Source: Paramacrobiotus metropolitanus
Lineage: Eukaryota; Tardigrada; Eutardigrada; Parachela; Macrobiotidae
NCBI RefSeq assembly: GCF_019649055.1
Contig: NW_026570244.1
Coordinates: 1,178,001-1,242,000 of the forward strand
Length of the DNA: 64,000 bases
Direction of reading: 5' to 3'
Program-made: the position numbers and the translations under genes
In this document: one piece after another, positions 1 through 64,000 of the stretch
Layout: the number at the start of each line of letters is the position of its first letter
Position numbering within the stretch: position 1 is the first letter of the stretch
The notes under the pieces: generated by a model
Seen by the model: the letters and a program-made list of their open reading frames with translations, nothing else
What the model was told of the DNA's origin: nothing
Database searches by the model: none

Positions 1-115
1 GATGACAAGAATGAATTCTAGAAATTCATTGGAAGAAATCATTAGAGGAATTCTAGAATTCATTAGAGAAATTCATTCTAGAAATTCATCAGAATTCTAG
101 AAATTCATTAGAAGG
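1..115. repeat. AT-rich minisatellite at window edge
   Basis: Short units such as TTCTAGAAATTCATT recur six to eight times with small indels, mixing GAATTCTAG and AAATTCATT blocks. The array probably continues to the left of the window. No coding potential is visible. Confidence 0.75.
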
Positions 116-1075
116 CGAAGTAGCCGGTAAAATGAGCAGAATTCATAACGTAATGATGAATCATAACAGGGTGGTCTTATGGTTGTACAACTTCTATCGC
201 TACAGTACTGTACCTAGCTTGTGCACATCACTGCCCATGAGGGGTTACCGGCCCCGCTGACAAGCCGTCGTCACAACTCACAGTAAAGAATCAAATGAAA
301 TTCAGTGTGTAATTATTGTGGAGATCCAGCTGGATACTATACCTATACAGTAAAATCCTCTACTACATACACCCTCCGTTCTCAGCTCTCCGTATGTTGT
401 AAAGAGGTGTATGTTACACAGGGGCACTGCCCCTGGGGGCGCTCATTAACTTACCCCCAGGGGGCTGGCCATACATTGGTCAACAGCAACTACGCACGGT
501 GCTGCTGATGTTTCGTTTATAAATTCATGCTATTCCTGAGAAAAGTGGCTCTGCAGCGCTTCTTTTACGCATTCCTTTTCGAAAAGCTACCGTATTACTG
601 GCATTTTATGCTTCAGAATGAATCGGTAACCAATAATTTTTAATGCCTTTTTGCTGTTTTACTGTCAGACCTTGTACTTGACAGATCTGAAACACAAACC
701 GGAACTTTCTTTGAAACTTTTTTTGCGCTTATTCGGCCAGCTGTATGTAACGCAGGGGTTGACTGTATGTTAAATACAGTCAGCGGTTCCACGAAAGGTG
801 TATGTTATAGCTGTAAAGGGGTGAATGTTATATAGAGAACTGCCCCTATGTTATAATCCACCGAACAGTCCGGTTCTCAGCCGCACGTATGTAATAAAGG
901 GGTGAATGTTGTATAAGGGTGTATGTTACGAGGGGTTTTACTGTAGCTGGCTATAGGCTATTATAGATACGACTCATACGAGTATATAATTATTACGGTC
1001 ACTACTCGTACTGGACTTACTGTAGAAGTATATTTATTACGGTCACCTGTCAAATGTACAGACAGATGCAATACG
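116..1075. other. Gene-free stretch with degenerate GTATGTTA repeats
   Basis: No exon-like GC-rich open frame is seen. From about 400 to 950 the words GTATGTTA, GTGAATGTTRTA and CAGGGG/CCCCTG recur, including the local inverted repeat CCCCTGGGGGCG...CCCCCAGGGGG near 430-463. This looks like decayed repeat sequence. It sits where the missing N-terminal exons of the following F-box-like gene would be expected. Confidence 0.5.
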
Positions 1076-2801
1076 ATGCACATTGGCACAACCATTGCTT
1101 TTCTGACCACAATGTGCGCCTTGTGGCAGCTGATTGTGGAGGATCCCCGCTGCACGGAGCATATGAGTGTCGTAGTGGAGCAGCTGACAACGGAGAGTCA
1201 GATGAGAAGTGGGAAAAGATACGCAGATGATAGCCGCTGCTATCAAGTGGCCCGCCAGCTGACCCGTGCGCTGAGCGCCGCCACGCGCAGTCTCAGCATT
1301 GTCGCGCGGCATCCGGCCCCGGCCAGTGACGGCGGCATCGACTGGCTGGCGGTGGGGCCGTCCTGGAACGTCCTGTTCCTGGTGTGCCACCTGGCCGAGA
1401 CCCTGCAGATCCGGCTGCCTTGGCTGGTGGTCCACTCCTTCCAGATGGAGTACGGCTATATCAGCCGGGAGCAGGGCAACCACTTGCGCTACGTATACCC
1501 GGCCGCGCAGCGCCTGCTCCTGCGCCACTGGAGACTGTCCGGGGGCCTGACGTCGTCGCTGCGCACGGTGTTCTACGATAATTACCTGCTCCGTCTGGTG
1601 GATCTGTCAGCCGCGGAACAGCGCTTCCTGGTCCCTATCAAGCGCTCCGGCCAACTGGCCCTTGACCGGATGGACATCTGGATGGGCACGCTGCTGGTCA
1701 ACGGCGCGGACGGCTGGGAGGCCGTGCTCAGTCGTTTCATGTGGGGCCTGGATGCGCACTGCGCCCCCCTCACCGAGGACGTCTACAGCAGAGTGGCGGC
1801 GGTGCACCAGCGCTGGCAGCGCAGTCTGCGCTATCCCGACGAGTGGCAGACCATCCGCCGATACCTGTCGCTGTAAGACGGACAGTTACTCTTTACTGTC
1901 GCGTACTTTTGCTCTACTTTACTCTTACTTTTTTCCTGCCCAAATCGTTCCTCTTTACTTACTCTTAACTAGTCGCCTGAAAAATTTACTTTACTAAGTA
2001 CACCAGTGATAAACAGTAATACTTTTGGCTCGCCAAAAATTCGATCAAGAAAAATTGTTTTGCCACGGGAAATTGTAATGCTTCGTCTTAGACCAAGCAT
2101 TATGTAATCGTATTATGTAGGTACCTTACAGTTATTGCTACAATCTGACTAAATGAGGAGGCTACGGTCTATGTTAAAAAGCCAGCGAACAGCCTTTTTT
2201 GCCCGCTGAGGCTGGTTGATCAATGCAGCCTCTCTGTTGTGACTATAAATAGACCGAAGACAGCGCATTCCGGTGCTGCCAAAAAGCGCAAGCGGAGTGC
2301 TGCCTTGCTGTATCGATCGATCGGCACATGTGCGTGTGAGTGGGTAAATCCGCTCGCATTCACTACGCACGTATGAGTGTGGCTGTGACAGGCTGTCTGT
2401 GCGCGTACTAGCTGTACAAACCGGTTTTCGCTGTCTTCGCTACAACGCATACCCTAAACCCGTAGCTTCCTTTCTTGCTCGCATTGTATGTACCCGCGAC
2501 CGTTATTTCGACAGCATACATTTATACGACTGCTATTCAATTTAATCTCCTTGATTATATTCTGCAGTATGTACGGTTTGGTCTGAGTTCAGACAACTGC
2601 TGGTACTTGGTAGCACCGTTGCAGCACTTAATTCCGTACTTGTAGTGCTGACTGCTAAGACGCTGGCCTGGCTGCAGGTACAACGGGTTCCATGCGGACG
2701 GCAGCCCGCGGGCGTGGGACGCTGTGGACCTGCGCAGTATCGAGGTGCGCCAACTGGGCCGACTGGCGCTGCTGGGCATCGACGCGGTCTTTGGCCAATG
2801 A
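1076..2801 (+). CDS. F-box-like family protein, 5'-shortened copy (locus 1)
   Basis: I read two exons, 1076-1872 and 2678-2801, joined across a phase-2 intron (donor CT|GTAAGA, acceptor GCTGCAG|GTAC), giving about 306 residues. The protein begins inside the region that follows the F-box in relatives: ALWQLIVEDPRC aligns with the AWNALLTTRPAL stretch of the 37.6-39.3 kb gene. It then runs through the shared long C-terminal exon (PDEWQTIRRYLSL at its end; PDEWQRIRQMLSV at 23.4 kb) into the short last exon (DLRSIEVRQLGRLALLGIDA). The same last exon and the same intron phase occur at 23.1, 37.6 and 59.1 kb. The two-part N-terminal region and the F-box-like segment are absent upstream, so this copy is shortened or uses a new start. 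The frame is open and GC-rich throughout. Function is unknown. Relatives could be SCF-type substrate receptors, but a copy without an F-box could not dock that way. Confidence 0.65.
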
Positions 2802-3751
2802 TCGATGGGACGGTCGGCACGGGGCCAGGGGTTGGGAGGGAGTGGCCGCTCATCGACATTGCGGGCCGGGTCATTTAGAAGTGCCATCGCCTCGCCACTG
2901 GCTGTGTTGCACAAAGTGGCCACCGCATCGCGGCACCGTGCCGGTGAAAGCGTCCAGTCCACCGCGGCGGCATCTCCTTGCCCACCGCCCGCTCGCTTCG
3001 GCTTCCCCTGCGCCGCGCCGCGCCGACATCGTCCAGATGGAGGAAGCCCGCTCATCTGGCAGTATTCTCTGGCTGGCCCTGGCCGGCGCTGGCTCTCCAC
3101 CACTGCAGTATCCCCGCACCTTCTTCATACACAATTATCCCCGGGGCCGGCTCACTCAGCGCCCGACACTTCCGTGTTAATTCGCCATGCTACGTTTTTA
3201 TCACCACCATTTCCATTGTCCCGCATCACGCATGTCCAGCGTCCAGCCAAAACATCATTTCCCAAAAACCATTTGAGATGACTGGTACTCAAAATGCTGT
3301 TTTTTCTCTATTTTATTACGGTAATTAAATGATTCTTAGATAGAGAAATTGATCAGATTCAATTTCGATTGAAGAAAAATTACAATCGAGTAACTTTTAA
3401 AAAAATTAAGAACAATACATTATACATATACCGAAATCTGCCATTTCCACCGGCATGAAAATGGTAAATATTTGACGACGGAGTGTCGCTCTCTTGGCTG
3501 CTACTGATGCATCCCTTGTGCTGCGGGTTTGTTCCTCGTGGCTCCTGCTACAACTTAATTAGCTACACATGCCTATCTGTTCATCGCATATATTATTAAT
3601 TTTTAATGTTTAAATTTTAACTGTATAGTAGTGTGCCCGCGCTTGCACTTTTGTTGTTATGGCGGCTATTGCCCAGTAAACATTTCTTATTAATTTATTG
3701 CTTATTATTTTTTTTATTTTATTGATTATTTACATGTTTGTGTGTTGCAAG
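2802..3751. other. Spacer; GC-rich block then AT-rich DNA
   Basis: The first 330 bases are GC-rich and open in several frames, but none resembles a family I know. This may be the 3' untranslated part of the preceding gene or an old coding remnant. After about 3180 the sequence is AT-rich. I looked here for the N-terminal exons of ceramide glucosyltransferase (first DxD region and N-terminal membrane anchor) and did not find them. Confidence 0.4.
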
Positions 3752-3876
3752 CGGCGAGTACGTGGGCGTAAATCCCAAGATCAACAACATGATGTCCGGC
3801 TACCGGGCGGCCAAGTACGACTTGCTGCTCGTCTGCGACAGCGGAATTATGAGTCCTTCTGCCGGCCTTAACGCTG

Positions 3877-3925
3877 CACAGTGGAGTGAGTATACTCGTA
3901 ATACGAGTATACTCACTCCACTGTG
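3877..3925. repeat. Perfect inverted repeat, 24-bp arms, 1-nt centre
   Basis: The arm beginning CACAGTGGAGTGAGTATACT at 3877 is exactly mirrored after a single A at 3901, ending at 3925. It starts 24 bases after an exon end in the ceramide glucosyltransferase locus. No ORF or TIR-type target duplication was found around it. Confidence 0.9.
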
Positions 3926-4321
3926 AGTATCACTCCACACTCACTATCGTTGCTCGTTAGATTTATGTTCGCAGTTGTTCAGTGCAGTGCAAACTGCAGT
4001 CCGCGGGCTGAAGCAGCTGTCAGTTGCCCCATGTCCAGCTCTTGACGTCATGCCAGTTAATCGGCTTACCTGCAAATTAATTAGAATTAGAATTAATTAG
4101 CAATTCGCTAATGAATCACTCATCCGGCCAAAGTGCTGATTGGTAATGATTAAAACTGCACTAATAATAATTAACTACATCCGTAACCACGTATACACGA
4201 CCGCGGCCTTCGGCATCGATCGGCACGTTACAAAGTATTGAAAATGTAAGAAGCATGTGCAAAAATTAATCGCAGTCAATCCCACCAGCGTGATCGGTAT
4301 ACCTCGTATTCTTTCATATAC

Positions 4322-4590
4322 GATATTTCTTAGATATCTTAGGCTTCTTAGGTTTCTTAGGTTTCTTAGGTTTCTTAGGTTTTCTTAGGTATTCTTAGGT
4401 ATTCTTAGGTTTATCAGGTTTCTTAGGTTTCTTAGGTTTCTTAGGTTTCTTAGGTATTCTTAGGTTTCTCAGGTTTCTTAGATTTCATAGGTTTTTTTAG
4501 GTTTCTTAGATTTCTTGGGTTTGTTAGTTTTCTTAGGTTTCTTAGGCTTTCTTAGGGATTCTCACGTCTTTTTAGATTTTCTCTTTCTTA
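4322..4590 (+). repeat. Tandem TTTCTTAGG array
   Basis: A 9-11 bp unit, consensus TTTCTTAGG, is repeated about 25 times with minor variants (TATTCTTAGG, TTTATCAGG). It lies inside the first visible intron of the ceramide glucosyltransferase locus and gives a strongly pyrimidine-biased + strand. Confidence 0.9.
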
Positions 4591-6572
4591 AATTTCGTAT
4601 TTTTTTAGCGGCTGGGACCAATGCGATCAACCGTTGCGAAGTGTTCATTTCGTAACAAACTTGCGCCGCAAAAGTTTGTGTACGGATGTAGATCCCGTAA
4701 ACTGGTTATATGAATACTAACTATGTAACCAGGGTCCTCGACACTTTGCCGTTGTAACCAATTTTCTCCCGTTCCACACATCCAATCTGCACGCTCTAAA
4801 GTGCTACAGAATCCTCTCAGTGTCGTGAGTGTTCCTGCATCATCAGTTTTCTGTAAAGCCCAATCCCCAGAGTCCAGCGGTCACTCAAAAGCTTGTTACC
4901 ATGGTGGCCATTAGCTTAACATGGGCTGTTTGTAAATCCCCAGATTTTTACTATGTGTTATTATATCAAATTGTCATTGAAATTAGCGAACTGCGAATTA
5001 GCAAAAATAACAGGTTCTGCTCACGCCTGTTTATTTTGTTCGTGCCTCCTTAATGTAATAAACATCGTGCCATTATTTAATACATATGCAGTTAACCTTT
5101 TTACATGCTCGAAATCCTAAGACATTATTCATCCGTGCTGGGCTTGTAACACTACTACTAGTACTAGTACTATAATGCTGCACTAAATAGTAATTTTCAT
5201 TAAGTTGTAATGATTTATGCTGGTGAAAAAAATTATTATTTTGTCAAAATGTAAAACTAATTTGTAAAGAACATAAAAAAGTAGAATTGTAAAAAATGGA
5301 AATAAAACTATAAAAAAATTGTGTCGTTGCAGTGCGCGAGGACACTCTGCTGGACATGATGTACACGATGCTGGCGCCGGAAGTGGAGCGCGGCCGGGCC
5401 GGGGCGGGCAGCCGGGTGCGGCGCGGCTGGCAGTGGCTGCGCAACCGCGGCGCCACGCACGGCGTCGGCCTGGTGCACCAGATGCCCTTCTGTCTGGACC
5501 GCGACGAGCTGGGCTTCCCGGCCTGACTCGAGAAGGTGCACAAGCGTCCCTTTCCCGCGCGATAACACCACCGTGACCTTGGACCCTCGTCTGTCGTAGG
5601 TGTATTTTGGGACGGCGCACGCGCGCATCTACTTATCGGCGGACGCCGTGGGCGTCAACTGTCCCACCGGCATGTCGGCGCTGATGCGCCGCCACCTCCT
5701 GGAGGCGCGCGGCGGGATGGCGGCCTTCGGGCAGTACCTGGCGGAGGACTACTTCTTCGCGCGCGCCGTCACCGAGCAGGGCTGGACGGTGTGCATCGCC
5801 TCGCAGCCGGCCTGGCAGAACTCGGCCGTGTGCAACCTGGCCCACTTCCAGGGACGGCTGCAACGGTACGCCGACGCTCGGAGTGTGTTTCTGGGGTTGT
5901 TGTCAAGGGGGTGTCTTGTAGGTGGGACGAGCTGCGGCTGGCGATGGTGCCGGTGACGACGCTGCTGGAGCCGCTGCAGGAGTGCTTCCTCCTCGGCGTC
6001 CTGGCCTCCCTCGCCGTCTCCACGCTCCTGGCGCTCTCCGCCCTCGGCGTCTTCCTCGTCCACGTCATCACGTGGTTCCTCCTCGACTGGATTCTCCTGC
6101 AGATCGTCCAGGTACCTCCCTGCCGGGTGCTGCTTTTCGTCAACATATGAATGTTAATAATGTTTCATTTGGCCCCCGACAGAACGGGCGTCTGCAGTGC
6201 AGCAAGCTGGACTTCCTGATCGGGTGGGTGTTCCGCGAGACCACCTGCTTCCTGCTCTTCGCCGACGCCATCCTGCACCCCCGCATCCACTGGAAGTCCG
6301 CCGTCTACCGGCTGCAGTGGGGCGGCCGTGCCGAGCTAGTCAGCTGCCCGTCGCCGCCCCTGGCGGTCAGCAGCGGCGACACGCTTCCTCCGGCACATTC
6401 GCTTCCCGCTGCCTCCCCTCCCCGGACGTCCTCCGGCAGCCGGCACATCCGCTCGCGCTCCCTGCCGCAGCGCCCCTCGGCCGTCTCCCTCCTCAGCGGC
6501 GCGCCCTGTGATGCTAGGGGGCCCGGCCAGTGGGCGGGGCCTCCCGCTGCCCCTGGCCATCATCTTGCCTGA

Positions 6573-7174
6573 ATATGATCATCCGGTCAGTTCCGTTGCG
6601 TCATGCAATGTCATCCGTGATGGCGGGTGGATTATTCGGCGGAATCGTCCCGTTTTGTGCTTGCTGGGGCCGGTCCGGTTGCGTTGCTGGCCGTGGACAG
6701 CCAGCGTTTTCATTGATCTTGTTTGTTGCTCTTAATTGCTGATGACGTTATTTTTGTTGTTGTTGACCGTATTTTGTACTTACTAACTTACCTGATTGGA
6801 GATTACTGGATTTTACTTGTATATTATAGTAACTGTGGAAGGGGCTGTGCGGGATCATGAGTACAGTTGTTATTAACAGTTCATGATTAACTGGGTTTCG
6901 TAACTTTCGTCGAGTGTTATCTAATTTTAGTTGAAGCCTTTAACCAATCGGCACGTCACACCGCCAGCGATAATAATTTTCTCCCTTGTAGTTTTGTAAT
7001 AATGTTTATACACCCAGAGTGACAGAGTGCCGAACCCGATACTGTGGTAGACACGATCCAGTAACTAACCGTTAAAAATTTATGGCACACTTTAGTTCGT
7101 GATATGCCTACAGTACAGTAGACTCACAAGTCACAGCGTACAAAAGTCTGGACAAGTGAAGGACCGAGCAGACG
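6573..7174. other. Spacer between gene end and duplicated fragment
   Basis: No open exon is seen. The segment after the 6572 stop (GTTGTTGTT and following AT-rich DNA) partly resembles the stretch after 7465. This supports a local duplication of the gene's 3' end rather than independent genes. Confidence 0.4.
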
Positions 7175-7465
7175 TTGAAGTCCGCCGCCTACCGGCTGCA
7201 GTGGGGCGGCCGGGCCCAGCTGGTGGACGCGGCGACGGCGCCCGTGGCGGTCACCAGCAGCAGCCGCACGATGGCTACTGGCGGCCGGCGCTTCCGGCCG
7301 ACTCTTCGTCCCGCACCGTCTCCGCCGGCCGCCGCAACCGGCACATCCGCTCGCGCTCCCTGCCGCAGCGCCACTGGGATGTCGCGCTCCTGCACAGCGT
7401 CGCCTGTTCCCGTGATGATCCGCTTCCGATGCAGTCGGCAGCGGGATGCCATCGTTCCCCATGAT
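7175..7465 (+). pseudogene. UGCG: Duplicated 3' fragment of ceramide glucosyltransferase
   Basis: The sequence restarts abruptly inside the last exon, at the lysine of HWKSAVYRLQWGG, and reads KSAAYRLQWGGRAQLVD. It then continues through the same Ser/Arg-rich tail (SRSLPQR-type codons preserved at DNA level). No splice acceptor precedes it, and upstream exons are missing, so it is a tandem partial copy. Its first residues are closer to the usual family C-terminus than those at 6300-6350, so it may preserve the ancestral end. Confidence 0.75.
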
Positions 7466-8189
7466 CTGTTTTGCCGCGGATTGCCCATGTTTTCTTGTTG
7501 TTGTTAGTATTTTTTACTGATTGCAAACTGCAGGATTTTACATGTACCACTTTGTCCTAGCAGTTGTTACTTGAAAACAATAATTCTTCCATTTCCCGTC
7601 TTTTAATCAACACGATAACGTCACTCCGAAAGACAAAACTCCAAAACACAGTACAAATTTCCTCAGCATCTTAGCACTAAAATGTTGAAAATCACAATGA
7701 TCATCTGCCAGTTAAAACGTGAAAATATGCACAATTTCGTATAAAAAATTCCAGCCTTCCCCGCGTTAAATTTTTGGTTAGCAGTAAAAAATCAACACAA
7801 TACTGTGGCAAGTGGTCATGGTCAATATGCGCAGATATCAAAAATCTTAGACGAAATGTCCGCAAAAAACCAGTGTCCAGTGACGAACTGTCGCGCAGCC
7901 ACATGCTGTCCACAGCTCTCATTTCAAAACAGTAGAAGGGGTCAACGCGATGTAGCCCGGCGCAGGTGTTATCACAAATGGGAAAGGATGAGGACTCAGC
8001 TCCGAAACTCCTAACATTTCTACCCCGACGTCCTTGCCCACGCTTCTATGGTACTCCCTGCAGATCACAAAACAACTTGATGAAAGGAAAGTCAAATCGT
8101 AATCAATGCTAACATACAGTGCACAGAGGGTATAATGTAAAAATGTACATTGAAATAAATTCCTGCAATTTCTGTTACAACAGAGGAAA
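7466..8189. other. AT-rich spacer, nothing recognised
   Basis: Short frames only, with no homology recognised and no paired splice sites that would extend the exon ending at 8709 on the minus strand. Confidence 0.4.
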
Positions 8190-8690
8190 CTTTGTTTGCA
8201 GTGACGTTGTCCCGACAAAGTGACGCGGCGGAACAGGTCCCGACAACATCCCGATCCCGATCACGACAGGTCGTCGTAGACGGGTCGGGAAAGCACGCTG
8301 TCGGGCGGGAAATGTCAGGAAACGGGACCTTTGCAGATGTCGGGAAAATCCCGATTCCCGTCCTCGTCTTTGGGCGAGATGATACCGAATTTCAATAGAA
8401 AACAGCTTAAAACATAGAAAATTTTCGCGCTCCGCGCGAAAACTACAACGAATTTTTTTAAAATTTCAAGTTCAACTTGTTTCTTAATTAGAAACAATGC
8501 ACTACAATTAATGGGCAGTAAAAAGTTTATAAATTTTTGTGAAGAAACTGCTCATACCAAATTACATAGAATTTTTTTTTTAAATTGTCGGGACGGGTTC
8601 GGGACCTTTTCTAAGTGTCGGCAACGGGTGGACGGGAAAAGCTGGTGTCGGTCGGGACTGTACGGGACGCGCCCATTACGCAGGCGGGAC
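8190..8690. repeat. Two CGGGA/TCCCG-rich blocks
   Basis: Blocks at about 8205-8365 and 8585-8680 are packed with CGGGA, CGGGAA and TCCCG words (roughly twenty in all) around an AT-rich centre. Dense short subterminal motifs of this sort are known from hAT-type transposons, so this could be the remains of a non-autonomous element. I could not define terminal inverted repeats or a target duplication. Confidence 0.5.
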
Positions 8691-8708
8691 AACAATGGTT
8701 TGCACTTA

Positions 8709-9311
8709 CGCTTTGTTTTTCTCGAAGGCTTCGCGGGCGTTTGCCGTATTCCGCACCGTAACACACAGGACATCTTGGGAAAAATCAGCCGCATAGTAAC
8801 GACAATTCTCAGGTAAATACGTGCTACAAAACCAGTCCATCTGATCGAGGCGCAGCATCGAGACCACCTCAGACACATCGCGTTTCGTCCGCTTGAGGTA
8901 GCTACGGACGGTTTCTTCCACTACAAAATAACTCTCGTTTGCATTGCCAACAACAAACCATTCATACGTGATACGCAACGTACCAATCTTAACGTTAAGC
9001 TCAGCCGTCGCGGGTCTCTCCGGTTGAACGGGATCCGAGACGGTACTGGACGACGGGCCGGCTGACAGGAGATCGGAATGTGTGGAAGGCGGGGGAACTG
9101 GATGGCTGTCAGGCCCGCTAGGTGGAGTGTAGTCGGACAAGGCGGATGGCATCTCCATCCCGGCCGGAACGTCGCGACCGGAAATGCGAGACACATGGCC
9201 AACTGACCCGGTGACATGTGCGTGGCGCGGCGGATTGGATGTGGGCAATGGACTACGTGGCTGCGTGATGGATGGTGGGTGCCACGTACGGCCCATAGCA
9301 ATGCGCGGCCT
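8709..9311 (-). CDS. Exon of unknown protein, Pro/Ser-rich plus ~90-residue domain
   Basis: A single internal-looking exon: acceptor CAATTAG at its 5' side (near 9312) and donor AAAGC|GTAAGT at 8709/8708. The first ~100 residues are Pro/Ser/His-rich. The last ~95 have normal folded-protein composition, with KIGTLRITYEWFVVG, YFVVEETVRSYLKR and DWFCSTYLPENCRYYA. I do not recognise the domain. No downstream exon was identified before 7550. Upstream on the same strand lies the low-complexity gene at 9.6-10.9 kb, and the two could belong to one transcript. Confidence 0.45.
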
Positions 9312-9630
9312 AATTGATGTCAAACGAGTGAATTCTTAGAGTAATTTTTTAATTTGTTTTATCAATTGTTTTATCAATATTATTTTACAAATTATTTTAA
9401 TGGGCAATAGCCACCAAGATAACAAGAACTGCAAGCGCTGGTACACTACTTGCTAGTTAAAATTTAAACATGAAAAAAACAACCGAAATCTTCTCTTCGA
9501 TTAAAAGGTAATTTTACAATTACATTTAATATCAGATTACAGGATGACACTTGTGATCGAGCAGTGACGATGAGCATACAAGTGCGTACGAGGGCACGAC
9601 AACATTAATTTTAATCAAAATTACTAATTC

Positions 9631-10937
9631 TTACAATCGACTGCTTAATGCTGCTGCATAAACTAACCAGCAGGCCGTTGGAACACGGCACTCCAGCACG
9701 AAAACGGGATGCCCTGTGTAAAACGTCGCGCGCGAGGTGGAAAACGTTGCCATTGCGGAACGATAGGCCTCATACCCTGGCATCACCCGCATGCCCTGCG
9801 TGGCTATCACCGCTGCGCGCCCGCCGCCGAACTGCGGCTGGCCCTGGTTGACGAAGGGGCTCTGGCCGTCCGGATAGCCCTGGTGCGTGCCGTACGGAGG
9901 TCGCATCGGTGCATTCTGCGGCGACAGGTAGGCGTTCTGTCCCACCGCCGACGTCGTCCACGAAGACGCGCTAGTCGGGCCTGCGCCGGCTCCCGCTGCG
10001 CTGTAGGGGAACTGCGCCTGCTGCTGGCCGGGATAGCCCGGGAACGGCGGATGCGGATTCGAATAAACCCTGAATAATTAATATTTATAATTAACTGTGG
10101 GATAGTGTATAAACATTAAACTAACTGTACCTGTTGGCCATTTGTGCTTGCATGGAATAGGGCCCCCCCCGGCAGCCGAATCTGCGCCATGCCCTGCGCC
10201 TGCTGCTGCCCAGCATAGACGGGAAACGGCGACGCCAAGGAGGAGGAAAAGGCTTGCTGGACCGGCCCGCTCCCGGGCGGCATCCCTCCCGCGTACCCGG
10301 GCATCATGCGCATCCCCTGAAAGCCCTGCGTGGCGGCCCCCGCCGCGTTCCCGCCGCCGAACTGCGGCTGGCCGTGGTTGACGAAGGGGCTCTGCCCGTC
10401 CGGGTAGCCCTGGTGCGTGCCGTAGGGGGGGTCGCATCGGCGCATTCTGCGGCGACACGTAGGCATTTTGCTCAGGCAGCTCCACCGCCGACGTCGGCGA
10501 GAAATAAGAGGGAGCGGGCCCTCCACCAGATCCCGCGGTGCCGTAGTCGGAGAAGAGCGGGTACGGACCTTGGCCGAAGTGCTGTGGGGGATTGGCAGCT
10601 GGGTAGCCGCGGGGGGCGTGCGGAAGCGGGTGCGGCGGGGGAAAGGGCACGTTAAAGGCAGTGGAAGACGTGTTCAAGCCCCGCTGCGTGAAGGACAGGG
10701 TGGGGTCCCCGAGGGGTAGGCCCAGGTCTGGATGGGGGCGCGGGCTCGCCGAGGCTCATGAGGGATTCCGAGTCGAGGGGCTGGTAGGAGCTGGCGACTG
10801 CCAGTCGGAGTGACAAAACTGGGTTGCACACTGGAGAGGAAGCCGCCCTCGTCCTGGCCCTGCAGCGAGGCGAGCATGTTGCTGGCCATAGAGGAGGGTT
10901 CGCTGACCGATTCTAGGTTTCCTGAATCCTCCGCCAT
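9631..10937 (-). CDS. Pro/Gly/Gln/Tyr-rich low-complexity protein, frame broken
   Basis: It starts at ATG 10937 (MAEDSGNLESVSEPSSMAS). The large first exon runs to 10131 (MAN plus AG|GTACAG). A second exon runs 10069-9631 (acceptor TTCAG) and is open to the stop. Both exons end in the same module: QNAYVSPQNAPMRP...YGTHQGYPDGQSPFVNHGQ in exon 1 and QNAYLSPQNAPMRP...YGTHQGYPDGQSPFVNQGQ in exon 2, then PQFGGG and GMRMMPGY/GMRVMPGY. This is an internal exon or segment duplication. The composition resembles prion-like or transactivator regions. Exon 1 needs several frame changes, two of them at homopolymers (the C run near 10427-10433 and the G run near 10163-10170). This suggests sequence errors or a decaying gene. 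No domain family recognised. Confidence 0.5.
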
Positions 10938-11589
10938 TCTCAACCACACCACCGCCTCACGTCCAAATCAATCCTGCAACCAACACTGTCATCACTCAAC
11001 CATCCACCAACAATTCCCCGATGAATGGCGATGGGTATCAGCGACGATAACCAGCCAACGCGCGACAGAAACAATAGGACCTTGAACAACGATGCTTCTA
11101 ACTGCCAATGCGACTCAACGCACAATCATTCGATCAACGCTGGATTCCCTTATTCCACGCTAATCATAAATTATTCTATACTGTAATCTGGCAACGTGAT
11201 ACTCGTAGATAAATAAATGAAAACACAAATCAGGAAGACATGGAATCAACGCTGAATGAGAGCCTGGCCATAACCAGTGTTCCTCTGCCAAGCAGCGCAA
11301 CGCGAGGAAAAATTTCTCTAAATAGTATAAAAGTCGTAACCGCCCTTAGTGCAAGCGAGCGAGCGTGTAAATTTTTGTTGTTGTAAAAGATTCGGTTGGG
11401 CAAGACTGCAACAGAAGTCGTGGAAAGTCTATTCGCTTTTTGTAGCTGTTGCATATGCTGTGGAAGGCTTATCAGCAGAGCTGCTCAGATATCAGTTTTT
11501 GCCAATGCTACGATGCCGATATGATATGATTATTTTTGTGCCGTTTTACGGAATTATGTATGCTGATACAATATATTATTTTTGAAAGC
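10938..11589. other. Upstream region of the low-complexity gene, nothing else seen
   Basis: Moderately AT-rich sequence with no coherent exon. It should hold the promoter of the minus-strand gene starting at 10937; I see no clear TATA element. Confidence 0.35.
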
Positions 11590-11882
11590 TTTCTATTTTT
11601 GCTTCCGTTAAAAAAGGTGTAGTATTCTTTGAGCTTCGTACTGGCGCAGGCGTTTCAAGAAACTACGTTCAGAATTTCGTAAGATGAAATGGTTTTTTGT
11701 TGGCTGAAAATTGTGTGTAAACAGATATGATTTTTGAATGTTTTTTATGTTTGCTTCCGTTAAAAAAAAGTACAGTATTCCATGAGTTTTGTACTGGTGC
11801 ACGCGTTCCAAAAAACTACATCAGAATTTCGAAAGATGAAATGGTTTTTTAATGGCTGAAAATTGCGTGTAAAAAGATAAAC
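11590..11882. repeat. Direct tandem duplication, ~146-bp unit x2
   Basis: The words TTTGCTTCCGTTAAAAAA, CAGAATTTCG, AAGATGAAATGGTTTTTT and GGCTGAAAATTG appear in the same order in both halves (about 11590-11735 and 11737-11882) with roughly 15 percent divergence. Confidence 0.8.
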
Positions 11883-14639
11883 GATGTCTTTCTATAACGC
11901 GCAAATTTTTTCTGGTTAACCTTCTACGTAAAACTAAATTCCGAAAATTAAAAATTTAAATTTTTTGTTACTACGCGGAAGGGGAGGGTGGGCTTCCAAA
12001 ATACTGTTTGCGGTTACGCTCGCCATTGTACAGTCGATTTTGCGTCCGATAAGCAACTAAGCGGTTATTTATAATAGCTGAACGCTGAGTCGACAGTCGG
12101 TGTGATTGACTGGCACGAGTTTACCGCTATCCACCAGTCTGTCTAAATCTTTCCATACTCTCAAACGCGACGCAGCGCGATACGAGCTTGCCGCCCCCTT
12201 TGGAAATCTCATTTCGTGATATTTATGATAATACTGATATGAATGACAATGACGACCCCGCGGGTGGCACAAATGGACTGCCACATGATCAGATGTGGCC
12301 ACGCAAGCAATTGCAACGCGGGCACTAATATTGTAAATGCTTTATCGCACAAAGCCGTCCATTATGCACCAGATTCTTTATTTTAAGATACTATATGTTG
12401 CCTTCAACTTGTTAAGACTTTTATACGGCTCTCCGACAGACCTAATTTAGTGGGAACGTTCGGCTTCTACTTCTCCGTTCATTTAGTGGGTGCGTTTATA
12501 TTGGATCAGAAGAATTAGAGCCTGTTCAAGAATCGCAACCCAGGCCATTATCCGTCAAGTACAATCGTTTGCGCAGGATGAGTTTCCAAACCTACCGCTT
12601 GCAAAGGAAAAAACAAAACTGAAGGGATTTTCCACCGCAACCGCAATTAAGAGCGAAATTTGTGAAATGGTTTGGCAGCTCAATTCATCAGTCAGATAGC
12701 TACACTGAACACAGTCACCGTCACTTGACTTCTGGCGACCTTGAATTGCCATACACGCTGCACCGCAGTCGTTGGCTGGCTGCAAGTCAGTGATTTTCTG
12801 CAAACTATTTTAAGAGTACGTGACGGTCCATCAAACCAATTTTTGGTGGTAAATCATAAACTTAGAATTATTGGATTTGGTGCTCGCGATCCATGGCAAG
12901 CAGAAAATATGTTTCGCTTCAGATCTTTAAATATTCGCTAGATGGCATTAGGCCAGAACTCGATGGCAATGCTTACCGGTAAAGTTACCGAGTCGTTTCA
13001 TTTTTTTGGCAAAAAAGCCCATTCTATACCGAATATGTGACTACGCTGTCAATATTCCGCAAACTTCTAGCCTTCTGATTTTAAGCTGAATACGATTCTC
13101 CGCCGGTAGTTAATATCCTAAAAAAACTCTTTGTTTTAATTTGTTCCAGTTAGTCGTCAGACGCATAGAAGTTTCAGCCATTTAAATCTCAATATTTTCA
13201 AATTCACGGAAAGATTGTCTTTGCTGCAGATGAATTGGTACATTGATTCACACAAACGGTGTATCCCGATGTAACCACGCAGGATCTGAGAAGCGCCGGT
13301 GCAGATTTCTGTTTTAGGGTCCAATGTTTTTCGTAACGCCTGGTTAGGCTTAAATTATTGCGCAAACGATTTGTTGTTTCAACACCTTGTTCGATGTCTG
13401 GTGGTAGGGGCAACGTGGGTAGCAATAACGCAGTAACGGTTCCTAACTGGATGATTTTCTTGGTAAAGCGTACCATGTTTTTCTATGGTTTTCAGTTTAA
13501 TTCGGTCGATTTTATTCTGAAGCAGAAAAACGATCGAGTAACTCATACTTACCATGGTTTTGAAAACACAGTGACCGTTTGTGGCATATAACTACGGCTG
13601 GTATTCCACAGTCGCTTTTGGTCTTGACGTACTAACTTAACTCGACCTGGTGCAAGCCTTTTATTGTTTGGGTGTTGATTTGACTAAGCTTGCCAGAATG
13701 TTTCGTCTACAATAATGTTCATGAATGGCGTAATTTTCTTCAAAATATATCCACAACAATTTTTCCGAAAGTCTTAAAAAGTTGTGAATTTTGTTAAATC
13801 TTGTTTCAAAGATGGGGAATTTCACCACTCTACTGACTATGTTGGAAATTACCCAATGCTCGTGAGGGCAGGGCCACGTGTTTAAATTTCTGTGAACCCC
13901 GGTGTATGAAATAGAAAAGACCTTTGACCTAGTGTGACTTTAACTGAGAAATCGCTGACTTAAGCTGATTGACTTCGAAGGGCTATATCTTCCGTCATCT
14001 TTCACTCATATCGTGCCTGTACGGTTCAAATTGTAGGGAATTTAGTGTAGATTTTAAAATAGTATTAAGTAGTCAGAAACTTTGATCTCTGTTTTCTGCA
14101 TTGTCAAATATCTGGGACTATACAGTTTTGCTCAGTTTAATTGGTCAGAATTAAGCTGATTTCAGCCGTTCGAGGAGTTCTCAAAAACTGCTGCCAAGGT
14201 TTCATGAAAATAATAATGCCGTTTTATTTAGAATTCATTTTCAAATTTTGTGATATGTCAACTGCGAAAATCAGTTCACTTTGAGAAAAGATATCGAGGC
14301 ATCAGCTTAAGTGTAGTTTTGCTCAGTTAAATTCACACTACTTTGTCCTAGATCTCCTCTTTTTCTCCGCAAAAAGCAAAAACTTTAATCGCTGAAGTTT
14401 ATTTCATTCGTACTCTTGTATTAAAGATTTATTTAATGCTTCATAAATGAGCTTGTTTTGAAGTTTGAGATAGGGAGTATTAGCACAAGGCGCGAAAATT
14501 TGATCAAGCAATCAAATTCGTTTTCCATTTGCAAAATTGATATTTAAAATTTCATGGAGATTTTTTTAAGATTTTGTTTTATTTATTGAAACAAAAGTTT
14601 GAAGTACAAAAATAAATGTTTCGTTCTATTAGATGCTTC
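11883..14639. other. Gene desert, no exon recognised
   Basis: AT-rich single-copy-looking DNA. A few short open frames occur but lack family similarity, codon-position GC bias or paired splice signals. I see no RNA gene. Confidence 0.4.
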
Positions 14640-15390
14640 AATTGCGCCGCCGCACGGCTTTTTCTTCGGTTTTTTTCGGAACGATAGTTTGCTATCAAAT
14701 TTCATAACGGTGATGGAATTTAATCCGCAAAATTTTTTTAATAAGAAGGACAATGGAATGCTCTTGTTTTACTTGCTGTTCTGCTTGCATCGAATGTTTG
14801 CTCGCGCCGCAGCTTTGCGTCGCCTTCGGCTCCGCCTTCGGTTTCTGTAAAATGGAAGCTCGCTACCGTGTCATCACAGTTACAAAAACTTCAATCGGAG
14901 CTATAAGAACAATCTTTTCAGAAGAATATGACAGCATAATCCTCTCGTTTTACTTGCTGCTTCGCTCGCTGCGCTGCGCTTGCTCGCGCCGCAGCTCGGC
15001 GTTGCCTTCGGCTCCGCCTACGGTTTTCGCTAGTGTATCATCGCGATAACGAAACGCTCAATCGGAACTGTAAGAGTAATCTCTTTAGAATAAAAGGACA
15101 ATAGAATCCTTGCGTTTTATTTGCTGTTCCGCTCGTTTCGCTGCGCTCGCTCGCGTTGCAGCTTGGCGTCGGCTTCGGCTCTGCCTTCGGTTTTCGTGGA
15201 AACGGTAGTTTCGTAACGTATCATCACAGTAGCAAAACGTTTAAGCGGAACTACAAGAAGAATCTCTTCAGAATAATAGGACAGTGGAATCCTTTCGTTT
15301 TACTCGCTACTCGGTAGCGCTCGGTAGCGCGAAATTTTGGTGGCTCGCGCCGCAGCTCGGCGTCGCCTTCGGCTATGTCTTCAGTTTCAA
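14640..15390. repeat. Tandem array, ~185-bp unit, with TTCGCTCG/CCTTCGGCTCCG motifs
   Basis: Four to five units. Each has a 5' AT-rich half ending AGGACARTRGAATCC and TTTTACTTGCTG, then a GC half built of GCTCGC, GCCGCAGCT, GCCTTCGGCTCCGCC and CGGTTTTCG. The GC halves can form short TTCG- or CTCC-loop hairpins. No conserved open frame runs across units. Confidence 0.75.
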
Positions 15391-16339
15391 CAAAAAAGGG
15401 ACAAAATACACTACCAAAAACTGACACAGGTGCAATACCTTGTTACAATTAGGGTAGCGTAACATTTAATAGTGGCAACGGTTGGTTTGAGTGGTAACGC
15501 TGGTAGCGGTAAAGCGTAACGATTAGTTATCATAATGTGAACAACAATAAACAGTGTTAACGTTAGTAACGGTAGCAATGGCTCTTCAGTTCGCTGACTT
15601 TTCTAAATAAATGCTCTGCTACGGCAACGTAAATGCTTTGCTATGGCAACAAGTCAAAGCATATTTCCAACAATTGCTAAAAAGTCTAAGAATCCGTTGG
15701 ATTTGTTTAAAATTTAACAAATTTCGAATGCGCGCTTCCTAAGCGTACCCCTATAAATAAAGTTATAACTTGCAAGCTGTGTGAGCGCAAATCTCTGTAG
15801 ACCATCTTTGATGAACACCGGTGTGAGTGATTCTAAATCTTATTCAAGTAAGCATTTCTTAGAATTATTACATGCACTTTTTTAAGCGACAATCAAATGG
15901 CTGTTTGCGTTGCATCTCGTCTTCGCCCTCAGCTCTTTTATAGAAACCGCCAATTATTGAAGTAAGTGCAATACATTAAGACAACTTTTAATGCTATAAG
16001 GTTAAACTAACGGTTACCGTAACCCGAAACGGTGACAATAAGTTGCGCGGTAATCCTTTACGGCAACAGTAGCACTAACAGTATCCCGTCGTTGTAATCC
16101 TTTGCGGAAACGATTGTTCGTTTGATAGTATTTTGAAATGGTTGCAAGGGCTGTTCACGACGGAAGTAAAATGTTACGGGACCCGTTAACATAAAAACTT
16201 CACCACCGAACAAAATTATCGGACCGGGTCCATAAAACGGGATACCTCCACACTTGTACGGCGGACTCCTGAAAAATGCATAAGTATTTTGTTTAACGTC
16301 GGCTTTCCTAGAACACCAAACACCCAAGGTCGCTGCTCC
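15391..16339. other. AT-rich spacer between repeat arrays
   Basis: Contains scattered GGTAACG/GGTAGCGGTAA words at 15450-15570 but no gene or defined repeat unit. Confidence 0.35.
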
Positions 16340-16980
16340 AAAAAATTTTTACGGGTTCAGATTTTTCGAGCACCTGTATATTACTGCGGGTTCGTCAATA
16401 ATAAGACAGTTATAAATTAAGTTACGATTTCCCAAAACTGACACACCCCGGGTCGCTAAGAAACCCGGTTATAATTTACGTTACGGTTTCTCAAAACTGT
16501 TCCAACCGGGGTCGCCAATAAAATCCGCAACAAGTCTAAATTTCCGGACCTCCCGTATACTACTACGGCAAGTTCATCATTAATAACCCGGTTATAATTA
16601 ACGTTACAGTTTCTCAAAACTGCACCACCCGGGCCGCTAAAAAAATCCGGACCGGGTCCGAATTTCCGGACCCCTCGTATATTACTGCGGCGGGTTCGTC
16701 AATAATGACCGGGTTATGATTTACGTTACGGCTCCCCAAAACAGCTCCACCCAGAGCCGCTAAAAAAATCCGGACCGGGTCCAAATTTCCGGACCCCCCG
16801 TATATTACTACGGCGGGTTCGTCAATAATGACCGGGTTATGATTTACGTTGCGGTTCCCCAAAATGCCACCACCCGACCCGGTCTACGCGTTTGCGCTGG
16901 GTCCAAATTTACGGTCGAACACACATTTCCCCATTGGGTCCGTCAATTATAACCCGGTTAGGTTTACGATTTTAAACTAC
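16340..16980. repeat. Tandem array, ~122-bp unit, about five copies
   Basis: The word CCGGGTTATGATTTACGTT or a close variant recurs at about 16467, 16589, 16711 and 16834, i.e. every ~122 bases. Each is flanked by TCCGGACCGGGTCC, CCCGTATATTACT and CGGCGGGTTCGTCAATAA. The array is open in one minus-strand frame across two units only because the unit length permits it; I do not call it a gene. Confidence 0.85.
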
Positions 16981-16989
16981 CTTCTCAAT

Positions 16990-17150
16990 TGCTTCAGCGG
17001 GGGGTTGCGCCCCCCGCACCCCCTGCTTATTGGGGCTCCGCCCCAAAACCCGGCCAGGGGCTTCGCTCCTGGACCCCGGAAACCCGGTTCTCCGGTTCGC
17101 CCCGTTACACATATAAATTAAAAACGCTTCGCTCGCTTCGCTCGCTCGCT
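16990..17150. repeat. Cluster of three GC-rich hairpins plus GCTTCGCTC repeats
   Basis: Consecutive stem-loops: GCGGGGGGTTGCGCCCCCCGC, TTGGGGCTCCGCCCCAA and CCAGGGGCTTCGCTCCTGG, followed by repeated CGCTTCGCTCGCTCG. The pattern resembles mobile GC-cluster or hairpin elements of organelle genomes, but here it sits in nuclear-type DNA after the 122-bp array. Confidence 0.7.
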
Positions 17151-17669
17151 TGATTATTACCGCGCTGACGGCGCTGTGGCGTTGGGCCTAACATTACGTA
17201 AGCAGGAATTACTGCGAGCCTGCGACTGCACGCTACGGTACGAGCCATATGCTACGTTACGTGTGTGAGTGCTACCGCTACCACTGCAGCGCTGTGTCGC
17301 TTTAATACGTACCGTACCGTATCTAGCATCCTGCCACATCATCGCTACTGAGCCACTGAGCACTGAGTGGCATAATTCTTGCTTCATGAGCATTATTAAT
17401 TTAAAAGTATAAACTGCAATTATGTACTTTGTCTTTTTGTTAATTATAGGTTGATTATAATATGATCTGATTGCTGCTGCTTTAAACAGATAGCTATCTT
17501 TACGAACTTATTGAATCTATTGCGTAGCTTTAGCGCAGTGCAGACACGTGGATTTGACACCGTGTGCTGTGTGGCTTTCGGATTAATCCTTCGTAGCGCT
17601 GTCCGTGCACACGCTGCAGAGACTTGCTGTCGCTAACTGAAAGTGATCAGAAATTCATTTCACTGAGGC
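17151..17669. promoter_or_regulatory. Upstream region of coatomer gamma
   Basis: About 500 bases without an exon before the COPG start codon. No clear TATA element. The 5' untranslated leader and promoter presumably lie here. Confidence 0.4.
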
Positions 17670-20600
17670 ATGGCTTCGTCGTACTACAACATGATGAAGG
17701 GCGGTCGCGGCGAGAAGAAGGACGAGGACGCGGGCGGCGCGGAGAACCCCTTCCGCAACCTGGACAGGAGCACGGTGCTGCAGGAGGCGCGCATCTTCAA
17801 CGAGACGCCGGTGAACGTGCGCAAGTGCAGTCTGGTGCTGACCAAGATCCTCTACATGCTCAACCAGGGCGAGACGCTCAGCACGCGCGAGGCCACCAAC
17901 TTCTTCTTCGCCATCACCAAACTCTTCCAGTCCAGCGATGTTCCTTTGCGAAGACTCGTCTTCCTCTGCATCAAGGAACTCTGCAAGGTGTGTTGTGGTT
18001 TTGTGCTAGTTTTATCCGTAGATAAATTGTAAAACCTTGGGAGAGGGCTGGTGTTGCTGAAATATTTAAGATCGCAGGACTTGGTTCGTGCAACTGAAAA
18101 TTCGCTGTGCACGCTGCTGACGCTAGCTGGCTGCTAGCCTGCTGCTGATTGGTTTCATGTTTCAGATTGTTTCTGTTCTTAAATTTTACTAAAACACTTT
18201 TCCCCTTTTTTATCTACTTGTGGCATTTTTTGTAGTTGATTACTTAATCCTGAAAAATTCTGGGAATTTTTTTTTTATTTCTGAAATTTCGTTTGCAGTT
18301 TGTAATCAGTTTCGAGTTTTTCATGGATCTTTCCTTCAGCTGGTGCTGGCTGCGTCTTTATCATTGACGCTTGTACTCTGTACTTTCAAATCGTTAAGTG
18401 CATTACTAGTGTGTCAGTGTCACTACTACTAGTTTGGATAAGCGTAATTTGGTTAATTTCCATTGCAAAAGTAATCAGCCAGTTGATTGGTTAGGTGGCG
18501 GAGGACGTGATCATCGTGACCAGTAGTCTGATGAAGGACATGACGGGCAAGGAGGAGGCGTACCGCGCCGCGGCCATCCGCGCGCTGTGCATGATCGTCG
18601 ACCAGTCCATGCTGCAGTCCGTCGAGCGCTACATGAAGCAGGCCGTCGTCGACAAGAGCCCCCACGTCGCCAGCGCCGCCTTACTCGCTTCGCTCCATTT
18701 CTGCCAGGTACCTAATTTAACAACGCCATCTGCCAGCCGCAGCTGCAGTTTTTAAAAATCGTTTTATCCGTTTATATCTACGTACTTCGTGGACGGAGTC
18801 ACCGGGCCGGTACCACTTATTCAGAGGTTGACTTTTTTGTTATTCACCACTTTGCTTTAACTGAAATGCTGCTGTAAATATCTGTTATCTATTGAGAGAA
18901 TAATTTATAATTTTGTTGACGGTTTATGATTTTATCAGACAGGGATTTAACGTTTAGTGGAATATCGATTTATTGGTTAACGTATTGATTTAATCCCAAT
19001 TAATTGATCCGTGTGACCCGATTATTTACCGTTTCTTAGAGATTTATTTACTGTTAATTTATCAATTGATTGGATATCGTCCAGGCGTCGTTGCTGTCTG
19101 GTTTTTGTTTTGCGGAACAGTGAGCGGCAACCATAAGAGGTGTTTTATTTGTGTGGCAGCGCGGCGGGCCGAGCGCGGAGGTGGTGAAGCGCTGGGCGAA
19201 CGAGGTGCAGGAGGCGACGAACAGCGACAACCCCATGGTGCAGTACCACGCCCTGGCGCTGCTCTACAACATCCGCAAGGGCGACCGACTGGCCGTCAAC
19301 AAACTGCTGGCCAAGTTCACCGCCGGCCGCTATCTCAAGTCCCCGCTGGCCGTCTGCTTCCTCGTCAAGGTCGTCGCCAAGACCATCCAGGTCAGTCAGG
19401 ACTCTTCCTTGTTAAATAGAGGATCGACTGGTGATTTAAATGTTTCATATCGTATTTTTCCAGGAAGAGGCCGGTTTAGGCCAGATCAACGCGAGTAACT
19501 TTGACTTCCTGGAGTCGTGCCTCCGTCACAAGTCGGAGATGGTGGTCAACGAGGCGGCGCACGCCTTAGTCAACCTGCGGCACGCCAGCGGCCGCGAACT
19601 GACGCCGGCCATCTCCGTGCTGCAGCTCTTCTGCTCCTCCGCCAAGCCCACCATCCGCTACACCGCCGTGCGCACCTTGAGCCAGCTGGCCATGACGCAC
19701 CCGGCCGCGGTCAGCGCCTGCAACATGGACCTGGAGAACCTCATCACCGACACCAACCGCTCCATCGCCACGCTGGCCATCACCACGCTCCTCAAGACCG
19801 GCAACGAGGGCAACGTCGACCGGCTCATGAAGCAGATCACGTCATTCATGAACGACATTAGCGACGAATTCAAGGCGAGTGTGTTGTTTATTAATTTGAG
19901 ATAAATCTGCTTATTTAATTTTACTACTGAAATTTATTTTTCCGATTAATCTGGTGTGTCTTGTATTTATTTTGAAATAAATTTGCTTATTTGGCAAGTA
20001 TTACTGATGGTTAATTTGTTATTAATCGGGTGTGCTGTGTATTTATTTTCAAAATAAATCTATTTATATAAAAAAATGAAATTTATTTTGTTGGTAATCG
20101 GGTGGGTTTGATTGGTGCAGGTGGTGGTGGTGAACGCGGTGAAGGCGTTGTGCCTCAAGTTCCCGAAGAAGCACGCGCTGATGATGACGTATTTAGCGGG
20201 GATGCTGCGCGAGGAGGGCGGGTACGAGTTCAAGCGCGCGCTGGTGGACACGCTGGTCAGCATCGTGGAGGACAACGCGGAGGCGCGCGAGACGGGCCTG
20301 ACGCACCTGTGCGAGTTCATCGAGGACTGCGAGCACACCAACCTGGCCGTGCGCATCCTGGCGCTGCTGGGCCGCGAGGGCCCCCGGGCCCGGCAGCCGC
20401 ACAAGTACATCCGCTACATCTACAACCGCGTCATCCTGGAGAACGCGCCCGTGCGCGCCGCCGCCGTCACCGCCATGGCCAAGTTCGCCGCCTTCAACGA
20501 GGAGCTGCGCGCCAACATCATGGTGCTGCTCAAGCGCTGCATGATGGACCAGGACGACGAGGTGCGCGACCGCGCCACCTACTACTTCTACGTGCTGGAC

Positions 20601-22585
20601 AGCCACCAGACCGCGCTCTACAACCACTACATCCTCGGCGCGCTGCAGGTATTGCGTCTGCAGTATTTTTAATTTTTTTATTATTTTGTCGGTCGGCTTT
20701 TCGGCCAATTGTCCATTTCGTTCGCGTGGTTTTCTTCGCTTTAAAATTAATTTGAAAGAAACAGAGAAATTACTGTACATTTGTAGTTAAACATTACCCA
20801 ATTATGATGACTGTTATGAATTAAATTTTTTAAAAATTGAATATATATTATAATTAAAATACCATAATTATTTTGAAAAATAGTTTCCCTTTTTAGCTTC
20901 GCTCAAAGATCAATTTAAACGTTTAACTTTTTAGTTTCGCCTGAGAACTAAATTAAAAATTAGTAATTTAAACTGGAAAATCAGGTTAAAAATCGATTAA
21001 AAAGAACTATTATTAATTGAGTTACTATAAAAATTCAGTTAAATGGTAATCGCTGCCGCAGGTGTCGCTGGTGTCGTTGGAGCGCGCGTTGCACAGCTAC
21101 GTGAGCGCCCCCACCGAGGAGCCCTTCGATCTGCGCAGCGTGCCCATCGTCACGGCCGAGGAGAAGCGTCCGCGCCCCGACGCCGCCACCGCCACGCAGG
21201 TGCGGGCGGCCGCGGCCGACACCCCCGGCGGCGGCGCCGCGGCCACGCCGGCGACGGCCAGCGCCGTGGACTCGTATGTCGAGACCTTCAAGAAGATGCC
21301 GCAGATCGCCGCCCTCGGACCGCTCTTCAAATCGTCGGCGCCGGTGCAGCTGACGGAGCCGGAGACGGAGTACGTCGTCAAGTGCATCAAGCACACCTTC
21401 GCGCACGACCTCGTCTTCCAGTTCGACTGCACCAACACCATGAACGACCAGCTCCTCGAGAACGTCACCGTCAAGGTCGAGGCCGCCGCCGACACCGGCT
21501 TCGTCGTCGACGGGACCATTCCCTGCGCTAAGTTGGAGTGCAACGTGCCCGGTGAGTGGCGGCGTCTATTATTTTCCTCAATTTTTATCATTATTCTTCT
21601 CTGTTTTGTTTTTATTTATTTTTTCGACCCCAGAGCGACGTGTTTTATATTTTTTAATTTGATAAAACTATTTTTTATATTTTTTTGTATAATACTCGCC
21701 GCAGGAACAGTGTGTTATTAATTTGTTGTCACGTGTTTTTAATGCCTTTTAAAGATAGGTATTAAATTTATTAAGGTAATATTCGGTATTTATTTTTGAA
21801 TTTTTTCATATTTATTTTGTGGTGTTCTCTTTTTTATTTTAATTTATTTTATTCGACACAGGAGCGACGTGTTTTATATTTTTTTAATTTAATAAAATAA
21901 TTTTTTATATTTTTTGTGTAATATTCGCCGCAGGAACAGTGTGTGTTATTAATTTGTCGTCACGTGTTTTTATTGCCTATTAAGATTAGGCATTAAAATT
22001 GTTAACGTAATAATCGGTTTTTGGTTTTTCGAATTTTTTCTGATGGTTCTTGTTGCGTTACTCGTCGCAGGAACGACGTACACGCGCGTGCGCCTGCCGG
22101 AGGACGACGTGGCGGCCACGGGGGCTCTGGAGTGTTCCCTGCAGTTCACGGCGAAGGACTGCGACCCCAACACGGGCGAGGTGGACGAGGAGGGCTACCC
22201 CGAGGCGTACTCCCTCGAGCCGGTGGAGATCACGCTGGCGGACCACGTGCAGCGCACCATCGTGGCCAACTTCGCCGCCGCCTGGGAGGAGCTGGGCGCC
22301 GACCGCGAGAGCAGCTCCACCTACGCCCTTAATCAGTTCAAGCAGCTGCAGGAGGCCGCCGACAGCGTCGTCGGCTTCTTCGGCATGCAGCCGCTGGACC
22401 GCAGCGACCGCGTGCCCGCCGAGAAGAGCGCCCACGTGCTGCTCATGGCGGGCGTCTTCCGCGGGAACGTCGCCGTGCTGGTGCGCTGCCGCCTGGCCGC
22501 CGCGGGGGACAGCGGCGTGGCCATGAAGCTGGAGGTGCGCAGCGAGGACCCCGACGTCAACGAGGCCATCATCCAGGCCATGTAG
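17670..22585 (+). CDS. COPG1: Coatomer subunit gamma (COPI), complete
   Basis: Gamma-COP is a large adaptor-like subunit of the COPI coat, which forms retrograde Golgi-to-ER and intra-Golgi vesicles. Seven exons: 17670-17987, 18495-18707, 19160-19390, 19464-19874, 20121-20648, 21062-21551, 22071-22585. They sum to exactly 902 codons (901 aa), close to the usual ~870. The HEAT-like trunk covers exons 1-5 ([75 protein letters not shown]). Exon 6 has the linker and the start of the C-terminal appendage ([17 protein letters not shown]). Exon 7 completes the appendage ([33 protein letters not shown]). The start ATG is the first in frame and fits the family N-terminus. Intron 4 begins GC rather than GT. 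The first four exons are duplicated on the opposite strand at 33.2-35.5 kb. Confidence 0.95.
21640..22075 (+). repeat. Intron duplication with decoy splice acceptors
   Basis: Within COPG intron 6 a ~228-bp segment (GAGCGACGTGTTTTATATT...CGCCGCAGGAAC...GTCACGTGTTTTT) occurs twice. The acceptor-like word CGCCGCAGGAACAG at about 21703 and 21931 imitates the real acceptor CGTCGCAG|GAACGA at 22070. The intron has evidently grown by copying its own 3' end. Confidence 0.8.
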
Positions 22586-23133
22586 TCCGCCTCCGCCCAT
22601 CCTTGTCGAAGAAGGGTTTTTCATCGTGTTTTCTTGTGTTTGCGCCGTTCTCGGGTAGTGAATTAACTTATTCCTTTTCTCAGCTTTTGTTCTTACGCGC
22701 AACTGTTTATTTAGGAAGTTTATTCGGCGATTATCCTGCAATGATGCTTTATAAAGCTGTAGTTGATTATTAATTATTATTGATAAAGTTTTATTAATAA
22801 TGATAATAATATTTGGCAGTTTCTTTCGTTATACGCAGATCGCAAACAGTTGTAAATTCTATACAACCGAAATGTCGGTGACCTTTACAAATATATAGAA
22901 CGTGGACTGGTTCTCCGTGGCGGACAGCCGTGCTGCCCGGCAACATGTGGAATTTGCAATCGGCAATCGCTTGCTAACGCCAGCAGGACTGCCTAAAGCG
23001 AAACAGCTGGCTTGAAATGAAAGTTATCTTTCGCGAAAAGGCATCAAGTCGTGCATTTCCTCCGCAGCTCACTCATCAATGCGATCCATATACAGCTTGT
23101 ACTGCACGCACAAACAAAAACATCAGATTCCCC
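22586..23133. other. COPG 3' flank
   Basis: AT-rich, with no clean AATAAA; TAATTATTATTGATAAAG near 22770 is the nearest candidate signal. No gene seen. Confidence 0.35.
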
Positions 23134-26100
23134 TCACAGTCGAAAAGCCTCGCTGACGGCCAACAAGGCCATCGTGCTCAGCTGGCCAATGTCCAGCTGC
23201 CTCAGGTCAACAGTGTCCCAGTGCAGTGGTGTCCCGTCCGATTGAAATCCACTGAATCTGTATTAAATCATAAACGATTAGGTCAATGTCACGGCGTGAG
23301 CGCCATGCAAAGATGTGACGGTATCGCAGCTTTTTTTACCGCCATATACAGTATATACTGCAGCACTTACACGGACAACATCTGGCGAATGCGCTGCCAT
23401 TCGTCGGGATAACTGAGCTTCTCCAGCCAACGTGCGTGAATGGCCCGCACTTTCCGGTACACATCGGCGCCGGCGGCCGGGAACGCGGCGTCGATGGCGC
23501 GCATGAACCGGCTCATGACGGCCTCCCAACCGTCGACGCAGGGCAGCATGAACCGGTGAAGCGTGATCTCTGTGGTATTCATAGTAAATAAAGTTCCCTG
23601 CCCGCCCATCATCAAGTCGTTGGCTGGGATAATCAGATGCTTCTCCGCCGCGGGGATCGGGACTGGATCTTCTTCATCGTACAGCACATGTCCAAGATAG
23701 GATTACAAAACAGACCGGATAACTGGCAGTTGTGCAGGATCAAGCTCTGACAGTGACCTTTGAAGGGCGCAATGCGGCGCATGATGCCGTGTTTCAACAA
23801 CGAACTCGTGTCACTGTACTCGTACAACGAACCAGAAAAAGGAAAACGGCCATTTCCAATGACCACAGGGGCAGGTGGATGTTGGTAACGCCCAGCCAAG
23901 CTGGGATGAAGAAAGTGTGCTCCTTGCGGTTAAGGTCCGTTATGGTGAGGCTCTTGGTTGCGGAATTGACTGCACGATGCAGCAACAGTGCCGTGTTGTA
24001 ACAATTGTCGAGTAGACAATTCGTGGAGACACAACCTGTGAAGCTGATTATGACATGCTCGTCGAGTGTCCCAGGAGCGCTGGATATCGCATGCCACAAC
24101 CAGCAAACGCTAAATAAATTACACGGGCTTTAACATCGAAAACCGCAAACAAAGAAACGGGACATTACCAATAAAAATCCATATTTACGTCTGCATGGTC
24201 AGAGCAGAGCAGAGCAGTGGTCAGAGTCAACGCCGGACTCTGACCACTAAATCTACTAATCTGATTACTTACTTAAAACTGTAAAAGTCATTTTACAATT
24301 GTTAGTGTAAAAACGGTCCTCTTACTTACGTGCTTTTATGTGCAAAATTTAAGGAGGTCGGTATATGTATAATGAGACTTTTGGTATACCAGATTGCATT
24401 TAAACTTTTGGAAATTTTCTTACAGCTATAACTCCCAACCGGATGTTGCGCGCCCAAACAGTTTTAATGCCTCGGTACAGACAAAATCACCTGGCTCCAA
24501 AACGTCATAAAACAACGCAAAGGGGGTTTGCGAGTGCGCGAAAGTGGAAGTTTTCGTGTATGTAAACGGATTTCTTACCATGTACCAGGTGACTTAGCCG
24601 TTAAGCAAAGCTTACAGTATTTTACTGGAGGCTTGGGCGGTGATTTTAGGGGTAAGGAAACTGTAGGACACGGTGGGTACCAAGTTACCAACGGCAACAA
24701 CTAACTACGTAATTTACCGTTTGATCCGCATTCGAGCTTGCAGGTGCAGATTAGCCAATATTTCCATCAGAATGCTATGCGACATACTGCAGATGCTGGT
24801 TTTCGGACTAATACTCTCAGATTCTATAATAAAACCATCGTTTAGTACAGACTAAACCGATTCTGAGCGAGGTTATCAAAAAATATTCTGTAAAATCATG
24901 CACCATGAGTCCATGACTGACCAGTGAGTAATACTTGCAGTAGCTAGTAGCTACCATTAGTACCATACCATGAGCGCTGCTAAAGCGTCTCCACTTTTCC
25001 ATAGCATCTATTAGTCTATTGTATTACTATTATTAATTGTGTGATAATAATGTACCATTATGATTGTAATAATACTTTAAGATAATATCACAGTATTAAT
25101 AAGTGTCAATTGCGTTTGATACTTGTCTTGGTACGGTCGTTTACAATACTCGTATACAACTCCACAAACCGATTTTGTTCCGGCTTTTTTCTTTACCAGA
25201 TTAAACAGGATGTGCCCTTTACAAAGTACTTGAAATCTTTAAAAGATCTTGAGCCGTTTTCTTGCAGTTGCGTCGTGAAGATCAGTGACGAAAGCACTTT
25301 AGTCACGCCACGTGAGCCACTGCACTACACAAATAGAACTGCAGTCAATGCGCCACACATGTGCGACTGCGCTTTGCAGTTCAGACTTCATTTTTTCTTC
25401 ACAATTCATTTTTTCCTTCTGTTCTTCAGATCTAATTTCTGTTAAAATGAATTCGCTTTTGTTTATATGTCCATGTGCTAACTTCGTCACGGCGATGACG
25501 CAGCCGCACATGGGTCGCGGTGACTGCAATTCTATTCGTGTAGTGCAGTGGGTCACCTGGCGTGGCTAAAGTGCTTTCGTCACTGATCTTTACGACGCCA
25601 CTGCGAGAAAACGGCTCAAGATTTTTGACAAATTTCAAGTACTCTGTAAAGGGTACATTCGGTTTAGTCGGGTAAAGAAAAAAACCGGAAGAAAATCGGT
25701 TTGTGGAGTTTTCTATTTTAGGTGGTCCACTTACACCGTTGTTAAACGACCGTACGAGTAGTACTAGAAGCGTACGATTGCAAGCTTTACCGCAAAAAGT
25801 TGCACCTGCATCATTAATATTTCCACAAAATTCCCCGTTGTCGGGGCAGTTCGGGTATCTTAAAGGTTGTCCATGATGCCGGCTATTGAAGTGTTCATCC
25901 AAGATTGCATGCAAAGCAAGTCTAGTTCTTTCGTGCTCGATGATCGTGTCCGTACTGTGCGTTATGACAAGGAAAGTACACGACTCCCATCCAACGCTCA
26001 GGTGAAAGCGGCAACCGTCCGACAGCGCAGTTGCCGGATTGCAACGATCGTCTTGGTAGCTTACGCGAAAGTGTGATGAGGCGGTATACATCGGCGGCTT

Positions 26101-26942
26101 CCTCAAGAACCCGGCCCGTTTTCAAAACAGGGATAATGAATTTCCTATACGTCAAAAGGTTGCTCTTCTCTTGAAAGGGCATTTCATCGGAAGGCAGGTG
26201 TTCCACTATTTGACAGCGGTCCACCACTTCAATAAAGGCCGAAGAGGTCACGCCGGAAGTCTGCCATCTGACGTAGCACAAGCGACACACTGTAAAAACC
26301 CCTTTCAATCACCTTGCCTTAACACGATCCAGATTAAACTTTTACTTATAGAACTCACGTTTAACACACTCCAGCAAAGTGGCAGGACGAAACCGAAATG
26401 GCCCGTCCATCTCGTCGCGTAGCGCTACCCATACCGGCTTATTCCTCCACTCGGTCAGTGACTTGTTGTCGAAAAGGAGCGGCAAAGGGTGTACGAAGCG
26501 GGAGAGTATCCAGCACGCGGGCTTTTTCCTGGAATCAAATTCCACGAACGCAAAACTCTCGTCCACTGTCAGATCCTGCAACAAAGGTCACGACTACACA
26601 CTTAATCTCGGACCCGCCGAAGGGGTGGTGGAGTTCGCACGGGAATCACCCACTCGGCCACTCCCATCCCGGAGACTGCTCATTTCACATGTCATCCTTA
26701 CACCCAACGCAGGACGCAACACCACAATGACAAAACGTACGCAAGCCCAATACGCACTGGTTTATTCTCCACTCTGGCGTTCTTTCTTGGTACATAGAAC
26801 ACACTGACCTGTATAAAACCTAGCCACCAAACGCCGTCCAGGCTGCGCACTGCCACCGTATTCTGATGGCCGAACCTGTTGACCCCGTGCAGCACGCGTC
26901 GAAATGCAGGCAGACTGGCCTGGCCCGGCTTTCCATGCTGGT
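23134..26942 (-). pseudogene. F-box-like family gene, six exons, frameshifted (locus A)
   Basis: Exons, 5' to 3': 26942-26809, 26575-26359, 26289-25806, 24833-24718, 24109-23371, 23257-23134. Exon 1 (NRFGHQNTVAVRSLDGVWW) and exon 2 (FDSRKKPACW...PVWVALRDEMDGP, 217 bases) match loci B and C. Exon 3 holds VVDRCQIVEHLPSDEM and LSDGCRFHLSVG. Exon 4 is the F-box-like segment SILMEILANLHLQARMRIKR, entered by G|AA exactly as in locus C. Exon 5 opens VCWLWHAI and ends PDEWQRIRQMLSV. Exon 6 reads DLRQLDIGQLSTMALLAVSE. Defects: a 5-base shift just after the expected ATG at 26936; a 1-base loss in exon 3 after DVYRLIT (near 26065); and two frame changes in exon 5 near 23850 and 23690. A foldback element sits in intron 3. 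The splice sites are all preserved, so decay looks recent. Confidence 0.75.
25131..25755. mobile_element. Foldback (long inverted repeat) element
   Basis: Two arms of about 245 bases, roughly 25131-25375 and 25755-25505 (reverse complement), share long blocks such as GATCAGTGACGAAAGCACTTTAG, CTCCACAAACCGATTTT and GAGCCGTTTTC, separated by a ~130-base centre. Divergence between arms is about 10-15 percent with a few indels. It lies in intron 3 of the locus-A pseudogene. Apparent ORFs across it are by-products of the symmetry. Confidence 0.8.
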
Positions 26943-27047
26943 CTACAGCAAAATAACACACACTCACCACATACATAGTCATTCAACTTGTGATAGCTTC
27001 AGCGACGCTTCGGAGCAAGTGTGTTCATTTGACAGAAACAGAATATA

Positions 27048-27954
27048 CAAAGGACGCTCCAAAAGTAAGTTTCCCTATTTTGAATCTCCCGGCTCGAACG
27101 CTTTTAGTTCTTATAAACCATATTTTTAGAAACGTCCTTCATTAACGAACCGAAATAAAATATAACTCTACCTAACTACAATCAAATGGAGAAGAACTGC
27201 CGAGAAAGCCGTTCAAGGTTTTCGGCACTTTGCCACGGGTTTTACCCCGACAGTTTTTGTTATTTTTCTCAGTCTTCCTGCTCAATTTTCGGAAAGCACC
27301 AAATATCATTAGATTACTAATTCTTTTCTGTCCTAATTTCAAGTACGAAACAAAATAACTTCTTTGCAATGCTTTTCCAGAAAAGTAAAAACTCTCGGTG
27401 ACTAGGTGGAAAAACCACAGAGCTGCTCAAGGTGCCAGACGGTAAAAAATCGAAAATTTCTTGTAAAACATTATTGTTGTCGGTACAACTTGAAGTTATT
27501 TGTGTCCAAGAGGCGCATGACTGCGCATGAAATTTCCTTTTTATTGATGCCAAGAACTTTTGGATTCATATCAGCAAGAAGGCTGAAAAGGGAGATTCCG
27601 GCGTCGTGGAGAAGAAAAATGTTTGCTCTCCTCCGTAAATTTTTCAAACCATTCTGATATTGCAGTAATGTTAAGAACAGTATTTGTAGCTGCTACTTTA
27701 AATTTGCTGTCGAAATTATAACAGGGACGGAAGTGGTAATAAAAGAACGAGCTTCGAAAAAACTCGTGGAAATTAATGTATAAGTGGTATTGATATTCTG
27801 TTTTTCGTTTTCCCAGTTCTTCATTGAATCTTTTGATTCTTATTTCTCTAATTAATTTACATAACTGTTTATACAACAAAAAATATATCACATGTCTATT
27901 GCTTCAAATGGCAGGGAGGCAAAATAGGGAAACTTACTTTTGGAGCGTCCTTTG
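27048..27954. mobile_element. Non-autonomous mariner-like element with perfect 35-bp TIRs
   Basis: The left end begins CAAAGGACGCTCCAAAAGTA; its 35 bases are exactly mirrored at the right end (27920-27954). TA dinucleotides flank both sides (27046-27047, 27955-27956), as expected for Tc1/mariner insertions. The 907-bp interior is AT-rich and carries no recognisable DDE transposase, so it must rely on a transposase from elsewhere. The identical ends argue for recent mobilisation. Confidence 0.85.
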
Positions 27955-27956
27955 TA

Positions 27957-29846
27957 TATATATAACAACCTTTATTGAGTTCCGTTTGCTGTTATGCGGC
28001 AAAAAAACCCTATTACAAATTAGGGGAAAAAGCACGCATAACCTATTCTTTTTTGAAAAGTTTTGTAAACAAAACTTGTGCAACGGAAACTGCAATAAGG
28101 TAAAAGACCGCTTGCTCTCCTCTACTTTACACATGAATCTTTTTTTTGGTATTTTCTATAAGAATGTATATATGACAGGGATTATAGATGTTAAGAATAA
28201 GGAAAGGACGATCACAAATACAAAATATGCAGGATGTATGGCAAGCTACAATGCAATACACACCAACCGCATAAAAAAATGAACATAATTACTAAACTAA
28301 ACATGTACAGATAAACTCATGCAGTCGCTTGGCAAAGGGCAGGCACTCACGAGGTTCTGCTATCTACAACAGTAAAGAGGTGGCGGTGCGTATATTATTT
28401 TGATGGCAAAGATGCTTTAGAACGTTTTCAGTGCCGTAATTAACCATGAACACTGAGTACGAGTACGTACTACGTAGTACGTGTTGGAAGATTGTCAATT
28501 TGTCAGAGTGCATTTAATAATACCCTCTGCCCAGTGGTTACTCGAAAGTCAAGAGGTAATTATGGAGCACTAGACCTCACACTTATTATGCCATTATTTC
28601 CGGACAGCGGTGCAGCTTCGAATTCGGGAGGTAAACGAATTTTGGACCACTGTCGAGTAAGTAACAGTCGAACATATTTCGTATTACTGTATGTACGAGT
28701 CTGAATAATAATTTGTTATAAAACACAAGCCTTTAACATGCTGATGCCATAAAATTAAGTACAGGACTCATATTATTACACTTAGAACACAAGCCTAACA
28801 CGGAATATTCATACGGATGTAGAGTATGAAAATCGTACATTATTTGCATTAGTTGTATCAGTACAATGTACAATTTTCGGTTTGAAGTGTAAAAATCTTC
28901 TTAATGCATCGGGTGGAAAAAGACAATCGGCATTCTTATACTGGTCTTTGATCACAATGGTCAGCAACAAACTTTAAAAAGATACGATTTGGTAACACCT
29001 TACACATGACTATGAGGATCGGTCGGGCTTCTACAAGTACTTATCTGCGAGAGTGGCCAGGTCCATTTCACCAATTTGACAAAAATATGCGCCAAAAGGC
29101 AAACATTACAAATACCTAGGACAGCGTCTGTGCGCGGACAGGCTGCGGGACTATTTGCGGAGTCCGTATGAAACGTGCGAAGGCTTATCCAAAGGACGGC
29201 GGGAAGGCGATCGAGAGTAGAGATCGGCAATTAAAAAAAGGGGACCGTTGCAGTGTATTGAGTCCTCGAGTCAGTGAGCTGGTTCTCTTATTGTCCGATC
29301 AACTGAACATCCCGATTAGCCTTATCGGGAAAATAACAAGAAGAAAAAATTGTCAAGGACGCTTCCCATACAACTTGCAGGTTTAGCGGGAATGTCTTTT
29401 TACTGCGAGAACTGAAAATAATGCGGATTTTCTTCTTTGAGTGCTGATGTAGATACCCCAGTTCACACTGACCCCACCGGGCGGTTGCCACTGCTCCAAG
29501 CGCGGCAAGTCCCTGAATTTCCTTCTTTTGTTTTTCCGCGGTTATTCTGATTACGGAGTAAAATATTCCTTTTTCATCAGGGTCAGCTTTTCTATTCTTA
29601 TGCGCAAGGGTTTAAGTGGTCAAAACAGGTTCGGTGGAGCGTCTGTTTAAGGAGTATCTTGCAATGATGCTTTGATAAAGGTGTGTTTTATTATTATTTT
29701 CCAATTAAAAAATTAATAATATTCGGCACAATTTCTTGCGCGGTGCATGCGCAGGCTGCAGATAATAAATGTTATTAACTGTATAAAACAGGCGCAGATT
29801 TTTAACCCGGAATGATCGCCAGGCGTCCAGTAAAGCGGAAGGAGAA
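27957..29846. other. AT-rich intergenic DNA
   Basis: No exon with family similarity. A small inverted word cluster (GAGTACGTACTACGTAGTACGTG) sits near 28458. The right end lies downstream of the CUB-like gene and should hold its 3' untranslated region. Confidence 0.4.
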
Positions 29847-30976
29847 TCAGTTTGCTGGCAGGCCGGTGAGGTTGGGCGGGAAGAAGCTGGGCACGTCGTA
29901 ATCCAGCGCGGCGTGGGCGCTGGCGTTGTCGGCGTTGCTGGCGTCCTCCCACAGGAAGATGAGGCCCAGGCCCTTGGTGACGCCCAAAGGGAAGGCGCTG
30001 GGGCACAGCTCCACCACCACGGACGCTCCCGGCGCCGTGAAGCTGACCTCGGCGTCGGGCGGGCCGCTGCCGGCTTCCGCCCCGCGATACAACAGTACTG
30101 CAACAACAGTAGAACACATTGTTATGCGTTTGCGCACTGGACGGGAAAGCGTCGCTACCGCTGCTGGTCGGTGGCGCCGTCGTCGGCGAGAGATCGCGAG
30201 TGGTCAGTGGGGCGTCCGCCGTCTGCGTGGCGGCGCTGTCATGGGGAGGGGAGCAGACGCGACTAGCGCCGATCACGGCGGGATCGGCCACCAGCAAGAA
30301 GTCCATGGGCCGCAGCACCAGGTAGGGAAAGGTCACGCGCACCTGCAACGGTAGTGTCCGAACGGACAGCGGTGACGGCGGTGCCGGGTGATGGATACTG
30401 TATGACGAAGCACGGTACCTGGCCGGTGGGAGAGGGGAGCCGGATGGTCCAGCGGCATTTCAGGCCGAAGACGTAGGGCCGCTGCGGGAAGTCGGCCGGG
30501 TAGGTCAGGTTGCCCCAGGCCGAGCGCAGGGTACTGCCGCAACGGGGACTCAGGACGGTGGCGCCTGCGATCCGCAGATTATATGTTTAGTTAAGTAAGG
30601 TACCAGTACATGTACACAGGCGACTCATGCCTATCCTAGAGCTCATTGCTCAGCACCTGCATATATATCTGTATATATGGCGTGACCTTTGACGTACTAT
30701 GTAAAAAAACTGTCGGGGAGAGCCGCTGTTGAGTATACGCGTACTGGTCATCAACGAAGATAGCGGTCATGTATACAGATGAAAAAAAATCGGTAGAGAC
30801 TAGAGAGGGCATTTAGTTATCTTACTGCTTTGCAAGGACACAACGGAGACGGCGCCGATGAGCAGCTGCAGCAGCAGGCCCGGCACCGGCACACTGGACA
30901 CGAATAACCGCCACCGGCATGCGCTCACTCCCCGCAACACGACTGGCCGGTACAGGACGGCACAGCGCCGGCTCAT
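29847..30976 (-). CDS. Small secreted/membrane-anchored CUB-like protein
   Basis: Four exons: 30976-30826, 30564-30419, 30342-30159, 30097-29847, in phase for about 243 residues. Exon 1 starts at ATG 30976 and ends with a hydrophobic stretch (VPGLLLQLLIGAVSVV) that fits a signal peptide or anchor. Exon 2 reads CGSTLRSAWGNLTYPADFP then KCRWTIRLPSPTG. Exon 3 begins VRVTFPYLVLRPMDFLLVAD. Exon 4 ends PLGVTKGLGLIFLWED. This order (Cys-Gly, a G-x-L/I-x-Y/S-P turn, C-x-W-x-I, hydrophobic-F, late G-hydrophobic-x-hydrophobic) is the CUB pattern. It is divergent, with a Ser/Thr/Pro-rich insert in the middle. Intron 3 is only ~61 bases by my reading, with alternatives. An extracellular binding role is likely; the partner is unknown. 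Confidence 0.6.
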
Positions 30977-32218
30977 AACACTACACGCCACGAGTGATGG
31001 ATTGATGCCAGGCCAGCGAATGTGGAATATCAATCAGCGGATTACGAATATTAGCTATCCGTCCAAATGATCCAGTGCGTCGGAAGTGTGCAGCTAGTGT
31101 GCCAGCAGTCGTCAGCAGTACTGGCCCATCGTGGGCAGCTTGCGCGACTAGCTGGATGCCCCGGAATACACCGCTGTATTATGCAGCAACCGGAGTAAAC
31201 AATCAACAAGCTGCTGGCAAGTGTCCGCGCGCTGCTGCAGTTCTCAGCTCGGTGTCGCGTCGTTGCCGGTGCAGTCGGCGGAAAGCACGATACCAACCAT
31301 CCTGGTCACTGCCAAGTGACAACGCAGTGCCGAATCACCACCGCCAACATACTGTACAAAATACAAGGTGCAATGCAAATATCTGTATATGCCGGCAGAC
31401 AGTATAATGTTAAATGTAATACGGTCTACCTACGTCTTACGAGCAGCAATAATCGCATAGAAGCATGAGTAAGAATGTCAATTTGTACAAAATGTACAAT
31501 ATACTGTGCAATGCTCATAATCGATGTACTGTGTACTTGAACGTGGCCCGATCGAGCGAGCCGTTAAATAAGGCGCAACGTAATGTCCGTCCGCGTTCGT
31601 GACCTCGCTTTCCGCCGGCTCATATAGTATGCAGTGCATACGTAACTGCCAAGTTATAATTATTGCGACTGCTAGCCGACGTGCACCTTGAACCTGCTGA
31701 TAACGCCAGCCGGTCCAGCAGAACACGGCCGCTGAGTGTGACATATCTGTTAAATCGTTGTTTTTGTCGTAGCACGAAACCTCACAGTCCGACTGCGGCG
31801 TCACACCGGCCGCGTACAGCCGTCGTGCGCTATGGATATTCTATTCGCGATATGGTCAGTTGCACCGGCTGCCGGGCTGCAGCGTTAACGCTACGCCCAC
31901 TGCACGTCCATCAGCCGAGTATCTGTAGACGTACAATATATATAAACACCGCACGATTGCCATGAATTTATTCAGCTCCGCTTAGCGTTCTGCCGCAATT
32001 CGTAAACATCCAAAAAAAGCCGAAAATTATTATTATTGCTGCATCCCGATCACCATCATACTCGCACACTGACATAAACGCTAAAAAACATCAACAAAAC
32101 TGCCGGGAAAAAAAATTGCAAAAATGCATCGAAGCCGACAGTTGAATCGGCGACACACGTATGCAGATACCGCAGGGAAAGACGTGAGTGAAAGCACGCA
32201 TCTGAGGCTCCTACTGTC
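30977..32218. other. Intergenic, nothing recognised
   Basis: Intermediate GC, many CAG/GCTG words, no coherent exon. It contains the presumed promoter of the CUB-like gene and the 3' flank of the COPG-BORA chimera. Confidence 0.4.
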
Positions 32219-35200
32219 CTACACCATCCCGAAGCCCATGGATTCGTCCAGATTGGCCAGGAGCGAACCCGGCTGCTCCGGTTCAACGAGGAAATTAAAC
32301 GAGGGCGCGCGGAGAGGCGCCGGCGCGGCGCTCGTCTCCTTTTCGCGCTCCGGCGGGCCGGGGTCGTCGGGGAAGAGGCGGCGCCGGATGGTGGCCGTCG
32401 AGAAGGAGCGGCTGGGGTGGAGATGCCCGAGGGGACGCAGCGCCCCCCGCGCCAACTGGTAGTCGGCGAAGTGGCGGCTAAAGTCCATGCGCGCCGGGAT
32501 GGACACCTCCGTCTGCACGGCGGCGTCGCGCTGCTGGCGGGCGGAGGGCGGCGGCCGTTCGAGGGTGTAGGAGGGCATGCGCACCACGCCCAACATCAGC
32601 GCCTCCGCCTCGCTGTCCGAGTCTTCCTCGTCGCTCGACGGCGCGGGCCGGCGCTTGCTGTCCGGCGTCGGCGTCATCGGGTGCACCGCGTCGTCGTTGA
32701 AAAATCTGCAACAAGAAAGAAACAATTTTCATAGAAAAAAATCATGTCAACAATTTTAAAAAAGTCATTCACAGCGACTTCATAATTCCATCACTGCGGA
32801 GTAATAAATTTACCGGCGAATGTGGTCCTGCGCGTCCTCCTCGTCCGACTCGGACACCACGTGCTTGAGCAGTTCGGTGCGCAGGACGTCCTGGTGCGGA
32901 ATGTCCACCGGCTGCAGCGCCGCCATGTGGTCGATGGACCAGGCGAAGCCGGCGTCCTCGTTGGAGCGGGCGCGCTGCTCCTGGTCGAGGAAGTCGGCCC
33001 ACTTGCTGGCCATGGCCTGCGACAGGTCCAGCGGCTCGAAGGGGTTGTCGTGCTTCAGCGGCGTGCGCGGCGACAGGCCGCTCTCCTTCTTCAGCTCCGC
33101 CCGCAGCGCCAGCAGGTACGGCTCGGTGCGGTAGCGGCGCAGGCGGGTGCGGCGCATGACGCCCGAGGAGCTGCTGCTGGCCAGCGGCTGACTGCGCGGC
33201 ATCTGGTTGGAGGACAAGGAGCGCAGCGGACTGCAGCAGCGGGAGGAAGAGGGCTGCGCGTGGCTGCAGCCGGCGGGGCTGTTCTCGTTGCAGGCGGACG
33301 GGAGGTGGGTCAGGGCGCGATGGGCGGTGTGGCGGAGGACGGGGCGGTCGGAGGCGCGGAAGAGGTGGAGGACGGAGAGCGCCGGCGTCAGATCGCGGCC
33401 GCTGGCGTGCCGCAGGTTGACCAGCGCGTGCGCCGCCTCGTTGACCACCATCTCCGACTTGTGACGGAGGCAGGACTCCAGGAAGTCGAAATTACTCGAG
33501 TTGATCTGGCCCAGCCCGGCCTCTTCCTGGAGATGACAAATATGCAACATTGGAATGACCAGCCAGTCGTCTATTTAAATTAGGAAGCGTCGTGACTGAC
33601 CTGGATGGTTTTGGCGACGACCTTGACGAGGAAGCAGACGGCCAGCGGGGACTTCAAGTAGCGGCCGGCGGTGAACTTGGCCAGCAATTTGTTGACGGCC
33701 AGTCTATCCCCCTTGCGGATGTTGTAGAGCAGAGCAAGGGCGTGGTACTGCACCATGGGGTTGTCGCTGTTCGTCGCCTCCTGCACCTCGTTCGCCCAGC
33801 GCTTCACCACCTCCGCGCTCTGCCCGCCGCGCTGTTTAAACACAAACAACACAGCTGCGTTACCATCGCTGTTTCTTCCGCAAAATACAGACTCTAGACA
33901 GCGACGACGCCTGGACGATAACCGATCAAGTAATAGTAAATAAACGCATAAGAATCTCTAAGAAACGGTAAATTCGTAATATGTAAATCAATAACTTCTG
34001 ATCAAATCAATATCAATAAATTAAGAGTAAATCAATGTGTCAACCAATAAATCAATATCCAACCACACGCTAAATATCTGTAAGATATGGACTGATCAAC
34101 CGCCCACAGCGCTATAAATTAATCTCTCTCTCAATAAAAAATATCTACATCAGCATTTCAATTAATGCAAAGTGGTGAAAAGCAAAACGGACGAATCGCC
34201 GATTAAGCGGTACCGGTCCGGTCCATCAAATACATATAAATGGGTTAAAAATTAATAACAAAATGGTTGAAAATGATATTTGCGGTAGGCAGATGCCGTA
34301 GTTAATTTACCTGGCAGAAGTGGAGCGAAGCGAGCAAGGCGGCGCTGGCGACGTGGGGGCTCTTGTCGACGATGGCCTGCTTCATGTAGCGCTCGACGGA
34401 CTGCAGCATGGACTGGTCGACGATCATGCACAGCGCGCGGATGGCCGCGGCGCGGTACGCCTCCTCCTTGCCCGTCATGTCCTTCATCAGACTACTGGTC
34501 ACGATGATCACGTCCTCCGCCACCTAATCAATCGATCGATTAATTATTTCCGCAATGGAAATTAATCAGAATTACGCTTAATGCAAACTAGTGACACTCT
34601 AATAGTGCAGCTGATGATTTGACAGTAAAATCAATACCATAAAATACAAGCGACAGCGCCAGCTGAGAGTAAAATCCATGAAAAAAATCAAAACTAAATA
34701 ATAATGGCGACCAAAAATTCCAGAAATGCGAATAAAAAACTTCAAGCATAAAATCCTAAAATTAAGAATTCAGCTAGAAACAATACCATACATGAAAATG
34801 GGGAAGGGTGTTCTATTATGAAGACAAACAAGTTGGTAAGCAATCACCAACAGCCAGCTAGCGTTAGCACTAGCAGCGTGCACAGCGAGTATTCGGCTGC
34901 ACGAACAACTCAACCAAGTACTTCCATCTTGAATATTACAGCAAAAACAGCCATCTCCCAAGGTTTTAGAATTTACCTACGGATTTAACCAGCTCAAAAC
35001 CACGACATACCTTGCAGAGTTCCTTGATGCAGAGGAAGACGAGTCTTCGCAAAGGAACATCGCTGGACTGGAAGAGTTTGGTGATGGCGAAGAAGAAGTT
35101 GGTGGCCTCGCGCGTGCTGAGCGTCTCGCCCTGGTTGAGCATGTACAGGATCTTGGTCAGCACCAGACTGCACTTGCGCACGTTCACCGGCGTCTCGTTG

Positions 35201-35475
35201 AAGATGCGCGCCTCCTGCAGCACCGTGCTGCGCTCCACCGTCAGCAGACTGCGCAGTTCAAACGGGTTCTCCCCAGTCAAACGGCAGTTTTTCCCGTTCT
35301 CCGTCAAATCACAGTGTGATGGCGCCCACGCCATTGGCATACCGCCGTTCGCATTCATCGCAACGAAAGGCTTAAACAAAAACCAGGAGAACAATCTTCT
35401 ACAACCGATAACGCCGTCGCCATGCGATCGCTGGTAACGATGATACAAGTCAAAATGCAGATTTACACTGGCCAT
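32219..35475 (-). CDS. In-frame chimera: coatomer-gamma N-terminal half fused to BORA
   Basis: Five exons: 35475-35011, 34523-34311, 33831-33601, 33526-32814, 32705-32219, exactly 703 codons (702 aa). Exons 1-3 and the start of exon 4 repeat COPG exons 1-4 with the same boundaries and almost identical protein (e.g. [12 protein letters not shown] against [12 protein letters not shown]). A novel N-terminus replaces the COPG start; [22 protein letters not shown] joins the shared part. COPG similarity fades after [15 protein letters not shown] and ends near SACN (about residue 383). The rest matches protein aurora borealis, the Plk1/Aurora-A cofactor in mitotic entry: [60 protein letters not shown]. 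An ATG at 33202 could start a normal-length BORA alone. So either a fusion protein, or BORA with a COPG-derived leader, is possible. Introns are homologous to COPG but diverged, while exons are conserved. Confidence 0.8.
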
Positions 35476-35987
35476 CCAAAATTCAAAATTAATGACGTCG
35501 ACTGAAAAGAGGCTGCAAGACTGCAGCGGGAGAGAACTTTGCTTTGATTAAGCGCTGCGCAGGGACCTGCCGCCTCGGGGCGGTTTGTCTAGCACTGGCA
35601 ACCGCATCGGCCGGGCGACATGCAGACATTCCACATTTTATTACCATCACCGTAATTTCTGATTTAAAAAAGACTTGCAGTAAAAGAAAGATTTGTTTAC
35701 AGTATTTTTCACGGTTTTCAAATTCTCATGCTGTTTACGTTAAACACTACTTATATTTTAGCAAGAACTACGACGTTCTGAACATCTCGATTCTCAACTT
35801 GTGCTGTTTTACACGACACGGTCTTGATTCGTGTGTGAAGTACAGAAGTGTAGACTGCTGTTATTTGCAGCTAATAAGTCTTCTGTGCGGACTTGCTGAT
35901 TTTGATTTGGCCCACTTGTTACGAGAGACTGTGGTGTGGATTGTCATTGGGGCGTATTGGGGCTTTGGTGATTCTGGAAGCCAGCAA
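35476..35987. promoter_or_regulatory. Divergent intergenic region, COPG-BORA (-) and FUN14 gene (+)
   Basis: 512 bases separate the two opposed start codons, so a shared bidirectional promoter is plausible. No TATA element stands out. Confidence 0.4.
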
Positions 35988-37217
35988 ATGAGCGACAAAC
36001 ATTGGAAAGCGGAAAGCAGCCGCTCTGTGGAAATGAGCAGAAGCGCGCGGGCTACGAACAGCGAAAACAGGAGCAGCTCTCTGGCAGCGACAGCCACCGC
36101 GTTGGCCGGCATGATTCCCGTGTCGGAGACGGTTTCTGGTCAGTTTGGATGGGCCAGTCGTAATTTTATTTATTGCAGTACTCGTATTATTGCTGCACAT
36201 AGCTATAAGTCTGCTTCGGAATATGAGGCTCGTTGATAAACGAAATGAAGCCTAATAAATTGTATCTGTATAGTATAGCGTGTCGTTGGATGTTGCAGGC
36301 GCCCTGGACAGTGTGCGCGCCCACATGGACGACGCGGGCAACGTGATCGTGCGGACGGGACGCCAGCTGCTGGATCCCGACGCGGAGGAGGGGGATGAGG
36401 AGGGCCCGCTGTCGCTGGTGGACCGCGCGCTGCACAGCCTGGCCACGGCCAGTCGCGCGCAGCAGATCACGGCTGGCGGCGCCACGGGGTGGTAGGCCAC
36501 GCGACAGACACACGCCGTGTAACTGCTGGTTGAATAACTGTTCAATCTGGCCTGTTCGTTGCAGGCTGTCCGGGTACCTCTTCAACAAATTCGGCCGACC
36601 GGTGATTTACATCATGGGCAGCAGTCTTATCGTCGTCCTCGTAAGTGACTGTCACTCAGTGCTGATTTAATAAGAACAGAATGCAGAAACTGTTAAAACC
36701 AGCGATATACGCAATACAGGAATGTTCCACGGTCAGATTTTTTTTGCAAACCGACTTCAAATTCGTGCTCAGCGCATCGAATAACTCTTAAGAAACGAGA
36801 TGTAGGCCATTTCACCACGTAGTTATTGAGGTCCAACAAATCCAAAATGCCGGTGAATAGCCAAGATGAGTAGGGAAAACAGTATTTTGTATTGCGTTGA
36901 ATGTTTGTGACGTGTGTGTGTAGTTCGCGGAGCATCTGGGCTACCTGACGGTGGACTGGAGCAAGTTCCGGCGCGACTACCACGCCGGCCGGCGCAACGT
37001 GGAGCAGCGCATCCGCGGTCTGGCGCAGATGGACGCGCAGCAGGCGGCGCGCCGCGGCGGCCGGCCCTGGCTGGAGAAGGTACTTATTTCAGCTGTTGAA
37101 CGTGTCGAGTGCATTAGCGTAACCGTGTGCTGGGCGCAGATCAAGGTGCTGGCACGGACCAGTCCCTACCTCAGCGGCGGATTCATCGGCGGCATCCTGC
37201 TGGGACTGGCCTCCTGA
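35988..37217 (+). CDS. FUNDC1: FUN14 domain-containing protein
   Basis: FUN14 proteins sit in the mitochondrial outer membrane; FUNDC1 acts as a mitophagy receptor and at ER-mitochondria contacts. Five exons: 35988-36138, 36299-36491, 36565-36640, 36924-37079, 37140-37217, exactly 218 codons (217 aa). The N-terminal ~100 residues are Ser/Ala-rich, then acidic (DPDAEEGDEEGP). The FUN14 domain follows: QQITAGGATGW at the exon 2-3 joint, LSGYLFNKFGRPVIYIMGSS (first membrane segments), LGYLTVDWSKFRRDY, and the diagnostic C-terminal SGGFIGGILLGLAS. The N-terminus lacks an obvious YxxL LC3-interacting motif of the kind found in vertebrate FUNDC1, so a mitophagy role is not assured. Assignment to FUNDC1 rather than FUNDC2 rests on family resemblance only. 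Confidence 0.85.
36700..36890. repeat. Dispersed intronic repeat, copy 1
   Basis: Lies in intron 3 of the FUN14 gene. It shares TTTTTTTTGCAAACCG, TGCTCAGCGCATCGAA and CACCACGTAGTTA-type words with the channel-gene intron at 53.66-53.88 kb. This points to a short interspersed repeat family. Confidence 0.6.
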
Positions 37218-37578
37218 CCGCTGACGCTCGGCGCGATACCAGTGTAATCTCTGATTAGTCCATGACTTGCGCTTGTGATCCGGCTGCTGCTTGGCCGCTC
37301 ATTGCTGGACAGTTGATTGCTGGGCATCATTGCACACGTCTGCCTCTGCCATTTATTTTGCTGTGTCTTCGGATTATGATACTTTATCATTTTTGTGCTG
37401 ACTGTTTACTGCGATAGTTCTATACTTCTGTTAAATTTTATTACTGTCCCGAATAAGGGAGGCAGAGAAATCTGGCAACAATAATGGCAAAATGTTGGCA
37501 GTGTTTGAAGAGGACTGATAGTGAGAATGAACAAATATATGAGAAAGACTAAGGAATACAGTAAATGTGGATTACACA
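37218..37578. other. 3'-to-3' spacer between FUN14 gene and F-box-like locus D
   Basis: The two genes converge here. No gene inside; AATAAG near 37450 is a weak poly(A) candidate for the + strand. Confidence 0.35.
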
Positions 37579-39289
37579 TTATCCATCTAGTCTTGCCGTG
37601 GCTGGCCCGAATAGGCTGTCCAGAGCGGCCATCGTCACCGGGCCGTGCTGCATCGCCGGCACCGGCCACTCCACATCCGGTTCCTCGACCTCGTATGACA
37701 ACACCAAACGCCAGGCAGGATTGCTAGATTCCGTGCTGCAGGGCAACAACACTTTCAGCCACTACAATTCTGATTATTTTTCTTAATTGTTGTGATTTAA
37801 TTTTATAATTTTGCCTACTTTTTTTGACTGGAAGCAATATAATAAGTGGAACGTTGAAAAACATGAGACCCACACTGCCAAAATCGTCTTCATCACGCCC
37901 CAGTAGCAACGGGCGTCCTTCAGCGGCAGTGAGCGCCAGTACTCCAGCATGACCTTTACGTTAGCGCTCATGTCGGACGACACCGCCGGCGCCAGGGCCA
38001 CCTCCACGGCCTGCACGACCACGTCCAGGGTGGCGTCCCTATCCCGGCAGCTGTCCAGGCGGAGGTCGGCCAGCCGGACGTCCACCGAGCGGCGCGTCCC
38101 ACCCCGAAAAGTATAAAGGTGCGATTCGCGCTGAGTCCCTCCGCGGCCGAACGAGCCGAAGACATCCTGCATGACGTAGTCGCGGAGAATCAACCGTCGA
38201 CACAGCGCCAGCAGCGGTCCCAGGCGGTGCAGTGGACCGCACCACGCGATGCAGACGGGGTCTTTGGCGCCGATCCCCACCGCCTCCAAGGCACGGTTCA
38301 TGCGCCAGCTGGAGCTGAGGTCGTGGTCGACGACGCAGTGCTGCAGGACGATGCGCGGCACCGACCCGCCGACGAGCAGCGGCAGTATGTAGCCTAGGAC
38401 GGTAATGTCCGCGGTGGCGCGGTTAAAGGTCGCCCGCGCCAGCCCCGGCGTCCAGTGACGCAGCGTCAGCGTCTGCACGTCGCCGGTTAAGCAGCGGAAG
38501 AGCGCGCGGCCCAGGCGGAACATATCTTCGGCGAGACTGTCGCTGGCGGGGCGCAGCCGGAAGTCAAAGGTCACGTGCTGGCGCAGTGCCGGACGCGTGG
38601 TCAACAGCGCGTTCCATGCCGGACTGACCCTATACACCCACGGAAATGAATGTACGGGTGCGAGATACACGGCCGGGACTGTCCTTACTGTACCTTCTTA
38701 GTCGGGCCCGGGTCTGCATGTCGACATGCTCCAGGATGCCCTCGACCATATCCAGGGACATAACGGCAAAGCTGACACCGCACGGCATTGCGGAGGACGC
38801 AGAACTGGCGCTAAACGTGACCTCTGGCTGATCCAGAATCCCGGCATCAACGGAACCATGCCCGTCGAGTCCCCAAACGTTTCCCTGACCAGCGTGAACC
38901 CGATCCCACAGCGAACGCCCCGGTGAATCGTGAAAGGGCGCGACCAGCTGCATCCGGTGCACGAGATGCCGGGCGCCGTCAGCTGGCGTCTGCACGAGGG
39001 CGAACTGTACCTGCCCGAAGCAGCAGAAGGACAGGATGGAGGCCGGCTGCAGCGTAAGGGGATCGCGGCGGCGATCGGCGCGTAACGCCACCAGCACCGG
39101 GCCGGCGTGGGGCGGGTGGACGTGGGGGAACAACGCCTGCAGGGGGAAGCAGCGCGGGGCCAGGCGCTCGCACCGGAAGTCCACGCTGACCTCGGCGCCG
39201 AAGCCGGATGTCTGCCGCAGGAAGCCCAGACACCACTGCTCTTCCCGGCTGTCGGGATGTCGCACCAACACAATGGGGACGCGAGCCAT
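37579..39289 (-). CDS. F-box-like family protein, intact full-length copy (locus D)
   Basis: Three exons: 39289-38694, 38629-37874, 37735-37579, exactly 503 codons (502 aa). The N-terminal part (EEQWCLGFLRQ, PVLVALRADRRRDPLTLQPA, QVQFALVQTP, VHRMQLVAPF) corresponds to exons 1-3 of loci A and C but is fused in one exon, so introns were lost here. At the exon 1-2 joint is the F-box-like segment: LDMVEGILEHVDMQTRARLRR and VSPAWNALL, split by a phase-2 intron (AG|GTACAG). The long second exon holds TLTLRHWTPGLARATF, PRIVLQHCVVDHDLSSSW and repeated RL-x-L-D/R-L words that look leucine-rich-repeat-like. The last exon (EWPVPAMQHGPVTMAALDS) follows the family's phase-2 intron. If the F-box is functional, it would be a substrate receptor of an SCF ubiquitin ligase; substrate unknown. 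Confidence 0.7.
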
Positions 39290-39338
39290 TCCCGCACTAG
39301 CTGCAACTTCGTATTGCTAGTCCGGGCCGCTCTTTATC

Positions 39339-39346
39339 CTATATAT
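39339..39346 (-). promoter_or_regulatory. TATA box of locus D
   Basis: TATATATA about 50 bases upstream of the ATG at 39289 on the minus strand, a normal distance for a core promoter with a short leader. Confidence 0.5.
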
Positions 39347-40528
39347 ACGAGTAGCGATTTGCGATGTCTCCCTTTATGGAACAATTACAAGATACCGCTG
39401 AATTATGTACTGACGCATTATTGACGCAATACCGTAATAGTTACTCTTTAGATGATTGTGTCTCTATTTACTTAGTTATTGACCAATATTAGGTACTTTT
39501 TAATATAATGATACTTAGTTTTTTCATATAATGTAATAATTTTTAGCAATATTTTTAATTGTTTAGCTTTTAATTGTGAAGATTTAACCTGCTTAGATCA
39601 AATTTGAACCGAGAACTGAAGCGAAGACGAGCAGTGTGCCTGAGCGTGCAATTGCTGTACGGTACTAACTTGTATTTTTTCAATTGACTCGTGAGTATTG
39701 TTTATTCTAATTTATTTGCCTTACATGAATTAAGAAGATAATTACTGGGTTTTAAAGTTTGAATTGAATGGCACTGGCTTGTACAAGTTGATAACAAAGC
39801 TGCTTCACTAGTAATTTTTACTCACCCGAAACGTGATGGGTGTAGCATTTACTGTGTACAGTGTACTGTATTGTTGATAGTTCTTTTACTTCTTTATTTA
39901 TTTTGATTTGATAATTATCGCAGTGTTAAACTGGCATTACTGTACTGCTACAAAAATTTACGTTAATAACGTATGTTTGTACATTCACGGTCTCACAGTA
40001 CCGTATTATAGTAATATCTATATAGATATAGATATTATTGTGCATTACATTATGTACATATGTATACGATACGAACACGGTGTATTTTACTTTCATATTA
40101 ATTTGTAACTCTTATAATATTTCTGTTAACTTTACACTTCCTGTGTCACACTGTATCTATTCTATATTAACTTTATCAGTGCGATGTAAAAGCGCTGGTG
40201 ATGGTGGGAAAACTTGAAAACGTGGCCTGTGCGAGTTACATAAATAATAACATTGCGATAATAAAATTAATTATTATTAATTATGTACTCAAAGTACTGT
40301 ATGTATCTATACTATATTAGTATTACAGAAGGAAATTACGAATCATGTTTGTTTCTGTAGCGGATAGCGGATCATAATGGGCATTAATAATGGCCATAAA
40401 GTAGTAGTTTGGTACTCGTACTTATTTTGATTTTATTATCGCAATGTTGACTGTTGTACATAAATTTACCTGCACTTTGCGAGTTTTAATTCTTATTTTT
40501 GCAGCTTCGAGTGCAGACTACAGATACA
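39347..40528. other. AT-rich intergenic DNA
   Basis: No exon recognised. The stretch ends at the target duplication of the hAT-type element. Confidence 0.45.
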
Positions 40529-40536
40529 GTGTACAT

Positions 40537-41786
40537 TAGTGTTGTGCTACTAAATAAAATTAAATAACGGCCATTTACTTAGTAAAAGTCCGCCTAATAT
40601 TAAAAGTCTAGCAAATAGTAAGGTTTTGGAAACAAAATAAGTAAAAGTAAGTAAATGTGCTGCCGGAATAGTAAAAAGTAAGTAAATATTAAGGTTTAGC
40701 GTTGACTAAATAAAAATCAATTACTAAATTATTTACTAATTCGTTTTATCTAGTGTTGTGCTACTAAATAAAATTAAATAACGGCCATTTACTTAGTAAA
40801 AGTCCGCCTAATATTAAAAGTCTAGCAAATAGTAAGGTTTTGGAAACAAAATAAGTAAAAGTAAGTAAATGTGCTGCCGGAATAGTAAAAAGTAAGTAAA
40901 TATTAAGGTTTAGCGTTGACTAAATAAAAATCAATTACTAAATTATTTACTAATTCGTTTTATCAAGCGTTATGTAAAATTGGCGTGTTAGCCGCCGCCT
41001 CTCGCAGGTAAAGTGAGTGTGCGCAGTAGTTGGCTGACAGCCTACCGCCCTAAAAAGCAGCAGTATTTACTTTTCAGTATGCGCCTGCATGGCTGTATAG
41101 CTCTATTAATGCATAAGAAAATTTTCTGCGCCATTTTCAGTACTTTTCAGCGCTTTGAAACTAACGCAATTCGACACTTTCAGTCCTAATTACATTTATT
41201 TAGTAAATTTACTTTAATTTAGTAAGTAAATGTCCTTGGAAAAATTGAAATAGTAAGTAAAAGTAAGTAAAAGTCCCGAGAAATTTTAAATAGTAAGTAA
41301 AAATAAGTAAACTTCCAAAAGCAGATAGTAAAAATAAGTATATTGGCAAGGACTTTTACTACCCAACACTAGTTTTATCAAGCGTTATGTAAAATTGGCG
41401 TGTTAGCCGCCGCCTCTCGCAGGTAAAGTGAGTGTGCGCAGTAGTTGGCTGACAGCCTACCGCCCTAAAAAGCAGCAGTATTTACTTTTCAGTATGCGCC
41501 TGCATGGCTGTATAGCTCTATTAATGCATAAGAAAATTTTCTGCGCCATTTTCAGTACTTTTCAGCGCTTTGAAACTAACGCAATTCGACACTTTCAGTC
41601 CTAATTACATTTATTTAGTAAATTTACTTTAATTTAGTAAGTAAATGTCCTTGGAAAAATTGAAATAGTAAGTAAAAGTAAGTAAAAGTCCCGAGAAATT
41701 TTAAATAGTAAGTAAAAATAAGTAAACTTCCAAAAGCAGATAGTAAAAATAAGTATATTGGCAAGGACTTTTACTACCCAACACTA
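40537..41786. mobile_element. hAT-type MITE with 8-bp target duplication and internal duplications
   Basis: The element starts TAGTGTTGTGCTACTAAA and ends with the near-complement of TAGTGTTGGGTAGTAAA. It is flanked on both sides by GTGTACAT (40529-40536 and 41787-41794), an exact 8-bp target-site duplication typical of hAT elements. Inside, a 214-bp unit is repeated twice in tandem (40537-40750, 40751-40964), then a 415-bp unit twice (about 40957-41371 and 41372-41786). Copies are essentially identical. The interior is rich in GTAAGTAAA. No transposase is encoded. Confidence 0.9.
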
Positions 41787-41794
41787 GTGTACAT

Positions 41795-42699
41795 GTAGTG
41801 CGTAATTCTTTAAAATCCGCATTTACGTACCCTACATTTCTTGTTGAAATCTCCCCGTGGAAATCGGAAATGGTTGATAAACAACAAGAATCAAAATCTC
41901 CAAACATTTTTGGTCAATATTCTTTACTGCAGGTGTGAAAAACGTTGATTGTATCGTGGTACTTACGATTAGGTACTACAAAAGTACGTTATACAACAGC
42001 ACGGTATTTCTTAATGATCTTTATAAGCCTTTCTGCGCTTAAAGAACTGCTCTGCAGTTTGTTTCAGCGCTGACAAGTAACTCTAGCAATTAAAAACTGT
42101 TATTTACTAGCCGAAAAATATAAAAAAAATGTAAATGCCAAACATTGTGGAAGCAAAAATTAAATCTTGTAACAATGTAACCGTAAGTTATAAATTTTGC
42201 AGGTTTTAATAGATTCCAGTGCTCAGTAGGTTATTATGCAGATGCACCGTTTTAGGCTTGAACGCCCCGCACAGAACGGAACTGTTCTCCCGGTCGGATC
42301 GAGATTACGCCGTGTTCTGCCGATGAAAAAGCCCATAGCAATAAAGCACTGCAAACCGATCGGCCCAGCCAAAGTGCGCCAATCACAGCGCTTCGTGCAA
42401 GCTGCAGGCTCCGCCCCGCGCAGCGTCTGTTTTGTTAGATTTTCGTACGGACTACGTAACACAAGCGCGAGAGAGAGAGACAGTGAGAGAGATAGCAGTG
42501 TAACGAGCAGAGTCATGTTTTCAAGCCAAACTGTGCTGTGCTAAATGGGACTGTGTGTTAAGTGAATGGCCAACGAGAAACCAAGGAGCTGTTGTGAAGC
42601 AGTGTCAGGGAATTTTGGGTGGATGATTCTGTGGGTGTTTTGATGATGCGTTGGTCTGAATTATCACGGTAGATTGTCGCGACATCTTGCTGCGGTGTG
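41795..42699. promoter_or_regulatory. SETD1 upstream region
   Basis: No gene. A GA-rich run (GCGAGAGAGAGAGACAGTGAG) near 42466-42490 resembles GAGA-type promoter sequence about 220 bases before the SETD1 start codon. Confidence 0.4.
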
Positions 42700-45600
42700 A
42701 TGGCGTCGTTCGAGGCCAGCGCGGACCGCCGTAAACTGCACAACTACAAGTTAATGGCGGATCCGCTGATCCATCCTGGTGCCAAGCAGAAGGTGTACCG
42801 TGTGGACGGGCTCATCGACAAGAGCTGTCGTCACCAGCATCTCTATGTAGGGCGTTTAGCAGGGCAGTGAGAGTGAGGGTCTGAGCAGTGATTGAGCCGT
42901 CTCATTGCAGGAGGAGGCGCTGACGGTGTCGGACCCGCGGAAGCCCCCCAGCGCCAAGTTCTGGAGCACGCCGTTCGCGCAGACGGTCAAGCTGCAGCCC
43001 ACGCACTTTGTGGTAAGTGGCAGTCCCTTCCCCTCGTCAGAAAACAGTGGGTAAGGGAGGGTTGACTGCAGATTGACGCCAACTACACGGGGAAGCCCCC
43101 CGACGTGCAGGTGCTCCTGGAGAACCTCAACGACAACTTACGCGAGGAGTTCCTGCGCGAGATGCTGCAGAAGACGGCGGGCAAGGTGGTGACGTTGACC
43201 ATTGGTTACCATCCTGTCAGTAGGAAGCACCTGGGCTTCGCCTACGTGGAGTTCGAGAGCGAGGAGGCCTGCGCTGCGTGCCTGCGCAACGTCAACGGAA
43301 AGTCCGTCATGGGCAAGGCCATCGCTGTTTCCAAGGACCCCATGGGTAAGGAAATTGGGGGAGTGAGAAATGAGCATGGTTTTTGATGGGCTGGGTTGTA
43401 GGGAGGAGGTACAAGGCGCTGCTGGAGGAGATCACCGCCGAGGCGGAGAAGCCCAAGGCGCCCCCCGCCCCGCCCCCCGCCGTCCCCCCGCCGCCGCCCC
43501 CGGCGCGCCCCGAGCCGCCCAAGGTGGAGCCCCCGCCGCCCCCACCCCCCAGCGTGCGCACTCCCCTGGGGCACACGCCCCTGGGGGCGCTGGGGGACGG
43601 GACGCCCTTCCGCTCGCCGGGGGCCTTCTCCCTGGCGTCGGCCTCGTCCTCGCGGCGCAGTGTGCCGTCGCTGGAGGAGCGCAGTGCGGCGTTCCACGCG
43701 CACCCCTTCGCCTCGCCCAAGGAGCACCTGCCCCTGCCCCCGGCCAGCACGCCGACGACGACGCAGCGACCCAGTCTGCAGGAGCGCATCCAGTCGCTGC
43801 TGAAGAGCGGCCGCGGGCCCTTCGACTCCATCGCCAGCAGTTTCGCCGACTCGGATGACGAGGCGGAGGAGAAGAAGCCCAAGACGGAGCCCGGTACGTG
43901 GTCATTTGCGCCGACTAAATGCAGAATTCAGTTTGTTTTTCACAGAAAGTAACGAGGCCCCCGTGAGCGAGGGGACCAAGCGGTCGCGGTGGGACCAGAT
44001 CCCTAAATCAGCGGTGAACAGTCTGAGCCACATCCCGCTGCCGCCGCCCGGCATCGTCATCATCAACACGCCGCGCGGCGTCGGCCCGTTCCCCGCGCCG
44101 GCCCTGGACCCCAAGAGCAACCTCCTGTCCAACCTCTTCCTCCACACCGGCCTCTACAATATGCAGTCGGCCCCCGAGGACCTGCGCGGCTTCTACGAGA
44201 ACTTCTTCCGCCCCATGATCAACCCCTACACGGTGCGCGAGGACAGTCGGCACCGCCTCAAGCACGATCTGCGCAGCGTGCTGGGCCGCGACGTCAAGAA
44301 GCGCGTGGTGGACTCGGTGGTGTTCAAGGCGGTGGACACGTGGCACGAGAAGAGCCACCGCGAGTACAACGAGAAGGTGGGAGAGTGGTTTGGTCTACCT
44401 ACCGAACGTACATGCTGTAATTTAATTGAAATTTAGATGTCGATTCGCGCCGTGCCGACGCTGCCCACGCAGGCGCCCCACGTCATCGACATCACCAACA
44501 CCGTCGACCAGATTCTCAAGGGCGAGACCATGTTCGCCGCGCACATGCGCGGCGGTGCGGGCGGATTCGGGCTGGGATTCCGCAACGCCATCCCCAAAAT
44601 GCCCTCCTTCCGGCGAATCGTACGTGGAAAAATTCGACACACACTTGAATATTTATCGTATATTTTTCTGATATATTTTGTAATTGATTGTGGTGATTAT
44701 TTTGCGGCGTTTGGTAGAAACCCCCGACGGTGACGGCTGACCAGGAGAACGAGCGGGAAGTGGCGGAGGCCAGTGAGAAGGCGCCGGCGGTGGAGACGGC
44801 CAAGGCGGAGGGCAGCGGCAGTGCGGAGGAGATGGCCACCGCGTCCAAGAAGCGCTCCAAGGCGGGTAAGGAGAAGTCGCGGAAGAAGGCCAAACGGGGC
44901 GAGGCCGAGGCGAGCCAGGAGAAGGTGAAGGAGGAGGCGGAGGTGTCGCCCCTGGCCGAGGAGACGCCCGCGGTGAAAACGGAGAAAGCCGATGTGATTG
45001 TCAAGAAGGAGATGGTGTCGCTGTTGTAAGTTCTCCTCGGAAAAACCAGCTCTTAATTCTGATTTTTAAATAAATAAGAATCGACGCCATAGCCAAAATA
45101 ATAGTGCGTAATTTAATGTTCGATAAAATAAAAAATAATGGTCCACGAAAATAATTTGATGTTAGGTTATGATGATGGATAAATACAGGAGTAATAATCG
45201 ATGTAGTATTAGTAGTAATATTCAGCGGAAATTGAATAACAATTTTTGAATAGGAAACCGCCGTTAGCGGAAGCCGCTGCTGCCTCGGCGGAGCGGGCGG
45301 CCTCCCTGCCCGACATCAAGAGCTTTGCTCAGCCGGCGGCGCCCAGCAGCGCGCCCGCCGTGCACCGCAGTATTTCGCTGGCGGAACCGGCCGTCGTCAA
45401 GACGGAGCCGGCGCCCCTGGAGGACATGGACACCGCGGACATCAGCCCCATCGACCTGCTGATCCGCGCGTCGGAGCTGATGAAGATGAAGGAGGAGAGC
45501 AGCAAGGGCAAGGGCCTCGGCGTCCTCACCGAGCACGAGCAGAAGCCGGCCTCCACCGCCGCCGCCATGAAGGCGCCCCTGGAGCCGCCCAAGGAGAAGA

Positions 45601-46751
45601 CCAAGCCCAAGCAGCCGCCCTGGCGCAAGATCCGCTTCCCGCCGCGCTCCGCGGAGCAGGAGGCGGCCATCCTGTACTCGGCGGTGGACGTGGGCATCGA
45701 CCACGAGGACCTGAGCTACCTCAAGTTCGTCAGCGACGAACTGCTGTCCAACGAGCACGGCCCGGCCTGGATCAACGTCTTCCACTGGGTGGACCATCCG
45801 CCCACCCTCCCGCCGGGCGGCGCCGCGCCCCCACCCGACGTCACCGAGGGCGGGTGCGCGCGCTGCACCCCGTACAAGCGGGTGACGCGGCGCATCCTGC
45901 ATTCGCGGAAGAACGCCACGGTGGACACGACGGCGTCGCTGGACAAGATCGAGCGGCTGTCGGCGCCCAACGCGGGCGGCCACGGCAAGTACAAGGTGGT
46001 GGGCGACGGCACGACGGGCGACATGGACACGCGGAAGGCCGTGGCCATTGAGATCCAGGAGAAGAGCAAGGGGAAGGGCGTGTCGGCGCGGCAGGCGCGG
46101 CTGAACAAGCGGCGCGTCATGTCGGATCTGGACTACACGTGCGCCGAGTGGGGCGTCGATCTGAGCGACATTGGCAAGTTCTACTCGCTGAAGGTGGGTT
46201 TGTTGATTATTCCTCGGTGCATCGTGCGTTAAATAAAGTTGCGATTGATCATTTAGCACGCGTCGAAGCGCGTCAAGTTCGGCCGGTCGCGCATCCACAA
46301 CTGGGGATTGTTCGCGCAGGAGCCCATCGCGCCGGACGAGATGGTGATCGAGTACATTGGCGAGAAGATCCGCGCCAACATCGCCGATCTCCGGGAGAAG
46401 CAGTACGAGCGGATGGGCATCGGCAGTTCCTACTTGTTCCGCGTGGACGACTACTCCGTCATCGACGCCACCAAGGCCGGCAACTACGCGCGCTTCATGA
46501 ACCACTGCTGCACGGTGAGTGATCTAACAGCGCCCCCGCCCGCGGGAGTCGATCGTAACGTCTGTCTTACCTTGCAGCCCAACTCGTACGCCAAGGTGAT
46601 CAGCGTGGACGGGCAGAAGAAGATTGTCATCTTCAGCAAGCAGCAGATCAACACCGGCGAGGAGATCACCTACGACTACAAATTCCCGCTGGAGGACAAC
46701 AAGATCCCCTGCCTCTGCGGCTCCCCCGGCTGCCGCAAGTTCCTCAACTGA
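42700..46751 (+). CDS. SETD1: SETD1-type histone H3K4 methyltransferase
   Basis: Catalytic subunit of a COMPASS complex, nuclear. Ten exons: 42700-42846, 42911-43012, 43072-43345, 43402-43893, 43946-44376, 44437-44619, 44718-45025, 45254-46193, 46257-46514, 46578-46751, exactly 1103 codons (1102 aa). N-terminus [12 protein letters not shown] and QKVYRVDGL is typical of SETD1. Exon 3 is an RRM-like domain ([30 protein letters not shown]). Proline-rich and then Lys/Glu-rich linkers follow. Exon 8 has the n-SET region ([20 protein letters not shown]) and a WDR5-binding WIN-like motif, GCARCTPY. Exons 9-10 form the SET domain ([54 protein letters not shown]) and post-SET (CLCGSPGC, end FLN). Oddity: NHCCTPNS has Ser where SETD1 proteins have a zinc-binding Cys. 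It is shorter than vertebrate SETD1A/B because the linkers are shorter. Confidence 0.93.
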
Positions 46752-48167
46752 GACGGGACGATTACACGTGCATTGCGCCGGAACACGGGAGCGGAGCGGT
46801 GTCTGTGATGCGGGTGGTGGTGCTGCAGTGCTAGTAGGTGTCTGTTTCTCTGTGTTGTCGCGCGTCCTCGTCGGTGTTGTGTTGCCGTGACCCGCCTTGC
46901 AATTCGATTAGGCCTTGTTAGCCCCTTCTTTCTTTCTGTGCTATATTCTCTTCTCTTCATCCACTGTTATCTATTTTCTGTTTCGTGTTTATCCCGCAGT
47001 TCTATTCGGCCTTATTTATCCCGTACGTAGTTTATGCAGAGCTCTATAGATTGACAGACAGACAGACAGCGCGTGCTCTTGGCTGTGCTGTGCGTCTGTT
47101 CTCCTCTGATCCTGTCTGTAATCAGCCAGAAAAGTATTTGCTACTCACTCAGATTCAGTCCCTTCTTGCGTGTATTTTTCCTTATAATATATAGAAGTAT
47201 ACATTAAATCGGCAATAAACGCTGCAGTTTTGTTGCACTATTGCGTATTGCTGGTTTTTGGTAGCAACGGGTTGTTGGGAAGGGTGCCGCTGCGACCAGC
47301 GACAGTGTACAGATAGGTACCCCGCAGCAACGCATTCGTCTTCGACGCCTTATACACGTTTTCAAAGAGTATCTCCATGCTTGAGTAATTAATACTCCAA
47401 CTAATCAGGCAGCTGTACATGTTGTGTATTTTGCATTTTGTTGGGTTTCTTATGTTCACACTGTAGTCGATAAATACAGGGCATGCAGAGAAAATACTCA
47501 TTGTCAGGCTTCGCATTTTGGTCGACATCGCGGCAACAGTTGCTAGTGCCAAGCGCAGAATGTACTCTGTAGATGGTTAATTAAGACAATCAAGTAGAAG
47601 CCGCTCCTTGATTCGCCACAATCCCACAGAAATCGTACAAAAATGCAGTGAACAACGATAAATTACAATTACACAGAAAAACTGTTGTATGGAAAGGAGT
47701 GCTTACACTGGCGTTGTGCGTCTGTTGTTTCTTTAGTGGGTGTTACTGGTCGGCACTGGTTTGATACCATTGTAAGACATGAACGCCACTGTGCCGCGGG
47801 GAAGTGTAGTTGTGTGGCTGCAGGTCACAAAGCGCATATGTTGCGCGCCGTTGCGTAAACATTCATTGCGAGCAATAAGCGATGATTCGCGCTGAAAACA
47901 CGCGTAATTTTTATTTCGCCGACGGAAATTAACCTGCTTGTGGCAGTTGGCACGCTGTACTTGACGACAGGAGCAGTCGTGATATTTGATTTTTGACCGA
48001 TGAATTTGGGGAGTGCCAAGGTGTCACCTAGCCCGGAAACTACGTGCATTTGGTCGATGTCCGATCTGCGATTGGTCAGTCACCGTTGATTAGCGCGTTT
48101 CCCAGGTGTTTCTCTTCGCGCCAGCCGCTTTCTTGTTGATAAGGGATACGTATTACATACATAAATA
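46752..48167. other. SETD1 3' flank and intergenic DNA
   Basis: The first ~470 bases are pyrimidine-rich 3' untranslated sequence. Two unassigned minus-strand open frames follow, at 47238-47552 (104 aa) and 47825-48049 (74 aa). Neither resembles a family I know nor has clear splice partners, so I do not call them genes. Confidence 0.4.
47214..47219 (+). terminator. Poly(A) signal AATAAA of SETD1
   Basis: AATAAA in the context GGCAATAAACGC, about 460 bases after the SETD1 stop codon, the first clear signal on that strand. Confidence 0.6.
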
Positions 48168-49954
48168 CGAGGGGATGACAACTGCTTACCTAGATAATCT
48201 CTGTACTTGCTGCCGTCAGCCGGCTGGTGTTTTACGTTGTGGTTGAACAGGCCCTTATGTACCGCGCAGTATTTAAAATTACATGTTAAGCTTGCACAGG
48301 TACGTGTACACACAGTAATTACCTGTTGAATCTACGATATTTATTGCACTTATTGCAGTCGACAATTAATAAGTTTCCTTTGGTACGAGTGTGCAAATCT
48401 TCTGTTTATCGACGGAAACCTTTGTGATCAACAGATTTATTTAGAAAGTTCTAATTTTAGTTGTCCTAGTTTTATCCCGTATCTGACATTACCCAAGCAT
48501 TTCTGTGATAGTTATGAGATTTCGCAGTTTTATCACAATGGGTCCAAAGATTGAATCATACATCGTGAAGCGCGTGCACGAGCTTAAACGGTTTGGAAAA
48601 CGTCATTACGATATCGGACTGGAATTTGGCCATTCTGTAAACTGGGTACACAACGTACTGCATGATTATCTTCCTGATGGCAGCCGAAAATCTGGGAACA
48701 AACCTAGAAAGCCTCCGAAGCGAAAAACCATACCAGCTCAGGATCGTAAGATCATCAGTCTCGTAACCCAAAATCGCACAATTACCCACTCCGACGTCCT
48801 GAAGATTTTGCAGCAAGGAGCTGAACCAGTTCTTGTAGGGAAGCGAACAATAGGCCGACGAATCCGTGAGGCAGGATTTCACAAAACTAGCTGTGTCCAG
48901 GATGAGCTCTCCCAGAAAGCAAAAGATAAACGCATCGACTTTTGTCACCATCACCGTGTCGCCGTCCGGAAAAATCCCAAACACTTTCATTTTTGGCTGT
49001 TCTCAGACGAATCAACATTTCGACTTGTAGGGAATAAAGTTCAGGTACAAAAAAATAGTATTCTAATAATTTATCGAAATCGTTATTTTTAACAGTAGAT
49101 TTTCAAACTACATACAAACATCATCTGCAGATTTGGCGTCGTAAGGGAGAATCGAAATACCAGGATAACCTGCAAGTTCCAGTAGCGAATAACCGAATGA
49201 TTGGTATCATGGTTTGGGGGTGCATATCTCGTGTGGGCCCGATGAGCCTGGTCGAGATTCCAGGCAAAATGAACTCAAAAACCTACGTGGAGATGTTGCA
49301 AAAAGAACTGCTGCCAGTGCTGGATCAAATCGGGCGAGACACGATTTTCATGCAAGATGGTGCTCCGCCACATACAGCTGCGACAACCAAAGCTTTTTTG
49401 GAAAAGGAAAAAATTCGCGTTCCAACCTGGCCGCCAAAGTCTCCTGATCTAAATCCGATAGAGCATATCTGGGACATCATGAAAACATACATCAATAAGC
49501 GGTATTCCCCGCGAAACAAGGATGAACTGCGTGCACACATTAAAGAGGCATGGAATTACGTTACTAATAACATAAATTTCGAAAAATTGTATGATTGTTT
49601 ACCAGGGCGCCTCGAGGCTGTGATAAAAAACCACGGTGCCAGAATTAGCACAAAGCGGAATTTTTTTAGCAACCGGTGATGAAATTTAATAAAGGTATTA
49701 TTTAAATATAGATATTTATGAACGTTAATCCATAACAGTATGGAAAATGGATAATAATTATGAAATGAGATGAATAGTACGTGTGCATACGTTCAGCAGA
49801 TAATACATGTGCTCATTGTGCTGTACCTGTGGCTAACATACACTTTTAATTACTGCGCGGTACATAAGGGCCTGTTTAACCACAACGTAAAACACCAGCC
49901 GGCTGACGGCAGCAAGTACAGAGATTATCTAGGTAAGCAGTTGTCATCCCCTCG
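48168..49954 (+). mobile_element. Tc1 transposon, apparently complete
   Basis: Terminal inverted repeats begin CGAGGGGATGACAACTGCTT. They run at least 104 bases with a single mismatch (GGTTGAAC against GGTTAAAC) and fade out by about 125 bases. A TA flanks each end (48166-48167, 49955-49956). The 1787-bp element carries one transposase gene with both exons open. Near-identical TIRs and an intact reading frame point to a young, possibly still active copy between the SETD1 and potassium-channel genes. Confidence 0.93.
48538..49679 (+). CDS. Tc1-family DD34E transposase
   Basis: Two exons, 48538-49044 and 49131-49679, give 351 residues. The intron (86 bases, CAG|GTACAA ... CTGCAG|ATTTGG) falls just after the first catalytic aspartate region. 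The N-terminal half holds paired helix-turn-helix sequence (KRVHELKRFGKRHYDI, THSDVLKILQQ) with a basic PPKRKTIP linker. The catalytic triad is SDESTF (first Asp), MQDGAPPHT (second Asp) and LNPIEHIWD (Glu), with 34 residues between the last two, the Tc1 signature. An in-frame ATG at 48514 is an alternative start. All residues needed for catalysis appear present. Confidence 0.92.
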
Positions 49955-49956
49955 TA

Positions 49957-50101
49957 TATCCATCTGCTGCGCATCTTTTGTGGATCATAATGCAGTGTGG
50001 CACTGGCCGGTGACGGGTCCCGGCAGTCGAGGTAGTACAACGCAGGGAAGTACAACGCAGTTCGGTAGCGTTGATTAATTGTTGTAAATACGGTTGGTAT
50101 A
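49957..50101 (+). promoter_or_regulatory. Short leader before the channel gene
   Basis: Only ~145 bases lie between the Tc1 right end and the channel start codon, so the transposon sits within or next to the channel promoter or 5' leader. Confidence 0.4.
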
Positions 50102-53100
50102 ATGAGCGCCGCGATGAGCATCAGCAGCACGGGCCTGCACGCGATGGGCTACATCAGTGAGTCGTGGGTGCCGTGTCGGTCACTGCCGGGCGACTACTGG
50201 CCCAGTCGCAAGTGGCACGCCTTCCTCATCACCAGCGTGGCGACGCCCTTCCTGCTGGCCATCCCCGTGCTGCTGTGGATGGCGGGGGAGTACTGGCTGC
50301 GGCGGAAGCGGGAGGCCGCCGACCGGCAGCTGGTGCAGGACATCTACTACGGCGGCGATGAGCCCGAGGACGGACAGGAGCCGGCGCCGGTCAACAGCGC
50401 CTCCGTCGTGGCTCCGCGCGACACTTCGGCGTCCGGGTGGAAATACTCCGTGTTCAGCTCGCGGCTGCAGTACTACGCCTCGCGACTGGTCTCCGACCAG
50501 ATGCTGCCCGGACAGATGCTGGTGAGCGCCTGCCCGGTTAGGGGAACTAGTAGCGGTGATAATTCAGAGGTTGGTTGCAGAAAGTGCTGGGCCTGGTGTG
50601 CGCCATGGGCTCGCTCTTCATCTATTTTCACGACAGCGCCACGTAAGTATGACTCGACAGGTGTTCATAGTGCCGACGTCGATTGAAAGCGGTGTGATTA
50701 AGGGCCTGTCTGGACGTGGAGATGTGCCACCTGTTCCGGCTGGACGTGGCCTGGCAGGTGGACCTGGCCTTCAACTGCTACCTCCTGCTCTACTACATCC
50801 TGCGGGTATGTATGAGGTCACTCCTCGCAGCAAGTAGGGCTGCAGCAGCCGTTAAGTGTGCGTTAAATGATGCACGCGGGACCGTTGTATGTTATGACAG
50901 TTCTGCGCGCACCACCGGAAGTTGTGGTTCATCTTCCACCCGGTCAACCTGGCCGACTACTTCACCATCCCGCCCATCTTCGTCGCCATCGGCCTCAGCC
51001 GCAACTGGTACGGTAAGTGCATGTGCCTTCCGACGTAGATATCACTTACTGTAGATAACTTATATATTTTCTCTAACTGTAGTCTGTAGATAATTCTCTG
51101 TATAACTATACAGAGTACAATGTAGGACTAAATGGTCGCATAGCCCCATACCCAGCATTCTGTACGCAAGCGGTGCAGTGCACTTGTACGAAACGGATAT
51201 TTTGAACTCAGGCCTTGTCCCGAATTCAAAGCGAATCTCGCTTTGGTACGGTTGCTCAACCGCACGAGGTGGCTGTACGCAGTGGCCACGCCTACAGATA
51301 CGGTACGCGAAGCCACCTCGCGAGGTGGAGTTGCTGTATCGCAACGAGATTCGCTTTGAATTCGGGACGAGGCCTCAGTCGTACAGTGCACTGCGCTGCA
51401 TTCTTACTGAATGTGGAGATGTTGGGTATGCGACCATTTTGTCCTAAGCTGTATATAGAATATCTATAGAGTATATATACATACTGACTACTGAGTATAT
51501 TTTACATGTACAGAGAATTGTCTATAGAATATACAGTATATATACAGAGAATAGCTATATCTAATTAATTTTACTTACACAGTGTGTATGTACCTAATTA
51601 TTGTGCAAGTAACTAGGGTAGTAAGTAGATTAACGTAGTGTAATGGGCACTGCATTATTAGGTCTGCGGTACCTGCGCATCGTGGACCTGGTGTGGCTGG
51701 TGGAGCTGCTGCGGCGCATGAACGTCATCCGCACGGTGGTGGAGATGCAGCTGGCGCGGCTGGTCTCCTACGTCCTCATGGCCGTCGTCATCGGCGCCGG
51801 GTCCTTTCTCCTGGTGCGCTATTCCTGCACCGTCTATGCGGCTTTCAGTCTGTAATCCCGTGGGTATGTGTAATGCAGCTGGAGTGCGCCGGCGACCCGT
51901 GGGACGTGGAGAACACGATGGTGGCCAACCTGACCTACTGGAACATGGCCTACTTCTCGGTGGTGACCATCTCCACCGTCGGCTACGGCGATCTCGGCTG
52001 CAAGACGCTGCTGGGCCGTCTCTTCACCTCCCTCTACATCTTCGCCTGCTTGGTCAGTCAGCGGTACTCTCGCTTCTAGATGTGACTGCACAGTTGCCAG
52101 ACAGTGAGTGTATCTGTATCGTAATCTGTACCATAATGGTCTAAATGCAGTTCTTCATCGCCTCCTTCATCGCCTCGGCGGCCAGCCTCGTGCCGGGACC
52201 GCGCAAGTATCCGCGTTTCGACAACGTCCGCTACGTCCAGTACGTCGTATCGCTTGTGTATATCATATATATACTGTATGTATATGATAATCATGTATAT
52301 GTGATCTACCGTTAACTGAACGCCGGCCGCAAGTTAAGCTGGCCGGTCAGCGGCGATGCTGATTCTGATGATTGACGATGTTGACCGTGATTGCAGTCAC
52401 GTGCTGCTGTGCGGGCACATCACGGTGGACTCGGTGCGGCGCTTCCTCAACGGCTTCTACGACGGCCGCATCCCCAACGCGGTGGACGCCACCTTCGTCC
52501 TCATCGTACACCAGTACGTGTCACTGTCCGGATAGTTCGTAATGGTAGTCCGGGCAGTGGCACAGCAGCCGATAATATTATCCTGTGTGGAATGACCGTT
52601 TCCGGTGGCGTTGCAGGGACGAGCCGGAGGGCGACATGCTGCTGCTGCTGCACGACTACCAGTCCACCGTCGAGTACATCCAGGGCAGCCCGCTGGAGGA
52701 CGCCGTGCTCGACGCGGCGCAGGCCAAGTCAGTGAATGAATCAGTCACTGAATCTAATCAGTCTTCTGCTGGGACTGCAGTATACTAGTTGGCCTGTAAT
52801 AGGCATTAATACGTAAGTACATACTGATTGTATTTATACGAACTGCTTAGGACGGCCAGCGCGTGCCTGGTGGTGAGCAACTTCATGACGGGCGACACGG
52901 AGCAGCAGGACAGCCGCAACATCCTGCTGGTGGCGGCCCTCAAGGGCTACTGCCGCCACCTCCGCGTCCACGTCCAGGTCTCCAAGCCCACCGTCGCGGT
53001 AACTAAACCAGTCTTCACCGACTGCCTAACGTTGGCTTCTTCGGAGGAAGGGATCCTGTTAGTATCAATCAATCACTTCCGGTCCGTTGCAGAGCTTCCT

Positions 53101-55858
53101 CCGGCGCCACTACCACATGGACGGCGACCGCGGCGACATGGTCAGCAGCGTCGGCGTGGTGCAGACCGGGCTGGTCGGCATGAGTGGAGGTCAGTCCGTC
53201 CGCGTGCAGTCTGCCTTGATGTATGTATAATGACCGTGTCGGCAGTGGTGCCGGGCTTCGTGCCCTTCTGCCTGAACCTGCTCAGTCCCCGCCCCCTGGA
53301 CGCCGTCTCCGCCGCCATGGTGCCGGCGCTGTACCGCCACGGCTGCCAGATGCGCCTCGACTCGGCGCCCTTCAGTCCCGCCTTCCACGGCCTGACCTTC
53401 GCCGAGGCCGCCCAGTCAGTATAAGCGCCTCCACCTTTGACCTTACCGCGCTTAATGACAGCCTTCCTTGTCTCGCCGGCAGGATCTGCTACGACAAGCT
53501 GCACGTCCTCCTCCTGGCCGTCTTCTCGGCGCGCCACAAATTCGAGGTGCACTCGCTGATCCCCAATCCGCGCGGCACCTACACCATCGGCGAGGACACC
53601 TGGGCGCAGGCCATCGTGCCCTCGCCGCGCCACGCCCAAGCGTAAGCAGACTTTGCAGCAGTTTTACCACGTAGTTACAGAGATGAAAAACAACCGGTTA
53701 AGAGCCGCGTTTTCCATAACTTTTTTCGGTGAAATTTTTTTTGCAAACCGTCTAAATTTATGCTCAGCGCATCGAAAAACCCTTAAAAAGCAGACTTCGG
53801 AGCAGTTTTACCACGTAGTTACTGAGACAAAAAACCAACCGGTGAAAAGCCGAGATTTCCGTAACTTTTCTCGGTGAAATGTTTTTTATGTCCATCGTCA
53901 ATCTACCGCATTATGCCGGTGTGGAAACCGTTGTTTGACAGGATCGGCAAGTTCTGCAGCAAATGCCACTGGGACGTCAACAATCCGCTGCTGGTCACCG
54001 ACTGCCACTGCTACGCCGACACGGCGGCCGGCCACAGCAGCCGCGACAGCGGTACGTCGCCATCCATGCCGTACGTGACTGCTCAACGTTGGTTTGTCTG
54101 TGTCGCGCAGGGCACGGACTGGGCCGCGCGCTGAGCAAGAAGGCGCTGAAGAAGGTCAACCCGGCGCTGCTGGTCAACAAGCAGCGCGACGTGGCGCTCT
54201 TCGAGAAGGAACTGCCCTTCCTGGAGCGCGAGGCCGACGCGCAGGCCCACAGCGGCGGCGACACGCTGCGCCGGCGCTCGCCCGGCCTCGGCCTGGACAG
54301 TGCGGTGGGCGGGGCGCCCGTCCTGGACTCCACCGGCTATTTCCACTGGTAATGAGTGGTCAACAACGCTTTCAGTCGCTGCTTGACCGGTTCTTGTCGT
54401 ACAGGTGCCCGCCCCGGGAGTTTGACGACTGCGTGATGGTAAGAAGCAGCGAGACGTGTAAGAAATATTCGGGCAATGTGTTAGTGTTACAGACGCCGGC
54501 GACGCTGAGCCGCTCCAAAGTGGCGTTGACCGACCACATCATTTTAATCCTGACGGAGTCGGCCGACAGCAGTGTGCTGCAGGTCAGCAACATCCTGCTG
54601 CCGCTGCGCAAGAGCTTCATCCCGGTCGACAGCCTCAAGGAGGTCATTGTCGTGTGCCGGGACGAGGCGAAGCTACGCGCCGAGTGGCTCTCCTTGAGCA
54701 CTATCCCGCGCGTCCGCCCCGTCGTCGTAAGCGGCTGATTTCCTCCATCGCCCGTTTATTGTGCCACACTGCCACTATATAAGTGCATTGCAGGGTGACC
54801 CCATCAAGCCGGCGGTGCTGCGCGCCTGTTGCATCCAGGAGTGCGACTACGTCATCATCTTGTCGTGCGGGGAGCGCAGGTGCGCCGACGAGCACCTCAT
54901 GGACCAGGGCGCTGTCATCATGGTGACAAGGCGTTTCTCCAACGTGTCGCTGTGTGTTACAATGGTCTGTGTCGTTGGCAGACGGCCCACATCCGCTCCA
55001 TGGAGTTCGTCGGCCCGGAGAGCGGCGTTACATCGCGGAAGATGTCCGGCAGTCAGGCGGACTACCGGCGCTCCTCCAAGTACGTCAGCGGCCGCGAGGT
55101 GCCGGTGCTGACGATGCTGGGCAGCGACAAGAGCGCGCGCTTCCTGTCCTCGGTGGCCGGCAGCGTCGACTACCGCTGCACCGTGCCGTACCTGACCGGC
55201 TCCCTCCTGCCCGTCAACGATCTCCAGGACATGCTCGTCACCGTCTGTCTACCTGCTTTTTCCTTCGTTTTAGTTGTTTGTATGACGCTGTGTGTGTTGG
55301 ACAGGGCTACCGCAATCCCTCGCTGCTCAGGCTCTTCACCGACCTCATCTTCGGCGGCGAATCGCAGGGCATGGTCAACGTCATCGCCGAGGGCGTCGGC
55401 CTGATGCCGCCCGACTCCTGGACCGCGGAGGAGACGATGTTGACAACCGCCCGCTTGACGGTCAGTTGGTGATATTCGCCGGAAGTGTTTAACCTTTCCG
55501 GTTAAAAAATTGTGTGTTGGCAGGCGTCCTGGCGGAGAAGGAGCTGCAGCTGACGGTGCGCCTGCGCACTATCGCCATGTCCTCGCGGCCCTTCCGCGGC
55601 TTCATCGTAAGTTTGAATTGTGGGCTGATTAAGGGGAGTGTGTTATGTATGGCGTTGTAGAACGCGTCCTTCGCGGAACTGTGGAGCCACTGCAACGCGC
55701 AGCTGGGCGTGCTGTGCGTGGCGCTGTGGCGGCGGTCGCACTTCGAGGCGGAGCTGTGGGGCCGGCACAACCGCTTCGTGGCCAGCTTCCCGCCCATGGA
55801 GACGCCGCTGCAGGAGGACGACCTCGTCTACTGCCTCCTGCCCGCCACCTACACCTGA
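50102..55858 (+). CDS. Slo1/BK-type potassium channel, divergent paralogue
   Basis: Twenty-two exons in consistent phase give 1120 codons (1119 aa): 50102-50521, 50581-50642, 50703-50805, 50901-51012, 51662-51813, 51879-52052, 52151-52239, 52397-52513, 52617-52727, 52851-52998, 53093-53189, 53246-53414, 53483-53641, 53942-54051, 54111-54348, 54405-54438, 54493-54726, 54794-54922, 54982-55242, 55305-55464, 55524-55606, 55661-55858. S0 is AFLITSVATPFLLAIPVLLW and S1 VLGLVCAMGSLFIYF. DPWDVENTMVANLTYW precedes the filter STVGYGDL. RCK1 opens VLLCGHITVDSV, and the CSKCH...CHC element matches the BK haem-binding CxxCH region. RCK2 runs from HIILILTESADSSVL to the end. Odd: S4 reads GLRYLRIVDLVW, with Asp for the third Arg. 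The aspartate-run calcium bowl before the YLTQPF-like YLTG is missing. Exon 20 needs a weak donor (A|GTTGGT), 4 bases past a stronger GTCAGT. Plasma-membrane K+ channel with altered Ca2+/voltage gating expected. Confidence 0.85.
51123..51446. mobile_element. Foldback MITE in channel intron 4
   Basis: A 324-bp imperfect palindrome: the left end TAGGACTAAATGGTCGCATA mirrors the right end TAGGACAAAATGGTCGCATA. Arms of ~140 bases also share TGTCCCGAATTCAAAGCGAA-type blocks. Terminal TA on each side suggests a mariner-type insertion. No coding capacity. Confidence 0.8.
53650..53880. repeat. Intronic tandem repeat, dispersed family copy 2
   Basis: Intron 13 of the channel gene is almost filled by two ~120-base units (GCAGTTTTACCACGTAGTTAC...CAACCGGT...CCGTAACTTTTCTCGGTGAAAT). 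Parts match the FUN14 intron at 36.70-36.89 kb. Confidence 0.7.
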
Positions 55859-57391
55859 TTCGTCCCTATCATGATCCATGACCGGCGGATGAATCCCTTC
55901 ATCCTGTGCTCATCTATATTACAGCCAATAACTCAAGTTGTAACTTGTAGCCAATATAACTTATCGATAAAAGGCTGGATGAAGCGTGTTATGTGCTGAA
56001 ATAATGTACTCCGTGATTTGGCGTTTAACCAGTGTTCATTTAAATAACTCAATAAAGTGACCTTTACATATCCAGTATAATAATAATGGTAGTGACTAGT
56101 GAATAACGGGCCTGGTAAGCGCGCTGTAGTTTCTTTCTGTCGGTGTTTTCTCGTGTATTGTTTGAGAAAGACGGCACGTACTATGTTTACAATGTGCAAG
56201 ACAGACACGCGAAAGCGCTAACATCACGGCAAACAAAAACGGCGTAACGGAGACATACGAAATGTAGCCAAGCCGGCACATACGGAGGAATATTGCCGGC
56301 ACATACGGAGGACAGTAGATTTGTTTGCTCGCTTAGGAGAAATACAACCAAGGGACTTGAAACTGGGTGAGTTGTTCAGTAAGTACTTACACTGTGCATA
56401 ATGTACAGGTCACAATACATCATAGACATGTCGCGCGCTTTTAGAGCAGCCCAATAGTACTTGTACATAATCATAATTTACAATAATTATTATATTATGT
56501 AGTGTAGGTATTCACTGTTCGCTGCACAGCGAGTGCGCTAGGCGTTCTTGTAACCGTTCAAATTTTCACGTACGTCATGACAATTATATTTCGCAGTTCC
56601 CAACAACGGATCTTTTAAGGTACGTACATGAGTATTATTACTATTTTCAGAACCGACTTAGTATAGCACATACAAGTTCGCTGATAATAAAAACTTTCAT
56701 GATTAACCGTTTTACGTAATCACGTTGTCGTCGCTTCCATCTCACTTTGGGACATACATTTGCCAGTTTTTAAAAATACACTGTAGGTATAAAAAAAAGC
56801 CAAGTCTTAACACTCCTAAAACATTTTACAGGTTGTAGAACAATGGGCTGAGGAATACTTGTATGCGCCGTTGCAGAATCGCGTGTACTTATTTGCCATC
56901 AGCAGGGGTCAGGACGTGTGATTTCTGTACTTATGGGTAATTTGGTGATGTCGTGTGCACCGTGAAAATGGTGGCTACCAAAAGCAATCAGTTGTGAAAT
57001 ACAGACCTGGTACTACGAGGTAGAAAATCTAAACACAATGACACAATTTCAGAATATCTATATAATATAGTCTACGGTATACCGTATAGTCACTCTTGCT
57101 TTCGCCCTTTCACGCACGCCCAAACGCTTTTCTGCATTGATTGATGACATCACGCAGGCGAATGATGCAGACAGCAGAACCGCGCGAGTCTTTGCATTCT
57201 GATTCTGTAAATAAATTATGCGAAAATAACAGGCATGTATTTTACAAATTTCAAGCTTTGTTGACTAACAAACTTGTTCCAAAGCATCGCTCAAGCTGTG
57301 TACGTATCGCCTATCACAAGTTCAGTTAATCTGTGGCGAGTATCTGGAGTATACATAATTATGTATATGTACTATGTTGCTGTAGGTCAGC
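55859..57391. other. Channel 3' flank and intergenic DNA
   Basis: The first 200 bases are channel 3' untranslated sequence. The rest is AT-rich with no recognised gene. Confidence 0.45.
56051..56056 (+). terminator. Poly(A) signal AATAAA of the channel gene
   Basis: AATAAA in CTCAATAAAGTGACC, about 190 bases after the stop codon at 55858. Confidence 0.6.
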
Positions 57392-58880
57392 ATGGAAGGC
57401 CCGGCAAGTCTGCCTCCATTTAGACGCCTGTTGCGGGGGGTCAACGGGTTCAGTCATCAGAATACGGTTGCAGTGCGCAGCCTGGACGGGATTTGGTGGT
57501 TAGGTTATTTACAGGTAAGTGTATTCTGTATACCGCGCGAGTTTTCGAGAGGAACGCAATTTAAAATTGACAAGGGATAAAGAGTACCTAAACAATTTGT
57601 AGTTAATGATATCTGTTATGTCATAGCAATCAGTAGAACATAAAATATAATTAAATAATTTAAAGAAGTTCCTTAAACGAAAGCAGCCATCATCTTCAGC
57701 CATAGCAATCTGTAAATGCTGCAAAGGTCACCTTTGATCACGAAAGTATATCGCTTGCCGGTGACCTACTATTGCTGGAGTGTATTGATCGTGAGTTGTA
57801 TAAGGCCGCTTGTATTCTGGATCATGATGAGGCAAGGTGTTTTGAAAGATCGTTTTTTCAGTGTGTCATTTGTGCTACGTCAGCTGGCAGACTTCCGGCG
57901 TCACAGACCGCACTTCTTCAACCTTTATTGAAGTGGTGGACCGCTGTCAGATAGTGGAACAGCTGCCCTTGGAGGAAATGGCCTTTCAAGAGAAAAGCCA
58001 CCTTTTGACGTACAGGAAGTTCATTATCCCTGTTCTGCAAACGGAGCCGGTTCTGCAGGAAGCCGCCGATGTATACCGCCTGATCACATTGTTTCGTCGA
58101 AGCTATCACCATGATCACTGCATTTACACAACGTCGCTGTCGGACGGTTGTCGCTTTCACCTGACCGTTGGATCGGACTCTTGCACTCTCATGGTCATAA
58201 CTCATAGTACGGACACCATCACGGAGCACGAAAGAACGAGACTTGCTTTGCATGCAGTCCTGGATGAACATTTCCAGAGCCGGCATCAGGGACCACCTTT
58301 AAGACACCCTCACTGCCCCGACAACGGAGAACTTGTTTGTTTGTTTGTACGTCGCCGGTCTAGCAGCTCTTCCGCTGCTAGACCGGCGACGTACAAACGC
58401 TAACGCTGCGCCACTGGACGCCGGGGCTGGCGCGGGCGACCTTTAACCGCGCCACCGCGGACCTCGAGGTCCTGGCCTACGTGCTGCCGCTGCTCGTCGG
58501 CGGGCCGGTGCCGCGCATCGTCCTGCAGCACTGCGTCGTCGAGGACGACCTCAGCTCCAGATGGCGCATGAATCGCGCCTTGGACGCGGTGGGGATCGGC
58601 GCCGAGGACCCCGTCTGCTTTTCGTGGTGTGGTCCCCTGCACCGCCTGGGACCGCTGCTGGTCCGGTGCCGCCGACTTATCCTCCGCGACTACGTCATGC
58701 AGGATATCTTCGGCTCGTTCGGCCGCGGAGAGAGTCCGCGGCAGTCGCACCTGTATACGGGGCGGGGTGTTTGGCGCCGCCCAATGGACGTCCGGCTGGC
58801 CGACCTCCGCCTGGACAGCAGGGAAGCCACTCTGGGCGTGGTCATGCAGGCCGTGGAGGTGGACGCTTATTCACTAATTA
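57392..58880 (+). pseudogene. F-box-like chimera joining two subfamilies (locus B)
   Basis: Exon 1 (57392-57514; FSHQNTVAVRSLDGIWW) starts with ATG after a conserved TGTAG|GTCAGC acceptor-like leader. Exon 2, the 217-base exon of loci A and C, is missing. Exon 3 begins at 57862 (TTTTTTCAG|TGTGTCATT) with VVDRCQIVEQLPLEEM, DVYRLITLFRR and LSDGCRFHLTVG, closest to locus A. After NGELVC the sequence enters a perfect 56-base hairpin (58343-58398). It emerges inside exon-2-type sequence of locus D (TLTLRHWTPGLARATF ... MDVRLADLRLDS, to about 58860), but in a different frame. The F-box segment is lost at the junction. Both halves are well preserved, so the fusion is recent. The missing end of the D-type part lies nearby in inverted orientation. 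Confidence 0.75.
58343..58398. repeat. Perfect hairpin at chimera junction, 25-bp arms, 6-nt loop
   Basis: The arm starting GTTTGTACGTCGCCGGTCTA at 58343 is exactly mirrored from 58374 to 58398 around TCTTCC. It separates the locus-A-like and locus-D-like halves of locus B. Confidence 0.92.
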
Positions 58881-58984
58881 ATGTACCACATGCTGCAGTA
58901 ATGAATACTAACAACAATAACTGTTGACATTTGAGAACAGATCAGTGTCGAGTTAAGAGAAAATGTAATAAAGAGTAATTACGC

Positions 58985-59410
58985 ATTATCCATCTACTGT
59001 AGTCTTCCCGTGGCTCGGCCGAATAGGCTATCCAGAGCGGCGGTCGTCACTGGGCTGTGCCGCATCGCCGACACGGGCCACTCCACATCCGGTTAGTCAA
59101 TCTCGTAGGGCAACGCCAGATGCCCGGCAGGATTGCGGGAGTCGGTGCTGCCGTGCCACCGTCGTCATCACAGCCACAACAACTTTAATTAGTCTCTTTT
59201 AACTGCTGTGATTTATTTTTTCTTGTATCAGTGAGCCGATTGTGCAAATGAACAATTATCAAGTTGCTTTCTAAAAAATCATTAGACTTACACCGCCGGA
59301 ATCCTCTTCATCGCCGCCCGGTAGCGCCGGGCGTCCTCCGGTGGCAGCGCGAGCGCTAGTATTCCAGCATGACCTTTACGTTTAGTGCACATGTCGGTCG
59401 ACACCGCCGG
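58985..59410 (-). pseudogene. Inverted 3' fragment of a locus-D-type gene
   Basis: On the minus strand, 59405-59294 matches the end of locus-D exon 2 (KVMLEY then a TAG in place of the Trp codon). It has a 1-base insertion just before and a preserved phase-2 donor GT|GTAAGT. About 59156-58990 matches the last exon (PDVEWPVSAMRHSPVT, AALDSLF), with a TAA before PDVEWP. Together with 58.39-58.86 kb on the plus strand it accounts for one D-type gene split by an inversion. Confidence 0.75.
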
Positions 59411-60166
59411 TGTCACGACTCTGTTGAATTCCAGCTGAAAATTACAGTAATGATTCGAAGCAACACACCGGGGAACCTCGCTCTCACACGAATTCTTACG
59501 TCAGCGTCTGTCGATCGAAATACAACGTCGAGGCAACGCGGCTTCCGTGCTGGGGACGATGGAAGGAGCGGATGAATTAGAAGAAATTTTGTTATTGTAA
59601 TAATTATTCTGTTTTTGTTGCCAATTCATGTATTAATCTAACTGGCTTGTGCTATTAAAGTAAAAATACGGAGGAGAGATGGAAAGTAAAGGACACTAAA
59701 TGTTAAGCCTCCCCTTGCCTGCTCAGTGGCCGATTCGATTCTCTGTCAGCCTCCCTTTTAATTGTAAGTAGTAAAGATGCTGTATCGCAAAAGACGGTTT
59801 TATAACAGCTGGACCCAGAGTACAGTTTAGTTTGGTTACTGTAGTTTAGTTTATTCATTGAGTAGACAAACCCACTTTCGAGTCTGGTAACAGAAGACCT
59901 TCTGAATTGTTTTGCCAAATTTATTCCTAATCAATCCACGCGCGTATACGTACGTACTGTAAGGTTTCCGTAGGAAACGTTCCGCAGGAGTTTGTTTAAT
60001 AAGGGATAAATTGGTTGCCAGTTGCCAGCGCAAATGGTAAAGTTATCGTAGATTTGCGATGGAGTTATCATGATGTGCTGTTCACACAGCTATATTATTC
60101 TAAACAGTACGAAATATACACTCTCCTATATATAAAGGTGTGTTGCTTTGGTGCATGTAGGTCAGC
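59411..60166. other. Spacer between loci B and C
   Basis: No exon. The presumed upstream sequence of locus C, including a TGTAG|GTCAGC acceptor-like leader right before its ATG, as in loci A and B. The shared acceptor suggests an unrecognised non-coding first exon. Confidence 0.4.
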
Positions 60167-63100
60167 ATGGAACCTGCCAGAAATCTGCCTCCGTTTCGAC
60201 GGCTATTGCGGTGCGCTGATGGATTCAGCTATCAGAATACGGCTGCTGTGTGGAACCAGGCCGGCGCTTGGTGGCTGGGATATGTGCAGGTTAGGCTACA
60301 AGCATTTACGCAGGCACAAAATAGTGTGTCCACAGTCGTTGAATCTGCAGGTCTAAGTAACTACTTGGTGCAGAAGAACCCATAAACATTTTTACCGGCA
60401 AAAATACTTGCTGTTGGAAGTCCGCTAGCAGGTACTCGTGCGTATACATATCGTATTTCACGAAACAAATAACAGAAAAAATAAATTGTTAGATCTTCTA
60501 GGGCAGCGTTTGGTGAAAGGCAGTCCATATAAGTACTTTATCCAGTGTTAACACGAAACTACTTTGTATTATCTGGAATGTCAACTTTCGCGCGTGGCGC
60601 GAAGTTCACGATCTTTGTAACTGCGCAAAATTGCTGGAAATTTCAATTTGAAGAAGTGTGCTGCTTTACATTGTAGTTAATAACTTAATTCTAGAGAAAG
60701 TTCAAGAGCAAATGCGAAGATAATTAATTACCATCAAGCCCAAAATTCATAGAAATTGTTGTGTTCAAAGCCGACGCACATTTCTAATGTGAAATTCGCT
60801 GGAAATTCTGTGGAACATAGTAGCATTCTTACATACAGTACAGCAACTTAATTACATTCGTAAAGTTGCTGTCGCTGTCCGGTATTAAATGTCAAGCCCA
60901 ATAAATCCGTAATTATGTACAGTAGACCGCAAAGGCGCAAACGGCTTTTTAAAAAGCATATTTCACCGTACACCTAACCGGTAAGTAGTGATCGCGAAAT
61001 ATGTAGAGCATGTTGAGTGTGTTGAGTACAAACTGTACAATCAATGGTGCAGCAACAATTATGATGATGATTATTATTATTATCGAACAACAGTAGCCAA
61101 ACTCCACTAGGGAGACTTTTAAGGCTATTGGAAATTATTTTTGGTATTTTGAAAATTTTTTACTTTTTTTGGTTTGATTTTATGAGATAAAAGTTACTTA
61201 CTCATCTGGGAATGAGTGTAGTTACTATTGTAATTAATTAATTAGAATGGCCCCTTCAGAAAGTTACAGGCTGAAAAATGGTGGCCCATTCTAAAATATA
61301 TTGTGCGAAAAATAAAGGCACCTCCCGAAATAAGCGCACCTGCTGCTTGGTATTCGAAATATTAGCCGCCCAGTGCGCCGGTATTTACAATATACCTGTA
61401 ATATAATTATGACATAATTACCAAAATGTTCGTGTATGAATGTTGTACAACTTGAAAAAATTAAGTGCATTTTTGTCAACACGACGTTGATTATCAGTGT
61501 ATCACCTACATATTATCTGCATGTAGAAATACTAATCTTTTGGATCTAATAAAATGGTTCTGGATTATGACATTATGCGAGTGGTGCAGGCACCGTGCAG
61601 CGTTCTTGGCAACTCCAGATTCGCTGTTTTAGGAAAGTTTTTTTTTTAATGCAACAGAGTTTGTACGTACGGGGTTCGTACAATACACTGGTTACATACT
61701 AGTCAATATCTCGCAGTTATAAACGTGACAATTATTACTAGTAATAAATGCAAGTCGAGCGCGAATAAGTACTTATTCGCGCTCGACTTGCAGCTTTTTG
61801 TACAGCTGAGTATGTCATTAATGTCATACCGCGCCGTACGCGGCCGTACGCGTATCATCATGTTGAATGTTTTATATAATTTTCACAGGACATTACGGCG
61901 GACGGGAGTTCTGCTTACGTGGAGTTCGACTCCACGAAGACCAGTGCGTGCTGGATTCCGACGTGCTTCATTTGGCATTTGCCGTTTGTCTTTGACAACC
62001 GGTTGCTGGTAGGGTGGAAGAATATGCCGGTGTGGGTGGCGTTACGCGATGAAGTGGACGGGCCGCTGCGGTTTCGCCCGGCAACTCTGCTGGATTACGC
62101 TTGCCGTAAGGAAACGGGAATCAGTACTACGATATTGTTTTATTAAACATGATTAACATTTTGATTAACCAGATTAGGCACTTTTAAATTTTAAGGGCGA
62201 TGATTAAACAATAACGAAGCACTATCTAATATGCAGTACCAGCTGGCAACTGATCAGCGACGAACCGCGCTTCCGGTCTACTGAATGGCCGGCACCGTGT
62301 GCTGGTCGCAGACGGGCCACGAATCGACGTCCAGTTAATTGCATGTTATTTTTCAGTGTGCCACGTGTATTTCGTAAGGACGGAGATTCGTGGCTTGAAC
62401 GGCCGCTCTCCAGTTGCACGCGTGGAAGTAGTGGACCGGTGTCAGATTGTCGCAAAGCTCCCGTCCGGCGAAATGCCTAATGTGCCTATCCAGGATGGAA
62501 GAAACTTGTTGACCTACACCAAGTACATTATTGATTTTCCCGGAGCAGAGTCCGTTCTTCAAGAGGCGCCCGATGTGTACCGCATCATCACTCATTTTCG
62601 TAAAGGCTATTACGAACTTCATCCGAATTATGGCCGGTTGTCGGACGGCTGCCGATTTCACCTGAAATTGGGCTCGAAGGCCTGTACCTTTGTGGTCATC
62701 GCTCAGACCACGGACACACCCATACGGCAGCAAATAGCAAAGTCGCTGCAGAGCGTACTGCAAAGACACTTGAGCGGGCGCTCTGATTTACCGCCTTTGA
62801 GTTACCGGAACAGCATCGCCCCTGAATTAACGTGGGGAAATGGAGATGCTGCAGGTGCGCCGTGCTACGCTAACCTTGTACTCGTAGCGCCAGTCCAGAA
62901 CATGTATTATAATTATTATACACTATTATACATTTATTGTATTGTCAGCGACAGCGAGTGGCACGTGTAAAGTGTATTTGCAACATTGTCAGCAGAATTT
63001 AACATTAGCTTGGCGGGGTATTCGCTTATGTTTTATGTTATCGCTAATCAGCTTGTAAAGAAGCTTAATTCGTAACCGACGATTATTCCTTTACAGAAAC

Positions 63101-63442
63101 TCGCAACTCTTGTCGAGAAGCCTGTACAGATATTTGGCATCTCTCGCATTTGATTCTAAGCGAGATATTCACTTACATGGACCTGCCAACCACAATGCAG
63201 CTTCGACGGTTAGTCTCGTAATTTTATGAACTCTCACTTACCTGTTAACCGGTGGTGTTGTATAGCTTGCGAAAGTTAAAGGGATGCTCCTGCTTTTGCG
63301 CAGCTTTTGGAAGTACGCTTTTCCTGGAAAAAATGTTCACTTTGTTAGTGCAGAAGCGTTTGAAGGAGCGAGTGGTACGCATTGCACAGAGGACGTAGAC
63401 TTGACATTCGCGTGTGCAACCGGCACGAAGGTGGATGTTTAA
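60167..63442 (+). pseudogene. F-box-like family gene with premature stop (locus C)
   Basis: Exons: 60167-60289 (MEPARNLPPFRRLL ... WWLGYVQ), 61889-62105 (YVEFDSTKTSACW, PVWVALRDEVDGP; 217 bases), 62357-62854 (VVDRCQIVAKLPSGEM, DVYRIITHFRKGYY, LSDGCRFHLKLG), 63097-63208 (F-box-like LILSEIFTYMDLPTTMQLRR, entered by G|AA and left in phase 2 as in locus A), 63304-63442. The fifth exon (GTHCTEDVDLTFACATG) matches the start of the family's long C-terminal exon but stops at TAA 63440-63442. Weak similarity continues in the same frame for ~30 codons. Exons 1-4 are flawless. So this is a recently stopped copy, a short isoform encoding the N-terminal region plus F-box, or the true splice here differs. 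The long C-terminal exon is otherwise missing before the window ends. Confidence 0.65.
61749..61792. repeat. Perfect 44-bp palindrome without spacer
   Basis: TGCAAGTCGAGCGCGAATAA and its exact mirror meet between 61770 and 61771. It lies in intron 1 of locus C, 97 bases before exon 2. Confidence 0.92.
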
Positions 63443-64000
63443 AGAAACTGCATCCACTTTTCTGGCGAGTATCGGCAGATTATGAGTCGTGTACTGTGCC
63501 TGAGTTCCTACCACCGTGCATGCACCTTCTGCTTCGACCGGTGAAAACTAGTTGCGTTACAGAAATGTCGTATTATAGACAAGCAAAGCTGTGGCCAGCT
63601 AAATAAACTTTTTAGTGGTCGCAGAGGCTGATTACCTTAATACAAAATTTCTTAACATTTTTCGAACTTCTTTATGAAGATTGCGCTTTATATGCCGAAT
63701 GGCATGGTAATAGTATGTAGATCTAGAGGTCTGTAGTCTGTACACCCATTACTGCGCTGTCAAAAAATAATTGCAGTAATAATTAGCACACATACAGTAC
63801 GTAAAAGTTTGCAGTCGTCCATTTATATTTCTGTCTGTACAATAAAATCAACCTTGGGCCTTCGACTGGAGAATCACTACCGGTATGATAAGCTTGCCGG
63901 CGTCCTGCACTGGCGTTCACCTTGCAGTAAGCTTCAATTTGAAAGCATTTTTCGGGGTTAGCTCGCGTAGGTATCAACCTTCAAGCAGCCTCTTCAACAA
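63443..64000. other. Window end, no gene recognised
   Basis: About 100 bases after the locus-C stop still look weakly like the family's C-terminal exon. The remainder is AT-rich with no exon seen. Confidence 0.4.

Follow-up and report, generated by a model that had tools for sequence, protein, structure and literature searches.

A partial copy of the gamma-COP gene is fused in frame to BORA in the tardigrade Paramacrobiotus metropolitanus

Can a piece of a vesicle-coat gene be joined to a regulator of mitosis, and is the protein sequence of such a chimera maintained once it has arisen? This question is raised by a minus-strand locus (copy A) in a window of 64,000 nucleotides, the whole stretch of DNA analysed here, which lies on contig C24 of the P. 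metropolitanus assembly (169.8 Mb, 533 contigs; all genome searches covered this assembly). The original prediction for the locus was that the N-terminal half of the gamma-COP gene (COPG) is fused in frame to BORA, and that the coatomer part has been under purifying selection since.

Results

Structure of the fusion gene

Copy A was composed of five exons in which a COPG piece was in frame with BORA; all four introns were of the GT-AG type, and a single frame ran from exon 1 (E1) to the terminal TAG. E1 (35011..35358) encodes approximately 30 residues followed by COPG homology (NPF... to ELCK), and E2 (34311..34523; VAEDV...HFCQ) and E3 (33601..33831; RGGQS...KTIQ) are derived from COPG. E4 (32814..33526) contains 80 COPG-derived codons and then BORA, with an intronless joint, and E5 (32219..32705) contains BORA up to the stop codon. 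An AATAAA signal was located on the same strand at 31967..31972, 246 bases past the stop. For E1, in-frame ATGs were found at 35334, 35340, 35358, and 35475, and the product has 702 codons from 35475, 663 from 35358, and 655 from 35334, the last of which (MAW...) is the sole start common to copy A and the second copy described below (copy B). Five exons in one frame over 702 codons had been predicted; the frame held, and the start that yields 702 codons is not shared by copy B.

The parent COPG gene is located on the plus strand at 17670..22585, where Adaptin_N matches were obtained, with exons 1–4 at 17670-17987, 18495-18707, 19160-19390, and 19464-19874 and frames beyond exon 4 traced to 22582. 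Its exon 4 seems to have a GC donor (TTCAAG/gcgagt) at 19875, corresponding to a GC-AG intron. The COPG homology of copy A begins within COPG exon 1 and ends midway through COPG exon 4, and the E1/E2, E2/E3, and E3/E4 boundaries lie at the same positions in both genes, in agreement with the prediction. No similarity between copy A and COPG was visible upstream of this piece in the identity profile, so the copied piece did not include the promoter or start codon of COPG. At the joint (33286..33289), which had been placed near 33286, the COPG homology ends at ...SACN and is followed by ENSPAG....

Domains and motifs of the predicted protein

In the 663-residue version of the product, two Pfam families scored above their cut-offs: Adaptin_N matched residues 42–339 (204.4 bits; profile positions 1–292 of 524), and BORA_N matched residues 422–617 (E 4e-20; 72.8 bits against a cut-off of 27; profile positions 14–213 of 225). 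BORA is thus encoded downstream in the frame of the fusion, as proposed. The coatomer part was aligned to residues 16–314 of chain B of 3TJZ (E 6e-109), the 355-residue gamma-COP chain that was crystallised with ARF1 and zeta-COP, and 256 of 260 core residues were the same as in COPG of this genome. The piece therefore amounts to about a third of the 874-residue gamma-COP rather than to an N-terminal half. It differs from the crystallised trunk in ending at about residue 330 and in its last ~30 codons, which are changed, and from gamma-COP as a whole in that the C-terminal trunk, linker, and appendage are absent and a Bora protein follows. Since the COPG homology stops at 33286 and BORA comes next, the fusion was not classed as a coatomer subunit. 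Chance similarity was rejected as an explanation because both Pfam families fall in one frame, the 3TJZ alignment is strong, and the joint recurs in copy B; at the sequence level, this is an in-frame fusion of a COPG piece to BORA. Among the nine window proteins scanned, the eight neighbouring frames had no Pfam family.

The BORA part contains NPFE, which we take to correspond to F25 of motif M1 in the human Bora sequence; there is no aromatic residue six residues on, and a W is found thirteen residues on. The FF of motif M2 (...RRFFNDD...) was recovered across the E4/E5 junction, and S/T-P sites come after it. The M3 region reads PMTPTP, with proline at +7 and T-P at +9/+10, one place late. 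Bora (aurora borealis), the Aurora-A cofactor for Plk1 activation, is described in the accessible text of one study as working via two TPX2-like motifs and a Pro-pSer112-Pro motif, the motif residues being F25 and Y31 (M1), F103 and F104 (M2), and pSer112, eight after F104 (M3) (PMC7997955). The fusion resembles Bora in BORA_N, NPFE, FF, and the S/T-P sites after FF, and it differs in its coatomer N-terminus of ~330 residues, in having no free-standing counterpart in our genome searches, and, with respect to the motifs given in that text, in having no aromatic residue at the Y31 spacing and a phosphorylatable residue one place later than in Pro-Ser-Pro. The genome also contains Polo-box genes, with four matches at two loci.

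A second copy of the fusion

Adaptin_N matches on C24 formed three groups, namely, parent COPG, copy A, and copy B. Copy B (Adaptin_N match at C24 1306377-1307988, plus strand; region L001) is inverted relative to copy A and lies 92.9 kb away; a 2084-base alignment with copy A is 87.0% identical and a 1690-base alignment 92.0%, and the COPG-BORA joint of copy A was also found in copy B. Exon 1 of copy B has a 2-base deletion upstream of FNETP, and the upstream ATGs run out of frame; the trunk frame is available from a new internal ATG, giving 612 codons. Above the ATG equivalent to 35334, the copy B frame is open for nine codons and contains one further ATG. Neither AATAAA nor ATTAAA was present within 600 bases past the copy B stop.

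Searching the genome with the BORA_N profile yielded three matches, all in copies A and B; this search missed copy B exon 5, so a diverged BORA copy could escape detection. With the BORA-part protein as the query, copies A and B accounted for four exon matches, and a single weak stretch was hit elsewhere (C236, E 0.68, 34% identity). No convincing free-standing BORA was thus obtained by the profile and protein searches, and copies A and B appear to be the sole convincing BORA loci found in the genome.

Downstream of copy B, and convergent with it, lies a COPG 3' remnant (L001 6866-7378 and onward), an arrangement that mirrors COPG and copy A. The remnant retains 71.4% DNA identity and is spread over several frames, its main two pieces showing 59% and 63% protein identity. 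The blocks of A and B also have neighbour pieces in common (window 23.1–26.6 kb and 35.8–38.1 kb), whose different order favours segmental duplication over haplotypes. An allelic duplicate or haplotig as the source of copy B was disfavoured, since its flanks are not collinear with those of copy A. A plus-strand frame at 36400-36694 stands head-to-head with copy A and has a counterpart beside copy B (C24:1300649-1300937; 88% identical over ~297 bases); the frame and the fusion may have a common promoter.

Gene conversion among the two copies and COPG

The identity profile across A, B, and COPG was a patchwork. The dS values against COPG in E1 and E2 were 0.024 and 0.044 for A and 0.106 and 0.283 for B, and those at the start of E4 were 0.096 for B and 0.326 for A. 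Between A and B, all 476 aligned bases of intron 2 were identical, with two small gaps. The stretches of 100% identity (33334-32914 of the window, and 34310-33832, intron 2, corresponding to L001 3765-4240) adjoin stretches of 85–93%, and the two copies did not differ over most of the E4 BORA sequence. These fully identical patches probably reflect gene conversion or assembly polishing. Judging from the patchwork, gene conversion accounts for part of the exon sameness; as its sole cause, pure conversion was rejected. The selection argument consequently rests on stretches with substantial silent divergence.

Selection on the COPG-derived part

Nei-Gojobori counts covered 260 codons and ran from FNETP, which is preceded in E1 by ~20 COPG-like codons, to the middle of E4. 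Copy A and COPG differed by 21.0 synonymous and 5.0 nonsynonymous changes (dS 0.127, dN 0.0084), and dN/dS was 0.066, not near 1, the value that had been named as speaking against selection. The corresponding counts were 27.3 and 8.7 for B vs COPG (dN/dS 0.086) and 26.3 and 7.7 for A vs B (0.079). Only 4 of 260 residues in copy A differed from COPG, and likewise four in copy B, which bears out the predicted near-identity of the coatomer part in protein. No indels were present in 780 exon bases, and the introns contained 23 indel events over 986 aligned bases for A vs COPG (73.1% identity) and 25 over 943 for B vs COPG (75.8%). The contrast between unchanged protein and diverged introns was thus observed as predicted, but it mixes two causes, selection and conversion, because conversion also makes E1 and E2 alike. 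The frame-broken COPG 3' remnant beside copy B serves as a neutral comparison for the COPG part.

In a simulation of 2000 runs, the COPG lineage took silent changes only and the fused lineage was neutral. Over the 260 codons, the mean was 28.6 nonsynonymous changes, and none of the 2000 runs had ≤5. For E3+E4a, 23.3 were expected and 4 were seen (P 0.0005), and the data fit a dN/dS of 0.25 in the fused lineage. Whereas a row labelled 'unconverted' (B E2 with A E3 and E4a; B exon 1 excluded) was picked after the patchwork had been seen, the E3+E4a row and the row of all 260 codons (copy A) are independent of that choice.

Conservation was lacking in the final ~30 codons leading up to the joint, where 22 codons had 4 synonymous and 14 nonsynonymous changes, a ratio of 1.47. 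In E3+E4a, dS was 0.18–0.33 and dN 0.012–0.018, compared with 0.26 and 0.37 in the tail of the COPG stretch of E4 (18:4 v 4:14, Fisher's test on rounded counts, p = 3e-4). The low dN/dS, together with the contrast between a silent-rich, replacement-poor stretch and this tail, shows that the trunk core is kept by selection and its cut end released. Copy B exon 1 was weakly constrained (dN/dS 0.30 vs A and 0.37 vs COPG). In the BORA part, A and B differed by 4 synonymous and 7 nonsynonymous changes, all in E5 (dN/dS 0.57); purifying selection was not seen in this comparison, which has little power after recent conversion. The COPG part has been under purifying selection after the fusion, as predicted, over the 260 codons counted; part of its sameness is due to conversion, and the last ~30 codons do not follow the prediction.

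Discussion

The arrangement of the locus suggests that the 5' part of COPG, starting within exon 1, ending midway through exon 4, and still carrying its introns, was copied, inverted, and placed upstream of BORA. The first exons of the resulting gene would specify the core of the gamma-COP trunk that binds ARF1 and zeta-COP, and its last one and a half would specify Bora; the whole block would later have been duplicated again, inverted, ~93 kb away. A chimeric mRNA and protein would be made, in which the trunk piece, so similar to COPG, presumably retains its fold and can bind ARF1-GTP, zeta-COP, or both. In the available text of a study of the coat, each trunk domain is described as binding one Arf1, which anchors the coat (PMC5482573); such binding could place Bora, the Aurora-A/Plk1 activator, at Golgi/COPI membranes. 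From the sequence evidence, we consider it fairly probable that a partial COPG duplication gave a translated chimera through which Bora would be brought to ARF1/COPI membranes; the tethering itself is an inference. A further proposal is tentative and rather doubtful: should the putative coat-tethered Bora be the only one, ARF1-GTP on the Golgi might set the Aurora-A/Plk1-activating pool, a hard-wired coupling of the Golgi to mitosis. In mammalian cells, a 'Golgi mitotic checkpoint' involving Aurora-A has been described, according to the accessible part of that report (PMC4895030).

Bora might instead be made alone, from a promoter or start codon internal to exon 4, with the COPG exons being a partial duplicate that conversion from the nearby parent keeps COPG-like. 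An in-frame Met at 33202, 57 residues before the conserved NPFE, would suit such a product, and conversion is visible both at the A/COPG silent sites of E1–E2 and between A and B in intron 2 and most of the E4 BORA part. However, conversion erases differences at silent and replacement sites equally, and the stretches that were not recently converted have a silent divergence of 0.18–0.33 vs a replacement divergence of ~0.01–0.02; a neutral fused lineage was rejected in the simulation, and both the frame and the splice sites have been preserved through E1–E4 of A and E2–E4 of B, which makes this explanation unlikely. The strong constraint on the COPG codons, set beside the lack of any between A and B in the BORA part, would also fit a selected product that is a truncated gamma-COP fragment titrating zeta-COP or ARF1, made, for example, if intron 3 or intron 4 supplied a polyadenylation site, the downstream Bora being incidental. 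Yet COPG and BORA occupy one exon 4 with neither stop nor intron between them, so a COPG-only product needs an extra processing event; moreover, no convincing BORA loci besides A and B were found, and the BORA_N domain is intact. We regard this possibility as quite improbable.

An assembly artefact, in the form of either a chimeric junction or haplotypes set next to one another, appears very improbable. If the assembly is that of Paramacrobiotus sp. TYO, which the accessible text of its report describes as built with Canu, nanopolish, Pilon, and HaploMerger2 (PMC8277472), these tools can misplace haplotypes or blend paralogues, and the fully identical A-B patches could partly be polishing. Nevertheless, the joint is present in two copies that differ by 8–13% and have different flanks, and outside the fusion only scattered, reordered pieces are common to both blocks, with no continuous allelic alignment.

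We thus favour a translated chimera. If it is made, the only detected Bora of this animal has been replaced by one with a selected vesicle-coat module, a core cell-cycle gene has gained a localisation module through partial duplication, and the species offers a natural experiment on Golgi/mitosis coupling. To our knowledge, no other source describes COPG joined to BORA, or what looks here like the replacement of a core mitotic gene. Making chimeric genes by partial duplication is itself a known process, as in the Oryza fusion genes presented in the accessible part of PMC9199173; like these, the present case joins in frame a partial copy with its introns while the parent is kept. Relative to that account, it differs in that the partner is apparently the sole BORA, so that a cell-cycle gene is replaced, not supplemented, and in that conversion moves sequence among the parent and the two copies. 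No COPG-BORA fusion appeared among the listed titles and abstract openings on coatomer-Bora or tardigrade gene fusions, which is no proof of absence.

Other features of the region

Repeated gene-like blocks (~70–86% identical) were observed in the window (37573-38503 and 58366-59410; 25759-26615 and 57772-58334) and also in the copy B region (C24:1294–1300 kb, L003), and their scanned frames contained no Pfam families. At 40537-41788, the window also has direct repeats that are 224 and 537 bases long, with identities of 98.7% and 91.6%, respectively. CAHS proteins are, as far as is known, specific to eutardigrades, and a CAHS query gave 18 matches in the genome, the best with 53% identity (E 2e-57).
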